DNA from: Catellicoccus marimammalium M35/04/3
Lineage (GTDB): Bacteria; Bacillota; Bacilli; Lactobacillales; Catellicoccaceae
Direction of reading: 5' to 3'
DNA: 64,000 bases
NCBI RefSeq assembly: GCF_000313915.1
Contig: NZ_AMYT01000022.1
Coordinates: 1 to 64,000, forward strand
In this document: piece by piece, positions 1 through 64,000 of the stretch
How positions within the stretch are numbered: the stretch's first letter is position 1
Layout of the letters: every line of letters starts with the position of its first letter
The notes under the pieces: generated by a model
What the model was told of the DNA's origin: nothing
Databases searched by the model: none
What the model saw: the letters and a program-made list of their open reading frames with translations, nothing else
Made by a program: the position numbers and the translations under genes

Positions 1-327
1 GAAAATGCTGAAAAATTATCACATCTTTTGTTTAAAGGTGAAGTTGAAAAACTATCTAAAGAAGAAATTGATGATGTTTTTGCACATGAAGATCATGTTT
101 CTATTTCAAACTCACTAGTAAATATTGTTGATTTACTAGTTAATACAGGAATTGAACCATCAAAACGTCAAGCAAGAGAAGATATTGAAAACGGTGCAAT
201 TTATATCAATGGGCGCCGAAATACAGATGTTAATAGTGTTATCAATCCTAACGATAATTATGATGGTGAATATCTAATTATTAGAAAAGGAAAGAAAAAA
301 TATTATATTGCAAAAATTATTAAATAA
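1..327 (+). CDS. tyrS: Tyrosyl-tRNA synthetase, C-terminal part (truncated by window edge)
   Basis: The reading frame is open from base 1, so only the last 108 residues are present. They match the C-terminal end of a class I tyrosyl-tRNA synthetase: a helical linker followed by an S4-like RNA-binding domain with the pattern [18 protein letters not shown], ending in a basic [11 protein letters not shown] tail. The enzyme charges tRNA-Tyr in the cytoplasm. It lies 13 nt before the tyrosine decarboxylase gene. In the tyramine clusters of enterococci and lactobacilli a second, dedicated tyrS regulated by a tyrosine T-box sits in this position, so this is probably that copy rather than the housekeeping one. 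That is inference, because its leader lies outside the window. Confidence 0.9.
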
Positions 328-340
328 AGGAGATATTATC

Positions 341-2194
341 ATGGATAAAAATTTAAACATTGATGCATTATTTATTGGTGATAAAGCTGAAAATGGCGAA
401 ACATTTAAAGAATTAATGAACCAATTAATTGATGAACATATTGGTTGGAGAAGAAATTATATTCCTTCTGATAAAAATATTATTTCTGAAGAAGAAAAAA
501 CATCTGAAGATTATAAACAAACAACTAACCACATGAAAGAAGTTTTAGCTGAAGTTTCAAATCGTTTACGTACAGAATCAGTTCCATGGCATTCAGCTGG
601 CCGATATTGGGGTCACATGAACTCTGAAACGTTAATGCCATCTATCTTAGCATATACTTATGCTATGTTATGGAATGGTAATAACGTAGCTTATGAATCA
701 TCACCTGCTACATCTCAAATGGAAGAAGAAGTAGGTATGGATTTTGCTAAACTAATGGGATATAAAAATGGTTGGGGACATATCTGTGCTGATGGTTCAA
801 TCGCGAACTTAGAAGGACTTTGGTATGCTCGTAATATTAAATCTTTACCATTAGCAATGCGTGAAGTTTGTCCTGAATTAGTAGAAGGAAAAACAGAATG
901 GGAATTATTAAACTTATCTACAAAAGAAATCATGGATTTATTTGAAAAAGCAGGAGAAGAAGATAAGGTTGATGAATTAAAATCTCGTTCTGCACGTGGA
1001 GGAGAGAACTTAGATAAACTTGGAAAATGGTTTGTTCCACAAACTAAACATTATTCTTGGTTAAAAGCAGCAGATATTATTGGTATTGGATTGGATCAAG
1101 TAATTCCAGTTCCAGTTAATGAAGATTATCGTATGGACGTAGCTGCTTTAGAAAAACAAATTCGTGAATTATCTGATAAAGAAATTCCAGTACTTGGTGT
1201 AGTTGCCGTTGTTGGTTCTACTGAAGAAGGTGCAGTAGATAATGTTCATGAAGTAATTGCTTTACGTGATAAATTAGCAGAAGAAGGAATTGCAATGTAC
1301 GTACACGTAGATGCTGCCTATGGTGGATATGGCCGTGCATTATTCTTAGATGAAGATAATGAATTCATCCCTTATGAAGAATTACCTGAAAAATATTATG
1401 AAGCTGGCGTATTTACAGAAAATAAACAATATATCAAAGAAGATGTTTATAAAGCATATGAAGCAATTAAAGATGCGGATTCTGTGACAATTGACCCACA
1501 TAAAATGGGGTACATTCCATATTCAGCTGGTGGAATTGCAATCAAAGATATTCGTATGCGTGATGTAATTTCTTATTTTGCTACCTATGTATTTGAAAAA
1601 GGTGCAGATATTCCGGCATTACTAGGTGCATATATCTTAGAAGGTTCTAAAGCTGGTGCTACAGCCGCTTCTGTATGGGCAGCTCATAGAACATTACCTT
1701 TAAATTATAAAGGATATGGTAAATTAATCGGAGCTTCTATTGAAAGTTCACATCGATATTATGATTTCTTGAAAGATTTATCATTTGATATTGATGGACA
1801 TACAATTGAAGTTCATCCATTAGTTTCACCAGATTTTAATATGGTTGATTATGTTGTTAAAGAAAAAGGAAATGATTCTTTAGCAGATATGAATAAATTA
1901 AATCATGACTTATATGATCATGCTTCTTATGTGACTGGAAACTTATATTCTAAAGAATATATTGTATCTCATACAGATTTTGCAATTCCAGATTATGGCA
2001 ATAGTCCATTAACTTTTGTTAAAGGATTAGGATTTAGTGAAGAAGAATGGAATAAAGAAGGTAAAGTTACAGTTATTCGTTCTTCTGTTATGACTCCATA
2101 TATGAATAAAGCAGATAATTTTGAATATTTTGCTCCTAAGATTAAAAAGGCTTTACAAGAATACTTAGAAGAAATCATTTTATCTGAAAAATAA
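341..2194 (+). CDS. tdcA: Tyrosine decarboxylase (PLP-dependent)
   Basis: Converts tyrosine to tyramine and CO2 in the cytoplasm; with the antiporter TyrP it consumes protons and generates membrane potential. The start chosen is the ATG at 341, 7 bases after AAAGGAG, giving 617 aa, close to the 620-626 aa of known enzymes; an upstream start at 308 has no RBS. A group II PLP decarboxylase is indicated by [10 protein letters not shown] near the middle and by DPHKMGY, whose lysine (K388) should bind PLP. The length and the N-terminal [10 protein letters not shown] region fit tyrosine rather than glutamate decarboxylase. It lies between tyrS and tyrP, the usual order. A hairpin with a T-run follows it and would reduce read-through into tyrP. 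Confidence 0.95.
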
Positions 2195-2209
2195 TTTCTA
2201 ATTGCTAAT

Positions 2210-2243
2210 AAAGAAAGTGCTTATTTTATTAAGTACTTTCTTT
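2210..2243 (+). terminator. Hairpin between tdcA and tyrP (terminator or attenuator)
   Basis: A 14-base stem (AAAGAAAGTGCTTA pairing with TAAGTACTTTCTTT, one G-U pair) has a 6-base loop. Only three T residues follow, so termination is likely partial, which would let tyrP be expressed at a lower level than tdcA. Confidence 0.6.
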
Positions 2244-2282
2244 GTTAGATTTTATAAACTAAGGAAGGAGAAAGTTTAAAAC

Positions 2283-3698
2283 ATGGAAGACGGACAAAAA
2301 ACTTCTAAAAATATTACATTGGGTACTTTCGTCGGTATGACTATGGCATTATGTGCTACTGTTAGAAGTATCCCTTCTATTGCAGCTACAGGTTGGGCTC
2401 AAATTACATATATGTTATTCGCAGTTATTTTCTTTGCTTTACCTGTTGCTTTAATTTCAGGTGAATTAGGTACAATGTTACAAGGTGATGGAGGTCCACA
2501 GTTATGGGTATCTTCTGCACTAGGTAATCGTTGGGGATTTGTAACTTCTTGGTTACTATGGGTACAAATGTTTCCTGGTATGGTAATGGTAGCTTCAACA
2601 ATTGGGCCATTAATCGGTAATACAATTGGGAATGCTGAATTAGGCACAAATCATTATTTCGTATTAGCTTGTATTTTAGTATGTTATTGGATTATTACAA
2701 TTCTTAACTTAAAATTTGATATGGCTAAAATTGGTGGTCAATTAGGTGTCTGGTTAGGAGTTTATATTCCTATTGTTATCTTAATGGTAATGGGTGCTGC
2801 AGCTACATTTAAAACAGGAATCAATCCTTCTAGCACATTAGGAGCATTCTCTTTTGATAAATTAATTCCACATGATGCACAATCATTACAATATTTCGCA
2901 GCAATTGCTTTTGTTTTTGTAGGTATTGAATTATCATCTGTATATATTCCACGTTTACATGATGCAGAAAAAAATTACTCTAAAGGTATTTTAATTGCAT
3001 TATTAGGTTTAATTTTAATGAATATTGTTAACTCTATTTTTGTTGCTAATATTGTTCCAAGTGGACACATTGAATTATCAAATATTACACAACCTATTTT
3101 ATTATATTGTAATGTGTTACACTTACCAACATGGATTGCAAATGTATTTAGTTTCTTAGTTGTAATTGGAGTATTAATTCAATTGTCTGCATGGGTAACA
3201 GGACCAGGTCAAACTATGATCCAAGTAGCAAAAGCTGGTCAATTACCACCTAAATGGCATTTTTATCGTCAAAATAAATATGGTGTATCTAAGAATGTAG
3301 TATTAACTCAAACTATCTGTATTTCTTTATTTGCACTAATGTATGGATTTATGGATGATGTAAATGGTGTATTCTTAACATTAACAAATACAACAACAAT
3401 TTTATATGCTATTGTGTATGTATTAATTGCATTAGCTTTAATTAAATTAAGAAAATCTCAACCTAATGCAGAACGTCCATATCGTATTGGTAAAAAAGGA
3501 AATGGATTAGCATTTACTGTGGCAGGTGCTTTATTATTTGGGATTGCAGTAGTTATCTTTGCTACTTTATTTGCATCAGATATTAAGCAATCTATCATGA
3601 TTGTGATTTTAACTGTTATTTTAGTAATTGTTCCTATTTTAATTGATAAAGCGAAAAAAGATTCATGGGAACAAGACGTTTTAGATGATTTAAAATAA
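2283..3698 (+). CDS. tyrP: Tyrosine/tyramine antiporter
   Basis: A 471-residue, very hydrophobic protein of the APC (amino acid/polyamine/organocation) superfamily with about 12 membrane segments. The N-terminal half contains the glycine-rich helix break typical of the family (GELGTMLQGDGGPQLW). By position right after tdcA it exchanges external tyrosine for internal tyramine, which together with decarboxylation is electrogenic. AAGGAAGGAG precedes the ATG by about 12 bases. The nhaC-type gene found after tyrP in some tyramine clusters is absent; a strong terminator follows instead. Substrate assignment rests on context, since related glutamate/GABA antiporters look similar. Confidence 0.9.
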   Translation: MEDGQKTSKNITLGTFVGMTMALCATVRSIPSIAATGWAQITYMLFAVIFFALPVALISGELGTMLQGDGGPQLWVSSALGNRWGFVTSWLLWVQMFPGMVMVASTIGPLIGNTIGNAELGTNHYFVLACILVCYWIITILNLKFDMAKIGGQLGVWLGVYIPIVILMVMGAAATFKTGINPSSTLGAFSFDKLIPHDAQSLQYFAAIAFVFVGIELSSVYIPRLHDAEKNYSKGILIALLGLILMNIVNSIFVANIVPSGHIELSNITQPILLYCNVLHLPTWIANVFSFLVVIGVLIQLSAWVTGPGQTMIQVAKAGQLPPKWHFYRQNKYGVSKNVVLTQTICISLFALMYGFMDDVNGVFLTLTNTTTILYAIVYVLIALALIKLRKSQPNAERPYRIGKKGNGLAFTVAGALLFGIAVVIFATLFASDIKQSIMIVILTVILVIVPILIDKAKKDSWEQDVLDDLK

Positions 3699-3708
3699 TA
3701 GAAAAAGG

Positions 3709-3747
3709 GAAAAAAGTAGTTCTTTTATGAACTACTTTTTTCTTTTT
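3709..3747 (+). terminator. Rho-independent terminator after tyrP
   Basis: The perfect 14-bp stem GAAAAAAGTAGTTC / GAACTACTTTTTTC with a 6-base loop runs into a T-rich tract. Confidence 0.85.
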
Positions 3748-3764
3748 GTTCGTGTATAACGAAC
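3748..3764. promoter_or_regulatory. Inverted repeat GTTCGT-N5-ACGAAC (candidate operator)
   Basis: A perfect 6+6 palindrome with a 5-base spacer lies between the tyrP terminator and the deoxynucleoside kinase gene. A second, overlapping palindrome AACAA-TAT-TTGTT follows at about 3761-3773. A possible -10 (TACAAT) lies further down, near 3826. The regulator is unknown. Confidence 0.35.
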
Positions 3765-3871
3765 AATATTTGTTTATTCTTTAAGAACTATCTTTTATTC
3801 GTTGCGTATCTTAAAGGAAAAGAATACAATAAACTTTGTGATTAAAAAATAAACGAATGATAGGTGGAACT

Positions 3872-4510
3872 ATGAACATTGTAGTGGCTGGCATGATGGG
3901 TGCTGGAAAAACAACATATACAAATCAATTAGCAAAATGGTATCAATTAGAACCATTATGGGAAGCAGTAAAAGAAAACTGGTTGTTAGAGAAATTTTAT
4001 CATGAACCAAAAGAATGGGGATTTCAACTACAATTATTTTTCTTAAATGATCGTTTTGAAGGAATGAAGCGAGCGCTACAAGAAGGAGATTTCATCTTAG
4101 ATCGTTCGATTTATGAAGATGAAGTATACGCAGCGACTTTCCAAAAAATGGAATATATGAAAGACGTTGAATATCAGTTATATCAAGATATTTTACAAAA
4201 GTTCATTCATTTTTTGGAACAAGAAGCAGAGGAAGAGCCGATTGATTACTTAATTTATCTAGAAGGAAGTTTTGAAACGATTCTAGAACGTATTAAGGAA
4301 AGAAATCGTGATTATGAACAATTAGAAGAAGGGTGTCATCGTTATGAATATTATAAAACCTTATATGATGCCTATTGCGCTTGGTATGAGCAATATCAAG
4401 GTCCTAAATTAAAAATTGATATTGATGAATGGAAAATTATTGAAGAGCCAGAAAAAGTCCAAGCTTTTATTGAAAAAGAAATTCCACAATTAAAAGAATA
4501 TCGTAAATAA
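3872..4510 (+). CDS. Deoxynucleoside kinase (dAdo/dGuo kinase type)
   Basis: Phosphorylates deoxynucleosides to their 5'-monophosphates for nucleotide salvage. The ATG at 3872 is preferred over one 15 bases upstream because AGGTGG lies just before it; this gives 212 aa, normal for the family. The Walker A motif GMMGAGKT is at residues 7-14, and the family DR[ST] motif appears as LDRSIYEDEVYA in the middle. A lid region with arginines (RIKERNRDYEQ) follows. It is a single gene with its own terminator. The exact base preference (A, G or C) cannot be read from the sequence. Confidence 0.88.
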   Translation: MNIVVAGMMGAGKTTYTNQLAKWYQLEPLWEAVKENWLLEKFYHEPKEWGFQLQLFFLNDRFEGMKRALQEGDFILDRSIYEDEVYAATFQKMEYMKDVEYQLYQDILQKFIHFLEQEAEEEPIDYLIYLEGSFETILERIKERNRDYEQLEEGCHRYEYYKTLYDAYCAWYEQYQGPKLKIDIDEWKIIEEPEKVQAFIEKEIPQLKEYRK

Positions 4511-4548
4511 AACCCTCAAAAGATGAGCTCTCTTTTGAGGGTTCTTTT
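4511..4548. terminator. Bidirectional terminator between convergent genes
   Basis: The 12-bp stem AACCCTCAAAAG / CTTTTGAGGGTT is followed by T-rich sequence on the plus strand. On the minus strand it lies just beyond the end of the YueI-like gene, with only a short T-run. Confidence 0.8.
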
Positions 4549-4982
4549 TATTTTTTATGAAATAGTCGTTGCCAAAAAGAGGGATGCTCTTTGGTAGATA
4601 AAGATTGTTCTTGTTTTTCCTTTGCTTGGAAACAAGGATTTTCTACATGGACGGCTTCTTTAGCAGCATAGACTAAAATAACTGTGTCATCGGCTAGAGG
4701 TAAGCCATTCACCATAGTAAATGGACGCTGATATTTTTGTGCTAATTGAATACAACGATCTTGTATCGTTGTTGGAATTTGTTGGTGAATATAAAGCGTA
4801 CCTTCATTTTTTTGTAGTGTATCTTCTAATTGTTCCCATAAATTGTCTGCTTTTTGATCTTTGTTTTCCACATACAAGTAGCAACGTTCTAAAAAATTCC
4901 CTAAATAGCGACGCTTTTCATCAGGTTTGATTTGAGGACCACCGTACATTCCTTTTTCTAAGTAATCTTGCACGTCTTTCAT
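4548..4982 (-). CDS. YueI-like DUF1694 family protein
   Basis: A 144-residue soluble protein of the DUF1694 (B. subtilis YueI) family, recognised by its N-terminal pattern YLEKGMYGGPQIKPDEKRRYLG and the later PFTMVNGLPLADDTVILVY. The first motif is the most conserved part of the family and argues for the start chosen; GCAGGAGAAGTTT precedes the ATG on the minus strand. The function is unknown. The C-terminal 30 residues are charged and poorly conserved. It converges on the deoxynucleoside kinase gene and shares its terminator. Confidence 0.8.
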   Translation of the reverse strand: MKDVQDYLEKGMYGGPQIKPDEKRRYLGNFLERCYLYVENKDQKADNLWEQLEDTLQKNEGTLYIHQQIPTTIQDRCIQLAQKYQRPFTMVNGLPLADDTVILVYAAKEAVHVENPCFQAKEKQEQSLSTKEHPSFWQRLFHKK

Positions 4983-5031
4983 AAACTTCTCCTGCCTTTA
5001 TTTTATTCCCTTATATTATAACAAAAATCAC

Positions 5032-5060
5032 TTACGAGAATGTAGAACTTAGAGTATAAT
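5032..5060 (+). promoter_or_regulatory. Promoter of the tautomerase gene
   Basis: TTACGA (5032-5037), 17-base spacer, TATAAT (5055-5060), then 23 bases to the start codon with AAGGAG between. Confidence 0.6.
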
Positions 5061-5083
5061 AAAAATAAAAAAGGAGAAAAAGT

Positions 5084-5260
5084 ATGCCATTTATTCATGT
5101 AGAATTATTAGAAGGAAGAACTCCAGAACAAAAGAAAGCATTAATTGAAGATATTACAGAAGTTGTATCCAAAGATGCAGATGTACCAAAAGAACGTATC
5201 CATGTTATTATCCGTGATATGAAACATGGAGACTATGGTTGTGGCGGAGAAGTAAAATAA
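5084..5260 (+). CDS. 4-oxalocrotonate tautomerase family protein
   Basis: A 58-residue protein beginning MPFIHVELLEGRTPEQKKAL. Pro2, exposed when the initiator Met is removed, is the catalytic base of the tautomerase superfamily, and the size is normal for the small 4-OT class that forms hexamers. The family's conserved stretch VPKERIHVIIRDM and a glycine-rich tail (GDYGCGGEVK) are present. AAGGAG precedes the ATG. No aromatic degradation genes are nearby, so the physiological substrate is unknown; homologues of this kind (YwhB-like) are common orphan genes in Firmicutes. Confidence 0.9.
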   Translation: MPFIHVELLEGRTPEQKKALIEDITEVVSKDADVPKERIHVIIRDMKHGDYGCGGEVK

Positions 5261-5270
5261 TATATAAAAG

Positions 5271-5308
5271 AAAATCCTTGAAGATTTACTCTTTAAGGAT
5301 TTTTTTTG
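5271..5308 (+). terminator. Terminator after the tautomerase gene
   Basis: AAAATCCTTGAAG pairs with CTTTAAGGATTTT around a 7-base loop, followed by a long T-run. Confidence 0.85.
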
Positions 5309-5355
5309 TTAGATAAATAACTTTTTTAATGAAAAAAAAGGAGTATAATACAAAA

Positions 5356-5369
5356 TGTAAACGTTTTCT
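5356..5369 (+). promoter_or_regulatory. cre box (CcpA operator) before the C69 dipeptidase gene
   Basis: TGTAAACGTTTTCT matches the catabolite-responsive consensus TGWAARCGYTWNCW at every position. It lies 6 bases downstream of a -10 (TATAAT, 5344-5349) and just before the RBS GAGGAGG. An operator in this place usually blocks transcription, so repression by CcpA in rich sugar is the likely effect (inference). Confidence 0.65.
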
Positions 5370-5386
5370 TAAGAGGAGGAAGAATA

Positions 5387-6832
5387 ATGAATAGAAAATG
5401 GTTATATGGTGTTGGATTAGGGTTAAGTTTACTAGGTATGCAAAAAGCACAAGCTTGTACAACCGTGGTTGTGGGAAATCAAGCAACAAAAGATGGGTCA
5501 ACCATGATTGCTCGTAATGAAGATGTATCTACTCACCATGCGAAATATTTTAAAGTTTATCCAGCAAAGACAAACAAACAAAAAGAATTCCATGCAAATA
5601 TCAACAAATTTCATTACCCAATTCCTAAAAAAGCATTACGTTACACTGGAATGCCAGACTATAATGAAAAAGAAGGTTATTTTTTAGAAGGTGGCATTAA
5701 TGAAAAAAATGTTGCGATGAGTGCAACAGAATCTGCAAAAACAAATGATAAAATTCAAAAAATTGATCCTTTCGTCAAAGATGGGATTGATGAAGCTTCT
5801 ATGTTAAATGTCGTTTTACCTTATATTCATTCACCAAAAGAAGGAGTGGAACGTTTAGGTAAAATCGTAGAAGAAAAAGGAAGCACAGCTCCAAATGGTA
5901 TTATTTTCTCGGATAAAAATGAAATTTGGTATATGGAAATTGGTTCTGGTCATCAATGGGTAGCTCAACGTGTCCCAAGTAATACTTATGCAGTAATTCC
6001 TAATAAATTAGTACTAGGAAATATTAATTTTAAAGATCATAAAAACTTCATGTATTCAAAATCATTGCCAAAATTTGCTAAAAAACATCATCTATTAAAA
6101 GATGGTAAGCTAAATTTTGCTAAAGCTTTTGGTACAGATGATAAAGAAGATGCTAAATACAATTATCCACGTATTTGGGCAGGTCAACGTCTTTTGACTC
6201 CTTCAAAAAAACAAAAGATTACTAGTCATCAATGGAAGACATTTATGAAGCCAGATGAAAAGATTACGATTGATAAAGTAGGCCGTGTTTTAGGAGATCA
6301 TTTTGATGGTACAAAATATGATACTATGGGTGAAAATAAAGGAGGCTACCGTGCCATTAATGTTGCAACTAATGTAGAATCCCATATTTTACAATTACGT
6401 CCAAATCAAAAGAAATCATTAACAGGAATTCAATGGATGGCTATGGCTTCTCCATCAACTAGTGTTTATGTTCCATTCTATACAGATATTAAAGGTACAC
6501 CTAAAGCTTATCAAAAAGGAAATGGTACTTATAGTACAGATTCTGCTTACTGGACTTATAAATTAACTACTTTAATGGGAACTACTTATCATAATGCTCT
6601 TTATAAAGATCATATTTTACCAGTAAAAGAAAAAGTTCAAGCAAAATTAGAAAAGAATTTGGCAGCTAATGATAAAAAAGCAAAATCTTATAAAGGGAAT
6701 TTAGCTACTTATTTAACAAAATGTAATGATAACCAAGCTACTTGGGCTAGAAAACAGTTTACAACATTAAATAATGAATGTATTACTATTGCTACAACTC
6801 AAACGAATGATAAACATAATAGTCATTTATAA
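5387..6832 (+). CDS. Secreted C69 family dipeptidase
   Basis: A 481-residue N-terminal nucleophile hydrolase of peptidase family C69 (PepD type), which cleaves dipeptides. The first 23 residues form a short signal-like segment (YGVGLGLSLLGMQKAQA), and cleavage exposes Cys24 in ACTTVVVG, which aligns with the autocatalytic cysteine of the family. GSTMIARNED follows, the conserved substrate region. Most lactobacillal PepD enzymes lack a signal sequence, so this one probably acts outside the membrane. GAGGAGG precedes the ATG and a perfect cre box overlaps the transcription start region. The next gene is a di/tripeptide transporter, so the two may work together in peptide use. Confidence 0.88.
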   Translation: MNRKWLYGVGLGLSLLGMQKAQACTTVVVGNQATKDGSTMIARNEDVSTHHAKYFKVYPAKTNKQKEFHANINKFHYPIPKKALRYTGMPDYNEKEGYFLEGGINEKNVAMSATESAKTNDKIQKIDPFVKDGIDEASMLNVVLPYIHSPKEGVERLGKIVEEKGSTAPNGIIFSDKNEIWYMEIGSGHQWVAQRVPSNTYAVIPNKLVLGNINFKDHKNFMYSKSLPKFAKKHHLLKDGKLNFAKAFGTDDKEDAKYNYPRIWAGQRLLTPSKKQKITSHQWKTFMKPDEKITIDKVGRVLGDHFDGTKYDTMGENKGGYRAINVATNVESHILQLRPNQKKSLTGIQWMAMASPSTSVYVPFYTDIKGTPKAYQKGNGTYSTDSAYWTYKLTTLMGTTYHNALYKDHILPVKEKVQAKLEKNLAANDKKAKSYKGNLATYLTKCNDNQATWARKQFTTLNNECITIATTQTNDKHNSHL

Positions 6833-6846
6833 AAGATAAATTTCAC

Positions 6847-6890
6847 AATCACTCTTGGAAGTAAAAAATACTTTTGAGAGTGATTTTTTT
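6847..6890 (+). terminator. Terminator after the dipeptidase gene
   Basis: Stem AATCACTCT / AGAGTGATT, with further imperfect pairing inside the loop, followed by seven T. Confidence 0.8.
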
Positions 6891-7043
6891 GTGAAAAATA
6901 AAAAACGTAAATTAAAGGATGAAAAAGAGACTTAAAAGTAGAAAAATCCTATGCATAAAAGAATAGATTTTGTTTTTTTGAAAAGAAATATAGCTGTTAT
7001 AGTTTGTGATTTTAATTTGTTTTAAAGATATTTTATTTTTTAT

Positions 7044-7073
7044 TTGACAAATAAGAATTCAATTTGGTACACT
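7044..7073 (+). promoter_or_regulatory. Promoter of the peptide transporter gene
   Basis: Consensus TTGACA (7044-7049), an 18-base spacer, and TACACT (7068-7073) preceded by TGG, an extended -10. Confidence 0.7.
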
Positions 7074-7109
7074 ATCAAAAATACAAAATTTTAGAAAAGA
7101 GTTGATTTT

Positions 7110-8621
7110 ATGGCTAGGTACACAAGAGAAGAGATGGTAGAAAGCGTTCCCCAGACGGGCTTTTTCGGTCATCCAAAAGGATTAGGAAACTTATTCTTTA
7201 TCGAGTTTTGGGAACGATTTAGTTACTATGGGATGCGCGCAATTTTACTATACTTCATGTATACAGCAGTTGCGAGTGGTGGATTAGGACTAGAAAAAGG
7301 AATGGCACAATCCATTATGTCTTTATATGGTGCTTTGATCTATATGACAGGTATCATGGGTGGTTGGGTTGCTGACCGTTTAATTGGATCCCGTTCTGCA
7401 TTATTCTATGGCGCAATTTTAATTATGTTTGGACATATTGTTTTAGCAATTCCAAGCGGTGGGATTCCATTATTTTTAGTCTCAATGTTGTTAATTATTG
7501 TTGGTACAGGCTTAATGAAGCCTAATATTTCAAACGTAGTTGGTGGATTATATCGTAAAGACGACGAACGTATGGATAATGGATTCACTATTTTCTATAT
7601 GTCAGTAAACATGGGTGCATTAGTTGCTCCATTAGTCGTTGGACAATTACAAACAAAATATGGATTCCATATGGGATTCGGTGCTGCTGCTGTTGGGATG
7701 GCGTTAGCTCTATTAGGGTATATGCTATATAGTAAAAAATCTTTAGGGTTAGTCGGAAAAGACGTACCAAACCCATTGAGCCCAGAAGAGAAAAAACGTG
7801 TGATTAAGATTGTAAGTATTTGGGTTGTGATTTTAGCTGCCTTAGCAGGAGTTGCTTATATGACAAACCAATTAACTTTTGATAATTTCTCATACTTGAT
7901 TACATTCTTAGGAATTGTTATCCCAGTATACTACTTCACAATGATGTATCGTAGTCATAAGACAACAACAGAAGAAAAATCTCGTCTGTTAGCTTATATT
8001 CCGTTATTCTTATCTGCAGTAATGTTTTGGTCTATCCAAGAACAAGGTTCTTCTATTTTAGGTGCCTTTGCAGATACAAATACACAACGAAACTTGGAAG
8101 GAATTTTAGGAATTAACTATACAATTCCAGCTGCGTTCTTCCAATCTATTAACCCATTATTTATTGTATTATTAGCTCCTGTCTTATCAATGATTTGGGC
8201 AAAAATGGGTAAACGTCAACCATCTACTCCGGTTAAATTTAGTTTAGGATTATTATTTGCTGGATTATCTTTCTTATTAATGGTAATTCCAACAATGGGA
8301 ATGAAATCAGATACATTAATTAACCCAATGTGGTTAGTTGCTTCCTTTATTTTATGCGTACTTGGAGAATTATGCTTGTCTCCAGTTGGATCAAGTGTTT
8401 CTGTAAAATTAGCTCCACAAGCGTTTGAGTCACAAATGTTATCTATGTGGTTCTTAGCTTCAGCGACAGCGCAAGGGGTAAACGCTCAGTTAGTACGTTT
8501 ATATAACTTATGGTCTGAATCTAAATATTTCGGTTTCCTAGGTGCTTTAGCAATCGTATTAGCAGTTGTCGTATTATTACTTTCTCCATGGATGAAACGT
8601 AAAATGCGTGGTATTCGCTAA
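7110..8621 (+). CDS. dtpT: POT family di/tripeptide:proton symporter
   Basis: A 503-residue, multi-spanning membrane protein that imports di- and tripeptides with protons. The POT signature is clear near the N-terminus: FIEFWERFSYYGMRAILLYF (the ExxER motif), followed by GGWVADRLIGSR. About 12-14 hydrophobic segments follow, with a charged central loop around residues 205-230. The N-terminal FGHPKGLGNLF is typical of lactic acid bacterial DtpT. It is monocistronic, with a good promoter and a strong terminator. It lies directly after the secreted dipeptidase, which suggests a shared role in peptide nutrition. Confidence 0.93.
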   Translation: MARYTREEMVESVPQTGFFGHPKGLGNLFFIEFWERFSYYGMRAILLYFMYTAVASGGLGLEKGMAQSIMSLYGALIYMTGIMGGWVADRLIGSRSALFYGAILIMFGHIVLAIPSGGIPLFLVSMLLIIVGTGLMKPNISNVVGGLYRKDDERMDNGFTIFYMSVNMGALVAPLVVGQLQTKYGFHMGFGAAAVGMALALLGYMLYSKKSLGLVGKDVPNPLSPEEKKRVIKIVSIWVVILAALAGVAYMTNQLTFDNFSYLITFLGIVIPVYYFTMMYRSHKTTTEEKSRLLAYIPLFLSAVMFWSIQEQGSSILGAFADTNTQRNLEGILGINYTIPAAFFQSINPLFIVLLAPVLSMIWAKMGKRQPSTPVKFSLGLLFAGLSFLLMVIPTMGMKSDTLINPMWLVASFILCVLGELCLSPVGSSVSVKLAPQAFESQMLSMWFLASATAQGVNAQLVRLYNLWSESKYFGFLGALAIVLAVVVLLLSPWMKRKMRGIR

Positions 8622-8642
8622 TTTATCATTTAAAAATAATAG

Positions 8643-8682
8643 AACTCCTAAAAGCAGTGATGAGCTTTTAGGAGTTTTTTTT
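8643..8682 (+). terminator. Terminator after dtpT
   Basis: The perfect 13-bp stem AACTCCTAAAAGC / GCTTTTAGGAGTT is followed by a run of T. Confidence 0.9.
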
Positions 8683-8684
8683 GT

Positions 8685-8715
8685 AATAAAAAACCCAAAC
8701 ATTAAATGTTTGGGC
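8685..8715 (-). terminator. Terminator of sodA (minus strand)
   Basis: CCCAAACATT / AATGTTTGGG hairpin. On the minus strand it is followed by TTTTTTATT, so it terminates sodA. Confidence 0.8.
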
Positions 8716-8781
8716 TTTTATAGAATATCATTTTTGAATGGAAAGGATAGGGAAGAAAATTCTTCCCAACTATCTCTTTTA

Positions 8782-9402
8782 CTATTTTTCCATTGCACGA
8801 TCGTAGTTATCGTTGATGAAGTCCCAGTTTAATACTTTCCAGAAAGCATCAACATATTCTTTACGACGATTGTTGTATTTTAAGTAATAAGCATGTTCCC
8901 AAACGTCAATCGCCATAATTGGAGTATAACCACCATCTAATGGAGTATCTTGATTTGGTGTAGAAATTACTTCTAATTCTTTGTTTTTATTTACAACTAA
9001 CCAAGCAAATCCTGAACCAAAGCGAGCCATTGCTGCTTTTGTAAATTCATCTTGGAAGTTTTCAAAAGAGCCAAAAGCTTCAACAATCGCTTTACCGATA
9101 CGGAAATCCATTGGATCTTTTACTAATTTTTCTGGAGTCATTTCTTGCCATAAGAAGCAATGGTTGAAGTGACCTCCACCGTTATTACGAACTGCAGTGC
9201 GGATATCTTCTGGTAAAGCTTGGATATCACTCATTAATTCGTTTAAAGATTTATTTTGTAACGCAGGATGTTTTTCTAAGGCTGCGTTTAAATTGTTCAC
9301 GTAAGCTTGATGGTGCATGTCATGATGTAAATGCATAGTTTGTTCATCAATGATAGGTTCTAATGCATCATAAGCGTAAGGTAAATCTGGTAATTGAAAC
9401 AT
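8782..9402 (-). CDS. sodA: Superoxide dismutase (Mn/Fe family)
   Basis: Converts superoxide to peroxide and oxygen in the cytoplasm. The start chosen (206 aa, MFQLPDLPYAYDALEP) follows AAAGGAGG on the minus strand; a longer frame adds 17 residues unlike the family. Metal ligands are visible at H26 (HLHHDMHH), H81 (GGGHFNHCF), D166 and H170 (DVWEHAYY), and GSGFAWLV is also conserved. The sequence resembles the manganese-type SodA of lactic acid bacteria, but metal choice cannot be fixed by eye. It is a monocistronic gene with its own terminator. Confidence 0.95.
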   Translation of the reverse strand: MFQLPDLPYAYDALEPIIDEQTMHLHHDMHHQAYVNNLNAALEKHPALQNKSLNELMSDIQALPEDIRTAVRNNGGGHFNHCFLWQEMTPEKLVKDPMDFRIGKAIVEAFGSFENFQDEFTKAAMARFGSGFAWLVVNKNKELEVISTPNQDTPLDGGYTPIMAIDVWEHAYYLKYNNRRKEYVDAFWKVLNWDFINDNYDRAMEK

Positions 9403-9505
9403 AATTATTTCCTCCTTTATTCTCTCTTTCTTCATTATAATAGAAAACCACAAAAAATGAGTTTATTTTGCTCAAAATTACCCAAAAAAGAAAAAGAGTT
9501 ATTGT

Positions 9506-9535
9506 TTGAGAGATGAATTCTATCTTCGGTATAAT
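9506..9535 (+). promoter_or_regulatory. Promoter of the HdeD-like gene
   Basis: TTGAGA (9506-9511), 18-base spacer, TATAAT (9530-9535). Confidence 0.55.
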
Positions 9536-9555
9536 AGAAGAGAGGAGGGAGAAAA

Positions 9556-10089
9556 ATGGAAAAGAGAAGATTTAATTGGATGAGTCTCATTGTTGGGATT
9601 CTATTTTTGGTGGTGTCTTTTATATTATTGATCAATCCAAGTTTTAGTTTAGAATGGATTGTCATTTATGTAGCAATAGTGGCGATTGTCGAAGGTGTGT
9701 TGGAACTTTTCTTCCGTCATCAACTACATAAACAATTAGGAATTGAAAATAAACATTGGGTTTCTTTAGTAATGGGAATCCTTCTTATTGTATTGGGAGT
9801 AGTATTACTCTTCAATATCTCTTTTGGTATAGAAGTTTTACCATATATCTTTGCTTTTTGGTTTGTGATCGATTCGGTAGACAATTTATTCCTACTAGAT
9901 TTTGCTCGTTTAGTCGGTAAAGGATATTATTGGTTCACTTTAATTGCTAGTCTTTTAGGAATTTTCTTAGGCGTTTGGTTGTTTATGAACCCAGTAGCTT
10001 CTAGTGTAGTGTGTTGTTATCTTGTTTCTTTATTCTTTATGTGGTTTGGAATTCAATATATTTGGGAAGCTTTTGTTTTACGCTATTAA
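9556..10089 (+). CDS. HdeD/DUF308 family membrane protein
   Basis: A 177-residue protein with about six hydrophobic segments arranged as three hairpins, each starting with a repeat of the type GIL(F/L)(L/I)V with LLxNP or LLFN in the turn (around residues 13-27, 74-89 and 130-145). This internal repeat is the mark of the DUF308/HdeD family. E. coli HdeD is tied to acid resistance, but the role in Firmicutes is not established. AGAGGAGGGAG precedes the ATG. It is a single gene between divergent sodA and convergent rpsD. Confidence 0.8.
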   Translation: MEKRRFNWMSLIVGILFLVVSFILLINPSFSLEWIVIYVAIVAIVEGVLELFFRHQLHKQLGIENKHWVSLVMGILLIVLGVVLLFNISFGIEVLPYIFAFWFVIDSVDNLFLLDFARLVGKGYYWFTLIASLLGIFLGVWLFMNPVASSVVCCYLVSLFFMWFGIQYIWEAFVLRY

Positions 10090-10101
10090 AAATATCAAAA
10101 G

Positions 10102-10133
10102 AAAAACCGATGTCTTTGGCATCGGTTTTTTTA
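10102..10133 (+). terminator. Terminator after the HdeD-like gene
   Basis: AAAAACCGATG / CATCGGTTTTT hairpin with a 7-base loop and a T-run. Confidence 0.85.
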
Positions 10134-10135
10134 TA

Positions 10136-10166
10136 CAAAAAAAGCACTCGATAAAGAGTGCTTTTT
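10136..10166 (-). terminator. Terminator of rpsD (minus strand)
   Basis: AAAAAGCACTC / GAGTGCTTTTT hairpin. On the minus strand, eight T follow directly after the rpsD end; it can also act on the plus strand. Confidence 0.8.
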
Positions 10167-10201
10167 GCATAAAATCCAAAAGATATCGCAGAAAAGATAT
10201 C

Positions 10202-10813
10202 TTAAAGTTTTTTGTTGTAGAATTCAACGATTAATGATTCGTCGATTTCTGGGTATAACTCATCACGTTCTGGTAAACGAGTTAAGCTACCTTCCATTTT
10301 ATCTTCGTCAAATGAAACGAATGCTGGACGTCCAACGATTGATTCCATAGCTTCTTTCATTGCTACCATGTTTTGAGATTTTTCACGAACAGAGATCACT
10401 TGACCAACTTCAACGTGGTATGAAGGGATATCTACACGTTTACCATCTACTAAGATATGACCATGGTTAACGAATTGACGAGCTTGACGACGAGTAGAAG
10501 CAAGTCCTAAACGGTAAACTACGTTATCTAAACGTTGTTCTAATAAAACCATGAAGTTAACACCGTGTTTACCTTCTTTGATTTTACCAGCTTGGATGAA
10601 TAAGTTACGGAATTGACGTTCATTCATACCATACATGTTACGTAATTTTTGTTTTTCGTTTAATTGTAATCCGTATTCAGATAATTTAGCACGGTTGTTT
10701 GGTCCATGTTGACCTGGTGCATAAGGGCGACGTGCTAATTCTTTACCAGTACCTGATAATGAGATACCTAAACGACGAGATTTTTTCCAACTTGGTCCTG
10801 TATAACGAGACAT
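10202..10813 (-). CDS. rpsD: 30S ribosomal protein S4 (uS4)
   Basis: A 203-residue primary 16S rRNA-binding protein. It begins [19 protein letters not shown] and contains the [15 protein letters not shown] segment. The S4 RNA-binding domain is in the second half ([19 protein letters not shown]), with the closing [17 protein letters not shown]. The start follows TTGGAGGAA on the minus strand; a longer frame reaches into the leader and is not used. As usual in Firmicutes, rpsD stands alone, away from the main ribosomal operons, with its own promoter and a structured leader where S4 probably represses its own synthesis. Confidence 0.97.
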
Positions 10814-10839
10814 AGTTAAATTCCTCCAATAATATAAAT

Positions 10840-10990
10840 GTATTTTTTGGAGTAAAATAATAAGTAAAAACTTCATATACGTTCAGTTTATTCTTCAATC
10901 TTCACCGTTGCAGCCGGGGTACACAATTGAACCATATAGGCAATAAACTGTTGACGCGATACTGTTTTTTAGCTGCATTATTTTACACGC
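10840..10990 (-). ncRNA. rpsD mRNA leader, probable S4 autoregulatory structure
   Basis: On the minus strand the region between the rpsD promoter and RBS has long-range pairing: CAGTTTATT (10942-10950) pairs with AATAAACTG (10884-10892). The 49 bases enclosed hold the GC-rich TACCCCGGCTGCAACGG in an otherwise AT-rich leader. In B. subtilis and relatives S4 binds a pseudoknot in its own leader; position and structure fit, but I cannot confirm the Rfam class by eye. Confidence 0.5.
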
Positions 10991-10995
10991 TCTTG

Positions 10996-11023
10996 ATTAT
11001 ATCATATTTCTTTAAAAAAGCAA
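10996..11023 (-). promoter_or_regulatory. Promoter of rpsD
   Basis: Minus strand: TTGCTT (11018-11023), 16-base spacer, TATAAT (10996-11001), about 180 bases before the start codon. Confidence 0.6.
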
Positions 11024-11071
11024 TGATAGTTTTTTCTATCCACCTCTATATAAATGAAAGAAAAAATAAAA

Positions 11072-11170
11072 TTGTTTCTTTTTCATGAAAATTATGTATA
11101 ATAGAAAGCAAGTGATATTTGTCGTTATAAACGTTGAGAGAGAAGAGAAGGCTAGTCTTCTCTTTTTTTT
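11072..11170 (+). other. Promoter plus terminator enclosing about 60 bases: short RNA or attenuated leader
   Basis: TTGTTT (11072-11077) and TATAAT (11097-11102), 19 bases apart, are followed about 40 bases later by the hairpin AAGAGAAG / CTTCTCTT (11143-11164) with a run of T. No reading frame of note lies between. It would produce a transcript of roughly 60 bases, or act as an attenuated leader for the channel gene 120 bases further on. The rest of the 10814-11290 gap is the rpsD leader and promoter plus AT-rich sequence; a second weak promoter (TGGACA 11207, TAAAAT 11230) may serve the channel gene. Confidence 0.4.
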
Positions 11171-11290
11171 ATTTCTTGATTTATTTTCTGAAAATATGAA
11201 AAAGTATGGACAAAATGTTCATAATACCATAAAATAAAAAAGTCAAATCATATGCAATTATTATAAAAAATATTTTATTGGAGGAAGAAA

Positions 11291-12028
11291 ATGGAAGCAG
11301 ATTTTTCATTATCTGTTCGTGTAATCTCTGAAATTATTGCTACAGCTTTAATGGTATTAATCGGAAATGGTTCTGTAGCAAACGCAGAATTAACAGGAAC
11401 AAAAGGACATAAGACAGGTTGGTTATTAATCGCTATTGGTTATGGATGTGCGGTTATGTTACCAGCAATGATTTTTGGTGGTATTAGTGGGAACCATATC
11501 AATCCAGCCTTTACGATTGGATTAGCAGTAAGTGGTTTATTCCCATGGAACGAAGTATTACCTTATGTCTGCGCTCAATTTTTAGGTGCATTTATCGGAC
11601 AATTCTTAGTTTATGTTGGTTTCAAACCATTCTTTGATAAAACAGAAAACTCAGAGTTAGTTTTTGCACCATTTGCAACAACTCCAGCTGCAAATAGCAC
11701 TTGGAACGGTGTGTTCTCTGAATTTGTTGGATCATTTATCTTATTCTTTGCTGCTTTAGGAATTACTAAGGCTGCTTTCTTCCAAGATAATCAAGGAACT
11801 GCACACTTTGCGCTAGGATTTTTAGTTTTAGCTCTTGTTTTATCACTAGGTGGATTAACAGGTCCAGCGTTAAACCCTGCTCGTGACTTAGCTCCACGTA
11901 TTTTACACCAAGTGTTACCTTTAAAACATAAAGGAAGTTCTCATTGGGATTATGCTTGGGTACCAGTAGTAATGCCAATTTTAGCAAGTATTGTTGCCGT
12001 AGCATTATTCAAAATGTTATATATGTAA
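11291..12028 (+). CDS. MIP family channel, glycerol facilitator type
   Basis: A 245-residue major intrinsic protein with six membrane helices and two half-helices. Both NPA boxes are present: NHINPAFT (N71-P72-A73) and LNPARD (N195-P196-A197). The aspartate after the second box (NPARD) is typical of glycerol facilitators, where water-only aquaporins usually have another residue. Glycerol and small solutes are therefore the more likely cargo. GGAGG precedes the ATG by 7 bases. No glycerol kinase or oxidase gene is adjacent. It is monocistronic with a strong terminator. Confidence 0.88.
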   Translation: MEADFSLSVRVISEIIATALMVLIGNGSVANAELTGTKGHKTGWLLIAIGYGCAVMLPAMIFGGISGNHINPAFTIGLAVSGLFPWNEVLPYVCAQFLGAFIGQFLVYVGFKPFFDKTENSELVFAPFATTPAANSTWNGVFSEFVGSFILFFAALGITKAAFFQDNQGTAHFALGFLVLALVLSLGGLTGPALNPARDLAPRILHQVLPLKHKGSSHWDYAWVPVVMPILASIVAVALFKMLYM

Positions 12029-12035
12029 GAAAGAG

Positions 12036-12072
12036 AAGATACTCGTAATAAAGATTACGAGTATCTTTTTTT
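12036..12072 (+). terminator. Terminator after the MIP channel gene
   Basis: The perfect 14-bp stem AAGATACTCGTAAT / ATTACGAGTATCTT has a short loop and T-run. Confidence 0.9.
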
Positions 12073-12186
12073 ATTTTCTTTATAAAAATAAGCAAAATGT
12101 GAATTGAATTACGTTAAAAGCACTAATTTAGGTTTAAAATAATATTAAGGTTACTTTTGTTTTTCTTATAGAAAGGAAGTTTTTTT

Positions 12187-13707
12187 ATGAAAAAGAGAAG
12201 TTTAAAGATGCCGGGTGCTTTTACCATTTTGTTTATTTTAACGTTACTATCCATTTTGCTTACTTGGTTTGTCCCTGCTGGAAGCTATGATAAAGTCTCT
12301 TATCAAGCAGAAAGTCACGATTTATTGTTTGTTGATTCACACGGAAAAGAAAAAAACTTACCTGCCACACAAAAGACATTAGATCAACTAGGATTGAAAA
12401 TTGATATTCATCAGTTCACTTCTGGTGCGATTCAAAAACCAGTCTCCATCCCTAATACTTATAAAAGAGTCAAACAAAAACCAGAAAGTTTTTTGTCCTT
12501 TGCTACAGATATGGTTCAAGGAACTATTGAAGCAGTAGATATTATGGTCTTTATTTTGGTTTTAGGAGGAATGATTGGAGTAGTAAAAGCCAGTGGAGCT
12601 TTTGAGTCTGGTCTTAGTGCACTAACAAAGAAAACAAAAGGAAAAGAATTTTTATTGATTGCCCTAGTAGCAATTTTAATGGCTCTTGGTGGAACTTTTT
12701 GTGGAATTGAAGAAGAAGCCGTTGCTTTTTATCCTATTTTAGTGCCAATTTTTATTGCAATGGGGTATGATTCAATCATTTGTGTTGGAGCAATCTTTTT
12801 AGCCAGTTCCATCGGGACATGTTTTTCAACCATTAACCCATTTTCAGCCGTGATTGCTTCTAATGCGGCAGGGATCAATTTTACAGAAGGGTTGAATTGG
12901 CGTATTTTAGGTTGTGCGGTTGCAACACTTTTTGTTCTTGGTTATTTATATTGGTATGCTAAAAAAATTAAGGCTAACCCTGAGTTTTCCTATTCTTATG
13001 AGGACCGAGAAAAATTCGATGCACAATGGGCAGTCTTAGATGAAGATAATGTTCCTGTATTTACTTGGAAAAGAAAAATTATTTTAACGCTTTTTGTAAT
13101 CGCATTTCCTCTAATGATTTGGGGTGTGATGAAAAAAGGTTGGTGGTTCCCTCAAATGGCAGCGTCCTTTTTAACTTTGGCTATTATTATGATGCTCTTA
13201 GTTGGACTTGGAAAACATAGTTTGAGTGAAAAACAAGTGATTGATGCTTTTGTTAATGGCGCTTCTAGTTTAGTAGGAGTTTCTTTAATCATTGGGTTAG
13301 CTCGTGGTATCAATTTGATTTTAACAAAAGGCTATATTTCAGATACGATTCTATATGAAGCTTCTAAATTAGTTCAAGGAATGAATGGTACTTTATTTAT
13401 CATCGTTTTAGTTTTTATCTTCTTTATTTTAGGATTTATTGTTCCTTCTTCTTCTGGATTGGCTGTTCTAGCAATGCCTATTTTTGCTCCTTTAGCAGAA
13501 ACGGTTCATATTCCTCGCTTTGCTGTAGTAATGGCTTATCAATTTGGTCAATATGCAATGCTATTTTTAGCGCCAACAGGTCTTGTTATGGCGACATTAC
13601 AAATGTTAGATATGCGTTATAGTCATTGGTTACGCTTTGTTTGGCCAGTTGTTCTTTTTGTTCTTCTTTTTGGTACAGGTTTAATCATTACGAGTTTATA
13701 TTTCTAA
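12187..13707 (+). CDS. YfcC/DcuC-type membrane transporter
   Basis: A 506-residue protein with about 12 hydrophobic segments. The start MKMPGAFTILFILTLL-like block, the FVPAGSY motif, a periplasm-facing loop of about 75 residues and the conserved LGGTFCGIEEEAVAFYPILVP segment identify the YfcC family (C4-dicarboxylate/amino acid anaerobic carrier group). A second conserved block, GFIVPSSSGLAVLAMPI, is near the C-terminus. Relatives are annotated as dicarboxylate, arginine/ornithine or short-peptide carriers, so the substrate is unknown. No arginine deiminase or dipeptidase gene is adjacent. GAAAGGAAG precedes the ATG. No terminator separates it from tadA. Confidence 0.82.
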   Translation: MKKRSLKMPGAFTILFILTLLSILLTWFVPAGSYDKVSYQAESHDLLFVDSHGKEKNLPATQKTLDQLGLKIDIHQFTSGAIQKPVSIPNTYKRVKQKPESFLSFATDMVQGTIEAVDIMVFILVLGGMIGVVKASGAFESGLSALTKKTKGKEFLLIALVAILMALGGTFCGIEEEAVAFYPILVPIFIAMGYDSIICVGAIFLASSIGTCFSTINPFSAVIASNAAGINFTEGLNWRILGCAVATLFVLGYLYWYAKKIKANPEFSYSYEDREKFDAQWAVLDEDNVPVFTWKRKIILTLFVIAFPLMIWGVMKKGWWFPQMAASFLTLAIIMMLLVGLGKHSLSEKQVIDAFVNGASSLVGVSLIIGLARGINLILTKGYISDTILYEASKLVQGMNGTLFIIVLVFIFFILGFIVPSSSGLAVLAMPIFAPLAETVHIPRFAVVMAYQFGQYAMLFLAPTGLVMATLQMLDMRYSHWLRFVWPVVLFVLLFGTGLIITSLYF

Positions 13708-13773
13708 GAGTTTATCTTGCCACAAAGTAGAATCCTTCTTACAATAAAAATAGTAGAATGGAAGGATAATACG

Positions 13774-14283
13774 ATGGAAGAAAGAGAAAAAGAATATTGG
13801 ATGGAAAAAGCGCTAGAAGAAGCGCAGAAAGCTGCAGATAAAGCGGAAGTTCCGATTGGCGCTATTGTGGTAAAAGAAGGAGAAATTATTGGTCGAGGTC
13901 ATAATTTAAGAGAAACAAGTCATGATGCAACTACGCACGCAGAAATGTTAGCGATTCAAGAAGCTTGTAAAAATTTAGATAATTGGCGCTTGGAAGATTG
14001 TCAGTTATTTGTTACTTTAGAGCCTTGTCCGATGTGTAGTGGTGCGATTTTACAATCAAGGATTCCTGAAGTCTATTTTGGAGCCTATGATCCAAAAGGA
14101 GGGACTGCAGGTACCTTTTATCAATTATTACAAGATGACCGATTTAATCATTGTTGTGACATTGTTGAAGGACATATTTGTGAAGAGGCGTGTCAAAAAC
14201 AACTGCAAGATTTTTTCCGTGCTTTGCGAAAAAGAAAAAAAGAAGAAAAAAGAGCTAGGCAACAACAAAAAGATTTGTTATAA
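13774..14283 (+). CDS. tadA: tRNA-specific adenosine deaminase
   Basis: Deaminates A34 to inosine in the anticodon of tRNA-Arg(ACG), allowing it to read CGU, CGC and CGA. The start at 13774 follows GGAAGG and gives 169 aa, the family norm; a start at 13717 would add an unrelated N-terminus. Zinc ligands and catalytic residues are visible: H55-A-E57 (THAEMLAI) and C85-P-M-C88 (EPCPMCSGAIL). The C-terminus is highly basic. The stop codon overlaps the -10 of the SRP RNA gene; tadA next to ffs is a familiar order in Firmicutes. Confidence 0.95.
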   Translation: MEEREKEYWMEKALEEAQKAADKAEVPIGAIVVKEGEIIGRGHNLRETSHDATTHAEMLAIQEACKNLDNWRLEDCQLFVTLEPCPMCSGAILQSRIPEVYFGAYDPKGGTAGTFYQLLQDDRFNHCCDIVEGHICEEACQKQLQDFFRALRKRKKEEKRARQQQKDLL

Positions 14284-14284
14284 T
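14276..14284 (+). promoter_or_regulatory. Extended -10 promoter of the SRP RNA gene
   Basis: TGTTATAAT lies across the last codons and stop of tadA, 7 bases before the first base of the RNA. The -35 region is poor, so the TGn extension is probably important. Confidence 0.6.
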
Positions 14285-14290
14285 ATCGAT

Positions 14291-14369
14291 GGGCAATGTT
14301 CCGCTTATGAATTGTGTCAGGTCCGGAAGGAAGCAGCACTAAGTATGTCGGGGCATGTGCCCTTTTTTT
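14291..14369 (+). ncRNA. ffs: Signal recognition particle RNA, small 4.5S type
   Basis: The domain IV hallmark GTCAGGTCCGGAAGGAAGC with the following AGCACTAAG is intact (about 14317-14345). This is the Ffh binding site with its asymmetric loop and GGAA tetraloop. The ends GGGCAATG and CATGTGCCC pair to close the hairpin, and a run of seven T ends the transcript. It is the short, Alu-less form, as in other Lactobacillales. With Ffh and FtsY it targets nascent membrane proteins. Reading frames crossing it are not genes. Confidence 0.97.
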
Positions 14370-14400
14370 GTATCTAAAAGAGAAAGGAGTTTCGTTTACT

Positions 14401-17400
14401 GTGTTAAAACAAGAAGGGCTAACGATAGTACTAGCAGGAAAAAATCAAGAAACAAAGATTGACTCTGTTCTATCGCAATTACAAAGTCAAGATGTGATTA
14501 CAGAAATATTGTTGGTGGACTTACATTCAACGGATCGAAGTCAAGAAAAGATGAATGAATGGAAGGAAAAAGAAGAAAGAGTTGAGGTCCTTCTTTCTTC
14601 TGCAGACACAATAAATGCAGGTTGGAATCAAGGATTAGCACAAGCAAAAGGAAAATATGTTTGCTTTTTATCCTTTACTGATACGATTCCACAATATTTT
14701 CCTTTATGGATACAAGCAGAGATTGCGGAAAGTGAAATTACGCTAAGCGCAAAAGCAACAAAAAGAGATCAAAATTTAGAAGAACGCTTAGAACAGTTTA
14801 CGCAACTCTCTTTATCAACTCAAATTTATCGAAAAGAATTTTTAGATCGTTTTTCTTTTCGTTTTTTAAATAGTAAAGAAGCGAGCTGGTGTTTCCATTG
14901 GATTACTTTGTTAGCAGCAGATCGTATTTCTACTTGTCAAAGTAAAGCGAAAAAAGAAGCTTTTCCAGTACAAGAAATGAGATGGCTTTCTTCTTTCCAT
15001 CATATTTTAACGATTGCCAAAGTACGTCCAGAATGGCATGAGATTTTATTATCTTGGATTCAAGAGACATATTTTGTACAATTTTTTGAACAACTACCAA
15101 AAGATTTATCATTTGTAGAATACCAAAAATATAGAAAACAATGGATTTCTTGGTTTGAAAAAGAAGAAGCCACTCAGTTTTCTCATCCTTGGGCTCAATT
15201 ATTGTGGCAAGAGCTACAGCAGCCAAAGGAAGGCTATCTATTCTGGAAATACTATGTAACAAAAGAAATGCGTTATCAGCCCCAAGCTTTACCGCTTTAT
15301 TATCGTCAAAAATTAGATACAACTCTTTGGCCATTTTCTTTATTTTTAACGGCCAAAAAAGTAGAAGAAGGAATTTTATATCAAGGATTTATTGAAAATG
15401 ACCTAGGATTATCTGTAAAACAAGCGATTTTCCGTGTGTCTTTACAAAATGATAAAGAAGTTCTTTTTCCCACTAAAGTGAAGAGTCAAAAAGTAAAAGG
15501 TGGATGGCAAATTTCTTTTGTTTTACCAAAAACAGAAGAAATGAAGAGCCAAGATTGGAAATGGCAATGGAGTTTAGGTTATCATCCGTTGCGTCTACAA
15601 AATGAACAAAGCGTAGAGTTTCAAGATGGCCTATGGCAAACTTCCTCTTATGGTGGTCGTTGGGAAGTTCCTTTGACTGGAAAGAATATAAAAACAATAG
15701 CGAAAAAAGATCTTTTTGGGGCCACAAAAGAAGGAAAAATTCAACCGATAGAAAAAGGAAATGAGCATCAATGGACAGATGTATTTGCCTTTATTCAAGG
15801 AAAAGTACAGGCAGTTCATTTAGATGGTAATGGAGCTTGGGAAGATGATTGCCAACAATATGAATGGAAAAATCATCAAGGATATTTACATCTAGAAAAA
15901 ACAGTGAAAACAACCATTGTAGGTTCAAAAGGCGCGATGTATTTACCTGCTCAACGTAAAGGTTGGGTGTTATGGGATGAAAAAAATCATGTCTTGGAAC
16001 GTTATGCAAAAGCAGAAGAAATAACAAAAGAAAAATTGCAAGCACTAGCAGATGGATTGTATCAGCCTTATTATCTTTATGAGTGGCAAGGAGAATGGAT
16101 ACTTTCACCAATCCAACATGTCGGAAAACAAGAACAAACAGAGGAAATCACTTGGTTTTCAAACCGAATTGAAAAGGAAGAAAGACAAGTAAGAAGTGCT
16201 TTTCCTGCTTTACAATTTTTTATTGCTCAGAAAAAGAAATTAAAAAATCAAGTGCTTTTACAAGCCAAAAGAGATAGTGTTGGTCTAGCTCATCTTGTTT
16301 CTAGCTTAGAAGATGACGGATGGAAAGTACAAGTTGCTTTACCTAAAGGAGTTCGTGCTAGTTATCTTTCAAAAGATATCGTTGTGGGAACAAAATCTTA
16401 TATTCAAGCACTAGCACAAAGTAAATATTTGATTAGTGAGTGTACACTTCCTTCTTATTATCGCTTGAAAAAAGGACAAGTAACTGCTCAATGGATGAAT
16501 GCTCCATTAAGAACAAGAGGAAAAATTAAAGATCAAAAAGAAGAGAAGAAACAATTCAATCGAGCAAAACATTGGTTCGTAGAAAATCAAGCGCAAGGAG
16601 AGCAATGGAAAAAAGAAGTGGGCTATAATGGAGAAGTTCACGCAATCGGATTCCCTTGGGCAGAAGAAATGTATTATTCCACAAAGAAAAAGGAATGGAA
16701 ACAAAACTATGGACTAGATCCAAAGAAAAAAGTAATTGGACTATTATTAGATCAAGATACGTTAAGAAAAGTTCCTTATTCTAAAGACTATCAATACATT
16801 GTTTCTTTTGTAGAAGAAATTTCAGATAATCAATGGTCCGCTCATCAGTTTACGGTAGAAGAAATTGGTGTTTTATGTGATGTAATTTTTGCTAAAGAAG
16901 AAAGAGTTTTAGATACATTTTCTCTGCTAGCTAAACCGCTTTATTTAGTGAATCAAGAAGGAAATTATCCAAAGGTTGTACCCGGAGAAATTCCATCCAT
17001 TATTAAGAAGATGAACGTACAATATATCGTTCCAAGTAGAGAAGAGAAAAAGATTACACCAACCTATTTCACACAATGGGGAGAAAAATTAGCTACTTAT
17101 GCTGCTACTCCAAGAAATGAAAGCTATATTCAACCTTATCTTTCTCTTTGGGCACACAAAGGATATGAAATTTTGTTTACTCTTGTAGGAGTTTTACCAA
17201 AAACAAAAACAATCTGTTTTGAAAGCTTTTATGGAGAAAAAGCGACGGATAATCCAAAAGCATTATATGATTATATGATAAAGAATCATCCAGAATATCG
17301 TTGTATTTGGAATGTGAAAAAAGGTTATGAATCTGTCTTTAAAGAACAAAACTTGCCGTATGTCGTGAATAATAGCTTGTCTGCCCTTTGGGTACAAGCT

Positions 17401-18546
17401 CGAGCACAATATTGGGTATACAATACTCGTCTTGTTCCTTGGAAAAAGCCGCCTCGACATACGTATTTACTGCAAACTTGGCATGGTACTCCTTGGAAAA
17501 AATTAGGTTTGGATATTGAAAGTGTTCACTTAGCAGGAGTGAATACAAAAGAATATTACCAAGAGTTTTTACAAGATGTGCAAAAGTGGGATCGCTTAAT
17601 TGCTCCTAATGAATACGCTTTTGCTTGTTTCCAAAGTGCATTTGCTTTACCAGCTGAAAAAATCATGTTAACAGGATACCCAAGAATCCAAGCGCTTTTA
17701 GAAAAAGAAAAACAAGCAAAAGAAATCAAAGAACAATTAGGGATTCCAAAAGAGAAGAAGGTGGTTCTCTATGCTCCTACTTGGCGTGATAGTGAAAACC
17801 AAGGACAAGGAAATTATTCCTTTGCCTTTCCATTTTCAATTGAAAAGGTAAAAACTGCGTTAGGAGAAGAGGTTGTTCTTTTATTACGCCTGCATTATTT
17901 AATCCATCAAGACTTAGAAATTTCAGTGGATGGGGTTTATGATGTTAGCGAATATCCAGAAATTAATGATTTATATGTCATCAGTGATCTTTTGATTACC
18001 GATTATAGCTCAGTCTTTTTTGATTATAGTGTCTTACAAAAACCAATGCTCTTTTATGCTTATGATGAAGAACAATATGAGAAGGAGCGTGGAGCGTACT
18101 TTGCCTATCAAAAAGTACCTGGACCAATTGTCAAAACAGAAGATGATCTTATCCAAAAAACAAAAGAGTTATTAGAAGAAAAATCATTAAGTCGTTGGAA
18201 TCAACAAAAAATGTTACCTTATATCCATTTAGAAGATGGGAAAGAAAATGAACGAGTGACAGAACAATTGTTTGCTCCAGTGATTGGAGTTTGGGAAGAA
18301 GATGAAAATTTCTTAACTCAAAAAGCGATTTGTCAAGGACGAGGAAGCGCGATGAGTACTCTGAAAGAAGGCGAAAAAGAATTTGCTTTAGTTCCAGGAG
18401 AAGAAGTAATTGTTCATCGCCGTTGGAACTATATCGATCCAATAACGCAACGTCCTGTAGGTTGGCCACAATACTATATTGAAACTACACAAGGGAAAGG
18501 TTACGTCCATGGATATCAACTATGGGGATTCCAACCTAATCCATAA
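14401..18546 (+). CDS. Giant CDP-glycerol glycerophosphotransferase (TagF-like) with N-terminal GT2-like and second TagF-like module
   Basis: A 1381-residue cytoplasmic/peripheral membrane protein, probably polymerising or modifying a glycerol-phosphate teichoic acid. The start is the GTG at 14401 after AAAGGAG; a longer frame runs into the SRP RNA. Order: a GT2-like fold at residues 5-110 (LTIVLAGKNQ, ILLVDLHSTDRS, AGWNQGLAQAKGKYVCFL); a central part of unclear fold; a degenerate TagF-like module at about 640-850, where QWMNAPLRTRG replaces the catalytic WHGTP; an intact TagF module at about 930-1290 (QTWHGTPWKKLG with H1028, YAPTWRD, ITDYSSVFFDY near 1200); and an SH3-like tail at about 1310-1381. 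Family TagF proteins are usually much shorter. It stands alone and has a strong terminator. Confidence 0.82.
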   Translation: MLKQEGLTIVLAGKNQETKIDSVLSQLQSQDVITEILLVDLHSTDRSQEKMNEWKEKEERVEVLLSSADTINAGWNQGLAQAKGKYVCFLSFTDTIPQYFPLWIQAEIAESEITLSAKATKRDQNLEERLEQFTQLSLSTQIYRKEFLDRFSFRFLNSKEASWCFHWITLLAADRISTCQSKAKKEAFPVQEMRWLSSFHHILTIAKVRPEWHEILLSWIQETYFVQFFEQLPKDLSFVEYQKYRKQWISWFEKEEATQFSHPWAQLLWQELQQPKEGYLFWKYYVTKEMRYQPQALPLYYRQKLDTTLWPFSLFLTAKKVEEGILYQGFIENDLGLSVKQAIFRVSLQNDKEVLFPTKVKSQKVKGGWQISFVLPKTEEMKSQDWKWQWSLGYHPLRLQNEQSVEFQDGLWQTSSYGGRWEVPLTGKNIKTIAKKDLFGATKEGKIQPIEKGNEHQWTDVFAFIQGKVQAVHLDGNGAWEDDCQQYEWKNHQGYLHLEKTVKTTIVGSKGAMYLPAQRKGWVLWDEKNHVLERYAKAEEITKEKLQALADGLYQPYYLYEWQGEWILSPIQHVGKQEQTEEITWFSNRIEKEERQVRSAFPALQFFIAQKKKLKNQVLLQAKRDSVGLAHLVSSLEDDGWKVQVALPKGVRASYLSKDIVVGTKSYIQALAQSKYLISECTLPSYYRLKKGQVTAQWMNAPLRTRGKIKDQKEEKKQFNRAKHWFVENQAQGEQWKKEVGYNGEVHAIGFPWAEEMYYSTKKKEWKQNYGLDPKKKVIGLLLDQDTLRKVPYSKDYQYIVSFVEEISDNQWSAHQFTVEEIGVLCDVIFAKEERVLDTFSLLAKPLYLVNQEGNYPKVVPGEIPSIIKKMNVQYIVPSREEKKITPTYFTQWGEKLATYAATPRNESYIQPYLSLWAHKGYEILFTLVGVLPKTKTICFESFYGEKATDNPKALYDYMIKNHPEYRCIWNVKKGYESVFKEQNLPYVVNNSLSALWVQARAQYWVYNTRLVPWKKPPRHTYLLQTWHGTPWKKLGLDIESVHLAGVNTKEYYQEFLQDVQKWDRLIAPNEYAFACFQSAFALPAEKIMLTGYPRIQALLEKEKQAKEIKEQLGIPKEKKVVLYAPTWRDSENQGQGNYSFAFPFSIEKVKTALGEEVVLLLRLHYLIHQDLEISVDGVYDVSEYPEINDLYVISDLLITDYSSVFFDYSVLQKPMLFYAYDEEQYEKERGAYFAYQKVPGPIVKTEDDLIQKTKELLEEKSLSRWNQQKMLPYIHLEDGKENERVTEQLFAPVIGVWEEDENFLTQKAICQGRGSAMSTLKEGEKEFALVPGEEVIVHRRWNYIDPITQRPVGWPQYYIETTQGKGYVHGYQLWGFQPNP

Positions 18547-18548
18547 AG

Positions 18549-18581
18549 AAAAAGCACTAGAGTTTTCTCTAGTGCTTTTTT
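18549..18581 (+). terminator. Terminator after the TagF-like gene
   Basis: The perfect 14-bp stem AAAAAGCACTAGAG / CTCTAGTGCTTTTT with a 4-base loop and T-run; it may also serve the converging minus-strand pair. Confidence 0.88.
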
Positions 18582-18649
18582 GGATAATAATGATAATGAA
18601 AATACAAGTTTATTCTAGCACGCTTTTCTAAAAAGAAGATGAAATTTGC

Positions 18650-19822
18650 TTACGAATGAGAAATTTTACTTACAGCAAGAACTTGTTCTTTTAATTCTTC
18701 TTCTAATTGGCCTAAGGTTTGTTCAGCTTCTTGACGTTTTTTCTTACCTTCTGTTTGAATTTCTAACGTTTGTTGAATGGTATCAATTAATTCTTTTTGT
18801 GTATATTGTAATGTTTCAATATCTACAATACTGCGTTCATTTTCTTTGGCAACTTCAATCGTAGATGCTTTTAACATTGAAGCGTTTTGTTTTAATAGTT
18901 GGTTTGTAGTTTCTGTGACTTGTTGCTGTGTTTTTGTCACATTTTGCTGTCTTAATAAAGTAATCGCAATCGCAATTTGGTTTTTCCAAAGAGGAATAGC
19001 TGTAGTAATCGATGACTGAATTTTTTCTGCTAATGCTTGATTGGTATTTTGAATTAAACGAATTTGTGGTGCTTGTTGAATGGTAATTTGTCTTGCTAAT
19101 TTTAAATCATGCATCCTTTTTTCTAAGCGATGGTGAGCTTGTGTTAAATCATTTAATTCTTGAATTTTCATTTCATCTTTTGTAGCTTCTACTTCTTTTT
19201 CTAATGTAGGAATATCTTTTGTTTCTAGTTCATATAATTTTAATTCCCCTGCCGCAAGATAAACGGTTAATGCTTGGAAGAAGTCTTTATTTTTTTGGTA
19301 TAGTTGTTCTAATTGTTGATTATCTTTTTGCAACCCTTCTTGTTCTCGCTCTAAACGAACGGCAATTTTATCGACTTGTGCACTGATTTGTTGATATTTA
19401 CCAATGTTTTCTAAAATAGATTTTTTCGCTTTTTGGAAAAATCGTTGCCAACCTGAAGTCTTTCCTTGAGTTAATTCTTCGGGGTTACTTTGTTCTAGCT
19501 CATACATCAATTGAGATAATGTTTGGCCAATTGGACCTAGGTCTTGGTTTTGAACGTTTTCTAACATGATTTGAGAAAAGGTACCTAATTTTTCTTGAGC
19601 CTGAGCTCCAAAAGAAAGAACTGCATTACGATCTTGTACGTTGAGTTGTTCTGCTAATTGTTCGGCTTGTGCTTGTTGTTCTCTTGGTAATTTTTGGAAA
19701 AAAGTAGGTTCAACCGTTGTTTTGTTTGTCGTATTTTTAACTTCTGTTTCTTTTGTTTCTTTTTGCTTATCGGATTCATTTAAAGATTCCAATTCTAATA
19801 ATTCTGCAAAAGGATCAGTCAT
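18650..19822 (-). CDS. TelA/KlaA family (toxic anion resistance) protein
   Basis: A 390-residue, coiled-coil-rich cytoplasmic protein. The family is recognised by its central block, with GWQRFFQKAKKSILENIGKYQ, the IAVRLEREQEGLQKDN segment, and the C-terminal GIAVVIP-like PLWKNQIAIAITLLRQQ. Family members were first linked to tellurite resistance; in Gram-positive bacteria they are linked mainly to envelope stress and antimicrobial tolerance. AAGGAGG precedes the ATG on the minus strand. It follows an XpaC-family gene by 12 bases, the usual pairing, and the two form an operon. Confidence 0.88.
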   Translation of the reverse strand: MTDPFAELLELESLNESDKQKETKETEVKNTTNKTTVEPTFFQKLPREQQAQAEQLAEQLNVQDRNAVLSFGAQAQEKLGTFSQIMLENVQNQDLGPIGQTLSQLMYELEQSNPEELTQGKTSGWQRFFQKAKKSILENIGKYQQISAQVDKIAVRLEREQEGLQKDNQQLEQLYQKNKDFFQALTVYLAAGELKLYELETKDIPTLEKEVEATKDEMKIQELNDLTQAHHRLEKRMHDLKLARQITIQQAPQIRLIQNTNQALAEKIQSSITTAIPLWKNQIAIAITLLRQQNVTKTQQQVTETTNQLLKQNASMLKASTIEVAKENERSIVDIETLQYTQKELIDTIQQTLEIQTEGKKKRQEAEQTLGQLEEELKEQVLAVSKISHS

Positions 19823-19834
19823 AATAAAGCCTCC

Positions 19835-20518
19835 TTATTTTTGGATTTCCTTTAATTTTTTTTGGGCCAATCGAATACTATCAGAAAGTCCAGATAAATC
19901 ACTAGAGGTTAACCGATGATATTCATCGACAATGGCTAATGATAGATGAGTAATCGTCTGTTCACTTTGCTGTAAAATATCTTTGGTTTCTTGCGAGGCT
20001 AACGGACGATTAACAACTTCTAAATATTGAGTCACTAAATCGACTAAATTTGGTAGATAATGATATAAAAAATCTCCTAAACGAGAAAATTGTTCTGGGT
20101 TTTTAGCTAGTAAGTCAAGTAGTCCTTGGCAAGCTGCAATCACATTTGTTTTTTCTTGAATGGCTTTCAATTGATTATTTTTTCGAAATTGTTTTTGCAA
20201 TAACTGTACTTGTTTTTGAGCAGAAGAAAAAGTATCTTCAATAAATAGTACATCTTTATTTGATAATTGAGCTTGGGATAATTTTTGACTTAATTCTTCC
20301 ATCGTATGTTCTTTACGATAGAAATGTTGAATCCCTGGAAGTTGTTTCCACCAGCGATAAACTTTGTGACAAAATACTTGTAGTCCAATGACTAAAAAAA
20401 GAACAAATAAAGTGATGACTACTGTGCTGATGGTAGGGGGATTACAAAAATATAAAAGAGCTGCCAATAGAAGATCAAATCCAATGGCAAACCAATGTTT
20501 CTTTATAAATTTAAACAC
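19835..20518 (-). CDS. XpaC family protein (5-bromo-4-chloroindolyl phosphate hydrolysis type)
   Basis: A 227-residue membrane protein, start GTG at 20518 after AAAGGAGGAG. A longer frame adds 45 residues through the promoter and is rejected. Residues 8-50 form two hydrophobic segments; the rest is a cytoplasmic helical domain with the family pattern KLPGIQHFYRKEHTMEEL-like block and a C-terminal VDEYHRLTSSDL segment. B. subtilis XpaC was named for hydrolysis of X-phosphate; no phosphatase active site is recognisable and the true role is unknown. The pairing with TelA is conserved. Confidence 0.82.
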   Translation of the reverse strand: MFKFIKKHWFAIGFDLLLAALLYFCNPPTISTVVITLFVLFLVIGLQVFCHKVYRWWKQLPGIQHFYRKEHTMEELSQKLSQAQLSNKDVLFIEDTFSSAQKQVQLLQKQFRKNNQLKAIQEKTNVIAACQGLLDLLAKNPEQFSRLGDFLYHYLPNLVDLVTQYLEVVNRPLASQETKDILQQSEQTITHLSLAIVDEYHRLTSSDLSGLSDSIRLAQKKLKEIQK

Positions 20519-20545
20519 GTTTTGCTCCTCCTTTCTTTCATTGTT

Positions 20546-20575
20546 ATTGTACCATAAGGCAAAATGAAGGTTGAA
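20546..20575 (-). promoter_or_regulatory. Promoter of the xpaC-telA pair
   Basis: Minus strand: TTCAAC (20570-20575), 18-base spacer, TACAAT (20546-20551) with TGG directly before it. Confidence 0.55.
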
Positions 20576-20709
20576 AATTTTCGTATTTTTTATAGAATAG
20601 GCGAAAAAAGTCTGTTTTTTCCCAAGGAACATTTTGGCACCATTTTTTTCCATTATATTCTATGTTAAAATAAAAATATTATCTGTGTTCATGATTAGGA
20701 AGGAGTCCT

Positions 20710-20961
20710 ATGGCAAAAGAAAAAAAAGCAATGACACGAGAAGAGTATCGTCGTCAAAAAGAAAAAAGCGATACGAGTAATAAAAAGGAAAGACAAACAA
20801 GAACGAAAAGTGAAATAATTAATCGTGAAACCGTTCGTTCTTATCGTCAAAAAAAAGAAGCAGAGGAAAAGGATAAAGAGCGGAATCGTTTTTTAAATCG
20901 TGCTCTATTTATCGTTATTCTTTTGTTAATTGTTTTATTCTATTTGATTTTTAAAGCATAA
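20710..20961 (+). CDS. Small single-pass membrane protein, MacP-like
   Basis: An 83-residue protein: about 58 very charged residues (MTREEYRRQKEK at the start, then Lys/Glu/Arg rich) followed by one C-terminal membrane helix (residues 62-81). This layout, the N-terminal TREE(Y/M)RR motif and the place directly before mtnN resemble MacP, the phosphoprotein that activates a class A penicillin-binding protein in Streptococcus pneumoniae. Threonine and serine residues in the cytoplasmic part could be kinase targets. The assignment is by topology and gene order, not by strong sequence identity. AGGAAGGAG precedes the ATG. Confidence 0.55.
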   Translation: MAKEKKAMTREEYRRQKEKSDTSNKKERQTRTKSEIINRETVRSYRQKKEAEEKDKERNRFLNRALFIVILLLIVLFYLIFKA

Positions 20962-20974
20962 AGGAGGTTATCTG

Positions 20975-21670
20975 ATGAAAATTGGAATTATTGGAGCAAT
21001 GGAAGAAGAAGTAGTGACACTAAAAGGAGCGTTGGAGAACTCAAGTACAGAGATGATTGCTGGAGCAGAATTCACTTGTGGGCAATATGCTGGAAAAGAA
21101 ATTGTTTTAGTGCGCTGTGGAATCGGGAAAGTAGCTGCAGCTGTGACTGCTACATTATTAATTGATCATTTCCAAGTAGATGCTTTAATTAATACAGGAA
21201 GTGCAGGCGGAATTGGAGAAGGATTAAAAGTTGGAGATATTGTTATTTCTGAACGCTTAGCTTATCATGATGCTGATGTAACTGCCTTTGGTTACGCTCC
21301 AGGGCAAATGGCACAAATGCCTCTTTACTATGAAGCAGAAAAATCATTGATTGAGGCAGCAAAACAAGCAGCAGCAGAAACTGAAGAGACTGTTTATACA
21401 GGTACGATTGTTTCTGGAGATCAATTCGTAAATAGTAAAGAACGAATTGCAGAAATTAAAACGATTTTCCCTGATGCACTGGCAAATGAAATGGAAGCTA
21501 CAGCCATTGCACAAGTAGCTTATCAATTTTCAACTCCTTTTGTTGTGATTCGCGCGATGAGTGATGTAGCAGACGAAGAAGCAAGTATGAGTTTTGATGA
21601 ATTTATTCAAATTGCTGGGAAAAAATCAGCGGAAATGGTTTTAAAATTATTACAAAAGATTGAGGGATAA
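20975..21670 (+). CDS. mtnN: 5'-methylthioadenosine/S-adenosylhomocysteine nucleosidase
   Basis: A 231-residue enzyme that hydrolyses MTA and SAH to adenine and a thioribose product, recycling the by-products of methylation and polyamine synthesis and supplying the AI-2 pathway. The start MKIGIIGAMEEEV is diagnostic, with E12 catalytic. GSAGGIGEGLKVGD and the SDVADEEASMSFDEF segment holding the catalytic Asp follow. AAAGGAGG precedes the ATG. It is 13 bases after the MacP-like gene and touches the next gene, so all are probably one transcript. Confidence 0.95.
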   Translation: MKIGIIGAMEEEVVTLKGALENSSTEMIAGAEFTCGQYAGKEIVLVRCGIGKVAAAVTATLLIDHFQVDALINTGSAGGIGEGLKVGDIVISERLAYHDADVTAFGYAPGQMAQMPLYYEAEKSLIEAAKQAAAETEETVYTGTIVSGDQFVNSKERIAEIKTIFPDALANEMEATAIAQVAYQFSTPFVVIRAMSDVADEEASMSFDEFIQIAGKKSAEMVLKLLQKIEG

Positions 21671-21671
21671 A

Positions 21672-22220
21672 ATGGAAGCATACCTTTTAATAGATTATAC
21701 AAATGATTTTGTGGCTGACGAAGGTTCAATGACATTAGGGAAAAAAGCACAAGATTTAGCTCCAAATATTATTCGTCATTTAGAACAAGCGTTAGAAGAT
21801 GGGAATTTAGTTGTGTTTGCGACTGATGCTCATTATGAAGGAGAAGATCATCCAGAAAATGAACTTTTCCCACCTCATAATATTGTTGGTACTTGGGGAC
21901 GTCAGTTATATGAACCAGTAAGAGAATTTTATCGTAAATATCAAGAAGTGATTGTAGCGTTAAATAAAACACGCTATTCTGCGTTTTATCACACAGATTT
22001 ACATTCCTTACTACAAGCCTATAATATTGAAAAAATTCATATTTTAGGAGTGTGTACGGATATTTGTGTTTTACAAACGGTAGCCGATGCTTACTACTAT
22101 AATTATGAAGTTTGTGTGATGAAGGATTCAATTTTAGGAACAAGTGAGCAGGCACAAGAATATTCATTAGAGTATATGAAAAATATGTTTAATGCAAAAA
22201 TCTATGAGGAAGAAGAATGA
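21672..22220 (+). CDS. Isochorismatase-like cysteine hydrolase
   Basis: A 182-residue hydrolase of the isochorismatase/nicotinamidase superfamily. The catalytic triad is readable as D8 (LIDYTNDF), K99 (LNKTRYSAF) and C128 (LGVCTDICVL). HAHYEGEDHPE-type residues near position 57 could hold a metal as in nicotinamidases, but the substrate cannot be told from the sequence. The ATG at 21672 is one base after the mtnN stop, with GAGGG as RBS inside mtnN; its end overlaps the next gene by 4 bases (ATGA), so translation is probably coupled. Confidence 0.88.
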   Translation: MEAYLLIDYTNDFVADEGSMTLGKKAQDLAPNIIRHLEQALEDGNLVVFATDAHYEGEDHPENELFPPHNIVGTWGRQLYEPVREFYRKYQEVIVALNKTRYSAFYHTDLHSLLQAYNIEKIHILGVCTDICVLQTVADAYYYNYEVCVMKDSILGTSEQAQEYSLEYMKNMFNAKIYEEEE

Positions 22221-23338
22221 TATATTTAGATAATGCGGCCACAACCCAATTACGACCGGAAGTAAAAGAAACGATGTTAGAAGCTATGGATCTATTTGGA
22301 AATCCATCAAGTGTGCATCAATATGGGAGAAAAGCAAAAGAGCAAATTTTAGCTGCTCGCGATGTTGTTGCTCAATTTTTAGGAACAACAAGTGATCATA
22401 TTCTTTTTACAGCTAGTGGTTCAGAAAGTGATACGATGGCGATTCGTTCTATGATTGCTCATCCAAATAAAGAAGGAAAACATTTGTTAACTTCAGCAAT
22501 TGAACATCCAGCTGTTTTAGAAACAATGAAACAATTGGAACAAGAAGGTTATGAAGTAGATTATGTTCAACCGAATGAAAAAGGAGAAATTCTTGTTTCA
22601 GAAGTGGCAAAAAAAATAAGAAAAGATACGATTGCGGCTTCCTTTATGTACGTAAATAATGAAACAGGAATGCGCCTATCCATTGCGAAATTAGCTTCAT
22701 TGTTTCAAAAAGAAGGAATCTTATTCCATGTGGATGCAGTTCAAGCTTTTGGATTAGAAGAGATTCAAGTGGAAGAATTAGGAATGGACTTTTTATCTGC
22801 GGCAGGACATAAAATCAATGGACCAAAAGGAATTGGAATTTTATACGCCAAAGATGATAAAAAGGTAGTTCCTGTCATTCGTGGTGGGGAGCAAGAATAT
22901 CATAAACGAGCAGGAACCGAAAATACAGTTTCTATTTTAGGATTAAAAACGGCTGTAGAATGCTTAACAAAAGAAGAGCGCAAAGCCCTACAAGAAAAAT
23001 ATTTGTTTTTCCAAAGTGAAATTATTCAAGGATTGGAAAAAGCTGGAATTGAATTTAAAGTGAATGGGCAAGGAGATAAATCGCCGCATGTCTTAAATCT
23101 TTATTTACCAAAAATGCGTAGTGATATTTTATTACTGCGTTTAGATATGAAAGGAATTGCGATTTCTACTGGTTCTGCCTGCACGGCTGGTAATGTACAT
23201 CCTTCTCATGTGTTAGAAGCAATGTATGGAAAAGAAGCGGACGAATTGACCCATTCCATTCGTTTAAGTTTTGGTTATCAAAATACAAAAGAAGAAATTG
23301 ATCAATTAATTACAGCATTAGTAGAAATTTTGGGGTGA
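22217..23338 (+). CDS. Cysteine desulfurase (IscS/NifS family)
   Basis: A 373-residue PLP enzyme that releases sulfur from cysteine as a protein-bound persulfide. It begins MIYLDNAATTQLRPEV; the PLP lysine is K199 (AAGHKINGPKG) and the persulfide cysteine is C322 (STGSACTAGN). Only one gene (DUF1831) separates it from mnmA, as in the B. subtilis yrvO-trmU pair, so its main task is probably sulfur supply for tRNA 2-thiouridine rather than general Fe-S assembly. The start overlaps the previous gene in ATGA. Confidence 0.93.
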   Translation: MIYLDNAATTQLRPEVKETMLEAMDLFGNPSSVHQYGRKAKEQILAARDVVAQFLGTTSDHILFTASGSESDTMAIRSMIAHPNKEGKHLLTSAIEHPAVLETMKQLEQEGYEVDYVQPNEKGEILVSEVAKKIRKDTIAASFMYVNNETGMRLSIAKLASLFQKEGILFHVDAVQAFGLEEIQVEELGMDFLSAAGHKINGPKGIGILYAKDDKKVVPVIRGGEQEYHKRAGTENTVSILGLKTAVECLTKEERKALQEKYLFFQSEIIQGLEKAGIEFKVNGQGDKSPHVLNLYLPKMRSDILLLRLDMKGIAISTGSACTAGNVHPSHVLEAMYGKEADELTHSIRLSFGYQNTKEEIDQLITALVEILG

Positions 23339-23343
23339 AAAAA

Positions 23344-24856
<1,513 letters not shown>

Positions 24857-24876
24857 AATAAAGGAGAAAAAACATC

Positions 24877-25221
24877 ATGTATCATGTCTTACTAACAGAA
24901 GGCCCAGATGAACCTTGGTGGTTTTTTGAAAATTGGGAAGAACAAGTAGTAGAAGGATATACTTTTCGTACCTTTGCTCAAGCAAAAGCGAAATATATTG
25001 ATTGGTATGGAGAGTTAGAAGAAAAATATCCTCATGTAAAAACGAAAGATCCTTATATGGCAGCATTTTGGCAAGAAGGAGAATATTACTATTGTGAAGA
25101 ATGTTCCGATGACTTGCAATGTTATCATGGATTATTGATTTTAGATACACGGCAAGATAAGGTTGAACCTCGTCAAAAAAGATTATGTCCAATGAGAGAA
25201 AAAGAAGAAGGAGAGAATTAG
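24877..25221 (+). CDS. DUF1033 family protein
   Basis: A 114-residue acidic protein rich in Trp and Tyr (EGPDEPWWFFENWEEQV near the N-terminus; DPYMAAFWQEGEYYYCEEC in the middle), the pattern of DUF1033, a small family of lactic acid bacteria. CEEC plus a later Cys could bind metal, but this is not established. AAAGGAG precedes the ATG. It lies between mnmA and murE and is most likely cotranscribed. Function unknown. Confidence 0.8.
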   Translation: MYHVLLTEGPDEPWWFFENWEEQVVEGYTFRTFAQAKAKYIDWYGELEEKYPHVKTKDPYMAAFWQEGEYYYCEECSDDLQCYHGLLILDTRQDKVEPRQKRLCPMREKEEGEN

Positions 25222-25224
25222 CCA

Positions 25225-26745
25225 ATGTCAGAAAAAAGACAAATTACTTTAGAAGAAATTGTAGAATTATTAAAAGAACATCATTTGTTAAAAGAAGTCT
25301 GGCAAAAAGGTAAGGCACATTTCCAACTTCTAGATAATGAAACTTATGAGCAAGTAACCTATGATTCACGACAAGTGGAAAGAAATAGTCTTTTTATTTG
25401 TAAAGGTCAAAACTTTAAAATGGACTTTTTAACAATGGCTCAAGAAAAAGGAGCAGTAGCATATTTATCAGAAACTCATTTTCCAGAAATGGAAGCAATG
25501 ACAGCGATTCTTGTTACCGATGTTCGTAAAGCGATGGCTTGTGTCGCAATGGCTTTTTATGGATATCCACAAAAAGAGTTAAAAATTATTGCTTATACGG
25601 GCACAAAAGGAAAAACAACTTCTGCTTATTTTTGTAAATCTATTCTAGATGAATGGACCGATCATCATTGTGCATTATTATCTACCATGGAAACCATCTT
25701 AGATGGGAAAACCAAACAAAAATCTAAATTAACGACTCCTGAATCTTTAGATTTATATGCGATGTTTAGAGAAGCAGTAGACCATGGTATGACGCACTTA
25801 GTAATGGAAGTGTCTTCCCAAGCTTATAAGCTACATCGTGTATATGGCTTAACTTTCGATATTGGAATTTTCTTAAATTTATCTCCAGATCATATTGGTC
25901 CTATTGAACATCCAACTTATGAAGATTATATTTATTGTAAGAGTGAATTGATTGAAAATAGTCGTTTAATGATTATTGAAGATGAAATTGACCAAAAAGA
26001 ATTTTTATTAGAAAAAGCAGCTGCGTTACATGTGCCCGTGATTACTTACGGAAAAACAGAAGCCGCTGATTATGAATGGAAATCAAAAGGAAGCGGAATT
26101 TTTTCTGTTGAAACCCATGGTTCTGATGTCGAGTTATCTGGAGAATACCAAACGCAATTGTTAGGTGATTTTAACCAAAGTAATGGATTATCTGCCTTAA
26201 TTGCCTGCCGTCAACTAGGAGCAGATGAAGAAAGTTTGCGTGAAGGATTACGTAAAGCCTTAGTTCCTGGAAGAATGGAATGCCTGAAAAAAGAAGGAGA
26301 ACCGGTTGTATATATCGATTATGCTCATAACTATTTAAGTGCTTCTTCTTTACTTTCTTTCATCAAAAAAGAATATCCACAACAAAAGATTTATGTTGTT
26401 GTCGGAAGTACAGGGAATAAAGCAGAATCTCGCCGTCAAGACTTTGGACGTGTGTTATCAGAATACGCAGATTATGCAGTGTTAACAAGTGATGATCCAG
26501 GATATGAAGATCCAAGAGAAATCAATGCAGAGATTATTGCAGCAATGGATAGCAAGGTCCCTTATACAGAAATTGTGGACCGAAAAGAAGCCATTGAGTT
26601 TATTTTAGATAAAGCAACAAAAGATGATATTGTTGTTTTAATGGGGAAAGGTCGCGATGCCTCCCAACAGATTTGTGGTGAATCTGTACCGTATTTAGGA
26701 GATGTAACCATCGCAAAAAATTATTTAGGAATTGAGAGTGAATAA
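25225..26745 (+). CDS. murE: UDP-MurNAc-tripeptide synthetase, L-lysine type
   Basis: A 506-residue Mur ligase adding the third stem-peptide residue to UDP-MurNAc-Ala-Glu in the cytoplasm. The ATP loop TGTKGKTT has its lysine at K130; YDSRQVERNSLFICKG is the N-terminal UDP-binding part and YIDYAHNYLS the third-domain motif. The residue-selecting motif is DDPGYEDP (from D423), as in lysine-adding enzymes, where diaminopimelate enzymes have DNPR. A lysine cell wall is therefore indicated. The next two genes supply D-aspartate for the cross-bridge attached to that lysine. Confidence 0.92.
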   Translation: MSEKRQITLEEIVELLKEHHLLKEVWQKGKAHFQLLDNETYEQVTYDSRQVERNSLFICKGQNFKMDFLTMAQEKGAVAYLSETHFPEMEAMTAILVTDVRKAMACVAMAFYGYPQKELKIIAYTGTKGKTTSAYFCKSILDEWTDHHCALLSTMETILDGKTKQKSKLTTPESLDLYAMFREAVDHGMTHLVMEVSSQAYKLHRVYGLTFDIGIFLNLSPDHIGPIEHPTYEDYIYCKSELIENSRLMIIEDEIDQKEFLLEKAAALHVPVITYGKTEAADYEWKSKGSGIFSVETHGSDVELSGEYQTQLLGDFNQSNGLSALIACRQLGADEESLREGLRKALVPGRMECLKKEGEPVVYIDYAHNYLSASSLLSFIKKEYPQQKIYVVVGSTGNKAESRRQDFGRVLSEYADYAVLTSDDPGYEDPREINAEIIAAMDSKVPYTEIVDRKEAIEFILDKATKDDIVVLMGKGRDASQQICGESVPYLGDVTIAKNYLGIESE

Positions 26746-26748
26746 AAA

Positions 26749-28002
26749 ATGAGTGACAGTCAAAGTGAACAGAGACGAAAATTACAACCGATTTTATTAG
26801 GAAGCGATATCAACGTATATGGAATGGCTCGTTCGTTTTATGAAGCATATGATGTAAAAAGTATTGCCTATGCTTCTGCAGCGTTAGCTCCTACTCGTGA
26901 TAGTCAAATTGTTACCGTACAAGTAACCGAAAACTTTGATAGTGATCCTGTATTTATTGAAAAGATGCGTGAGGTAGCGGCGCAATTAAAAGATGATACG
27001 AATTATTTATTAATTCCTTGCGGAGATGGCTATGCAGAATTAGTTGCCAAACACCGCGATGAATTAACACAATCTTTCTTATGCCCAGGGGTAGATCATG
27101 AATTGTTTACTCGCTTAGAAGATAAAGTGCAATTTTATGAAATGTGTGACAAATATGGCTTACCTTATCCAGATACTTTGATTATTCGTAAAGAAATGGT
27201 CGTAGGTCAAGATTCTATTTCTTTACCGTTTGATTTTCCTGTTGCTTTGAAACCAGCAAATAGTGTGGAATGGTTATCGATTGATTTTGAAGGAAAGAAA
27301 AAGGCTTTTACCATTCATACTGCCGAAGAATTAAATAAAGTATTACATCAAATCTATGAAGAAACAGATTATAGTGATGTAATGATTTGTCAAGATTTTA
27401 TTCCAGGAGATGATTCGCATATGCGTGTATTAAATGCCTATGTGGATCAAAATCATAACGTTCGTATGATGTGTTTAGGTCATCCTTTATTAGAAGATCC
27501 AAGTCCATCTGCGATTGGGAACTATGTCGTAATTATGCCAGATTACGATGATAAAATTTATCAACGAATTCAACATTTTTTAGAAGCTATTGAATATAGT
27601 GGTTTTGCGAACTTTGATATGAAATACGATCCTCGTGATGACGAATATAAATTATTTGAAATTAATTTACGTCAAGGACGTAGTAGCTTCTATTGCACAT
27701 TAAACGGCTATAATTTAGCGGAGTATGTGACTGAAGATTTAGTGATGGAGCAACCTTTCATTGAAACAACATATGGTCAAGGAGACATGTTGTGGATGGG
27801 AGTGCCCAAAAAAGTATTTAAGGAATACGCTAAGCCAGGAAAAGATAAAGACAAAGCAATGGCAATGTTAAAATCTGGACACTGGGGAACTACTGTTTTT
27901 TATGATAAAGATAAAAATTTAAAACGTACTTTATTGATGAAATACGCATTTCATCGTTATATTGGCCAATATAAAAAATATTTTAAAGAAAATAAAGGAT
28001 AG
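26749..28002 (+). CDS. ATP-grasp carboxylate-amine ligase, probable D-aspartate ligase for the peptidoglycan cross-bridge
   Basis: A 417-residue ATP-grasp protein with the N-terminal nucleotide-recognition part (PILLGSDINVYGMARSFYEAY), a central lysine-containing strand FPVALKPANSVEW, and the magnesium-binding end KLFEINLRQGRSS. This resembles Aslfm of Enterococcus faecium, which couples D-Asp to the lysine side chain of UDP-MurNAc-pentapeptide. The following aspartate racemase makes the D-Asp and the preceding murE sets the lysine; this three-gene context is the main argument. The RBS is weak (GAGAGTGA), suggesting coupling to murE translation. Confidence 0.85.
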   Translation: MSDSQSEQRRKLQPILLGSDINVYGMARSFYEAYDVKSIAYASAALAPTRDSQIVTVQVTENFDSDPVFIEKMREVAAQLKDDTNYLLIPCGDGYAELVAKHRDELTQSFLCPGVDHELFTRLEDKVQFYEMCDKYGLPYPDTLIIRKEMVVGQDSISLPFDFPVALKPANSVEWLSIDFEGKKKAFTIHTAEELNKVLHQIYEETDYSDVMICQDFIPGDDSHMRVLNAYVDQNHNVRMMCLGHPLLEDPSPSAIGNYVVIMPDYDDKIYQRIQHFLEAIEYSGFANFDMKYDPRDDEYKLFEINLRQGRSSFYCTLNGYNLAEYVTEDLVMEQPFIETTYGQGDMLWMGVPKKVFKEYAKPGKDKDKAMAMLKSGHWGTTVFYDKDKNLKRTLLMKYAFHRYIGQYKKYFKENKG

Positions 28003-28007
28003 GTATT

Positions 28008-28715
28008 ATGGAGAATTTTTTTGTCGTCTTAGGTGGCATGGGTACAATGGCAACGGAAAGTTTTATTCATTTATTAAACCAACGTACCCCTGCAAATAAA
28101 GACCAAGATTATTTAAATTATATTGTTTGTAACCATGCTTCGATTCCTGACCGAACAGCGTTTATTTTACAACAATCTAAAGAAGATCCTTATCCTGTGT
28201 TACAAGAAGACATCGTTTCTCTTCAACCGTTACACCCACGCTTTTTTGTGTTGACATGTAATACGGCTCATTATTTTTATGAACGCTTGCAAGAAAGTTC
28301 TATTGTTCCGATTTTACATATGCCACGAATTGCTGCTCATGTTGTAGCTAAAAAAGCGCAAGGAAAGAAAAAACGAGTGATGGTTTTAGCAACTTCTGGA
28401 ACCATTCAATCCAAAGTATATCACCAAGAATTAGAGTCTTATCCTAATTTAGAGATTTGTATTCCTGATGCAGAACTACAAAAAGAGGTAATGGGCTTAA
28501 TTTATGATGATATTAAAGAAAAAGATTGGATGAATGAAGCACGTTATCATCAAATTTTACAACGAGCAAAAGAAGAATATCATTGTGATTATATGATTTT
28601 AGGATGTACAGAACTTTCTTTAATCGAAGAAAAATGTCCAAATCATCCTTATGAAGTCATTGATGCTCAATCTGAATTGGTCAATCAAGTATTAGTCGAA
28701 ATGAAGAAAAAATAA
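28008..28715 (+). CDS. racD: Aspartate racemase
   Basis: A 235-residue Asp/Glu/hydantoin racemase family enzyme that converts L-Asp to D-Asp without a cofactor. The two catalytic cysteines are in LTCNTAHYF and ILGCTELSL, at the expected spacing. The N-terminus VVLGGMGTMATESF is the family signature. It follows the D-Asp ligase gene by 5 bases, so it probably supplies cross-bridge D-aspartate rather than D-Glu (MurI keeps a different N-terminal motif). A terminator follows. Confidence 0.88.
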   Translation: MENFFVVLGGMGTMATESFIHLLNQRTPANKDQDYLNYIVCNHASIPDRTAFILQQSKEDPYPVLQEDIVSLQPLHPRFFVLTCNTAHYFYERLQESSIVPILHMPRIAAHVVAKKAQGKKKRVMVLATSGTIQSKVYHQELESYPNLEICIPDAELQKEVMGLIYDDIKEKDWMNEARYHQILQRAKEEYHCDYMILGCTELSLIEEKCPNHPYEVIDAQSELVNQVLVEMKKK

Positions 28716-28741
28716 GCTGGAGCCTTGGCTTCAGCTTTTTT
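28714..28741 (+). terminator. Terminator after racD
   Basis: AAGCTGGAG / CTTCAGCTT hairpin (one G-U pair) followed by T6; only 13 bases before topB. Confidence 0.7.
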
Positions 28742-28754
28742 GTAAGGAGAAAAG

Positions 28755-30815
28755 ATGAAACAATTAGTTATCGCAGAAAAACCAAGTGTCGCGAGTGATT
28801 TGGCTCGTGTGCTACATGCTAAAGAAAAGAAAAAGCATTATTATGAAGGGAAATCCACAATTGTTACTTGGGGTTATGGTCACTTATTGACATTAAAAAT
28901 GCCAGAAGACTATAAAAAAGAATGGAAAACTTGGAGTATGGATACTCTACCGATGTTACCCAAACAATTTTTAATCCAACCTTTGCCTAAAACCAAAGGA
29001 CAATTGCAAGCCATTCGTCAATTATGTCAAAGAAAAGATATTAAAGAAGTAGTTATAGCAACAGATGCTGGAAGAGAAGGGGAATTAGTTGCTCGTTGGA
29101 TTTTACAATATGTACGCTATAAAGGACCGGTAAAGAGACTTTGGATTTCTTCGCAAACCGATAAAGCGATTAAAGAGGGATTTGCTCATTTAAAACCAGC
29201 CAAAATGTATGATGATTTATTTTATTCTGCTCAAGCACGTTCAGAAGCAGATTGGTTGATTGGATTAAATGTTTCACGAGCATTAACGATTCAATATGGA
29301 GATCAACTTTCTGCAGGGAGAGTGCAAACCCCTACATTAGCGTTGGTACGAAAACGAGAAAAGGAAATTGAATCTTTCCGACCAAAAGAGCAATTCACGG
29401 TCGAATTATCTTATCAAGGTCATCCTTTGACAAGTAGAAAGCCTCTTGTTTTTTCTAAAAAAGAAACTGCTGAGAAAGTGAAAGCTCAACTACAAAAAGA
29501 GACGGCTGTAGTTAAAGAAAAGAAAGTGAAAGTGAAAAAGCAATGGGCACCACTACTTTATGACTTAACCGAGTTACAGCAAGTAGCCAACCAGAGATAT
29601 GGCTTTTCAGCAAAAAAAACATTGAATTTAGTACAAAGTTTATATGAACATCATAAAATCGTCAGTTATCCACGTACGGATTCAAAATACTTGCCGACAG
29701 ATTTAGAATCTTCAATGAAAGAACGATTACAAGCTGTCGCTAAAGAGTTTTCTCTTTCTGGAACGATTTTACAAAAAGGAAAGGTCCAACAAAGAAAAGT
29801 ATTTAATGATCAAAAAGTTTCGGATCACTATGGATTAATTCCTACAGAAGTGGCACCTAACATTTCACGTCTATCACAAGACGAATGGAAAATTTATCAA
29901 TTAATTACAAAACGGTTCTTGAATTTATTTTATCCGCCTTATGAAGCAGAAGAACAAACGTTTGTCATTCTATTAGGAGATCAAAACTTTCAATTAAAAC
30001 AAGAGAAAGTATTAGAACAAGGTTGGAAAGAAAAAGAAGAAGGAGTCTCTTCTCTACATTTATCTTTGAATCAAGAACTTCCTATCCAGATAAAAGTAGT
30101 TTCCTCCATGACAAAACCAAAATCTCGTCTAACGGAAGGACAATTGTTAGCACAAATGGAAAAACATCATTTAGGAACTCCAGCGACAAGAGCAGAAATT
30201 ATTGAAAAATTAGTAAATATTCAATATTTAGAACGTCAAGGTCGCGAATTTATTGTTACTCCAAAAGGAAAACAATTGCTAACCTTAGTCAATGAAAGTT
30301 TAGTGCGTCCAGAATTGACCGAAGAGTGGGAATTGCATTTACAAAAGATTGAAAAAGGAAAAGAGAAAAAAGAACAATTTATCCAAAAGATGAAAAAAGA
30401 GGCAACGCGCTTAGTTACCGAAATTAAACAAAGTGAAAAAGAATATAAGGATTTTGCGTTAACTACAAAAAAATGTCCAGAATGTAGTGGACGTCTACGG
30501 GAAAAGAAAACCAAACAAGGTGTTTTTTATGTTTGTTCCAATCCAGAATGCCATTATAAACGTCGGAAGGATTTAAAAGTTTCCAATCATCGTTGCCCAC
30601 AATGTCATAAGAAAATGGTCATTGTAGAAGGAGAAAAAGGTGCATATTTTAAATGCCAGAGTTGTTCTTTAACAGAAAAAATTCCAGACAAAAAAGCGAA
30701 AAAACAAAAAATGACAAAACAAGAAGAACGTCGTTTGATGAAAAAATATAGCGAAAAAGCTCCAGCTGAAAATCCTTTTGCGAGTGCCTTAGAAAATTTC
30801 CAAGTTCAAGACTAA
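28755..30815 (+). CDS. topB: DNA topoisomerase III (type IA)
   Basis: A 686-residue type IA topoisomerase that relaxes and decatenates DNA through a 5'-phosphotyrosine. The Toprim domain starts MKQLVIAEKPSVASDLA and holds ATDAGREGELVARW; SAGRVQTPTLAL follows; the active tyrosine is Y305 (VSYPRTDSKYL). The C-terminus carries two four-Cys zinc modules (CPEC...CSNPEC and CPQC...CQSC). AAGGAG precedes the ATG. It has no obvious functional link to the cell-wall genes upstream. Confidence 0.95.
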   Translation: MKQLVIAEKPSVASDLARVLHAKEKKKHYYEGKSTIVTWGYGHLLTLKMPEDYKKEWKTWSMDTLPMLPKQFLIQPLPKTKGQLQAIRQLCQRKDIKEVVIATDAGREGELVARWILQYVRYKGPVKRLWISSQTDKAIKEGFAHLKPAKMYDDLFYSAQARSEADWLIGLNVSRALTIQYGDQLSAGRVQTPTLALVRKREKEIESFRPKEQFTVELSYQGHPLTSRKPLVFSKKETAEKVKAQLQKETAVVKEKKVKVKKQWAPLLYDLTELQQVANQRYGFSAKKTLNLVQSLYEHHKIVSYPRTDSKYLPTDLESSMKERLQAVAKEFSLSGTILQKGKVQQRKVFNDQKVSDHYGLIPTEVAPNISRLSQDEWKIYQLITKRFLNLFYPPYEAEEQTFVILLGDQNFQLKQEKVLEQGWKEKEEGVSSLHLSLNQELPIQIKVVSSMTKPKSRLTEGQLLAQMEKHHLGTPATRAEIIEKLVNIQYLERQGREFIVTPKGKQLLTLVNESLVRPELTEEWELHLQKIEKGKEKKEQFIQKMKKEATRLVTEIKQSEKEYKDFALTTKKCPECSGRLREKKTKQGVFYVCSNPECHYKRRKDLKVSNHRCPQCHKKMVIVEGEKGAYFKCQSCSLTEKIPDKKAKKQKMTKQEERRLMKKYSEKAPAENPFASALENFQVQD

Positions 30816-30818
30816 ATA

Positions 30819-30832
30819 AGAAAACGTTTTCA
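30819..30832. promoter_or_regulatory. cre-like palindrome between topB and the thrS promoter
   Basis: AGAAAACGTTTTCA agrees with the cre consensus at 13 of 14 positions and is a perfect palindrome in its 12-base core. It lies 52 bases upstream of the thrS -35. It could be a CcpA site or chance in AT-rich DNA. Confidence 0.3.
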
Positions 30833-30883
30833 TTTTTAGGAGATAGATTGGAAATAATTTGAGAAAGAAAAGAAAAATAAGAG

Positions 30884-30912
30884 TTGTCAGCAAATAAAAA
30901 ATGAGATAGAAT
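30884..30912 (+). promoter_or_regulatory. Promoter of the thrS leader
   Basis: TTGTCA (30884-30889), 17-base spacer, TAGAAT (30907-30912). It lies about 290 bases before the thrS start codon. Confidence 0.65.
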
Positions 30913-30918
30913 GAGAAT

Positions 30919-31171
30919 AACAAATAAAATAAAGATTTAACAAAAGCCACCTGAACCTATGACGCCTTGGACAGAGAGGGAAGTGACCCGCTGAAAGCTT
31001 CCTCAAGAAACGAGAGGGGATGACTCCTTTTGTCAGAGCATAATCGTCAAAAGTTATGCCGTGTCATACGCGTTATAGTATGGAGAGGAGATTAATCATC
31101 GATTAATCTTAAATTGAGGTGGAACCACGTTTGCTATATCGTCCTGATGCTTTGCATCAGGATTTTTTTTA
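30919..31171 (+). ncRNA. T-box leader of thrS (threonine tRNA sensing)
   Basis: The T-box sequence TTGAGGTGGAACCACG is at 31114-31129, followed by a terminator stem TCCTGATGC / GCATCAGGA (31142-31162) and a T-run; the T-box bases and the terminator's 5' arm can form the competing antiterminator. Stem I is the segment 30958-31036, with GCTGAAAGC in its upper part. An ACT threonine codon at 31023-31025 in the 3' side of stem I is the best specifier candidate. Uncharged tRNA-Thr would stop termination and raise thrS expression. Confidence 0.88.
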
Positions 31172-31198
31172 TAGAAAAATGAATGAGGAGGAAGGAAA

Positions 31199-33136
31199 AT
31201 GAAAATTACATTTCCAGATGGAAGCTGTAAAGAATTTGACAATGGCGTAAGTGCTTATGATATTGCCAAATCAATCAGCAATAGTTTAGCAAAAAAAGCA
31301 ATCGTTGCTCGTTTTAACGGAGAGTTAGTAGACTTAACAACTCCTTTAGAAGAAGATGGAAGTTTAGAAATTTTAACAAATAAAGACGAAGATGCTTTAG
31401 CAGTAATGCGCCACTCTGCAGCTCATTTAATGGCTCAAGCCTTACGTCGTTTATATCCAAACATTAAATTAGGAATTGGACCTGTGATTGAAAATGGATT
31501 CTATTATGATGTAGATAACGGTGATCAACCAATTACAGAAGAAGATTTGCCAAAAATCGAAGCAGAAATGAAAAAAATTGTTAGTGAAAACTTACCAATT
31601 ACTCGTCATGTTTGCTCTCGTGAAGAAGCAGCAGAAAAATTTGCAGATGATCCATATAAAGTAGAATTAATCGCTGAATTACCAGAAGGCGAAACAATTA
31701 CTTATTATGAACAAGGTGAATTTTCAGATTTATGTCGTGGTGTACATGTACCAAGTACAGCGAAAATTCCAGTCTTTAAATTATTATCTTTAGCAGGAGC
31801 ATATTGGCGTGGAGATAGTAATAATAAAATGATGCAACGTATTTACGGTACAGCTTTCTTTGATGAAAAAGCATTAAAAGCATACTTGAAAATGCGTGAA
31901 GAAGCAAAAGCTCGTGACCATCGTAAACTAGGAAAAGAATTAGATTTATTCACAATTTCTCAAGAAGTAGGTTCTGGTTTACCGATTTGGTTACCAAAAG
32001 GTTCTACAATTCGCCGTGTGTTAGAACGTTACATTATTGATAAAGAATTAAGCTTAGGTTATCAACATGTATATACTCCAGTATTAGCGAATGTAAACTT
32101 ATACAAAACTTCTGGTCACTGGGACCACTATAAAGATGATATGTTCCCACCAATGGATATGGGAGATGGAGAACAATTAGTATTACGTCCTATGAACTGC
32201 CCACACCACATGGAAGTTTACAAACAAGATATTCACTCTTACCGTGAATTACCAATTCGTATTGCAGAATTAGGAATGATGCACCGTTATGAAAAGAGTG
32301 GTGCTTTATCAGGATTACAACGTGTACGTGAAATGACTTTAAATGATGCACATATCTTTGTTCGTCCAGATCAAATTCAAGAAGAATTTACTCGCGTATT
32401 ACAATTAATCTTAGAAGTATACAAAGACTTCAATATTACAGATTATCGTTTCCGTTTAAGCTATCGTGACCCAGAAAATACAGAAAAATATTTCGATGAT
32501 GACGAAATGTGGGAAAAAGCACAAACAATGTTAAAAGCAGCGATGGATGACATGGAATTAGATTACTTTGAAGCGGAAGGAGAAGCTGCTTTCTATGGTC
32601 CTAAATTAGACGTACAAGTGAAAACAGCGATGGGAACAGAAGAAACATTATCTACAATCCAATTAGACTTCTTATTACCAGAACGCTTCGATTTAACTTA
32701 TGTTGGAGAAGATGGTGAAAATAGTCACCGTCCAGTGGTTATCCACCGTGGAGTTATTTCTACAATGGAACGCTTCACAGCTTACTTAATCGAAGAATAT
32801 AAAGGTGCCTTCCCAACTTGGTTAGCACCAACTCAAGTTGAAGTAATTCCAGTAAACAATGAAGCTCATGCTGATTACGCTTATCAAGTGAAAAATGCAT
32901 TAGTTCCTTATCGTGTAGAAGTAGATGAACGTAATGAAAAATTAGGATATAAGATCCGTTCTGCACAAACACAAAAAATTCCTTATCAAGTCGTTGTAGG
33001 GGATGAAGAAGCAGCAAATGGTTCTGTAAATGTTCGTCGTTATGGACAAAAAGAACAAGTTTCTATGTCTTTAGATGAATTCAAAGCTCTATTAGCGAAA
33101 GATGTAGAAAACTTCAGCCGTCCAACAGAAGATTAA
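31199..33136 (+). CDS. thrS: Threonyl-tRNA synthetase
   Basis: A 645-residue class II synthetase. The order is: an N-terminal TGS domain (residues 1-60), an editing domain with the zinc-like pattern [11 protein letters not shown] and [10 protein letters not shown], a catalytic core (motif 2 [18 protein letters not shown]; zinc ligands in RPMNCPHHM and later residues), and an anticodon-binding domain ending in [25 protein letters not shown] precedes the ATG. Full length for the family. It is controlled by the T-box leader just upstream and terminated by a strong hairpin. Confidence 0.97.
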
Positions 33137-33160
33137 AAATAAACTACTCTTTATTGATAT

Positions 33161-33207
33161 GCCTCCCAAAAGTTAGATACAACTTTTGGGAGGTATTTTT
33201 ATTTTTT
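33161..33207 (+). terminator. Terminator after thrS
   Basis: The 14-base stem GCCTCCCAAAAGTT / AACTTTTGGGAGGT (one G-U pair) with a 6-base loop and T-rich tail. Confidence 0.9.
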
Positions 33208-33277
33208 CGATAAAGACCTTTTGTTTTTTCAAAAAAGTTTAAAACATCGCTTCACAAACGTCGGAAAGAAAAAATTG

Positions 33278-33286
33278 TGGTACAAT
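33278..33286 (+). promoter_or_regulatory. Extended -10 promoter of the PBP gene
   Basis: TGGTACAAT about 40 bases before the start; no convincing -35. Confidence 0.5.
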
Positions 33287-33324
33287 AAAAAGGAATTTAT
33301 AAAAGAAAGGAGCAGACTGCATCG

Positions 33325-35460
33325 ATGAAGAAACCCTATATCCCGTTTCGTAAAAATACACGCAAACAAAAAACAGATAATACAAGTACCGGGCATATTG
33401 CGTTTCGTTTAAACTTACTTTCTACAATTTCTTTTATTCTATTGTTCATTTTAGTCGTGCAATTATTCCGTTTAGATGTTGTAGATTATAAAAAGTTTGA
33501 AGCTCGTTTAAATGATGAGCATGAAACCATCGTGAAATTAAATAATGCCCCTCGTGGTTCTATTTATGATAATGCAGGTAAAGTATTAGTAACAAATAAA
33601 GCCAACCAAGCAATTATTTATACCAAACCAAGAGGAGCTACAACACAACAAATGGCAGAGGTAGCGAATCGATTAAGTAAATTGATTACAATGCCAACCA
33701 AAAATATCACAGAACGTGATAAAAAGGATTACTATTTAGCTTATCAGAAGCATAATGAAGAAGTGCTTGATCGTATTCCCAAAAATGAATTGATTAAAAC
33801 AGGAGAAGATCCTGGAAAAACGTATCAATTACAGTTGAAATATGTTTCTAAGTCCGATATTGATTATAATCAGCAACAAAAAGAAGCAGTTGCTATTTAT
33901 AAAAAATTAAATGGAGCCCAAACATTAACTCCTACTGTAGTGAAAAATAGTGATGTCACAAATGAAGAAATTGCGGTTGTGGGAGAAAATGAAGATAAGT
34001 TAGATGGAGTCGCAACAAGTGTCGATTGGACTCGTTCTTATACGAAAGCTTCCGATTCTATGCGTAGTATTTTAGGAACCGTTTCTAGTGAAAAAACAGG
34101 ATTACCTGCAGATTTAGCGAAAGAATATTTAGCGAAAGGATATTCTTTAAATGATCGTGTAGGATTAAGTTATTTAGAAAAAACCTATGAATCTTACCTT
34201 CATGGGGTAAACGGAAAAGTAGAAATCTTTACGAATAATAAACAAGAAATTGTTAAACAAGAAGTGGTTAAAGAGCCAGAAAAAGGAGACAATTTAAAAT
34301 TAACCATTGATGCAGAGTTCCAAGAAAAATTAAATGATATTGTTAAACGCTATGCACAAAATATTGTAGGTAGCAGTCCTTGCTCAGAAGGAGCTTATGT
34401 TGTAGTAACCAATCCAAAAACAGGCGGAATTATTGGGATTTCTGGATATAGTCGTGATCCAAAAACAGGGGAAATTGATGAAGACACATTAGGAACTATC
34501 AACAAAGCCTTTATCCCAGGTTCAGTAGTAAAACCAGCAACTATTACTTCTGGTTATGAAAACAAAGTAATTTCTGATAATCAAACCTTTATTGACCAAC
34601 CGTTAGTGATTGGTCAAGGAGCAGGAGCGGTTCGTAAAAGTTCAGTATTTAACCGCTATGGTCAAGTACCGGTCAATGCCGTAAAAGCATTAGAAGTTTC
34701 TTCTAACGTTTATATGATGAATATCGTATTTGCGATGTTAGGTCAGCATTACACACCAAACATGGTAATGTCAGAAGATATTTCACCTATTAAAAAATTG
34801 CGCAAGACCTATGCTGAATATGGTTTAGGTGCAGAAACAGGGGTAGATGTAAATGGAGAATCTACAGGATTAATTAATAAACAATTCTATGATAAAGACG
34901 GCAACTTAATTCCAGGAACTCAAGGGAATATGCTCGATTTATCTTACGGAAACTATGACACGTATACTCCATTACAATTAGCTCAATATACAAGTACAAT
35001 TTATAATGATGGAAAACGAATTGCGCCACACTTTGTCGAAGGAATTTATGCTAATAATAGCGAAGGCGGATTAGGGAAAGAAATCAAGAAAATTACACCA
35101 AAAGTAATGAATACCATTCATTTAACACAAGATCAATGGAACATCCTTCATGAAGGAATGTACCAAGTTGTTCATGGAGCACAAGGTACAGCAACAGATC
35201 TTCAAGGATGTAAATATAATATTAGTGCAAAAACAGGAACGGCCGAAACTTCAGGATATAATCGTGCAAGTGGCCGCTATGAAAGCACCTTAAACTTGAA
35301 TTTAATTTCTTACATTAATAAACGTGGGGATACAGATGCTAAATTATCTGTGACCGTTGTTTTACCAAAAGTTTCAGAAAATAGTCATGAGAACGTAGCG
35401 CTAGCCAAAGAAGTGTACGACTTATACTACAAATTGTATGGAAATAAAGAACAACAATAA
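33325..35460 (+). CDS. Class B penicillin-binding protein (PBP2b type transpeptidase)
   Basis: A 711-residue cell-wall transpeptidase anchored by one N-terminal membrane helix (about residues 32-50). A dimerisation domain follows, starting with the family's APRGSIYDNAGKVL motif. The transpeptidase domain has S400 and K403 in PGSVVKPA, the SSN triad (EVSSNVYM) and K636-T-G (SAKTGTAETSG). No PASTA domains are present at the C-terminus, which favours the elongation-type PBP2b over the division-type PBP2x. GAAAGGAGC precedes the ATG, with a long spacing. It forms peptide cross-links, here presumably through the D-Asp bridge. Confidence 0.92.
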   Translation: MKKPYIPFRKNTRKQKTDNTSTGHIAFRLNLLSTISFILLFILVVQLFRLDVVDYKKFEARLNDEHETIVKLNNAPRGSIYDNAGKVLVTNKANQAIIYTKPRGATTQQMAEVANRLSKLITMPTKNITERDKKDYYLAYQKHNEEVLDRIPKNELIKTGEDPGKTYQLQLKYVSKSDIDYNQQQKEAVAIYKKLNGAQTLTPTVVKNSDVTNEEIAVVGENEDKLDGVATSVDWTRSYTKASDSMRSILGTVSSEKTGLPADLAKEYLAKGYSLNDRVGLSYLEKTYESYLHGVNGKVEIFTNNKQEIVKQEVVKEPEKGDNLKLTIDAEFQEKLNDIVKRYAQNIVGSSPCSEGAYVVVTNPKTGGIIGISGYSRDPKTGEIDEDTLGTINKAFIPGSVVKPATITSGYENKVISDNQTFIDQPLVIGQGAGAVRKSSVFNRYGQVPVNAVKALEVSSNVYMMNIVFAMLGQHYTPNMVMSEDISPIKKLRKTYAEYGLGAETGVDVNGESTGLINKQFYDKDGNLIPGTQGNMLDLSYGNYDTYTPLQLAQYTSTIYNDGKRIAPHFVEGIYANNSEGGLGKEIKKITPKVMNTIHLTQDQWNILHEGMYQVVHGAQGTATDLQGCKYNISAKTGTAETSGYNRASGRYESTLNLNLISYINKRGDTDAKLSVTVVLPKVSENSHENVALAKEVYDLYYKLYGNKEQQ

Positions 35461-35498
35461 TGTAAAGTAGTTTTCCTTAACAAATTGACGAAAAAGTA

Positions 35499-35527
35499 TG
35501 GTCAGCCTTCTTAAAAAATGATATACT
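35499..35527 (+). promoter_or_regulatory. Promoter of rpmG
   Basis: TGGTCA (35499-35504), 17-base spacer, TATACT (35522-35527) preceded by TGA (extended -10). Confidence 0.6.
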
Positions 35528-35570
35528 AGAACTACTTGATTAAAGATAAAAACACAAAGGAGAATAGATT

Positions 35571-35720
35571 ATGCGTGAAAATATTATTTTAGAATGTACT
35601 TCATGTAAAGAACGTAACTACTTAACAAACAAAAATAAACGTAACAACCCAGATCGTTTAGAAAAGAAAAAATATTGTCCACGTGAACGTAAAGTAACTT
35701 TACACCGTGAAACAAAATAA
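35571..35720 (+). CDS. rpmG: 50S ribosomal protein L33
   Basis: A 49-residue basic protein: [19 protein letters not shown] at the start, [16 protein letters not shown] in the middle, and HRETK at the end. CTSC is present as the first half of a zinc ribbon, but the second half has a single Cys (YCPRE) instead of CxxC, so this is the zinc-independent or reduced form. Genomes of this group usually carry several L33 genes; this may be a C-minus copy expressed when zinc is low (inference). CAAAGGAG precedes the ATG. Confidence 0.95.
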
Positions 35721-35723
35721 TAG

Positions 35724-35749
35724 AAAGCGAGGTTTACCCTCGCTTTTTT
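35724..35749 (+). terminator. Terminator after rpmG
   Basis: AAAGCGAGG / CCTCGCTTT hairpin with T6; the rhomboid gene follows 16 bases later and is probably reached by read-through. Confidence 0.85.
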
Positions 35750-35764
35750 CTATAGGAGAAGAGA

Positions 35765-36367
35765 ATGAAAAGAAAACCTTGGATGACTTATGTATTGATT
35801 GGTCTTTGTATCTTTGTTTATCTTGGAATGTGTTATTTTCAATATATTTATTTACCAAAAGAAGGAATCCCAAGTCAAAATGGCCAAAATGTTACCTTAC
35901 TTACTTTTGGTGCAGAATGGGGACCTTTAGTTCATCAAGGTCAATGGTGGCGTTTAATTACCGCAATGTTTGTCCACATTGGCTTTGCTCATTTATTTTT
36001 AAATTTATTGACCCTTTATTTTATTGGGCCAGAACTAGAATTTTATTTAGGAAAGATTCGTTATCTTCTTTTATATCTTCTTTGCGGAATAGGCGGAAAT
36101 GTTGTAAGTTTATTCTTTGATGGAAACGCGATTTCTGCTGGCTGCTCGACAGCTTTATTTGGTCTTTTTGGTTATTATATCGTTCAGGCAAAACGTAGCT
36201 CTAGCCCATGGATGAGAGAATTAGGAAGACAATATTTTGTCTTTATTGCGATGAATATTATTTTTAATTTATTTGATAGCAATGTCTCCTTATCTGGACA
36301 TCTAGGCGGCTTATTATCTGGAGTACTTTTGGGATTTATTCTATCCCCAAAGAAAAAGGTCAGATAG
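35765..36367 (+). CDS. Rhomboid family intramembrane serine protease
   Basis: A 200-residue protein with six membrane helices. The conserved WWRLITAMFVHIGFAHLFLN block is present. The catalytic Ser is S128 in SAGCSTALFG (the GxSx motif) and the catalytic His is H179 in SGHLGGLLSG. It cleaves membrane proteins within the bilayer; targets are unknown. It lacks the long soluble domains of B. subtilis GluP, so it is a minimal rhomboid. A rhomboid followed by yqgQ and glcK is the B. subtilis yqgP-yqgQ-glcK order, which supports the assignment. Confidence 0.92.
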   Translation: MKRKPWMTYVLIGLCIFVYLGMCYFQYIYLPKEGIPSQNGQNVTLLTFGAEWGPLVHQGQWWRLITAMFVHIGFAHLFLNLLTLYFIGPELEFYLGKIRYLLLYLLCGIGGNVVSLFFDGNAISAGCSTALFGLFGYYIVQAKRSSSPWMRELGRQYFVFIAMNIIFNLFDSNVSLSGHLGGLLSGVLLGFILSPKKKVR

Positions 36368-36379
36368 ATAAATGAAGTG

Positions 36380-36388
36380 TGCTATAAT
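36380..36388 (+). promoter_or_regulatory. Extended -10 promoter before yqgQ-glcK
   Basis: TGCTATAAT, 29 bases before the yqgQ start; the same GTGCTATAATA core occurs before rnjB and ftsW. Confidence 0.55.
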
Positions 36389-36417
36389 AAAACATATGTA
36401 CTATTTTGGGGGATTTT

Positions 36418-36630
36418 ATGAAAACGCTTTATGATGTGCAACAATTACTAAAACGCTTTGGTATTATTGTGTACGTAGGCTCAAGAATTGCCGATATTGA
36501 AATGATGGCAATTGAAATCGATCAGTTACATCGTTCACGATTAATTGATGATGAAACCTACCAAATTGCAAAACTAATTTTACGGCGAGAACATCGCTAC
36601 GAAGAAGAAAAACAAAATCAAGAATCATAG
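36418..36630 (+). CDS. yqgQ: YqgQ family (DUF910) small protein
   Basis: A 70-residue protein of the DUF910/YqgQ family, thought to bind nucleic acid through a three-helix fold. MKTLYDVQQLLKRFGIIVYVGSR at the N-terminus and the later LILRREHRYEEE are the conserved parts. The ATG at 36418 follows GGGGG; an upstream ATG at 36406 is too close to the promoter. It lies directly before the glucokinase gene, as in most Firmicutes, but its function is unknown. Confidence 0.87.
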   Translation: MKTLYDVQQLLKRFGIIVYVGSRIADIEMMAIEIDQLHRSRLIDDETYQIAKLILRREHRYEEEKQNQES

Positions 36631-36639
36631 GAGTTTGTC

Positions 36640-37587
36640 ATGAGTAAAAAAATGATAGGAATTGATCTTGGTGGCACAAGTATCAAATTTGCGATTGTAA
36701 CAGAATCAGGAATGGTAGAAAAACAATGGAACATTCCAACCGATATTTCTGATGAAGGAAGTCATATTGTTCCTGATATGATTGCTTCTTTACAAAAAGA
36801 AGTCACAAAAGAAGAATGGAAAGAAATCATCGGGATTGGTATGGGTTCTCCTGGAGGGGTAGACTGTGCCAATGGAACAGTAACAGGTGCTTACAATTTA
36901 AATTGGGTAGAAACCCAAGATTTAAAAACACCGATGGAAGAAACTTTCCATGTGCCATTTTATGTAGATAACGATGCAAATGTAGCAGCCTTAGGAGAAC
37001 AATGGCAAGGTGCAGGAGAAAACCAAGCGGATGTTGTTCTTGTAACTTTAGGCACAGGAGTTGGTGGAGGAATTGTTTTAAATCATCAACTTATGCATGG
37101 AATTGCTGGTGGTGCTGGTGAAATTGGTCATGTTACTGTGGCTTTAGAAAAACATGATTTTCCATGTACTTGTGGTAAAAAAGGTTGTTTGGAAACAATT
37201 GCTAGTGCAACAGGAATTGTAAATGTAGCGAAAAAAACATTAGAGGAATCTACTATGGACTCCATTTTACGTCAAAAAGAGGAATTTTCAGCAAAAGATG
37301 TCTATGATGCTGCTAAAATGGAAGATGCTCTTGCTTTATCTATCGTCGATCAAGTACATCAATATTTAGGGTTAGCCGTAGCAAATATTGCCAATACACT
37401 AAATCCAGCTTGTGTTGTGATTGGAGGAGGAGTTTCTGCAGCAGGAGAGATTTTGCGAGCAGGAGTTCAGCGTTACTTTGAACAATTTACTTTCCCATTA
37501 GTACAACAAACGACAAAAATTCGTTTAGCGACATTAGGAAATGATGCAGGGGTTATTGGTGCTGCCTCATTAGTTTTACAAGCATAA
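36640..37587 (+). CDS. glcK: Glucokinase (ROK family)
   Basis: A 315-residue cytoplasmic kinase that phosphorylates glucose entering outside the PTS. The ATP loop IGIDLGGTSIKFAIV is at the N-terminus, the catalytic Asp is in YVDNDANVAALGE, and the ROK zinc site is FPCTCGKKGCLETIAS. GAGGAGG is absent; the RBS is AGGAG 8 bases before the ATG. It follows yqgQ by 9 bases and is followed by a rhodanese-like membrane protein, a common arrangement in lactic acid bacteria. Confidence 0.95.
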   Translation: MSKKMIGIDLGGTSIKFAIVTESGMVEKQWNIPTDISDEGSHIVPDMIASLQKEVTKEEWKEIIGIGMGSPGGVDCANGTVTGAYNLNWVETQDLKTPMEETFHVPFYVDNDANVAALGEQWQGAGENQADVVLVTLGTGVGGGIVLNHQLMHGIAGGAGEIGHVTVALEKHDFPCTCGKKGCLETIASATGIVNVAKKTLEESTMDSILRQKEEFSAKDVYDAAKMEDALALSIVDQVHQYLGLAVANIANTLNPACVVIGGGVSAAGEILRAGVQRYFEQFTFPLVQQTTKIRLATLGNDAGVIGAASLVLQA

Positions 37588-37607
37588 AAAAGAAAAAGGA
37601 GAAAAAC

Positions 37608-38003
37608 ATGTCAGTCATTGCCGTTGTGAATTTAATTTTAATTATTATTTTAGTAGGGTTATTAGCGAATATGCTTTATGTTTATGTAAGTTTAAAACGT
37701 AAAGCTACACAGCTAGAAGAAGCAGAATTCCGTGTACAAAGTAAAAATCAACAATTAATTGATACACGAGAAAGAGATTCTTTCAATGCAGGTCACATTA
37801 TGGGAGCACGTAATTTCCCATATAGTATGTTAAAAGAGGTAGGTCAATCTTTACGTAAAGATCGTCCAATCTACTTATACGCTCAAACAAAAGGAATGGA
37901 AGCACGTTCTGTTAATGTTTTGTATAAACAAGGATTCCGCAATATTTATGTCTTAAAAGGCGGATTTGATCAATGGACAGGCCGCGTGAAAAAAACACAA
38001 TAA
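37608..38003 (+). CDS. Membrane-anchored rhodanese-like protein without catalytic Cys
   Basis: A 131-residue protein: one N-terminal membrane helix (residues 3-27), then a rhodanese domain with LIDTRERDSFNAGHIMGARNFPY and the closing GFRNIYVLKGGFDQW. In active rhodaneses the loop after the IYLY strand begins with Cys; here it reads IYLYAQTKGMEARS, so the sulfur-accepting residue is missing. No Cys is present in the whole protein. It is therefore more likely a binding or scaffold protein than a sulfurtransferase. Cotranscribed with glcK. Confidence 0.85.
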   Translation: MSVIAVVNLILIIILVGLLANMLYVYVSLKRKATQLEEAEFRVQSKNQQLIDTRERDSFNAGHIMGARNFPYSMLKEVGQSLRKDRPIYLYAQTKGMEARSVNVLYKQGFRNIYVLKGGFDQWTGRVKKTQ

Positions 38004-38009
38004 GAAAAA

Positions 38010-38040
38010 ACCTCAAGAATTGCTTCTTGAGGTCTTTTTT
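38010..38040. terminator. Bidirectional terminator between the rhodanese and DUF3042 genes
   Basis: ACCTCAAGAA / TTCTTGAGGT hairpin with T-runs on both strands. Confidence 0.85.
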
Positions 38041-38209
38041 ATGAACGAGCGTGACTCTTACGCATTGCTTTTTTACGGTTTTCGTTAACAAATTCTTCTT
38101 TCTTTTCAACCGGTTCAATGACTGTTTTTTTCACCCCATAAAGGGCAGCAGCAACGCCAGCACCTAAAACGGCAGCACCAGATAAGAATCCTTTAGTAAA
38201 GTTTTTCAT
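38039..38209 (-). CDS. DUF3042 family small membrane protein
   Basis: A 56-residue protein (MKNFTKGFLSGAAVLGAGVA at the start, then KKTVIEPVEKKEEFVNENRK), which is the DUF3042 pattern of Lactobacillales: a Gly/Ala-rich membrane or amphipathic helix (residues 8-25) followed by a charged tail ending RKSHARS. GGAGGGA precedes the ATG on the minus strand and a TGGTATAAT extended -10 lies about 30 bases further up (38235-38243). Function unknown. It is convergent with glcK-rhodanese and divergent from miaA. Confidence 0.85.
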   Translation of the reverse strand: MKNFTKGFLSGAAVLGAGVAAALYGVKKTVIEPVEKKEEFVNENRKKAMRKSHARS

Positions 38210-38330
38210 TACAAATCCCTCCTTCTTCTTTTTTATTATACCAAGAATAAAGAGGGAAAATCTATGATATTTGTTTTTCTATAAATGAAAATGATAAGAT
38301 AAGAGAAAATAGAAGAGAGGAGCAATTGGA

Positions 38331-39242
38331 TTGCAAAAAGTATTGGTAATTGCCGGACCTACAGCAGTAGGGAAAACAGCATTATCTATTGAATGGGCAA
38401 AAAAATGGAACGGAGAAATTATTAGTGGAGATTCCATGCAAGTGTATAAAAAATTGGACATTGGTACGGCAAAAGTAAAACCAGAAGAAATGCAAGGGAT
38501 TCCCCACTACTTGTTAGACTATAAAGAACCAACAGTAGAATATAGTGTAGCGGATTTTCAAAAAGATGGAAGAAAAGCAATTGCAGAAATTGCACAAAAA
38601 GGAAAACTACCAATCATTGTAGGAGGCACGGGATTGTATTTGCAATCTTTACTTTATGATTTCCATTTAGGAACAAAAGAAGAAACGATTTCTAAAGAAG
38701 TAAAAGAACAAGTTGCTCAATGGCAGGAAGAAAAAACAGCTCAAGAATTGTGGGAAGAATTAAAACAGCGAGATGAAAAAACAGCACAAACGATTCATCC
38801 CAATAATCGTCGTCGTGTAGCTAGAGCACTTGAAGTAGTATTAAGTACAGGAGAAAGCTTCCAACAAAAAGAAACACCACAACCTCTCTATGATTTTCAA
38901 TTGATTATTTTGAATACGGATCGAGAACGTTTATATGATCGAATTAATCAACGAGTGGATTTGATGATGGAAGAAGGACTATTAGACGAAGCGCAATGGG
39001 TACAGATGTTAGGACCTGTCCAAAGTAGTCGTGGAATTGGCTATAAAGAATTTATGCCTTATTTTTCAGGAGAGATTTCTTTAGAGGAAGCAATTAATGA
39101 TGTGAAACAGCATTCTCGTCAATATGCCAAACGTCAATTAACTTGGTTCCGTAATCGATTATCAGGAACTTGGCTTGATCTTTGGCAAGAAGGAGAAAAA
39201 GAGAGAGTAGAAAAAGAGGTTCAAGAATGGTTGAAAAATTAA
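38331..39242 (+). CDS. miaA: tRNA dimethylallyltransferase
   Basis: Adds a dimethylallyl group to A37 of tRNAs reading codons that start with U. The start is a TTG at 38331, 8 bases after GAGAGGAG; no ATG is near. The 303-residue protein has the ATP loop AGPTAVGKTALS at residues 8-19, GDSMQVYKKLDIGTAK and GGTGLYLQSLLYDF. The C-terminal RQYAKRQLTWFRN segment is the tRNA-binding end. Its last 16 bases overlap hflX, the usual miaA-hflX order. Confidence 0.95.
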   Translation: MQKVLVIAGPTAVGKTALSIEWAKKWNGEIISGDSMQVYKKLDIGTAKVKPEEMQGIPHYLLDYKEPTVEYSVADFQKDGRKAIAEIAQKGKLPIIVGGTGLYLQSLLYDFHLGTKEETISKEVKEQVAQWQEEKTAQELWEELKQRDEKTAQTIHPNNRRRVARALEVVLSTGESFQQKETPQPLYDFQLIILNTDRERLYDRINQRVDLMMEEGLLDEAQWVQMLGPVQSSRGIGYKEFMPYFSGEISLEEAINDVKQHSRQYAKRQLTWFRNRLSGTWLDLWQEGEKERVEKEVQEWLKN

Positions 39243-40462
39243 CAAAAGAGCGAGTATTAGTTTGCGGTGCGTATACCCAAAAAGAAAAAGAACATTTTCA
39301 ATCTTCCATGGAAGAATTAAAACGTTTAGTAGAAACCGCACAAGGAGAAGTCATTGTTGAAAATATTCAACATCGAGAAGATATCGATCAAAAAACCGTG
39401 CTAGGAAAAGGAAAAATTGCGGAAATTCAAGAGCAAGTAATCGCAGAAAACATTGATCTTGTGGTGGTTAATACAAGTCTAACTCCTCGTCAATTAGCGA
39501 ATTTAGAAGAAATTTTACCTTGCCGTGTAATTGACCGTACGCAATTGATTTTAGATATCTTTGCCTTACGTGCTCGTTCAAAAGAAGGAAAATTACAAGT
39601 CGCAAAAGCGCAAATTGATTATTTATTACCTCGTTTAACAGTGATGAATGGTCATCTATCAAAACTTGGAGGAGGAATTGGGACTCGTGGACCAGGAGAA
39701 ACAAAATTAGAAACCGATCGTCGTCACTTACACCGTCAACAACTCCGAATTCAAAAAGAATTAAAAGAAGTCAAAAAACATCGTGAACTAGCACGTAAAA
39801 ATCGAACACAAAATAGTGGTTTAAATATTGGGTTAGTAGGATATACAAATGCTGGGAAATCTACATTTTTAAACGTATTAACACAAGCAGAAACCTATGA
39901 AAAAGATGAATTATTTGCGACGTTAGATCCATTGACTCGTCAATATCGTCTAAAAGAAGGATTGAAAATGACGTTTACTGATACGGTAGGATTTATCCAA
40001 GATTTACCAACAACTTTAGTGGAAGCTTTCCATTCTACTTTAGAAGAAACACAAAATATGGATCTTTTATTTCATATTGTAGATGCTAGTAGCCCAGAAC
40101 GAGATGAGCAAGAAAAGACGGTACTACGTTTACTAGACGAATTAGGTTGTCAGTCTATTCCTGTATTAACTATTTATAATAAAATGGACCAAGTGGCAGG
40201 AGACTTTGTTCCTACTCAATTTCCGCACTTATGCCTTTCTTTAAAAGAAAGAGGAGCAAAAGAAGAAATCGAAACAGGAATTATCAAATTTTTACAAGAA
40301 ATTTGGCAACCTTATACGTATTCTCTTCCTGTTTCTGAAGTACAAAAACTATATGCATTGCAAGAGTTTACTTTAGTTGAAAAAATGGAGTTTTCAGAAG
40401 AAGAAACGTATAATATAACTGGATATGGAAATCAAAAATATGCATATTTATATGAAAAATAG
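39227..40462 (+). CDS. hflX: GTPase HflX
   Basis: A 411-residue ribosome-associated GTPase that splits stalled 70S ribosomes under stress. The ATG at 39227 lies inside the end of miaA after AAAGAGG; a longer frame starting at a TTG lacks support. The N-terminal domain holds TVLGKGKIAEIQE and DRTQLILDIFALRARSKEGK; the glycine-rich linker is KLGGGIGTRGPGETKLE; the GTPase has GYTNAGKST (K211), a DTVGFIQDLP G3 motif and NKMD as G4. Confidence 0.94.
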   Translation: MVEKLTKERVLVCGAYTQKEKEHFQSSMEELKRLVETAQGEVIVENIQHREDIDQKTVLGKGKIAEIQEQVIAENIDLVVVNTSLTPRQLANLEEILPCRVIDRTQLILDIFALRARSKEGKLQVAKAQIDYLLPRLTVMNGHLSKLGGGIGTRGPGETKLETDRRHLHRQQLRIQKELKEVKKHRELARKNRTQNSGLNIGLVGYTNAGKSTFLNVLTQAETYEKDELFATLDPLTRQYRLKEGLKMTFTDTVGFIQDLPTTLVEAFHSTLEETQNMDLLFHIVDASSPERDEQEKTVLRLLDELGCQSIPVLTIYNKMDQVAGDFVPTQFPHLCLSLKERGAKEEIETGIIKFLQEIWQPYTYSLPVSEVQKLYALQEFTLVEKMEFSEEETYNITGYGNQKYAYLYEK

Positions 40463-40474
40463 GAGGGTATATTA

Positions 40475-41179
40475 ATGAATCAACGAATTATTGAAGCGAA
40501 TACTACTGGATTAAATCGTTTTTTTGGTGAAGTATATGCCAAAGTTGCCTTAGGAGTTGGTGTTAGTGCATTAGTAAGTTTTATTTTAATTTACTTCATG
40601 CCTAATGTTTTAGTTGCTTTTGCCAATAGTACTATTTTATGGATAGTACTTTGTATCGTAGAAATTATGCTTGTAATTTCTGCTGGACATCGTGCTTACA
40701 GTGGCAATTCCTCTGGAACGATGATGATGTATATGGTTTATAGTATCATCAATGCGTTAACATTGACCGTTGGTTTAACGATTGTGAGCAGTCCAAAAGT
40801 AATTGCACAAGCGTTCTTAGTTACAGCATTAATGTTTGTTGCGATGTCGATTTATGGTCGTACAACGAAACGTGATTTAAGTGCTTGGCGTAATTTCTTG
40901 ATGGGAATCAGTTTAGGAGTCATTATCACGTTATTGGTAAACTTAATCTTAGGTAGTGGTGCTTTAAGCTTCTTCTGTTCTTTAGTTTCTGTAGCTTTAT
41001 TTGCTGGATATATGGCTTATGATACACAAATGATTATCCGTTTATATCAAATGGCAAACTCAGAAACAAAATCAGGATTAGCTACTTATGGTGCGATGAA
41101 TCTATACATGGATTTAATCGCGATGTTTATTAACTTACTACAAATTTTAGATGTGTTTAACAGTGATAATAATAATTAG
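40475..41179 (+). CDS. Bax inhibitor-1 / YccA family membrane protein
   Basis: A 234-residue protein with seven hydrophobic segments. The N-terminal LNRFFGEVYAKVALGVGVSA and the C-terminal YDTQMIIRLYQM with LYMDLIAMFINLLQIL match the BI-1/YetJ family, in which B. subtilis YetJ is a pH-sensitive calcium leak channel. Whether this protein conducts calcium is not known. AGGAGGG precedes the ATG; it is 12 bases after hflX and directly before a DUF805 gene, so the four genes from miaA may be cotranscribed. Confidence 0.9.
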   Translation: MNQRIIEANTTGLNRFFGEVYAKVALGVGVSALVSFILIYFMPNVLVAFANSTILWIVLCIVEIMLVISAGHRAYSGNSSGTMMMYMVYSIINALTLTVGLTIVSSPKVIAQAFLVTALMFVAMSIYGRTTKRDLSAWRNFLMGISLGVIITLLVNLILGSGALSFFCSLVSVALFAGYMAYDTQMIIRLYQMANSETKSGLATYGAMNLYMDLIAMFINLLQILDVFNSDNNN

Positions 41180-41188
41180 GAGGATATG

Positions 41189-41647
41189 ATGAAAGAAGCG
41201 TGGAAGAAATTTTATCACGAAGGATTCCATTGGCGTGGAGAAATTACACGAAGTGAATTCTTTTGGGTCTATCCTTTCTTATGTTTAGTTCCTATTTTAG
41301 CAATGCTTTGCTTAGCGGGATATTTATTTATGGATAATGCCTTTGGTTCCTTTTTAGCTACGTTAGGTTGCTTTTTAATCATTCTACATCTTATCCTAAT
41401 TTACCCATCTTTTGTTTGGTTAGTAAAACGTTGGCGTAATGCAGGATGGAGTAACTTTGGTTGGTTGAGCATCTTTGCTTTATGGTATTGCACCTTTATG
41501 TCTGAACTGGCAACGCATGCAGAATGGTGGGCAACACTAATTCAGATTGTAGCTTGGTTAGTTTTATTGGTGAGTGTTTTTATTCCTACTCATCATCTAA
41601 AAGCAAACAAAAATCATCCATGGATGTCTATCTTTTTCCAAAAATAA
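41189..41647 (+). CDS. DUF805 family membrane protein
   Basis: A 152-residue protein with four hydrophobic segments. WKKFYHEGFHWRGEITRSEFFW near the N-terminus (the F.GR..R.eFW pattern) and VKRWRNAGWSNFGWL in the middle define DUF805. Two ATG codons lie in tandem; the second (41189) has the better spacing from AGGAGG. Function unknown; some family members are linked to envelope or phage processes, with nothing here to point either way. A terminator follows. Confidence 0.83.
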   Translation: MKEAWKKFYHEGFHWRGEITRSEFFWVYPFLCLVPILAMLCLAGYLFMDNAFGSFLATLGCFLIILHLILIYPSFVWLVKRWRNAGWSNFGWLSIFALWYCTFMSELATHAEWWATLIQIVAWLVLLVSVFIPTHHLKANKNHPWMSIFFQK

Positions 41648-41650
41648 AAA

Positions 41651-41684
41651 AAATCCTTTCTCAATTATGAGAAGGGATTTTTTT
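41651..41684 (+). terminator. Terminator after the DUF805 gene
   Basis: AAATCCTTTCTCA / TGAGAAGGGATTT hairpin (one G-U pair), then T4. Confidence 0.85.
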
Positions 41685-41695
41685 ATGTTGAGTCT

Positions 41696-41725
41696 TTGTT
41701 ATTCTTTTCGAACTCGTGCTATAAT
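41696..41725 (+). promoter_or_regulatory. Promoter of rnjB
   Basis: TTGTTA (41696-41701), 18-base spacer, TATAAT (41720-41725) preceded by TGC. Confidence 0.65.
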
Positions 41726-41787
41726 AGTAACATTGATAAGGATACGAAGAAAAAAATTACCTAAAAAGGTAAAGAAAGGGGAACTCT

Positions 41788-43482
41788 GTGAGTAAAATTA
41801 GAGTAATTCCTTTTGGTGGCGTTCGAGAGCATGGTCGCAAGCTCTATGCCATTGAAGTGGATCAAGATATTTATATTTGCGATTGTGGATTGAAGATTCC
41901 AGAAACAGAAATGTTAGGAGTCGATGTAGTTATTCCAGACTTTCGCTATTTAGTAGAAAATGAAGATCGTGTTTGTGGTGTCTTTTTAAGCCATGGACAT
42001 GCGGATGCGATTGGCGCATTACCTTATTTATTAGAACAAATTCAAGTACCTGTTTTTGGTTCAGAATTAACGATTGCTTTAGCAAAAATGTATGTACGTA
42101 ATTATGCACCAGCGAAAAAATTTAATGATTTCCATGTTGTAAATGAAGGAACAGAAATCGATTTTTCTTGTGCGACCATTTCTTTCTTTAAAACGACTCA
42201 TTCCATTCCAGATTCATTAGGAATTGTCGTTCATACTAAAGAAGGAAATATTGTTTATACTGGAGATTTCAAATTTGATCAAAGTGCAAATCCAATGTAC
42301 CAAACAGATTATGTCCATTTAGCTCAAATTGGAAGTCAAGAAGTATTATTACTACTTTCAGATTCAACAGGTGCGGATAACCCAGAACCTGTAGCAAGTG
42401 AACGTCAAATTGAAGAATCAATGAATGAAACCTTCCGCTATTGGGAAGGACGTATTATCGTTTCTTGTGTGGCAGGAAATATTCAACGCATTCAACAGAT
42501 TTTAAATGCAGCTTATCAATCTTATCGCAAAGTAGTGATTATGGATGGAAACATCAATGAAATTTTACGTATTGCGATTGATCTTGGAAAATTAGAAGTG
42601 CCAAGTGATGATTTGATTATTAATTTAAAGCAAATGAAAAAATATCCAGATGACGAAATTGTGATTTTAGAAGCAGGCAATATGGGAGAGCCGATTAAGG
42701 CAATTCAAAAAATGGCCAAACAACAACATCGTCATGTCAATATTAAAGAAGGAGATTTAGTATATCTTGCGACAACTCCTTCTTTAGCTATGGAAATTTT
42801 TGTAGTTCAAACAGAAAACTTAATCTATAAAGCTGGTGGAGATGTAAAAGCAGTGTATGGTGATTTCCGTGCTTCTGGACATGGAGATCCTGATGATTTG
42901 CGTTTACTTTATAACCTATTAAAACCAAAAAGTTGTTTGCCAATCCAAGGCGAATATCGTGAATTACAAGCGAATGCAGATATTATGCATGAGCAAGGAA
43001 TGCCTTGGTCTAATATCTTTATTGCTTCTTGTGGCGATATTATTGAATGGGATGAGAAAAAACAAAAATTTGTTATGACAGGTTCTGTTCCAGCAGAAAA
43101 TGTCATGATTGATGGGTTAGGTGTTGGTGATATCGGAAATATCGTTTTACGAGACCGTAAAATTTTATCTGAAGATGGAATTTTTATTACAGTGGTAACC
43201 ATCGATCGCAAAGCGAAAAAGATTATTACAAAACCGCAAATTACTTCTCGTGGCTTTGTCTATGTAAAAGCAAGTAAAGAATTGTTAAAAGAAGCGAGTC
43301 AAATGGTCACGCAAATCATTGAGCATTATTTGGCAGAGGATGACTTTGAATGGGCAGATATGAAGCAAGACATTAAAGACCAATTAAGTCGTTTCTTATT
43401 TGCACAAACAAGACGCCGTCCAGTAATTTTACCTGTAATTATGGAAGCAAATCCACAAAGAAAACGTCGTCATAAATCATAA
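41788..43482 (+). CDS. rnjB: Ribonuclease J2
   Basis: A 564-residue metallo-beta-lactamase/beta-CASP RNase that works with RNase J1 in mRNA decay and rRNA maturation. Start GTG at 41788 after AAAGGGG. The first metal motif reads H69-G-H-A-D-A74, lacking the final His of the active HxHxDH motif, while HSIPDSLG and YTGDFKFDQ are kept. This altered motif, and DSTGADNPE in place of J1's DSTN, mark the weakly active J2 paralogue, which mostly supports J1 in a complex. The C-terminal domain is complete (TRRRPVILPVI). J1 is expected elsewhere in the genome. Confidence 0.88.
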   Translation: MSKIRVIPFGGVREHGRKLYAIEVDQDIYICDCGLKIPETEMLGVDVVIPDFRYLVENEDRVCGVFLSHGHADAIGALPYLLEQIQVPVFGSELTIALAKMYVRNYAPAKKFNDFHVVNEGTEIDFSCATISFFKTTHSIPDSLGIVVHTKEGNIVYTGDFKFDQSANPMYQTDYVHLAQIGSQEVLLLLSDSTGADNPEPVASERQIEESMNETFRYWEGRIIVSCVAGNIQRIQQILNAAYQSYRKVVIMDGNINEILRIAIDLGKLEVPSDDLIINLKQMKKYPDDEIVILEAGNMGEPIKAIQKMAKQQHRHVNIKEGDLVYLATTPSLAMEIFVVQTENLIYKAGGDVKAVYGDFRASGHGDPDDLRLLYNLLKPKSCLPIQGEYRELQANADIMHEQGMPWSNIFIASCGDIIEWDEKKQKFVMTGSVPAENVMIDGLGVGDIGNIVLRDRKILSEDGIFITVVTIDRKAKKIITKPQITSRGFVYVKASKELLKEASQMVTQIIEHYLAEDDFEWADMKQDIKDQLSRFLFAQTRRRPVILPVIMEANPQRKRRHKS

Positions 43483-43527
43483 AAGAAAGACTGGATTTCC
43501 AGTCTTTCTTTTGTTAGGGGGAATGAG

Positions 43528-44829
43528 ATGTCAAAAAAACAAGATCATGTTCAAGAATATATTCGGAACTTAACACCCGGGCAACAGATTTCTGTACGTC
43601 AATTAGCACAATTATTACATGTGAGTGAAGGAGTCGCTTACCGTGGAATTCAAAAAGCAAAAGAAGAAGGAATTGTTTCTACTATTCCACGTGTAGGAAC
43701 TGTGCGTATCAGTAATGAATCATTCAAAAAAGAACTTCATTATGCAGATATTGTTAAAATGATTGATGGGGTTGTATATAGTGGTAAAGATTATTTAGAA
43801 AAGCCATTAGAATATTTTATGATTGGGGCAATGGAAGAGGAAACGATGAAAAAATTCATGAAACCTCATGCTCTAATGATTGTAGGGAATCGAGAATATA
43901 TTCAATTAGAATCTTTAAAACAAGGAATGGCAGTTTTAATTACAGGAGGTTTCCCACCTAGTGAAGGAATTAAAGCAGCTAGTGAATATTATCAATTTCC
44001 AGTGATTGGAACGAATTATGATACTTTTACTGTAGCAACAATGATCAATAAGGCATTAGGGGAACAAAAATTGATGCAATCAATTATTCAAGTAAAAGAT
44101 GTCAAAATTCCAGTGCAACAAACGATTACTTTAGAAAAAGAAAATACGGTCGCTGATTATGAGGCGATTTGCCAAAACCAAAAAGTAATTCCAATTGTGG
44201 ATGCTCAAAAAAGGGTAGAAGGACTAGTGAGTGAACGAGAAGTAAAAGGGAAGCCTCGTAATACTCCATTAGGGAAAATTATGCAAACAAAGATTGTTTT
44301 TGTCCGCAATCATTCTAATGTAGCTAGCGTAGCTCATTTATTGCTTTGGGATGAGTTTTCTTATTTACCTGTAGTTAAAGAAAATGGGGTGATTGATGGA
44401 CTCGTTTCTAAAGAAATGATGCTAGAAGGCATTGAAAAACGAAAACAAAATCAACATTTAAAACAAAAAACAATTTTTGATACGCTCCATACCATTTTAG
44501 AAGAACGTATGACAGTAGATGGTCATCTTCGTTTTGCTGCTAAAGTACATCCAGGAATGATTCATAGTGATGGTACTTTGGCAGAAAGTGTCTTAACAGA
44601 ATTAATTGTAGCTGTAGCTAAAAGAAAAGTACAAGAAGAATACATTGCGCATGATTTACAATTAGAAGAATTAAATGTGCATTTTTTTAAAGCAATTCCA
44701 GTAGCTGCAGAAATTGAATTAGAAGCAAAAATTTTAGGGATGCAACAAAATTTTATTAAAATGGAAGTAGAAATTTATCATAGTAAAGAAGTCGTTACAA
44801 AAGCTTATTTTGTAGCACATATTGTTTAG
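43528..44829 (+). CDS. HTH-DRTGG-CBS-hotdog regulator (YtoI/SpxR type)
   Basis: A 433-residue, probably cytoplasmic regulator. Order: a winged-helix part at residues 1-60 (RQLAQLLHVSEGVAYRGIQKAKEEG); a DRTGG domain at about 65-180 (VITGGFPPSEGIKAASEY); two CBS domains at about 190-310 that usually bind adenine nucleotides; and a C-terminal hotdog thioesterase-like domain. This is the architecture of B. subtilis YtoI and S. pneumoniae SpxR, which controls spxB. The target here is unknown. It precedes nrnA, as ytoI does in B. subtilis. Confidence 0.88.
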   Translation: MSKKQDHVQEYIRNLTPGQQISVRQLAQLLHVSEGVAYRGIQKAKEEGIVSTIPRVGTVRISNESFKKELHYADIVKMIDGVVYSGKDYLEKPLEYFMIGAMEEETMKKFMKPHALMIVGNREYIQLESLKQGMAVLITGGFPPSEGIKAASEYYQFPVIGTNYDTFTVATMINKALGEQKLMQSIIQVKDVKIPVQQTITLEKENTVADYEAICQNQKVIPIVDAQKRVEGLVSEREVKGKPRNTPLGKIMQTKIVFVRNHSNVASVAHLLLWDEFSYLPVVKENGVIDGLVSKEMMLEGIEKRKQNQHLKQKTIFDTLHTILEERMTVDGHLRFAAKVHPGMIHSDGTLAESVLTELIVAVAKRKVQEEYIAHDLQLEELNVHFFKAIPVAAEIELEAKILGMQQNFIKMEVEIYHSKEVVTKAYFVAHIV

Positions 44830-44838
44830 GAGGATTTT

Positions 44839-45789
44839 ATGGATTTTACAAATTTATGGACAGAAATTAAAGCTGCACAAACAATTATTATTTGCCGTCA
44901 TATCCATCCAGACCCAGATGCTTTAGGTTCTCAAGGAGGATTGGCAACTTTATTAAGTCAAGCTTTTCCAGATAAACGAGTTTTATGCTTTGGTTCTATG
45001 TCTAAAGATTTACAATATTTGAATCAAATGGATCGAGTAAAAGAAGAAGATTTTCAAGATGCCTTATTGATTACAACCGATACTGCCAATCTTGATCGCC
45101 TTGATGGAAAAGATTTTTTACCTTTAGCTAAAAAAGTATTAAAAATTGACCATCATCCTAATGAAGATCATTATGCAGATGAAGAATGGGTAGATACAAA
45201 AGCAAGTAGTACAAGTGAAATTATTTATGATTTTTATCATCAATTCAAAGAAGAATTAACTTTAACTCCAAAAGTAGCTTATCTTCTTTATGCAGGAATT
45301 GTTGGGGATACAGGTCGCTTTTTATTTAACAATACAACAAGTCACACTTTTGAAGTCGTAAGTGAATTAGTAAAACAACCTTTTGATGTCGCAAAACTAA
45401 ATCGTCAATTTATCGAAAAAGAACGTAAAGTATTAAAACTAGAAGGTTATTTATTAGACCACTTCACATGCACCGAAGAAGGAGTGGGTTATTTTTATAT
45501 TACCAATGAATTGATTGAACAATTTGGCTTAGAGCATGAAGATACAGCTTCTTGTGTTGGTTTAATGGGGAATGCTAAAGAAGTAAAAGTTTGGGTACTA
45601 TTTTTAGAAAAGAAAGCTCATCCAGGAAATTACCGTTGTCGCTTACGCTCTAAAGAATTGCCAATCGTTGAAGTGGCTAAAGCTCATGAAGGAGGAGGAC
45701 ATCCTTTAGCTAGTGGCGCAAATGCTTACTCTTTAGAAGAAACAGAAGCAATCATTGAAGAATTAAAAGCGGTTGTAAAGGAGAAATAA
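44839..45789 (+). CDS. nrnA: Oligoribonuclease / pAp phosphatase NrnA (DHH family)
   Basis: A 316-residue DHH/DHHA1 enzyme that degrades RNA of 2-5 nt and dephosphorylates 3'-phosphoadenosine 5'-phosphate, replacing Orn in Firmicutes. HIHPDPDALGSQGGL holds the first metal ligands; KIDHHPNEDHYAD is the DHH motif; the DHHA1 domain has GGGHPLASGA at the substrate site. AGGAGG precedes the ATG. It is 9 bases after the CBS/hotdog regulator and 1 base before mutM, probably one operon. Confidence 0.94.
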   Translation: MDFTNLWTEIKAAQTIIICRHIHPDPDALGSQGGLATLLSQAFPDKRVLCFGSMSKDLQYLNQMDRVKEEDFQDALLITTDTANLDRLDGKDFLPLAKKVLKIDHHPNEDHYADEEWVDTKASSTSEIIYDFYHQFKEELTLTPKVAYLLYAGIVGDTGRFLFNNTTSHTFEVVSELVKQPFDVAKLNRQFIEKERKVLKLEGYLLDHFTCTEEGVGYFYITNELIEQFGLEHEDTASCVGLMGNAKEVKVWVLFLEKKAHPGNYRCRLRSKELPIVEVAKAHEGGGHPLASGANAYSLEETEAIIEELKAVVKEK

Positions 45790-45790
45790 G

Positions 45791-46609
45791 ATGCCAGAAT
45801 TACCAGAAGTAGAAACCGTTTGCCGTGGATTACGTCCTTTAGTACAAAACAGAATGATTAAAGAAGTAATCATTACTCGACCTTCGATTATTGAAGGAAA
45901 AGAAGAAGATTTTCGCCAAATAATGGTTGGAAAAACGATAAAAGGAATTGCTCGTCATGGAAAATATATCATTTTTATTTTGAATGAAGGGTATTTATTA
46001 AGTCATTTACGTATGGAAGGAAAATATCGAGTGACAAAAAAAGACGAGCCTCTAGAAAAACATACGCATGTTCGTTTTCTTTTAGACAATGGAGAAGAGT
46101 TACGTTATCAAGATGTGCGCGCTTTTGGTAAAATGTGCTATTTACCAAATAAAGAAGCTTTGATTACAGCCTTGTCCCATGTAGGAAAAGAGCCTTGGGA
46201 TAAAAACGAAGAAGAATTTTACCAAGAACTAAAAAAATATCGTTCAGCCATTAAAAGTGTATTACTAAACCAAAAAGTAATTAGTGGCTTAGGAAATATC
46301 TATGTCGATGAAGTGTTATTTAAAGCTCAAGTCCATCCTGAAACAAAAGCGAATGAAATTACAAAAGAGGAAAGTGCAAGTATTTTAAAAGCGAGTCAAG
46401 AAATTTTGCAGGCGGCCATTGAAGCAGGAGGCTCAACAATCCACACTTATAAAAATGCGGAAGGGAAGTCTGGAGCTTACCAAAAACAATTACAAGTGTA
46501 TGGAAAAAAAGGAGAACCTTGTCCACGATGTCAGACCCCAATTGAAAAAATTAAAGTTGGAGGAAGGGGGACGCACTTTTGTCCAAACTGTCAACCGATA
46601 AAATCTTAA
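45791..46609 (+). CDS. mutM: Formamidopyrimidine-DNA glycosylase
   Basis: A 272-residue base-excision repair enzyme removing 8-oxoguanine and nicking the strand. MPELPEVETVCRGL is diagnostic: Pro2 is the Schiff-base nucleophile and Glu3 is catalytic. The conserved Lys lies in RHGKYIIF, and the C-terminal zinc finger is CPRC...CPNC with the GGRGTHFC loop. AGGAG-type RBS within nrnA. The 3' end overlaps coaE by 31 bases. Confidence 0.97.
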   Translation: MPELPEVETVCRGLRPLVQNRMIKEVIITRPSIIEGKEEDFRQIMVGKTIKGIARHGKYIIFILNEGYLLSHLRMEGKYRVTKKDEPLEKHTHVRFLLDNGEELRYQDVRAFGKMCYLPNKEALITALSHVGKEPWDKNEEEFYQELKKYRSAIKSVLLNQKVISGLGNIYVDEVLFKAQVHPETKANEITKEESASILKASQEILQAAIEAGGSTIHTYKNAEGKSGAYQKQLQVYGKKGEPCPRCQTPIEKIKVGGRGTHFCPNCQPIKS

Positions 46610-47208
46610 TTGGCTTAACAGGAAATATCGCTTGTGGCAAGTCCACAGTGGCTCAATATCTAAAAAAAGAAGGAATGGAAATCTTAGATGCAGATTGTGT
46701 CGCAAGAGAAATTGTTTTGCCAGGAACTCCAGCATTAAAAGAAATTGTCCAAACTTTTGGTAAAGAATATTTACACACAGATGGGACTTTAAATCGAAAA
46801 AAATTAGGTCGTCATATTTTTGCCGATGAAACGGAACGACAAAAATTAGATCAAATTATGGCTCAATACTTACAACAAGGGTTCCAAGCTAAAATTGATC
46901 AGAGTCAAGCTTCGCATTTAATTTTTGATATGCCATTATTATTTGAACAAAATTATGACCAAGATATGGATGCCATTATTGTGGTTCATGTCCAAGAATC
47001 GATTCAACAAGAGCGATTACAACAAAGAGATCATTGTTCTTTAGAAGAAGTGAAACAAAAAATGCAAAGCCAAATGCCACTTAAAGAAAAACAAAAACAA
47101 GCGACTTGGCAAATTGATAATAATGGTACGAAGGAAGAAACAGAAGAACAATGTCAAAAACTCCTACCAAAACTTAAAAAATTAGTAAAAAAAGAAATGC
47201 ACTCCTGA
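46579..47208 (+). CDS. coaE: Dephospho-CoA kinase
   Basis: Phosphorylates the 3'-OH of dephospho-CoA, the last step of CoA synthesis. The best start is a TTG at 46579, inside mutM, 8 bases after GGAAGGGGG. The 209-residue protein has the ATP loop GLTGNIACGKST (K21), LDADCVAREIV and the later DMPLLFE. mutM followed by coaE is a common order in Firmicutes. The tail is lysine-rich. coaD, the preceding step of the pathway, is 2.6 kb downstream. Confidence 0.93.
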   Translation: MSKLSTDKILIGLTGNIACGKSTVAQYLKKEGMEILDADCVAREIVLPGTPALKEIVQTFGKEYLHTDGTLNRKKLGRHIFADETERQKLDQIMAQYLQQGFQAKIDQSQASHLIFDMPLLFEQNYDQDMDAIIVVHVQESIQQERLQQRDHCSLEEVKQKMQSQMPLKEKQKQATWQIDNNGTKEETEEQCQKLLPKLKKLVKKEMHS

Positions 47209-47213
47209 TATTG

Positions 47214-47222
47214 TGCTATAAT
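47214..47222 (+). promoter_or_regulatory. Extended -10 promoter before ftsW
   Basis: TGCTATAAT, 37 bases before the ftsW start, with a poor -35; shares GTGCTATAATA with the rnjB and yqgQ promoters. Confidence 0.5.
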
Positions 47223-47259
47223 AATAACGATTTGAAGCGTAAAAAGTGGTGTGATTGGG

Positions 47260-48483
47260 GTGAGTATCATTTCAAAAGAAGAAAAAAAAGAGGAAGAAAC
47301 AAAAAAACATCAACATAAACAAAAAATTCGAGATAAATTTTTACGAGTGGATTGGTTTATTTTACTTCCTTATTTGATTTTATCAGTTACAGGGGTAATC
47401 ATGGTTTATAGTGCCAGCTCTTATCGTCTTTTACAAGAAGGATTACCGATGTGGAGCTCCGCAAGTAAACAATTAATCTTTTTTATTTTATCGTTGATTT
47501 TAATTGGCGTGATTTACACAATGAAAATTAAGGTTTTCCGAGATAGTCGACTCGTCAATTACTTTTTTTATTTTGTTTTAGTACTATTAGTCTATGTTTT
47601 ACTTTTTGGTCAAAGAATTAATGGGGCGAAAGGATGGATTTCTTTACCAGGATTCCAATTCCAACCTTTAGAGCTATTTAAATTAGCATTAGTAATTATG
47701 ATGGCTCGTTATTTGACTTATCGTCAGTTTTGGACCTTTGCTAGAAAATGGCATTTTTGGTTCTTTACTTTCTTTGGATTACTATTAATTCGTTTACAAC
47801 CAGATAATGGTGGGGTTGTTATTTGTGCACTTTTAATTTTAGCGTTATTGGTATGTAATGGAGAAAGTCCAAAAATTTCAGGAGCCGCGACATTACTTTT
47901 CTATGTTGTAGCGGTTTTGGGGATTTTCTTTTTACCATATATTTTACCGATGCAAGAATATCAAAAAGCGCGCTTTTTAGTAGCTCAACATCCATTTGAT
48001 TATGCTAGAGGAGAAGGACATCAGTTAATTAATTCTTACTATGCGTTAAGTAATGGTGGTTGGTTTGGTACAGGTTTAGGAAACAGTATTGAAAAGAAAG
48101 GATTCCTACCTGAAGCACAAACCGACTTTATCTTTTCCATTACGGTAGAAGAACTAGGAATGTTCTTTGGTCTTTTCATTATCGGCCTACTTTTATTGTT
48201 AGTTCTTCGTATTTTATACATTGGAATTAAAGCACAAAGTCGTTTTAATTCTTATCTATGTATCGGAATTAGTATGATGATCTTTATTCAAATGTTTATC
48301 AATTTAGGTGGATTAGTTGGTATTATTCCTTTAACTGGGGTAACACTCCCGTTTATCAGTCAAGGGGGTTCGAGTTTAATTGTTCTTTCGATTGGAGTTG
48401 GCTTAGCCTTAAACGTAAGTGCAACCGAAAGAGATTATCGTTTATCCACAAAGAAAAGAAGACGTTTAAAAATTTTCGAATAA
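47260..48483 (+). CDS. ftsW: Septal peptidoglycan polymerase FtsW (SEDS family)
   Basis: A SEDS glycosyltransferase with ten membrane segments that polymerises lipid II at the septum. The start is uncertain: the GTG at 47260 (407 aa) or another 9 bases upstream, both with modest RBS. The N-terminal 30 residues are very charged. Family motifs: YSASSYRLLQEG, LQPDNGGVVICALLI, GTGLGNSIEKKGFLPEAQTD, FSITVEELG, and PLTGVTLPFISQGGSSLIV. The PEAxTDFIF and TGVTLPF motifs fit FtsW better than RodA. An 8-bp hairpin follows the stop directly. Confidence 0.88.
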   Translation: MSIISKEEKKEEETKKHQHKQKIRDKFLRVDWFILLPYLILSVTGVIMVYSASSYRLLQEGLPMWSSASKQLIFFILSLILIGVIYTMKIKVFRDSRLVNYFFYFVLVLLVYVLLFGQRINGAKGWISLPGFQFQPLELFKLALVIMMARYLTYRQFWTFARKWHFWFFTFFGLLLIRLQPDNGGVVICALLILALLVCNGESPKISGAATLLFYVVAVLGIFFLPYILPMQEYQKARFLVAQHPFDYARGEGHQLINSYYALSNGGWFGTGLGNSIEKKGFLPEAQTDFIFSITVEELGMFFGLFIIGLLLLLVLRILYIGIKAQSRFNSYLCIGISMMIFIQMFINLGGLVGIIPLTGVTLPFISQGGSSLIVLSIGVGLALNVSATERDYRLSTKKRRRLKIFE

Positions 48484-48489
48484 GGAGGG

Positions 48490-48516
48490 GATGGACGGAT
48501 TCGTCCATCTTTTTTT
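48490..48516 (+). terminator. Hairpin with T7 between ftsW and ylbF, lying between the RBS and the likely ylbF start
   Basis: GATGGACG / CGTCCATC, a perfect 8-bp stem with a 4-base loop, followed by seven T. It looks like an intrinsic terminator, yet it sits between AAGGAGGGG (48482-48490) and the ATG at 48521. Confidence 0.75.
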
Positions 48517-48520
48517 ATCA

Positions 48521-48949
48521 ATGATTTATAATGAAGAATATTTTCAATTAGAAGAAAGTGTAGATCAATTAAGTCAGGCACTGCTTAAAAGTGAAATCTA
48601 TCAAAATTATAAAAAAGCAGAGGAAAAATTAAAAAATAAAGAAGTGGAAATGAGCTATCAAGCAGTGGTAGATGCTCAAAAGAAATTTTTTCAAATTGCG
48701 GAATATGGGAAATATGCTCCAGGGTATAAAGAAGCAAGAAGAGCATTTTATGCCCAAAAAAGAGCGTATGATTGTTTACCAGAAGTAGCTGCTTATCGTC
48801 GTGCGCTTTTGGATTGGCAAAAACTATATTATACTGTTATAGAGAAAATGGTTCACACCATCGATGAATCAATTATGATTGAGGGAGGAGGTTTATGGGG
48901 TGAACGAAACTGTAAAGGAAACTGTCATGGACACAGTACCCACCATTAG
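48521..48949 (+). CDS. ylbF: YlbF family protein
   Basis: A 142-residue helical protein of the YlbF/YmcA family. In B. subtilis YlbF forms a complex with YmcA and YaaT that helps RNase Y mature mRNAs. The family core here is AVVDAQKKFFQIAEYGKYAPGY-like; the His- and Cys-containing C-terminus (CKGNCHGHSTHH) resembles the Fe-S-associated tail of some members. Start choice is unusual: the ATG at 48521 fits the family N-terminus but has no nearby RBS, while an ATG at 48491 has AAGGAGGGG too close. See the finding on the hairpin. Confidence 0.82.
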   Translation: MIYNEEYFQLEESVDQLSQALLKSEIYQNYKKAEEKLKNKEVEMSYQAVVDAQKKFFQIAEYGKYAPGYKEARRAFYAQKRAYDCLPEVAAYRRALLDWQKLYYTVIEKMVHTIDESIMIEGGGLWGERNCKGNCHGHSTHH

Positions 48950-49208
48950 AGAAAGTGAATTTCAACGCACAAAACGTATTGGCTTATGTGTTTTTGTGAA
49001 ACGACTAAAATACATTCGTCATATTAAATCGTACGGAATGATTCATTATGTTTCCAAAAAGAATCAATATGCGTTAATTTATGTGGAAAAAGAAAAAGAG
49101 GACGAAATTATTTCTGCCTTAGAACAACAACATTTTGTCTTAAAAGTAGAACCTTCTAAAAAAGATGAAATTCGTTTAGATTATTCAGAAGAAAAGAAAG
49201 GAAAATAA
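48900..49208 (+). CDS. ylbG: YlbG family (UPF0298) protein
   Basis: A 102-residue protein if started at the GTG at 48900, which follows GGGAGGAGG by 8 bases; a later ATG at 48927 (after AAAGG) gives 93 aa, closer to the usual family length. The conserved part is IGLCVFVKRLKYIRHIKSYG and MIHYVSKKNQYALIYV. It overlaps the end of ylbF, as in B. subtilis, and precedes rsmD. Function unknown. Confidence 0.85.
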   Translation: MNETVKETVMDTVPTIRESEFQRTKRIGLCVFVKRLKYIRHIKSYGMIHYVSKKNQYALIYVEKEKEDEIISALEQQHFVLKVEPSKKDEIRLDYSEEKKGK

Positions 49209-49211
49209 CAC

Positions 49212-49769
49212 ATGAGAGTCATTGCTGGAGAATATCGTGGTCGTCGTTTGAAATCTTTAGAAGGAAAACAAACTCGTCCCACAACAGATAAAGTAAAAGA
49301 AGCTGTATTCAGTATGATTGGCCCTTACTTTGATGGAGGAACATGCTTAGATTTATATAGTGGAAGTGGAGGCTTAGCAATTGAAGCTTTGTCTCGCGGT
49401 ATGAAAGAAGCGTATTGTATTGATCATCATTATCAAGCAATTAAAGTCATCAAAGAAAATATGGAATTGGTAGGTTGTGCTGACCGAGCAGTGATTTTAA
49501 AACAGGATGCAAATCAAGCATTGCAACAATTTGCAGCTCAACGTCAAAGCTTTGATTTGATTTTTTTAGATCCCCCATATGCAAAACAAGAAATTGAGAA
49601 ACAATTAACCTTTATTATGGAAAATCAATTATTAAGCGATATGGGTATTATTATGTGCGAAGTCGATGCCAAAACCGTAGAGTTACCTGATGAAATTGCA
49701 GGATTATACTGTCGCCGTCGTGCTACTTATGGTATTACTCAAATTGTCTTATATGAAAAGGATGAATAG
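49212..49769 (+). CDS. rsmD: 16S rRNA (guanine-966 N2)-methyltransferase
   Basis: A 185-residue SAM-dependent enzyme that methylates G966 of 16S rRNA in the assembled 30S subunit. MRVIAGEYRGRRLKS at the start and RPTTDKVKEAVFSMI are family marks; LDLYSGSGGLAIEALSRG is the SAM loop and DLIFLDPPYA the catalytic motif. It is 3 bases after ylbG and 1 base before coaD, the standard order. Confidence 0.96.
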   Translation: MRVIAGEYRGRRLKSLEGKQTRPTTDKVKEAVFSMIGPYFDGGTCLDLYSGSGGLAIEALSRGMKEAYCIDHHYQAIKVIKENMELVGCADRAVILKQDANQALQQFAAQRQSFDLIFLDPPYAKQEIEKQLTFIMENQLLSDMGIIMCEVDAKTVELPDEIAGLYCRRRATYGITQIVLYEKDE

Positions 49770-49770
49770 A

Positions 49771-50256
49771 ATGACAATAGCAATTTATAGTGGCTCGTTT
49801 GATCCAATTACTCTAGGACATTTAGATATCATCCAAAGAGCCAGTCAACTTTTTGCAAAAGTCATTGTAGTGGTGACACAAAATCGTAATAAGTCCTCTT
49901 GGCTTTCTTTAGAAAAAAGAAAAAATTGTGTAGAAAAAAGTGTTGCTTCTTTTTCTAATGTTCAAGTGATACAAAATAAAGATCAATTGGCAGTAGATAT
50001 AGCCAAAGAATACCCAAATGCCGTGTTTTTAAGAGGAATTCGCTCTATGAATGACTTTGAAAATGAGTGGACATTGAGTCAGTGGAACCAAGAGTTAGGA
50101 GGGGTAGATACTTTGTTTTTACCCGCCAAAAAAGAATATCTAACTCTTTCTTCCACCTATGTTCGTGAACTATTCTCTTATGGGACGCAGTATCAATCCT
50201 ATGTGCCAAAAGAAATTTGGACAGAATTAGAAGCAGAAAGGGGAAAAAATGGATAA
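49771..50256 (+). CDS. coaD: Phosphopantetheine adenylyltransferase
   Basis: Makes dephospho-CoA from 4'-phosphopantetheine and ATP. The ATG at 49771 gives 161 aa, the family norm; a frame reaching back into rsmD is rejected. YSGSFDPITLGHLDII holds the nucleotide-binding HxGH-like motif, VFLRGIRSMNDFENEW is the central signature and LSSTYVRELFSYG the ISSTxVR motif. AAAAGGATG serves as RBS within rsmD. It overlaps the next gene by 8 bases. Confidence 0.96.
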   Translation: MTIAIYSGSFDPITLGHLDIIQRASQLFAKVIVVVTQNRNKSSWLSLEKRKNCVEKSVASFSNVQVIQNKDQLAVDIAKEYPNAVFLRGIRSMNDFENEWTLSQWNQELGGVDTLFLPAKKEYLTLSSTYVRELFSYGTQYQSYVPKEIWTELEAERGKNG

Positions 50257-51316
50257 AGAAAAGAAACGTCATTCTCTATGGTATATTATCAGTGCTCTTC
50301 TTTTAATTGTAGGAGTGGGAGCTATTTTCTTCTTTTGTTTTCCATTAAAAAATTATGTAATTGAAGCTCCAGGTAGCGCTGAGCCGTTGACAGAAATGGT
50401 AACCGTCAATGGAAAAAAAGAAAAAGCAAAGGGAGATTTTTATTTAACCACTGTGATGTTGCGTCAAGCCACTCCTTACCTTTATTTAGAAGCAAAAAAA
50501 GATCCTTATATGCAAGTGATGAAAAAAGAAGAGGTCATGGGAAAAGATACTGATTCTAAAGAATATGACCAAATGCAACAATATTATATGGAAACCTCGC
50601 AAAATATCGCCAAAAAAGTGGCTTTATCTCTAGCTAAAAAACCTTATCATTTAAAATATGATGGAATTTATGTTTTAGATGTAGAAAAGGATTCTGATTT
50701 TTACCATAAATTAGCGGTGGGAGATTGGATTACAAAAATCAATCAAAAGTCTTTCTCTTCTGCTGATGAAATGATTCGTTATCTACAAAAACAAAAGGCT
50801 GGAACAAAAGTAACCCTTACAGTGAAAAAAGAAGGGAAAGAAAAAGAAATTACTGGGGTTTTGAAAAAAATTAAAGCCACAAAAAAAGTTGGACTAGGAA
50901 TTGGTTTAGTAACCAAAACAAAAATTGAAACGCCAGAAAAAATTAAATTTACCGTAGGAGATATTGGCGGTCCTTCGGCTGGAATGATGTTTACTTTGCA
51001 AATTTATGAACTACTAACACATAAAGATTTGCAAAAAGGACGTAAAATTGCAGGTACAGGTGAAATTTATCCAGATGGTACAATTGGCCGGATTGGTGGA
51101 ATTCAAGATAAAATCGTAGCTGCAGATGCTAGTGGAGCAGAAATCTTTTTAGCGCCAGATGATACATGGCCAAAAGAATTAGGGAAAAAACCAAAAGATT
51201 TCCAATCAAATTATGCGGAAGCTAAAAAAACGGCTAAAGATATTCATACAAAAATGAAAGTGGTGCCTGTAAAAACTGTACAAGATGCCATCCACTATTT
51301 AGAAAAGAGCAACTAG
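50249..51316 (+). CDS. PDZ-Lon type membrane protease (YlbL/SepM family)
   Basis: A 355-residue membrane-anchored serine protease facing outward. Order: one N-terminal helix (about residues 9-31), a PDZ domain at about 125-210 (GDWITKINQKSFSSADEM), and a Lon-like protease domain with the Ser-Lys dyad S243 (GGPSAGMMFTL) and K288 (GIQDKIVAA). In Streptococcus mutans SepM trims the competence peptide CSP; here the neighbouring comEA-comEC make a link to competence tempting but unproven. AAAGGGG precedes the ATG. Confidence 0.9.
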   Translation: MDKEKKRHSLWYIISALLLIVGVGAIFFFCFPLKNYVIEAPGSAEPLTEMVTVNGKKEKAKGDFYLTTVMLRQATPYLYLEAKKDPYMQVMKKEEVMGKDTDSKEYDQMQQYYMETSQNIAKKVALSLAKKPYHLKYDGIYVLDVEKDSDFYHKLAVGDWITKINQKSFSSADEMIRYLQKQKAGTKVTLTVKKEGKEKEITGVLKKIKATKKVGLGIGLVTKTKIETPEKIKFTVGDIGGPSAGMMFTLQIYELLTHKDLQKGRKIAGTGEIYPDGTIGRIGGIQDKIVAADASGAEIFLAPDDTWPKELGKKPKDFQSNYAEAKKTAKDIHTKMKVVPVKTVQDAIHYLEKSN

Positions 51317-51338
51317 AAATAGTTGCTTCTTTTTTTTG
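51307..51338 (+). terminator. Terminator between sepM-like gene and comEA
   Basis: AGCAACT / AGTTGCT hairpin with a 6-base loop and a run of T. Confidence 0.8.
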
Positions 51339-51361
51339 TATAAATAGATGAGGTGAGGAAA

Positions 51362-52048
51362 ATGGAAATCGAAGAAAAGAAAAAGAAATTAATTTTACTT
51401 ATCATCATCGTTCTTGTGGTTGGCGGAGGAATATGGTTTTTGGGATCAAAAAGAGAACCTCAAGAATTAGCCCCTTCTGATCCTGTGGAATCAACAGAAG
51501 CAACCTCTTTGGCAAAAGATACTGGAGAAACGAGTGCTTCTTTGAAAGAAGAATCTACAACTAAAAAAATCTATGTAGATATGAAAGGAGAAGTAAAGCA
51601 TCCTGGAATGTATCCTTTACAAGAAGGAGATCGAGTATATGATGCGATTCAAGCAGCAGGAGGATTAACGAAAGCAGCAGAAAAAGATCGTTTAGATTTG
51701 GCACAAAAAGTACAAGATGAAATGACGGTTATCATTCCTAAAAAAGGGGAGAAGAAAAAAGATTGGCTTCGCTATCCAAAAGGAGAAACTGCTACTTCCC
51801 AAACCAATTCATCTTCAGCAGGGGGAGCAAAGGACAGTGGACAGGAGGAAGAAGGAGGAAAAATTTCGGTTAATCAAGCGACTTCAGAACAACTACAAAC
51901 GATTGATGGAATTGGCGAGAAAAAAGCACAAAAAATTATTCAATATCGAGAAGAGAAAGGGCAAATTCAGTCGCTAGATGAGCTACAAAATATTGATGGT
52001 TTTGGTGAAAAAACAGTAGAAAAATTAAAGAAGGCGTTAGTTCTATGA
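51362..52048 (+). CDS. comEA: Competence DNA receptor ComEA
   Basis: A 228-residue membrane protein that binds incoming DNA on the outside during transformation. The ATG at 51362 follows GAGGTGAGG. One membrane helix (residues 9-27), a flexible acidic linker, an SLBB domain at about 70-130 (IYVDMKGEVKHPGMYPL, IQAAGGLTKAA), a Gly/Ser-rich linker, and a helix-hairpin-helix DNA-binding domain at 165-228 with paired motifs IDGIGEKKAQKI and IDGFGEKTVEKL. Overlaps comEC in ATGA. No ComK-type or CIN box was recognised upstream. Confidence 0.95.
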   Translation: MEIEEKKKKLILLIIIVLVVGGGIWFLGSKREPQELAPSDPVESTEATSLAKDTGETSASLKEESTTKKIYVDMKGEVKHPGMYPLQEGDRVYDAIQAAGGLTKAAEKDRLDLAQKVQDEMTVIIPKKGEKKKDWLRYPKGETATSQTNSSSAGGAKDSGQEEEGGKISVNQATSEQLQTIDGIGEKKAQKIIQYREEKGQIQSLDELQNIDGFGEKTVEKLKKALVL

Positions 52049-54252
52049 TCGAAAAAGAACGGATACTAATACAAAGTCCTCTTTTTGCTTTTTTACTTTG
52101 GGGAGTCTCTTGGTTTTTTCTTTCCTCTTCTTATCAAGGATTAGGATTGGTATTAGCAGTACTTGTTTTTCTTCGTCTGTGGCAAATTCAAAATAAGAAA
52201 GAGCATCTTTTATTAGTAATAGTATGTCTATTTGCATCCTTTTTATTATTGGAAGAAAAGAAAATCATAGAAGCTCCTTTTCAAGAACAAGAAGTTTCAT
52301 GGCTAGTAAAACCAAAGTGGGAAACGAAAGAAGAGAAAGAAAATCAAACGTCTTTAATCGTAGAATACAAAAATCAAGAATATCAATTATGGTTACCAAA
52401 AAAGAAAGTTCCATCTGCTCCTTTTTCTTATTGGCAAATAAAGGGAGTGGTACAAAATGGACAAAAAGCTAGATTCCAACATGGCTTTCATGAGTGCTTA
52501 TATTTTAGAGGAAAGCATCTAGCAGGAAAAATCATGGGAAAAGATGTGACAGTTTGTTCTCCTTTTCTTCCTTCTTGGCACCAAAAGATGCAACTTTGGA
52601 TTCAAAAAAAGGTGCATGCATTTCCTTCTTGTACACAAAAATATATTAATCAGTTATTATTAGGAAAAAATATGACCGAAGGAGAGGTGAAAAAAGCCTA
52701 TCGTCAATTAGGTGTGATTCATCTATTAAGCTTATCTGGATTACAAGTATTATTAATGGTTTGGGTAGTGCGTAAAATTTTATGGCAATGTCATTTACCA
52801 AGAGAAATTACTTTCTTTTGTGAATTAGTTTTATTATGGAATATTTATTGGTTTTGCGGGCAAGGAATTGGAATTATTCGTAGTGGTTTGCAATATATTT
52901 TTTTACGTATTTTTCAGCATTTTTCCTTAAAGCCTACTCTATATGAGACATGGGGCTTAGCGTTTTGCTGTCATTGGCTTTTTTGTCCAAGTCTTGGACT
53001 TCAAGTAGGAGCTGTTTTAAGTTATTTGTTAAGTTTATTTGCTTACTTTTGTTTTTATGAAAAAGAAAAGCATGGTTCATTATTGTTTTTCTTTCTCTTA
53101 TGTCTAGTCATGTCTCGCTTTTTCTTTGAAGTTTCGATTTGGAGTACATTTTGGAATTTTATTTTTGCTCCTTTATTTACCTATCTTTTAATTCCTTTTT
53201 TATTTGGATATTTTTTTATTTTCTCTTTCTTTTCTTTTGCTCCCCTACAGCAATTAGTAGAGAATGCCTTACGACAGTTAGACCAATTGGTTATTTTTGG
53301 TAATCAATATAATTTTTCTTTGACCCTAAAACCATTTTCTAGTATTCTTCTTTGTCTTTGTTTAGTTACTTTTTTGTGGTATTGGCAAAGGCGTTTTTTC
53401 CAACAAAAAACAAAGGGATTGTGGTGGATGCTACTTCTACTATTCATCCTCAATCCTTGCACATTGAAAAAAGAAATGAATGTCATTGATATTGGACAAG
53501 GAGATGCCATTTTGTTTTCTGGCTCTCATTATGCTCAAGAACATTATCTTGTGGACTGTGGAGGAAAAATTGGTCAACAAGGACCCAAAAGGGAAGATGC
53601 AGAGAGGAATTTAATTCCTTTTTTGAAAAGTAAAGGAGTATGGAAGATTAAAACGTTATTTATTACTCACGCAGATTGGGATCACATGGGAAATATGGTA
53701 GCTTTAGCTAAAAATTTTCAAGTTGAGCAGGTGATGTATTCTTTAGGCTGTGATAAAAAAGGCACTTTTGCTAGAGAAAAAGCAGCTTGGCAAAAAATAC
53801 AACCAAAAACAAAATTTGTTCCGCTCATTGCTGGAAAGCAAGAAAAAAATCAAACGTTAACTTGGAAAACCTTATGGCCTAAAGAAGAAGGAAGTGGACG
53901 TAATGAGGACTCTTTGGTTTTACAAGTGCATCTGGGAAAAAGAAAATGTTTATTACTAGGAGATGCACCAAAAGAAGTAGAAAACCAATTACCTTCTTTG
54001 ACGACAGATTTTATTAAATTAGGGCATCATGGTAGTCATACTTCAAGTGATGAAAATTGTTTGAGAGCTTGGAAACCAAAAATAGCTTTGATTTCTTGTG
54101 GCTACCATAATCGCTTCCATCATCCTCATCCAGAAGTATTAGCGGTTTTAAAAAAAGAAAAAATTCCTTATTATCGTACTGATCTACAAGGAACGATTAC
54201 CTATCAAGTTTCGTTATTAGGAAAAGAAAAAATTCAAGTAGCTATTCCTTAA
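52045..54252 (+). CDS. comEC: Competence channel ComEC/Rec2
   Basis: A 735-residue multi-spanning protein that forms the channel for single-stranded DNA uptake. Residues 1-75 hold the N-terminal helices, followed by an OB-fold-like part, the Competence domain (LGVIHLLSLSGLQVLL, GQGIGIIRSGLQYIFLRIF) and a C-terminal metallo-beta-lactamase domain with H542-A-D-W-D-H547 (THADWDHMGN) and LGHHGSHTSSDE. All segments are present and in frame, so the gene looks functional. It overlaps comEA by 4 bases; comEB is absent between them. Confidence 0.95.
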   Translation: MIEKERILIQSPLFAFLLWGVSWFFLSSSYQGLGLVLAVLVFLRLWQIQNKKEHLLLVIVCLFASFLLLEEKKIIEAPFQEQEVSWLVKPKWETKEEKENQTSLIVEYKNQEYQLWLPKKKVPSAPFSYWQIKGVVQNGQKARFQHGFHECLYFRGKHLAGKIMGKDVTVCSPFLPSWHQKMQLWIQKKVHAFPSCTQKYINQLLLGKNMTEGEVKKAYRQLGVIHLLSLSGLQVLLMVWVVRKILWQCHLPREITFFCELVLLWNIYWFCGQGIGIIRSGLQYIFLRIFQHFSLKPTLYETWGLAFCCHWLFCPSLGLQVGAVLSYLLSLFAYFCFYEKEKHGSLLFFFLLCLVMSRFFFEVSIWSTFWNFIFAPLFTYLLIPFLFGYFFIFSFFSFAPLQQLVENALRQLDQLVIFGNQYNFSLTLKPFSSILLCLCLVTFLWYWQRRFFQQKTKGLWWMLLLLFILNPCTLKKEMNVIDIGQGDAILFSGSHYAQEHYLVDCGGKIGQQGPKREDAERNLIPFLKSKGVWKIKTLFITHADWDHMGNMVALAKNFQVEQVMYSLGCDKKGTFAREKAAWQKIQPKTKFVPLIAGKQEKNQTLTWKTLWPKEEGSGRNEDSLVLQVHLGKRKCLLLGDAPKEVENQLPSLTTDFIKLGHHGSHTSSDENCLRAWKPKIALISCGYHNRFHHPHPEVLAVLKKEKIPYYRTDLQGTITYQVSLLGKEKIQVAIP

Positions 54253-54315
54253 GAAAAGATGATAGAAAAAGAGAAATCGACTATAATAAATGAAGAATAG
54301 AAAGGGGCGAAACAA

Positions 54316-55302
54316 ATGAATTACACAACAGCGAAAAAGCAAATGCAAGAGGGGAGTATCGCTCCTTTTTATCTATGGCAAGATCTTGATCAAGTACAAA
54401 AAGAGCGCTTATTAGCTATCATTCAAGAACAAAGACCAGAAGCAGAGTGGATTCGTTTTCCAGAAGAAGATCTTCCTTCTTTAATTGCCGAAGCAGAAAG
54501 CTATTCTTTTTTAGGAGAAGGAAAAGTCATTGTTTTAGAAAGTTGTACTTTTTTAAGTACCAAAACAGAAGTACCAAAAGAAGAAATTGAAGCCTTCCAA
54601 GCCTTTTCTCAACAGTTACCAGAAGAAGTAATCCTGATTTTTTATTGTGATGGACAAAAACTTGATAAAAGAAAACAAGTGACAAAACAAGTGTTAAAAC
54701 AAGCTGTGAGTGTTACACAAGAGGAATGGAAAGAAAAAGATTGGAAAAATTATTTACGTCAGCAAATTCAAACTCAAGGTTATGCCATTTCTGAAGAAAA
54801 TTTACAATTTTTATTTCAACGTTTGCCACAAAAGCGCGATGAAATCAAAAAAGAGTTAGAAAAATTATTCTTATATAGTACAGGAGAACAAGAGATTACA
54901 AAAGAAGGCATTGATGCGACCATTGAGCCTAATTTAGAAGAGCATCTCTTTGCGATTAGTGATCACTTATTAGAAAGAAATGTTGGAGAAGCAGTGCGTA
55001 TTTATCGCCAATTAAAAGTACAAGGAGAAGATACAATTAAGATGAATTATTTGTTATTAATGCAAATTCGTCTTTTATTACAGGTAAAAATTTTACAGGA
55101 AAAAGGATATTCGAAAGAACAAATGCAAAAAGCATTAGGTATTCATCCTTATCGTATTGAATTGGCAAAAAGACAGACTCGGCAAGTTTCTTTGAAAAAA
55201 CTAGAAACGATGTATCGTTATGCAGTAGAAGTAGAACAAGCGTTAAAATCAACGGGAATGGATGAAGACTTTTTATTCGAGTTATTGTTAAGTCGTTTAT
55301 AA
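54316..55302 (+). CDS. holA: DNA polymerase III delta subunit
   Basis: A 328-residue clamp-loader subunit that opens the beta clamp. The sequence follows the low-conservation HolA pattern: APFYLWQDLDQVQKERLL at the start (the YLL.G motif region), an AAA-like N-terminal domain, FLFQRLPQKRDEIKKELEKL in the middle and a C-terminal helical collar ending MDEDFLFELLLSRL. comEC-holA-rpsT (opposed) is the standard Firmicutes order, which supports the call. AGAAAGGGGC precedes the ATG; a TATAAT at 54282 may be its own promoter. Confidence 0.92.
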   Translation: MNYTTAKKQMQEGSIAPFYLWQDLDQVQKERLLAIIQEQRPEAEWIRFPEEDLPSLIAEAESYSFLGEGKVIVLESCTFLSTKTEVPKEEIEAFQAFSQQLPEEVILIFYCDGQKLDKRKQVTKQVLKQAVSVTQEEWKEKDWKNYLRQQIQTQGYAISEENLQFLFQRLPQKRDEIKKELEKLFLYSTGEQEITKEGIDATIEPNLEEHLFAISDHLLERNVGEAVRIYRQLKVQGEDTIKMNYLLLMQIRLLLQVKILQEKGYSKEQMQKALGIHPYRIELAKRQTRQVSLKKLETMYRYAVEVEQALKSTGMDEDFLFELLLSRL

Positions 55303-55305
55303 AAT

Positions 55306-55337
55306 AAAAAATCGCAGTGAGAAGACTGCGATTTTTT
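55306..55337. terminator. Bidirectional terminator between holA and rpsT
   Basis: The perfect 13-bp stem AAAAAATCGCAGT / ACTGCGATTTTTT has T-runs on both strands. Confidence 0.92.
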
Positions 55338-55338
55338 A

Positions 55339-55593
55339 TTATTTGCTTAATTTAGATGCTAAACGAGATTTTTCACGGTTTGCTTTATTTTTGTGGATTA
55401 AACCTTTTGATAAAGCCATGTCGATAGCACGAGTAGCTTCTTTGAATAAGTCTTGTACGTTATCTGCTTTTGCTTCTACTGCTTTTTCAAATTTTTTGAT
55501 GGCAGTACGCATAGCTGAGATTTGTGCTGAATTTTTTTCATTTGCTTTTTCGCTTGTACGTACGCGTTTGATTGCTGATTCGATGTTTGGCAT
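55339..55593 (-). CDS. rpsT: 30S ribosomal protein S20 (bS20)
   Basis: An 84-residue, helical, basic 16S rRNA-binding protein. [21 protein letters not shown] is the family start, and [17 protein letters not shown] the conserved end. The start follows GGGAGGTG on the minus strand; a longer frame reaching 55647 has no RBS. It is encoded opposite holA, as is usual. Confidence 0.96.
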
Positions 55594-55652
55594 GATTTCA
55601 CCTCCCACATTAATCTTACATTCGGTTGTATACGAACATAGTAACAACTATC

Positions 55653-55681
55653 ATTATATCTGTAAAAAACTATTTTGGCAA
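55653..55681 (-). promoter_or_regulatory. Promoter of rpsT
   Basis: Minus strand: TTGCCA (55676-55681), 17-base spacer, TATAAT (55653-55658). The short leader holds an imperfect hairpin, GTTGT...ACAAC (about 55625-55648). Confidence 0.7.
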
Positions 55682-55812
55682 TGATAAAAAGAAGAGATTA
55701 GAAAACTAAAATAAATTTTTTCATCATTATTTTAGCAAGAAATGAGAAATATCATACAAAAAATAGTATAATAGATAAGTAACGTAAAAATATGAGTATA
55801 GAGGTGGATGAA

Positions 55813-58599
55813 TTGAATTTTTTTAAACATGTTTCTGATCTCTATATGGATGACTGGAAAAGAGTCTTTAAAAATAAAATGGCAATTTTAATGGTCTTAG
55901 CCTTATTAATCTTACCTTGCTTCTACGCATGGTTTAATATTAAGGCTTTATGGGATCCATATAGTAATACAGGAGATTTACCTGTAGCCGTATATAGTGC
56001 AGATAAAACTCAAGTATTAGATCTAGGAAAGAAAAAATTAGATTTAAATATCGGAGATGAAGTGGTTAAAAACTTAAAAGAAAACCACAAAATCGGTTGG
56101 AAATTTGTTGATTCTAAAGATGAATTAGTCGATGGTGTTCAATCTGGGAAATATTATGCAGGGATTTATATTCCTAAAGACTTTTCCGATTGTTTAATGA
56201 GTTTTCTACGAGGAAAAATAGAAAAACCAGAGATTCAGTACTATGTCAACCAAAAAATTAATGCGATTGCTCCAAAAATTACGGATAAAGGAGCAGGAAC
56301 TATCCAAGAAACGATTACCCAACAATTCATTGGGACGGTCAGTAAAGCAATTTTCTCGATGGCCAATAAAGCAGGAATTGATTTAGATAGTCACTTAATT
56401 GATGTAGAAAAAGTTCGAAGCTTAGTCTTATATACGAATGATCATTTGTCAGAAATTGATGGCTACCTTCAAGACGTTGTACAATTAGACGAAAATATGC
56501 CAAAAATTTCAGAAAATATCGAGAAAACGAAAGACTTTGTGAATGCTACATTACCAAAAGTAAATCAAGCAGCTGAAGGGGTAGTAAAAGTAGATGAAAA
56601 CTATCCAAAATTAGTAGAAGATTTATCTGTATTAAATACTCTACCAAGTAAGATTCCAGAAATTCAAAATGCTGGAAAACAATTATCAATGCTTGATCAA
56701 AACTTTGATAAAATTGTGGATACAGTAGATAACGCACAAAAAACTACACAAATTGGTAAAGAAGTAATTCAAAAAGCAGCAAATATTTTACCAGCGGTAG
56801 ACCAAACGTTAAATCAAGCCAATCAATTTTTAAATCTAACACAAGATCAAGTATCTGCTGTACAAAAAGCATTACCGCAAGTAGCGAAGTCTGTGAATAC
56901 TTCTTTATCTTTGGTCTATGGAATTGCCCAAAATATCCAAACAGAAAGTGCACGTCTTTATGCTTTAGTTCAAGGAAATGCCCTAACCGATAAAGATAAA
57001 GCAGATGTTAATAAGTTTGTCCAATCAATGAATCAACAGTTGGCACAAATGAATGGCATGCTTTCTGGAATGATTGGTACTTTAGAGCAGTTACAACAAG
57101 CAGGTGGAAATCATGATTTGCAATCTCTGATTGATACATTAAAACAAGCAGAGACCGTAAATAAAGATTTAGAAGGACATCTAAATAGAATTGATCAAAC
57201 GGTAGAACATGCTTCTGTCGCTGAAATTCAATCTGCGTTAAAACAAGTCAATGAATTATCAAAGAAAATTCAAGGGATGATTCAAGAAGTAGCGAATGCT
57301 AATTTACCACAAAAAGTAGCGAATATTGCTAGTGAATTGCAAGCTACATTGAAAGATGCAAAATCAGTAACAGCTAAAATTAAAGGTGTTGATTTGGTTC
57401 CATTATTGAAAAATGCAAACAAAACATTAGTTGAAGCCAATGATTTAATTACTGAATTTAAAAAACAATTACCAAGCTTAAGACAAGAAGTTCATGATGC
57501 AAGTACTTTATTGAATGAAAATATGTCAACTATCATTGCTGGTATTGAAGGTGGTCAAAAATTCTATCAAGAAGGACTACCATTAATTGGAGATAAATTA
57601 AATCAAGCGAGTGCTTTTGTAACTGGTGCGTTACCAAATATGGAAGAAAAATTACAAAACTTATTAAATGTAGTGGATGCAAAATTACCAACTATTACTT
57701 CTGCTTTAAATACTACTTCTGCCATCATTAACAGCGAATGGCCAAAATTACAACAATCCATCCGTAAGTTAGCGAAGAAAATGGAAGATGGTGCTACAAA
57801 AGTAGATTTAAAAGACATTGTTAAATTGTTGAAGAATGATGTCAAAGAAGAAGTGGACTTCATGAAAGATCCAATTAAATTAAAAGAAGAAAATATTTAT
57901 CCTGTACCAAACTATGGTTCACAAAGTGCTCCATTCTACACTGTACTTTGTTTATGGGTAGGAGGATTATTAAGTTCAAGTCTTTTATCAGCCACTCCAT
58001 TCTTTGGTCCAAATCGTCGCCGTCGTAAAGCAATGTCCAAAGAAGAACGAGAACTAGAAGATGCGAACTCACGTGCTTCTTCTGACACATATTACACATT
58101 ACGTGAAGGTTATGTAGCGAAGATGCTTATCTTCCTAACGATTGCCTTTATTCAAGCAGCAGCAGTAACTTTAGGAAACTTCTTTATTTTAGATATTTAT
58201 GCCTATAATAAAGTTTGGTATTTCTTCTTTGCTTTACTCGTAGCTTTCTCATTTACATCTTTGATTTATATGTTTGTCGGATTATTCAAAGATGTCGGAA
58301 AAGCAGCGTGTGTCATTATCCTGGTATTATCTATCTCTGGAGGAGGAGGAAACTTCCCAATCCAATTATCAGGACCATTCTTCCAAGCGATTTATCCATT
58401 CCTTCCATTTACTTATGGGGTAAACTTGATTCGTGAATCAACAGGAGGAATCTATTGGCCAAATGCGTTACATGACATTTTAATTCTAGCTTTATTTGCG
58501 ATTGTCGCTATTGTTTTAGGAATTTGGTTATGTGAACGCTTTGAAAAACCATTTGAAAAAATTGAAGAAGGAATTGAAAAAACTCACTTCTTCAGTTAA
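55813..58599 (+). CDS. YhgE/Pip family large membrane protein
   Basis: A 928-residue protein. The TTG at 55813, 6 bases after GAGGTGG, is preferred to the ATG at 55792, which has no RBS. Order: a cytoplasmic start, one membrane helix (about residues 20-42, MAILMVLALLILPCFYAWFN, the YhgE N-terminal block), a 650-residue outer region made mostly of heptad-like helices rich in Gln, Asn, Lys and Val, and five to six C-terminal membrane helices with GGGGNFPIQLSGPFFQAIYP. Family members include the Lactococcus phage infection protein Pip and ESX/type VII-linked EsaA-like proteins. No type VII genes are nearby. Role unknown; possibly envelope transport or a phage receptor. Confidence 0.88.
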   Translation: MNFFKHVSDLYMDDWKRVFKNKMAILMVLALLILPCFYAWFNIKALWDPYSNTGDLPVAVYSADKTQVLDLGKKKLDLNIGDEVVKNLKENHKIGWKFVDSKDELVDGVQSGKYYAGIYIPKDFSDCLMSFLRGKIEKPEIQYYVNQKINAIAPKITDKGAGTIQETITQQFIGTVSKAIFSMANKAGIDLDSHLIDVEKVRSLVLYTNDHLSEIDGYLQDVVQLDENMPKISENIEKTKDFVNATLPKVNQAAEGVVKVDENYPKLVEDLSVLNTLPSKIPEIQNAGKQLSMLDQNFDKIVDTVDNAQKTTQIGKEVIQKAANILPAVDQTLNQANQFLNLTQDQVSAVQKALPQVAKSVNTSLSLVYGIAQNIQTESARLYALVQGNALTDKDKADVNKFVQSMNQQLAQMNGMLSGMIGTLEQLQQAGGNHDLQSLIDTLKQAETVNKDLEGHLNRIDQTVEHASVAEIQSALKQVNELSKKIQGMIQEVANANLPQKVANIASELQATLKDAKSVTAKIKGVDLVPLLKNANKTLVEANDLITEFKKQLPSLRQEVHDASTLLNENMSTIIAGIEGGQKFYQEGLPLIGDKLNQASAFVTGALPNMEEKLQNLLNVVDAKLPTITSALNTTSAIINSEWPKLQQSIRKLAKKMEDGATKVDLKDIVKLLKNDVKEEVDFMKDPIKLKEENIYPVPNYGSQSAPFYTVLCLWVGGLLSSSLLSATPFFGPNRRRRKAMSKEERELEDANSRASSDTYYTLREGYVAKMLIFLTIAFIQAAAVTLGNFFILDIYAYNKVWYFFFALLVAFSFTSLIYMFVGLFKDVGKAACVIILVLSISGGGGNFPIQLSGPFFQAIYPFLPFTYGVNLIRESTGGIYWPNALHDILILALFAIVAIVLGIWLCERFEKPFEKIEEGIEKTHFFS

Positions 58600-58605
58600 T
58601 ACAAT

Positions 58606-58639
58606 AAAAGTGAGTCTTCTATGAAGGCTCACTTTTTTT
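58606..58639 (+). terminator. Terminator after the YhgE/Pip gene
   Basis: AAAAGTGAGTCTTC / GAAGGCTCACTTTT hairpin (one G-U pair) followed by T-rich sequence. Confidence 0.85.
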
Positions 58640-58642
58640 ATG

Positions 58643-58674
58643 AAAAAAATCCTTTGCTTTTATAGCAAAGGATT
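58643..58674 (-). terminator. Terminator of the surface protein gene (minus strand)
   Basis: AATCCTTTGCT / AGCAAAGGATT hairpin; on the minus strand seven T follow. Confidence 0.85.
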
Positions 58675-58681
58675 CGTTTTA

Positions 58682-60067
58682 TTATTTATTGCAAGGTGAA
58701 CATGGCCAGTTTGGAATTAAAGGCCAATCAGGGCAACCAGGCCAGTTTGGAATTAAAGGCCAATCAGGGCAACTAGGCCAGTTTGGAATCAAAGGCCAGT
58801 CAGGACAACCAGGCCAGTTTGGAATTAAAGGCCAGTCAGGACAACCAGGCCAGTTTGGCCAATCAGGTTTACAGTTTGGATGATCGGGTTTACTTGGTTG
58901 ATCAGGTTTGCCTGGTTTGTCAGGTTTACTTGGTTTGTCAGGTTTGCCTGGTTTGTCAGGTTTACTTGGTTGATCAGGTTTACTTGGTTGATCAGGTTTG
59001 CTTGGTTGATCAGGTTTGCTTGGTTGATCAGGTTTACTTGGTTGATCAGGTTTGCTTGGTTTGTCAGGTTTGCTTGGTTGGTCAGGTTTACCTGGTTGAT
59101 CAGGTTTGCTTGGTTTGTCAGGTTTGTCTGTTGGCGTTTGTGTACCATCTGCAGTACCATTACCACCAACTGCAATTTTACAGCTGATTGTATTCATGGC
59201 AATTTGATCACAACTTGCATCTACAACATTGACTAAATCTAAGTTTTGATATTGTTCAGCTGTGCTTGGTTTTGTTTTGTAGTATAGTTGAACAGCTTTA
59301 TCTAATTTTTTAAAGTAGAAAGAAAGAATATCATTATTCTCAGATACATGAACTAGTCCTTGTTTTACAGGGTCAGTAATTTTTTCTTCTGCTACAAATT
59401 GGTTGTTTTCTACGTGTCCATACCATAATTGAATAGAATCGTCGACATAAGTTTGTCCATTACGTAAAATATCATCTAAATGCACATTAGTTAAATGTTT
59501 AGATTGTGGATTATAAACTACTGTCCAATTGGCGTTTCCATCATTATCTAGCCAACCAGATTTATTTAGGAACCATTCACCCGGCGCATTTTCTTCTGTA
59601 CCACTAACTTTAAAAGATAAACGACCATGAATATCTTTCATTTTGTGATTAGCAAAATAAGAGTTAAAAGTTAATTTCCCAGTATGAGAACCTTTTTTAA
59701 TATCAAAGGTACCTACTGTTTGGTTTTTCTCATTTTTAACGTCAAATTTTGTATCTGCGACACGAACTTCTACATTATTTGGTAGTTCAAATTGTGCAGT
59801 GTCTCCATTTTTCACAGTCACATTTTGTGGTAAAGACCATTTGTAATTTGCATTATAATAAACATATTTATTTAAATTTGTCTGTCCAGTTACATTTTTT
59901 CCATCATCTGTAGTAATGATTGCATCTTTGGCAGACGCACCTTGAATTGGTAATTCTGCTGCTTGAACTTTTTGTGCATGGGCCCCTATTCCCAGTGCGA
60001 CTGTCGCTAGTGTGGCAACAGCTAAACCACAAAAACGAGTTTTTGTACGAGTAAGTGTTGTACTCAT
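58682..60067 (-). CDS. Secreted MSCRAMM-like protein with Lys-Pro-Asp and Trp/Pro/Cys repeats, no LPXTG
   Basis: A 461-residue exported protein. AGGGGG precedes the ATG by 8 bases. Residues 1-37 are a signal peptide (ATLATVALGIGAHAQKVQA). Residues 38-300 resemble the Ig-like adhesion domains of Cna/Sdr-type surface proteins: YKWSLPQNVTVKNGDTAQFELP, later LTFNSYFANHK, and NWTVVYNPQSKHLTNVHLDD. Next come 13 hexapeptides KPD(Q/K)P(S/G) at about 316-393, then four 12-residue units NWPGCPDWPLIP at about 407-455 and a final PCSPCNK. There is no LPXTG, membrane tail or LysM domain, so attachment is unclear. Nine Cys in the mature part is very unusual for a secreted Gram-positive protein. It lies 64 bases after a processive glycosyltransferase gene. 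Ligand unknown. Confidence 0.8.
   Translation of the reverse strand: MSTTLTRTKTRFCGLAVATLATVALGIGAHAQKVQAAELPIQGASAKDAIITTDDGKNVTGQTNLNKYVYYNANYKWSLPQNVTVKNGDTAQFELPNNVEVRVADTKFDVKNEKNQTVGTFDIKKGSHTGKLTFNSYFANHKMKDIHGRLSFKVSGTEENAPGEWFLNKSGWLDNDGNANWTVVYNPQSKHLTNVHLDDILRNGQTYVDDSIQLWYGHVENNQFVAEEKITDPVKQGLVHVSENNDILSFYFKKLDKAVQLYYKTKPSTAEQYQNLDLVNVVDASCDQIAMNTISCKIAVGGNGTADGTQTPTDKPDKPSKPDQPGKPDQPSKPDKPSKPDQPSKPDQPSKPDQPSKPDQPSKPDQPSKPDKPGKPDKPSKPDKPGKPDQPSKPDHPNCKPDWPNWPGCPDWPLIPNWPGCPDWPLIPNWPSCPDWPLIPNWPGCPDWPLIPNWPCSPCNK
58704..58847 (-). repeat. Four tandem 36-base repeats (12-residue NWPGCPDWPLIP units)
   Basis: Units 58704-58739, 58740-58775, 58776-58811 and 58812-58847 differ at only a few bases, and a partial fifth unit follows (GGCCAGTTTGGCC). 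One unit has Ser for Gly. All are in frame within the surface protein. Confidence 0.95.
58888..59121 (-). repeat. Thirteen tandem 18-base repeats (KPD-x-P-x units)
   Basis: The plus-strand unit GTTTRCYTGGTTKRTCAG is repeated 13 times without spacers, coding a Pro-rich stalk in the surface protein. Units vary only between Q/K and S/G. Near-identical units make slippage likely. Confidence 0.95.
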
Positions 60068-60081
60068 TATTCATACCCCCT

Positions 60082-60125
60082 AAAAATTAAAAAATTTATT
60101 ATTTAAAATCATTTTATGATTTTAA
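60082..60125 (-). terminator. Weak attenuator-like hairpin between glycosyltransferase and surface protein genes
   Basis: TTAAAATCAT / ATGATTTTAA, a perfect 10-bp but AT-rich stem with a 3-base loop, followed on the minus strand by a T-rich stretch. It probably only reduces read-through. Confidence 0.4.
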
Positions 60126-60131
60126 AGCAAA

Positions 60132-61397
60132 TTAAGATGACGCAGTAGATACGCCGTGTGTGGTTTTAATCCAAGTTTTCTTATTCGTAATTTTACGATA
60201 GAAAGCAATAATAATGGCTGGAAAGAGGATAATATTATAAATCATCATTCCACCACAATAAAAAATTGTTTTGAACTTTAATTTTTGATCATGACCACAA
60301 TATTTTACAGCTGTATGCGTAGCTAATAAAAAATTAATTCCTGTTAGACCTAAAATCAAATTAAAAAACAAATCAATATTACAAAGTGCAAAGATTAATG
60401 AGGTGAAATTGCAAAATCCTACCATTATGGTAAAGAATGGTAAAAGCATAAAGAAAATCATCTCAAATTTAGCCCAAAATTTTAAATACGGACTATGGAA
60501 GATTCGTTTCATATATTTAAAAGTACAATCTAATCCTCCTTGAACCCAACGAGAACGTTGACGAATAAATGGTTTAACCTTGTCTACGGCTTCTTGATAA
60601 ACCACAATATCTGTCCGATAGAAGGTTTCTTTGTTATCTAGCAAGAAATTTGTACTAAATTCAAAGTCCTCCAATAATGCATTTCCCCAAGGTGTATCAT
60701 TACCTTCTACACTGGACATACGAATGAACTGTCCATTGCCTGAAGCGGCTGCATTATTAATTTTATTACGTACGCGTTGAATCCAATCATTAATGGTTGC
60801 AAACTCAATATCTTGCATTTTTTGCAACCAATTTTTGGCATGAATCATCCGTACTTTTGTTTGTAGTAATGCTAATTTTGGTGCCGTTGAAAATTGAAGT
60901 AAAACTTTTTGGAAGTCTTCTTCTTTCATAATTGCATCGGCATCCAATACTCCAATAATCGTTTCATCTTCTTTTACTTTGATAGTTTGTCGAATAAACT
61001 CTAGTCCATAATTCAAAGCATCACCTTTTCCTGTTTGCGCATTAGGAAAAGTTCGACGAATCAAATGAATTTTTTTCTCACATTGATTTTCTTCAATAAA
61101 TTTTTGAATTAAATCAGCTGTCCCATCACTAGAACAATCATCAATCACCCCTAATTGAACTTGTGGTAGTGTTTGGGTATGCTCAAGAAATTTAGAAAGT
61201 GTTTGTTGAACTACACCTGCTTCATTGAGCATTGGAATTAGGACAAAGAGTTGTAGCTTTGGATCAATATTTTCAAAATCCTTTCGATATTCTGGATCAT
61301 GAATCGAATGGATAATTAGTAGAATGACCCAAATGGTATAATAGACAATCCCAAAAAAAGAGATGATGAAAACAATGTCTAAAAACCCTATATTCAA
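60132..61397 (-). CDS. Processive family 2 glycosyltransferase (membrane polysaccharide synthase)
   Basis: A 421-residue inner-membrane synthase. The start is a TTG at 61397, 7 bases after AAGGGGG. One N-terminal helix (about residues 7-30), a cytoplasmic GT-A domain and four C-terminal helices. All processive GT2 motifs are intact: D86-D87 (VIDDCSSDGT), DADA (152-155), E243-D244 (LLEDFEF) and QRSRW (280-284). The layout is that of PgaC/IcaA, hyaluronan and related synthases that use UDP-sugars and extrude the chain. Without an accompanying deacetylase or partner gene the polymer cannot be named. It is followed, probably in one transcript, by the secreted adhesin-like gene. Confidence 0.85.
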   Translation of the reverse strand: MNIGFLDIVFIISFFGIVYYTIWVILLIIHSIHDPEYRKDFENIDPKLQLFVLIPMLNEAGVVQQTLSKFLEHTQTLPQVQLGVIDDCSSDGTADLIQKFIEENQCEKKIHLIRRTFPNAQTGKGDALNYGLEFIRQTIKVKEDETIIGVLDADAIMKEEDFQKVLLQFSTAPKLALLQTKVRMIHAKNWLQKMQDIEFATINDWIQRVRNKINNAAASGNGQFIRMSSVEGNDTPWGNALLEDFEFSTNFLLDNKETFYRTDIVVYQEAVDKVKPFIRQRSRWVQGGLDCTFKYMKRIFHSPYLKFWAKFEMIFFMLLPFFTIMVGFCNFTSLIFALCNIDLFFNLILGLTGINFLLATHTAVKYCGHDQKLKFKTIFYCGGMMIYNIILFPAIIIAFYRKITNKKTWIKTTHGVSTASS

Positions 61398-61737
61398 ATT
61401 TATACCCCCTTATGATAACCATAGTCAATTGTTATTGATTGTAAATGAAAAAAGGAGAGGAAATTTCTATAAATACAAAACAAAATTGTTGTTTATATAT
61501 TATAAATATACAAAGACATTGATTTTATGCATAAAACAAGCTTTATGAGTGAATGATGAGAGTGGATAAAAAGTTACTAATTTCGACAATTTTGTTTTTT
61601 TAAAAACGATTTTTAATGAAAAAATAAAAGAGGGAAAAAACGATTTTTTAGCGTGAAGAAAAAGAAGATAGACGAGCGAAGTTTAGGTTTCATGGTATAA
61701 TAAAAGGGCAAAATAAAAGAGGAGGAACAGTAAATTT
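61398..61737. other. 340-base AT-rich divergent intergenic region
   Basis: It separates the minus-strand glycosyltransferase/adhesin unit from the plus-strand pseudo-hydrolase group. On the plus strand, an extended -10 TGGTATAAT (61693-61701) and GAGGAGG (61719-61725) serve the next gene. On the minus strand, TATAAT-like sequences occur around 61495-61505 with no clear -35. No RNA gene or reading frame of note was found. Confidence 0.6.
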
Positions 61738-62670
61738 GTGGAAAAAAAACCAAAGAAAAAAATAGTACTTTCTTTTTTTGGTCTTTGTGCTCTTCTTTTT
61801 GTTGGTATTTTTCTATTTCAAAGTGGACGACTATATTTACAAGAATGGACACAAAGAAATGAAGCAAAAGAAGTAAAACAAGAACAAAATAAGGAAAAAA
61901 TGCAGTATAAGAAAGCAAAAGAAAAAGAAGAAGAACGATTATCACTCCTAAATGAAGAGATTCAAAGCCTTTTAAAAAATCAATCCGCTTTAGTTGGATT
62001 TTCTTTTTATGATTTAACAACAAAAGAAACTCTTTCTTTAAATGCAAACATTCCTTTTCAAGCAGGAAGTACTTTTTATATTCCTGTTGCATTAATTGTG
62101 GCAGATAAAATTTATGCTAAGCAATTAGATCCAAAAGAAGAGATTCCTTATGAAGGAATTACGCCAGAAGTGAATGAAGGAGAAATTTATAAAAATCCAA
62201 AAGAAAGTTATACGATTGAGGACCTTCTTCGCTTAATGTTGGCCTATAATGATTCGATTGCTTATGAAATGTTAGTCCAAGTATTAGGTGGAGAAAAAGA
62301 AGTGCTGCAATATTTGCAACAATATTATGATAAAAATCAGCCAGTAAAAGAGAAAGAACCTTGCTTAACAGCAGGAACTGCTTTATATTATTTGCGTTTA
62401 TTATATGAAAATCCAACGAATAATCCTGAATATATCAAAATTCAAAAATGGTTATTGAAATCAGGAAATAGTGGATTAGCAACAAAAACAACACGAGAAA
62501 AAATGGCTCACCGTTCTTCTTTTAGAGAAGAAAATTATCATGATATTGGAATTTATTATGGTGCACATCCTTATATTGTAACGATTTATACTAAAGGAGA
62601 TCGTGACGGAGACTATATTATTGGACAAATTTCCGATGATGTTTATAAAATGGTACAAAAGGAAGGATAA
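61738..62670 (+). CDS. Class A beta-lactamase-like membrane protein with degenerate active site
   Basis: A 310-residue protein, start GTG at 61738. One N-terminal membrane helix (about residues 10-28), a charged coiled coil (35-75), then a serine beta-lactamase-like domain facing outward. The fold is suggested by AGSTFYIPVALIVAD, LLRLMLAYNDSIAYEML and MAHRSSF...HDIGIYYG, which align with the S-x-x-K, SDN and KTG regions. In each the key residues differ: Y114 replaces the lysine of S111-x-x-K, N171-D-S173 replaces SDN, and RSS replaces KTG. It is unlikely to hydrolyse beta-lactams or cut peptides and may bind wall fragments instead. Followed by a GlsB-type gene after 8 bases. Confidence 0.75.
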   Translation: MEKKPKKKIVLSFFGLCALLFVGIFLFQSGRLYLQEWTQRNEAKEVKQEQNKEKMQYKKAKEKEEERLSLLNEEIQSLLKNQSALVGFSFYDLTTKETLSLNANIPFQAGSTFYIPVALIVADKIYAKQLDPKEEIPYEGITPEVNEGEIYKNPKESYTIEDLLRLMLAYNDSIAYEMLVQVLGGEKEVLQYLQQYYDKNQPVKEKEPCLTAGTALYYLRLLYENPTNNPEYIKIQKWLLKSGNSGLATKTTREKMAHRSSFREENYHDIGIYYGAHPYIVTIYTKGDRDGDYIIGQISDDVYKMVQKEG

Positions 62671-62678
62671 AAGAAGAC

Positions 62679-62924
62679 ATGCATACGATTTGGTTATTAA
62701 TCATTGGTACCGTTGTAGGAGCCATCGCAAGTATGATTGTAGGAGATTCTGGAGCTGGTGGATGTTTGAAAAATAGTATTGCTGGCTTAGTTGGATCTTT
62801 TGTTGGTGAGCGATTATTTGGTGACTGGGGATTCCATTTGGCTGGAATTGCTATTATTCCTGCAATTTTAGGAGCAGTGATTGTGATTATTATTTTACAA
62901 TTTGTAATGAATCGATTGGATTAG
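62679..62924 (+). CDS. GlsB/YeaQ/YmgE family small membrane protein
   Basis: An 81-residue, three-helix membrane protein of the transglycosylase-associated family: MHTIWLLIIGTVVGAIASMI, the GDSGAGGCLKNSIAGLVGSFVG glycine-rich centre, and a C-terminal helix. In Enterococcus faecalis GlsB is linked to stress resistance together with Gls24; no gls24 gene is seen here. AAGGAAGG precedes the ATG. It lies between two degenerate hydrolase-like genes, probably in the same operon. Confidence 0.88.
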   Translation: MHTIWLLIIGTVVGAIASMIVGDSGAGGCLKNSIAGLVGSFVGERLFGDWGFHLAGIAIIPAILGAVIVIIILQFVMNRLD

Positions 62925-62941
62925 AAATAGAGGGGAAAAAG

Positions 62942-64000
62942 ATGAAAGTACGTTTGAATGAAAGTCCATTTTATTTAGATGATGAAGGAATTCAGTGGGT
63001 AAAAAATAAAATTCATTCTTTAACATTAGAAGAGAAATTAGCACAATTAATTTTTTATCAGCCACAAGAAGAAGAGATTTCAGCGCTAGATAAAGAAATT
63101 ACTAGTTTTGGAGTTGGAGGACTATATTTACAAAAAGATAGTAAAGCCCATCTTTATGAAAAATGTCGTTTTTTACAGACTCATTATGCAGTACCAGCTT
63201 TTATTACTAGTAAGTTAGTAACAGGGACAAAAGAAGCTATTGAAGAAGGAACCTTTATTGGTTCTCCTCTGAAAATTAGCGCTACAGGTAAAGAAGAAAA
63301 TGCTTATACTTTAGGTTGGGTTAGTGCTTTAGAATGGGGCGCAATTGGAGGAAATATTATTCAGGGACCAAACTTTTCGACAAAAGAAGGAAAAGAAGAA
63401 ACTCGCTATTGGACAAAGAATCGTGGAGAATTTCTTTCTTCTTTTGCTCAAGGAGTTACTGAAAATGATGTTATCGCCATGGGTTATGGTTTATTCGATG
63501 AAAAAATTAGCTTAGGGGACTGGCGAAAACAAAATGGAGCTTATGCTCGTCGTTGGATTAAAGAAGGAGGAAGTGTTCTTCTTTTGGATGCTACTCCTTT
63601 CTCAGATTATATTCAAATGTATAGTGAAGAAGAAAAAGAACAACAACGTGCAAGTTATTATTCCACTTATATTACAGAGCAATTGTTGCGCAAACAATTA
63701 CAATTTTCAGGTGTAATTGTAGCAAATGTTCGTCCAGCAGAATCTGCAGATTATGCCTTAGCGATTGGTTCAGGATGTGATATGGTTTATACAGAGGAGC
63801 CGATTGAGACTGTAATTGCGGCATTAAAAGAAGGATTACATTTTGGCGTGTTTACCGAGCATCAATTGCAACAATCATTGCAACGTATTCTAGGAGTTAA
63901 AGCAATGCTTGGTTTATGTGACAATATCCCATTTTTAGAAGTGTGCAATAAAAAACAAGAATTAGCTAAGGTTCATCAAGCGAAAAATCAATTGTATCAA
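62942..64000 (+). CDS. GH3-like protein (NagZ fold) with degenerate catalytic motifs, truncated by window edge
   Basis: The first 353 residues are present; the frame is still open at base 64000. AGAGGGGAAAAAG precedes the ATG. It resembles the N-terminal barrel of family 3 beta-N-acetylhexosaminidases: LTLEEKLAQLIFYQP, SFGVGGLYL, LGWVSALEWGAIGGN and AIGSGCDMVY follow the family order. But the catalytic KHFPGHG block is absent and the nucleophile strand GVI(I/V)SDDL reads SGVIVANVRPAE, so the aspartate is gone. It is probably not an active glycosidase. The 3' part, outside the window, might carry further domains. Confidence 0.72.
   Translation, partial: MKVRLNESPFYLDDEGIQWVKNKIHSLTLEEKLAQLIFYQPQEEEISALDKEITSFGVGGLYLQKDSKAHLYEKCRFLQTHYAVPAFITSKLVTGTKEAIEEGTFIGSPLKISATGKEENAYTLGWVSALEWGAIGGNIIQGPNFSTKEGKEETRYWTKNRGEFLSSFAQGVTENDVIAMGYGLFDEKISLGDWRKQNGAYARRWIKEGGSVLLLDATPFSDYIQMYSEEEKEQQRASYYSTYITEQLLRKQLQFSGVIVANVRPAESADYALAIGSGCDMVYTEEPIETVIAALKEGLHFGVFTEHQLQQSLQRILGVKAMLGLCDNIPFLEVCNKKQELAKVHQAKNQLYQ

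Follow-up and report, generated by a model that had tools for sequence, protein, structure and literature searches.

The window, a 64,000-nucleotide stretch of DNA from Catellicoccus marimammalium M35/04/3, a bacterium common in gull faeces, encodes a protein of 1381 residues with the module order GT2(dead)-X-TagF(dead)-TagF(intact)-tail. The explanation that we favor, at a probability of about 60%, is that a GT-A/TagF unit in this protein has been switched off and that a glycerol-phosphate polymerase remains on an inactive scaffold. An earlier sequence-only reading had described a GT2-like start, a TagF-like module in which WHGTP has become WMNAP, and a normal TagF module joined within these 1381 residues, and Pfam and profile searches recovered all three. 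Beyond that description, sequence comparison indicates that the GT2 is catalytically broken too, that a relative of the tail exists, and that a whole family shares the architecture.

Architecture of the gene and its modules

The open frame at 14401-18546 is real, comprising 1381 codons with a stop at 18544-18546 (Table 1). Conservation of the giant gene beside the SRP RNA was not seen at 10 relative loci.

Table 1. Features of the giant gene and its upstream region (positions in the window)
Feature	Position	Strand	Basis or remark
SRP RNA gene	14285..14371	+	Rfam RF00169, 60.3 bits; directly upstream of giant gene
Terminator-like hairpin	14350-14363	+	3' end of SRP RNA gene
AAAGGAG, likely ribosome-binding site	14383..14389	+	11 nt ahead of GTG 14401, by eye
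Giant teichoic-acid polymerase-like gene	14401..18546	+	1381 aa from a GTG start; span includes the stop codon
GT2-like (GT-A) module, residues 1-180	14401..14940	+	Pfam, profile of relatives, AlphaFold2
FLSFTD in place of GT2 DxD	14665..14682	+	alignments
Region X, residues 181-640	14941..16320	+	without a significant relative
Degenerate TagF module, residues 641-917	16321..17151	+	PF04464, TagF profile, L168 alignment, AlphaFold2
WMNAP, residues 698-702, where WHGTP expected	16492..16506	+	Met for catalytic His
AKEER, residues 831-835, where TDYSS expected	16891..16905	+	alignment with L168
Intact TagF module, residues 918-1292	17152..18276	+	PF04464, tree, AlphaFold2, structure comparison
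WHGTP, residues 1027-1031	17479..17493	+	alignment
Second catalytic His, residue 1165, RLHY	17893..17895	+	alignment; role from PMC11666461
TDYSS, residues 1200-1204	17998..18012	+	
C-terminal tail, residues 1293-1381	18277..18543	+	homologous to L168 tail

The last module retains the WHG histidine, the second histidine and DYSS, and it matches PF04464 at residues 927-1291 in the genome scan, with 354.7 bits against a cut-off of 22.1, and at 928-1291 in a Pfam search (E 5.4e-112 for the whole protein). WHGTP holds the catalytic histidine and the proline of the glycerol pocket, as described in two studies (PMC11666461, PMC10299916). Against the TarF equivalog NF041712, with its threshold of 550 bits, the window protein scored 385.1 and the 411-aa TarF-like gene of the same genome 414.8, both below it. 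The tail is clearly similar to that of the Enterococcaceae giant L168 (Smith-Waterman score 69, with a best of 44 in 500 shuffles) and to L168 only, as similarity to the other eight giant tails was not clear in pairwise comparisons by the same method. A profile built from nine tails misses the window tail, which matches nothing in Pfam, PDB sequences or PHROGs, and its strands are predicted at a block pLDDT of 34-57 (AlphaFold2).

The module ahead of the intact one is, judging by its sequence, a homolog of PF04464 and not a working member of that family. Residues 601-930 alone score 30.7 bits with an E of 2e-7, above the curated cut-off of 22.1, the genome scan places a match of 30.3 bits at residues 658-779 (cut-off 22.1), and a purpose-built TagF profile aligns over residues 661-779 with 36.1 bits, whereas none of 200 shuffles exceeded 4.4. 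In addition to the replaced WHGTP and TDYSS motifs, the second catalytic histidine is absent. Homology appears weaker in the C-terminal half (residues 780-915) than in the first: in comparisons with the C-terminal halves of first modules, 2 of 300 shuffles equalled or passed its mean Smith-Waterman score and 13 of 300 its best score, and neither of two profiles matched it. AlphaFold2 (34 rows) predicts alternating helices and strands in the module, at a block pLDDT of 32-80 over residues 641-917 and 51-80 over 665-784, compared with 76-97 in the active module; in the structure comparison, the best 50 rows were all taken by the live module, and none informs the fold of the degenerate one. The GT-B fold that the sequence-only reading expected in the center thus has homology and a moderately confident alpha/beta model behind it in the first half of the module, and little in the second.

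The GT2 module matches PF00535 at residues 15-90 (E 1.9e-8) and a profile of relatives with 49.1 bits, the best of 400 shuffled sequences reaching 4.3. Where 32 of 35 giant relatives carry D-x-D-D and the remaining 3 FMDSRD, the window protein has FLSFTD, and the downstream ED is EA in two alignments, with a third not placing it; a working glycosyltransferase site is therefore lacking by the DxD motif. With residues 1-640 modeled from 4 alignment rows, block pLDDT is 60-88 over residues 1-120 and 20-44 beyond residue 180, where region X begins. In one profile alignment that GT2 drove, residues 181-300 were included as well. Residues 281-649 gave a single chance-level match among PDB sequences (E 1.6), residues 100-649 gave nothing in PHROGs, and residues 100-640 were no more similar than shuffles to the segment that separates GT2 from the first TagF in the giants; a profile of that segment misses the window's own genome.

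No relative was found for residues 601-900 in viral contigs, for the whole protein in genome contigs, or for residues 100-920 in plasmids. Residues 100-920 matched in 10 of 395 genomes of the order, namely the own genome and 9 weak TagF-like matches at query positions 537-681. The phage search with the protein or its parts gave 12 records, and the 10 matches listed all lie inside residues 905-1335.

A family of giant GT2-X-TagF-TagF proteins

Searching with a profile built from the segment that links GT2 to the first TagF brought up 35 more open frames, 1443-1722 aa long, in which GT2 is joined to two TagF modules; they come from Lactobacillaceae and from a single Enterococcaceae genome. Across the order, 26 of 395 genomes had a match to this profile, as did 47 of 397 Lactobacillaceae and 4 of 105 Enterococcaceae genomes, the sets overlapping and the tallies including one-TagF and GT2-only matches. 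Both L168/L236 (Enterococcaceae, 1630 aa) and L077 (Philodulcilactobacillus myokoensis, 1690 aa) share the part order, the GT2 start and the second TagF with the window protein, although most giant relatives are 250-340 aa longer. The L236 giant lies in a wall-teichoic-acid cluster, in the order tarB-tarA-tarF-giant, and would occupy the place expected of the polymerase, whereas the window gene lies outside the wall-teichoic-acid locus. Seven tandem TagF proteins (L037, L060, L066, L075, L094, L120 and L124) were considered as kin and set aside, as their first module has FLQHG and keeps the histidine and DYSS, and the 4 members scanned with Pfam carry TarS_C1 and no GT2.

Alignment with L168 is in register, with window residues 671-1369 matching L168 853-1620 in a single blastp alignment (33%, 368 bits) that spans the dead module, the live module and the tail, and GT2 residues 2-179 matching at E 2e-9. 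GT2, two TagF modules and a tail are thus found in order, the tail through L168. In a FastTree phylogeny of 198 rows, which left out L103 and L119 as duplicates of L162 and L161, along with identical modules, pieces of fewer than 250 residues, and short or other modules of less than 250 bits, the live module clusters with the 9 second modules tried (support 0.949). Taken together, these comparisons suggest that the window protein is orthologous to the giant GT2-X-TagF-TagF-tail polymerases of wall teichoic acid, though diverged from them. No near relative of it is present in the collections searched.

Paired loss of GT2 and the first TagF

All three catalytic sites are intact in 29 of the 35 giant relatives, so that the most fitting view of the dead TagF is that it was once an enzyme and did not arise as a binding domain. 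The second TagF alone is dead in L167 and L225, and in L207 it is cut short. GT2 and the first TagF are both dead in 4 of 36 proteins, the window protein (P0001), L165, L219 and L220, and in none is either dead singly. Likewise, both sites are kept in 12 of 12 long one-TagF relatives (GT2-X-TagF; 15 one-TagF proteins less those of 744, 769 and 1669 aa), which fits GT2 and TagF as one unit.

L165, L219 and L220, from another Lactobacillaceae genus, resemble the window protein in their dead pair and intact second TagF, but the loss was separate, and their modules are full length, alignable and, in one pair, still conserved. On the tree, from which L207 was excluded, the paired loss amounts to two changes, and a single group of P0001 and the other dead clade is rejected (AU p 0.0014); the losses are two events. 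The co-loss pattern comprises just these two events.

Between L165 and L220, dN/dS is 0.04 for GT2 and 0.03 for the first TagF, which shows strong purifying selection on the dead modules of this pair, the estimate being from NG86, a simple method, for one close pair outside the genus of the window at a dS of 1.1, near 1. Pairs with the third species of the clade have a dS of 1.8-2.6 or are saturated, with dead-module ratios, where given, of 0.13-0.15. The comparison set held 16 intact pairs, of which L222-L223, with identical second modules, is uninformative. Constraint appears partly relaxed, since in the L165 clade the dead first TagF has a dN of 0.28-0.29 and the live TagF 0.08, a rate about 3.5 times faster. 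A non-catalytic role, as the sequence-only reading had proposed, gains from the three Lactobacillaceae relatives that share the dead pair and from the low ratios in one pair, a selection comparison made among relatives of the window protein; retention of the dead modules for such a role is plausible.

Wall-teichoic-acid genes of the host

By sequence, the C. marimammalium genome encodes CDP-glycerol synthesis, with a glycerol-3-phosphate cytidylyltransferase of 207 bits (cut-off 165), together with TarA-, TarB- and TarF-like genes and an epimerase. For a CDP-ribitol route, none was found in this genome beyond a weak IspD-family match in a 461-aa frame (35.4 bits, cut-off 27). Another candidate for the polymerase, in place of the window protein, is the 411-aa TarF-like protein.

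Discussion

In the intact giants, GT2 and the first TagF would probably form one GT-A/TagF unit that alternately adds sugar and polyol phosphate, and the second TagF module would add glycerol phosphate. Since the first two have lost their catalytic residues in the window protein, the enzyme most likely adds glycerol phosphate only, with the C-terminal TagF presumably using CDP-glycerol and a primer from TarA, TarB and possibly TarF serving as the acceptor. The two dead modules may have been kept as a scaffold or acceptor-holding part, for which the tail is a second candidate.

It is less likely, but deserves weight, that the protein is a plain glycerol-phosphate polymerase in which the upstream two thirds are relics, tolerated since the frame must stay open for the last module. 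The dead module has been shortened and lies far from its homologs (branch length 4.0 in the 198-row tree), residues 181-640 have no significant relative, and the faster rate of the dead first TagF in the other lineage fits decay as well; yet about 2.7 kb of catalytically dead coding sequence is still open in a 1.3 Mb genome, and purifying selection acts on the dead modules of the L165-L220 pair. We find it improbable that the degenerate TagF binds the chain or the acceptor and thereby fixes how long the polymer grows. Such a binding domain would agree with retention of a non-catalytic module and with a net charge of +10 over 277 residues, but the other dead copies are acidic (-8 to -15), and the sequences thus suggest no common charge sign of polyanion binding among dead TagF copies. 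Moreover, the polymer-binding part of the solved Bcs3 is an SH3b domain and not an inactive TagF copy (PMC10299916), which leaves the built-in length ruler of the sequence-only reading without support. Also quite improbable is that a TarF-like module was newly fused to unrelated parts, making the protein no ortholog of the giants, despite the long branch of the window protein (2.39), a grouping with second modules at only 79% in the better model, and a middle region unlike that of the giants, as the match to L168 runs in register from dead module to tail with a GT2 at the N terminus, and a pairing with the genome's own 411-aa TarF-like protein is rejected (AU p 0.02).

Returning to the switched-off GT-A/TagF unit, a broader account is possible, and we offer it tentatively: the GT2 and TagF pair may have become pseudoenzymes together in two giant-polymerase lineages, with selection then maintaining them as a scaffold that holds the acceptor, without catalysis, for the TagF that remains; the cell would thereby have moved from a polymer mixing sugar and polyol phosphate to plain glycerol phosphate while keeping the machine. 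If so, nature has split the activities of a multi-enzyme polymerase, and comparing the wall polymers of species with intact, GT2- and TagF-dead, and second-TagF-dead proteins would reveal the contribution of each module and whether a dead transferase can hold the acceptor as a scaffold does, something that multi-enzyme capsule polymerases have led one to ask. No pseudoenzyme modules in teichoic-acid polymerases were found in the literature searched, a body that leaves most subscription journals outside.

Among known systems, the live module is close to TagF of Staphylococcus epidermidis (3l7i; 386 aligned, rmsd 3.5, Z 41.6, 35% identity) and to Cps3D (8qoy; 358 aligned, rmsd 2.7, Z 35.9), each of which, unlike the window protein, has a single TagF-like module. 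Bcs3 of Haemophilus influenzae b (8a0m) is a multi-module TagF-like polymerase with a small polymer-binding domain near its end, although its partner enzymes differ from those of the window protein (PMC10299916). GT-A/TagF-like polymerases are an established type that adds sugar and polyol phosphate; the capsule enzymes described have, as the window protein does, a GT-A domain ahead of a TagF-like one within a single long protein, but are Gram-negative, have both activities and carry one TagF-like domain (PMC5974469).

Architecture and kinship

The window protein is probably a multi-module polymerase cut down to one active site. Pfam places GT2 at residues 15-90 and matches PF04464 to two stretches, which, with the lost catalytic residues, bears out the sequence-only reading of a three-module protein carrying a degenerate TagF copy. 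The live module (918-1292) has WHGTP, GYPR, APTWR, LHY, and TDYSS, all common to 8/8 alignment rows. In the middle module (641-917), homology to TagF is above chance in the first half and marginal in the second, and both catalytic histidines and DYSS are gone; in GT2, the DxD is gone and ED has become EA. With these residues missing, two of the three sites look dead, judging from their motifs.

A live-module scan of genome contigs, from which the best 80 loci of 580 relatives were used, included three loci encoding 1682-1722-aa proteins that each carry a TagF pair and a tail, their GT2 being recognized by Pfam in two and by blastp in the third. A middle-region profile of these three found further GT2-X-TagF-TagF-tail proteins (giants) and matched nothing in the Catellicoccus genome. 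The sample read comprised 35 two-TagF giants, excluding the window protein, and 15 one-TagF proteins matching the GT2 profile, 12 of them with a long GT2-X-TagF layout. Residues 671-1369 of the window protein align in register with the single Enterococcaceae giant, whose tail is the only clear match to the window tail; residues 100-640, taken alone, could not be aligned to giants, and a GT2-led profile alignment extends to residue 300. The live module groups, on a long branch, with the giants' second modules (support 0.949 in one tree, 79% in another). A separate tandem family (L037, L060, L066, L075, L094, L120, and L124) has FLQHG in the first TagF module and WHGTP in the second, with TarS_C1 ahead of TagF in all four members scanned with Pfam.

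Coordinates of the window gene, its upstream site, and notable loci
Feature	Locus	Position	Strand	Remarks
Open frame, 1381 aa	window	14401-18546	+	ribosome-binding site ahead graded good
Promoter-like site	window	14256-14284		belongs to SRP RNA gene; nearest upstream of window gene
Giant, reverse decay	L225	1615-6612	-	catalytic His missing from second TagF; the other two modules, GT2 and first TagF, intact
Giant, reverse decay	L167	2417-7417	-	as L225; another species, same genus
Giant, 1443 aa	L207	2254-6585		ends within second TagF module
TagF-GW-GT4 protein, 1199 aa	L032 (own genome, C17)	2788-6387		
TagF-like protein, 884 aa	L032 (own genome, C17)	118-2772		adjoins 1199-aa protein; GW-like stretch slightly below cut-off; no WHG motif
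Protein, 1398 aa	L033	4577-8773		TagF at both ends; second is FLQHG
Protein, 1358 aa	L034	4800-8876		as L033

Decay and constraint

Catalytic residues of GT2 and the first TagF are lost jointly in 4/36 giants and singly in none, those of the second TagF alone in 2/36; 29/36 are whole, and one is cut short in its second TagF (L207, possibly a truncation or an assembly error). In the doubly dead L219, GT2 keeps the ED pair and has lost the DxD. The four doubly dead giants represent two events on the tree, a single clade being rejected (AU p 0.0014). Joint loss, in only these few events, is what would be expected if GT2 and the first TagF were one working unit. The reverse-decayed L225 and L167 read TGNGSP and TGQGSP at the second TagF site.

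Dead modules in these relatives are under constraint, weaker than in live ones. Between the doubly dead L165 and L220, the dead first TagF is 94% identical with a dN/dS of 0.03, compared with 0.04 for the dead GT2, 0.04 for middle region plus tail, and 0.01 for the live TagF. When L219 is compared with these two, dN reaches 0.28-0.29 for the dead TagF and 0.08 for the live copy, with dS 1.8-2.6 or saturated and dead-module dN/dS, where given, of 0.13-0.15. For L167-L225, dN is 0.59 in the dead second TagF versus 0.28 in the first. Among 16 intact pairs, one without differences in either TagF module, dN of the two modules differs at most about threefold and is mostly near equal.

Genomic setting

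Only 29 bases separate the SRP RNA gene from the window gene, whose expression may be driven by read-through from this stable RNA gene. The assembly holds 1,284,694 bases in 23 contigs (published genome, 1,290,194 bases; PMC3569323). PF04464 occurs in five of its proteins. Its wall teichoic acid locus carries TagH, TarB-, TarA-, TagG-, and TarF-like genes, a UDP-GlcNAc epimerase, a glycerol-3-phosphate cytidylyltransferase, and GtaB; TagH, TagG, and GtaB were named by eye, and the TarA-, TarB-, and TarF-like proteins score below NCBIfam cut-offs. Ribitol activation goes by the name TarI/IspD. An IspD-family search of this genome found no CDP-ribitol route, as the sole match is weak and lies within a 461-aa frame that is, at a guess, probably GlmU.

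Proposed working and known systems

Since WHGTP is intact in the last module, this module likely transfers glycerol phosphate. WHGTP is kept in 33/35 giants' second modules, and the first-module site is LHGTF in 31/35. The proline of WHGTP lines the glycerol pocket, according to PMC10299916; phenylalanine in its place hints that the giants' first modules may use another donor. Blastp against the Catellicoccus genes identifies the genes ahead of the Enterococcaceae giant as tarB-tarA-tarF, so that this giant occupies the position expected for a polymerase. On this view, the function left to the dead modules would be to hold the acceptor or preserve the shape of the enzyme. A chain- or acceptor-binding role for the middle module, as first suggested, is possible, and the accompanying idea of a length ruler found no support.

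Our literature search, with most subscription journals outside its scope, returned no paper on pseudoenzymes in teichoic acid synthesis or on tandem TagF proteins. The tail, which invites comparison with the Bcs3 SH3b domain (PMC10299916), is an alternative candidate for holding the acceptor. In GT-A/TagF-like capsule polymerases, the two parts form one working unit (PMC5974469), comparable to GT2 and the first TagF here, and the 12 long one-TagF relatives, all intact, likewise fit GT2 and TagF as one unit.
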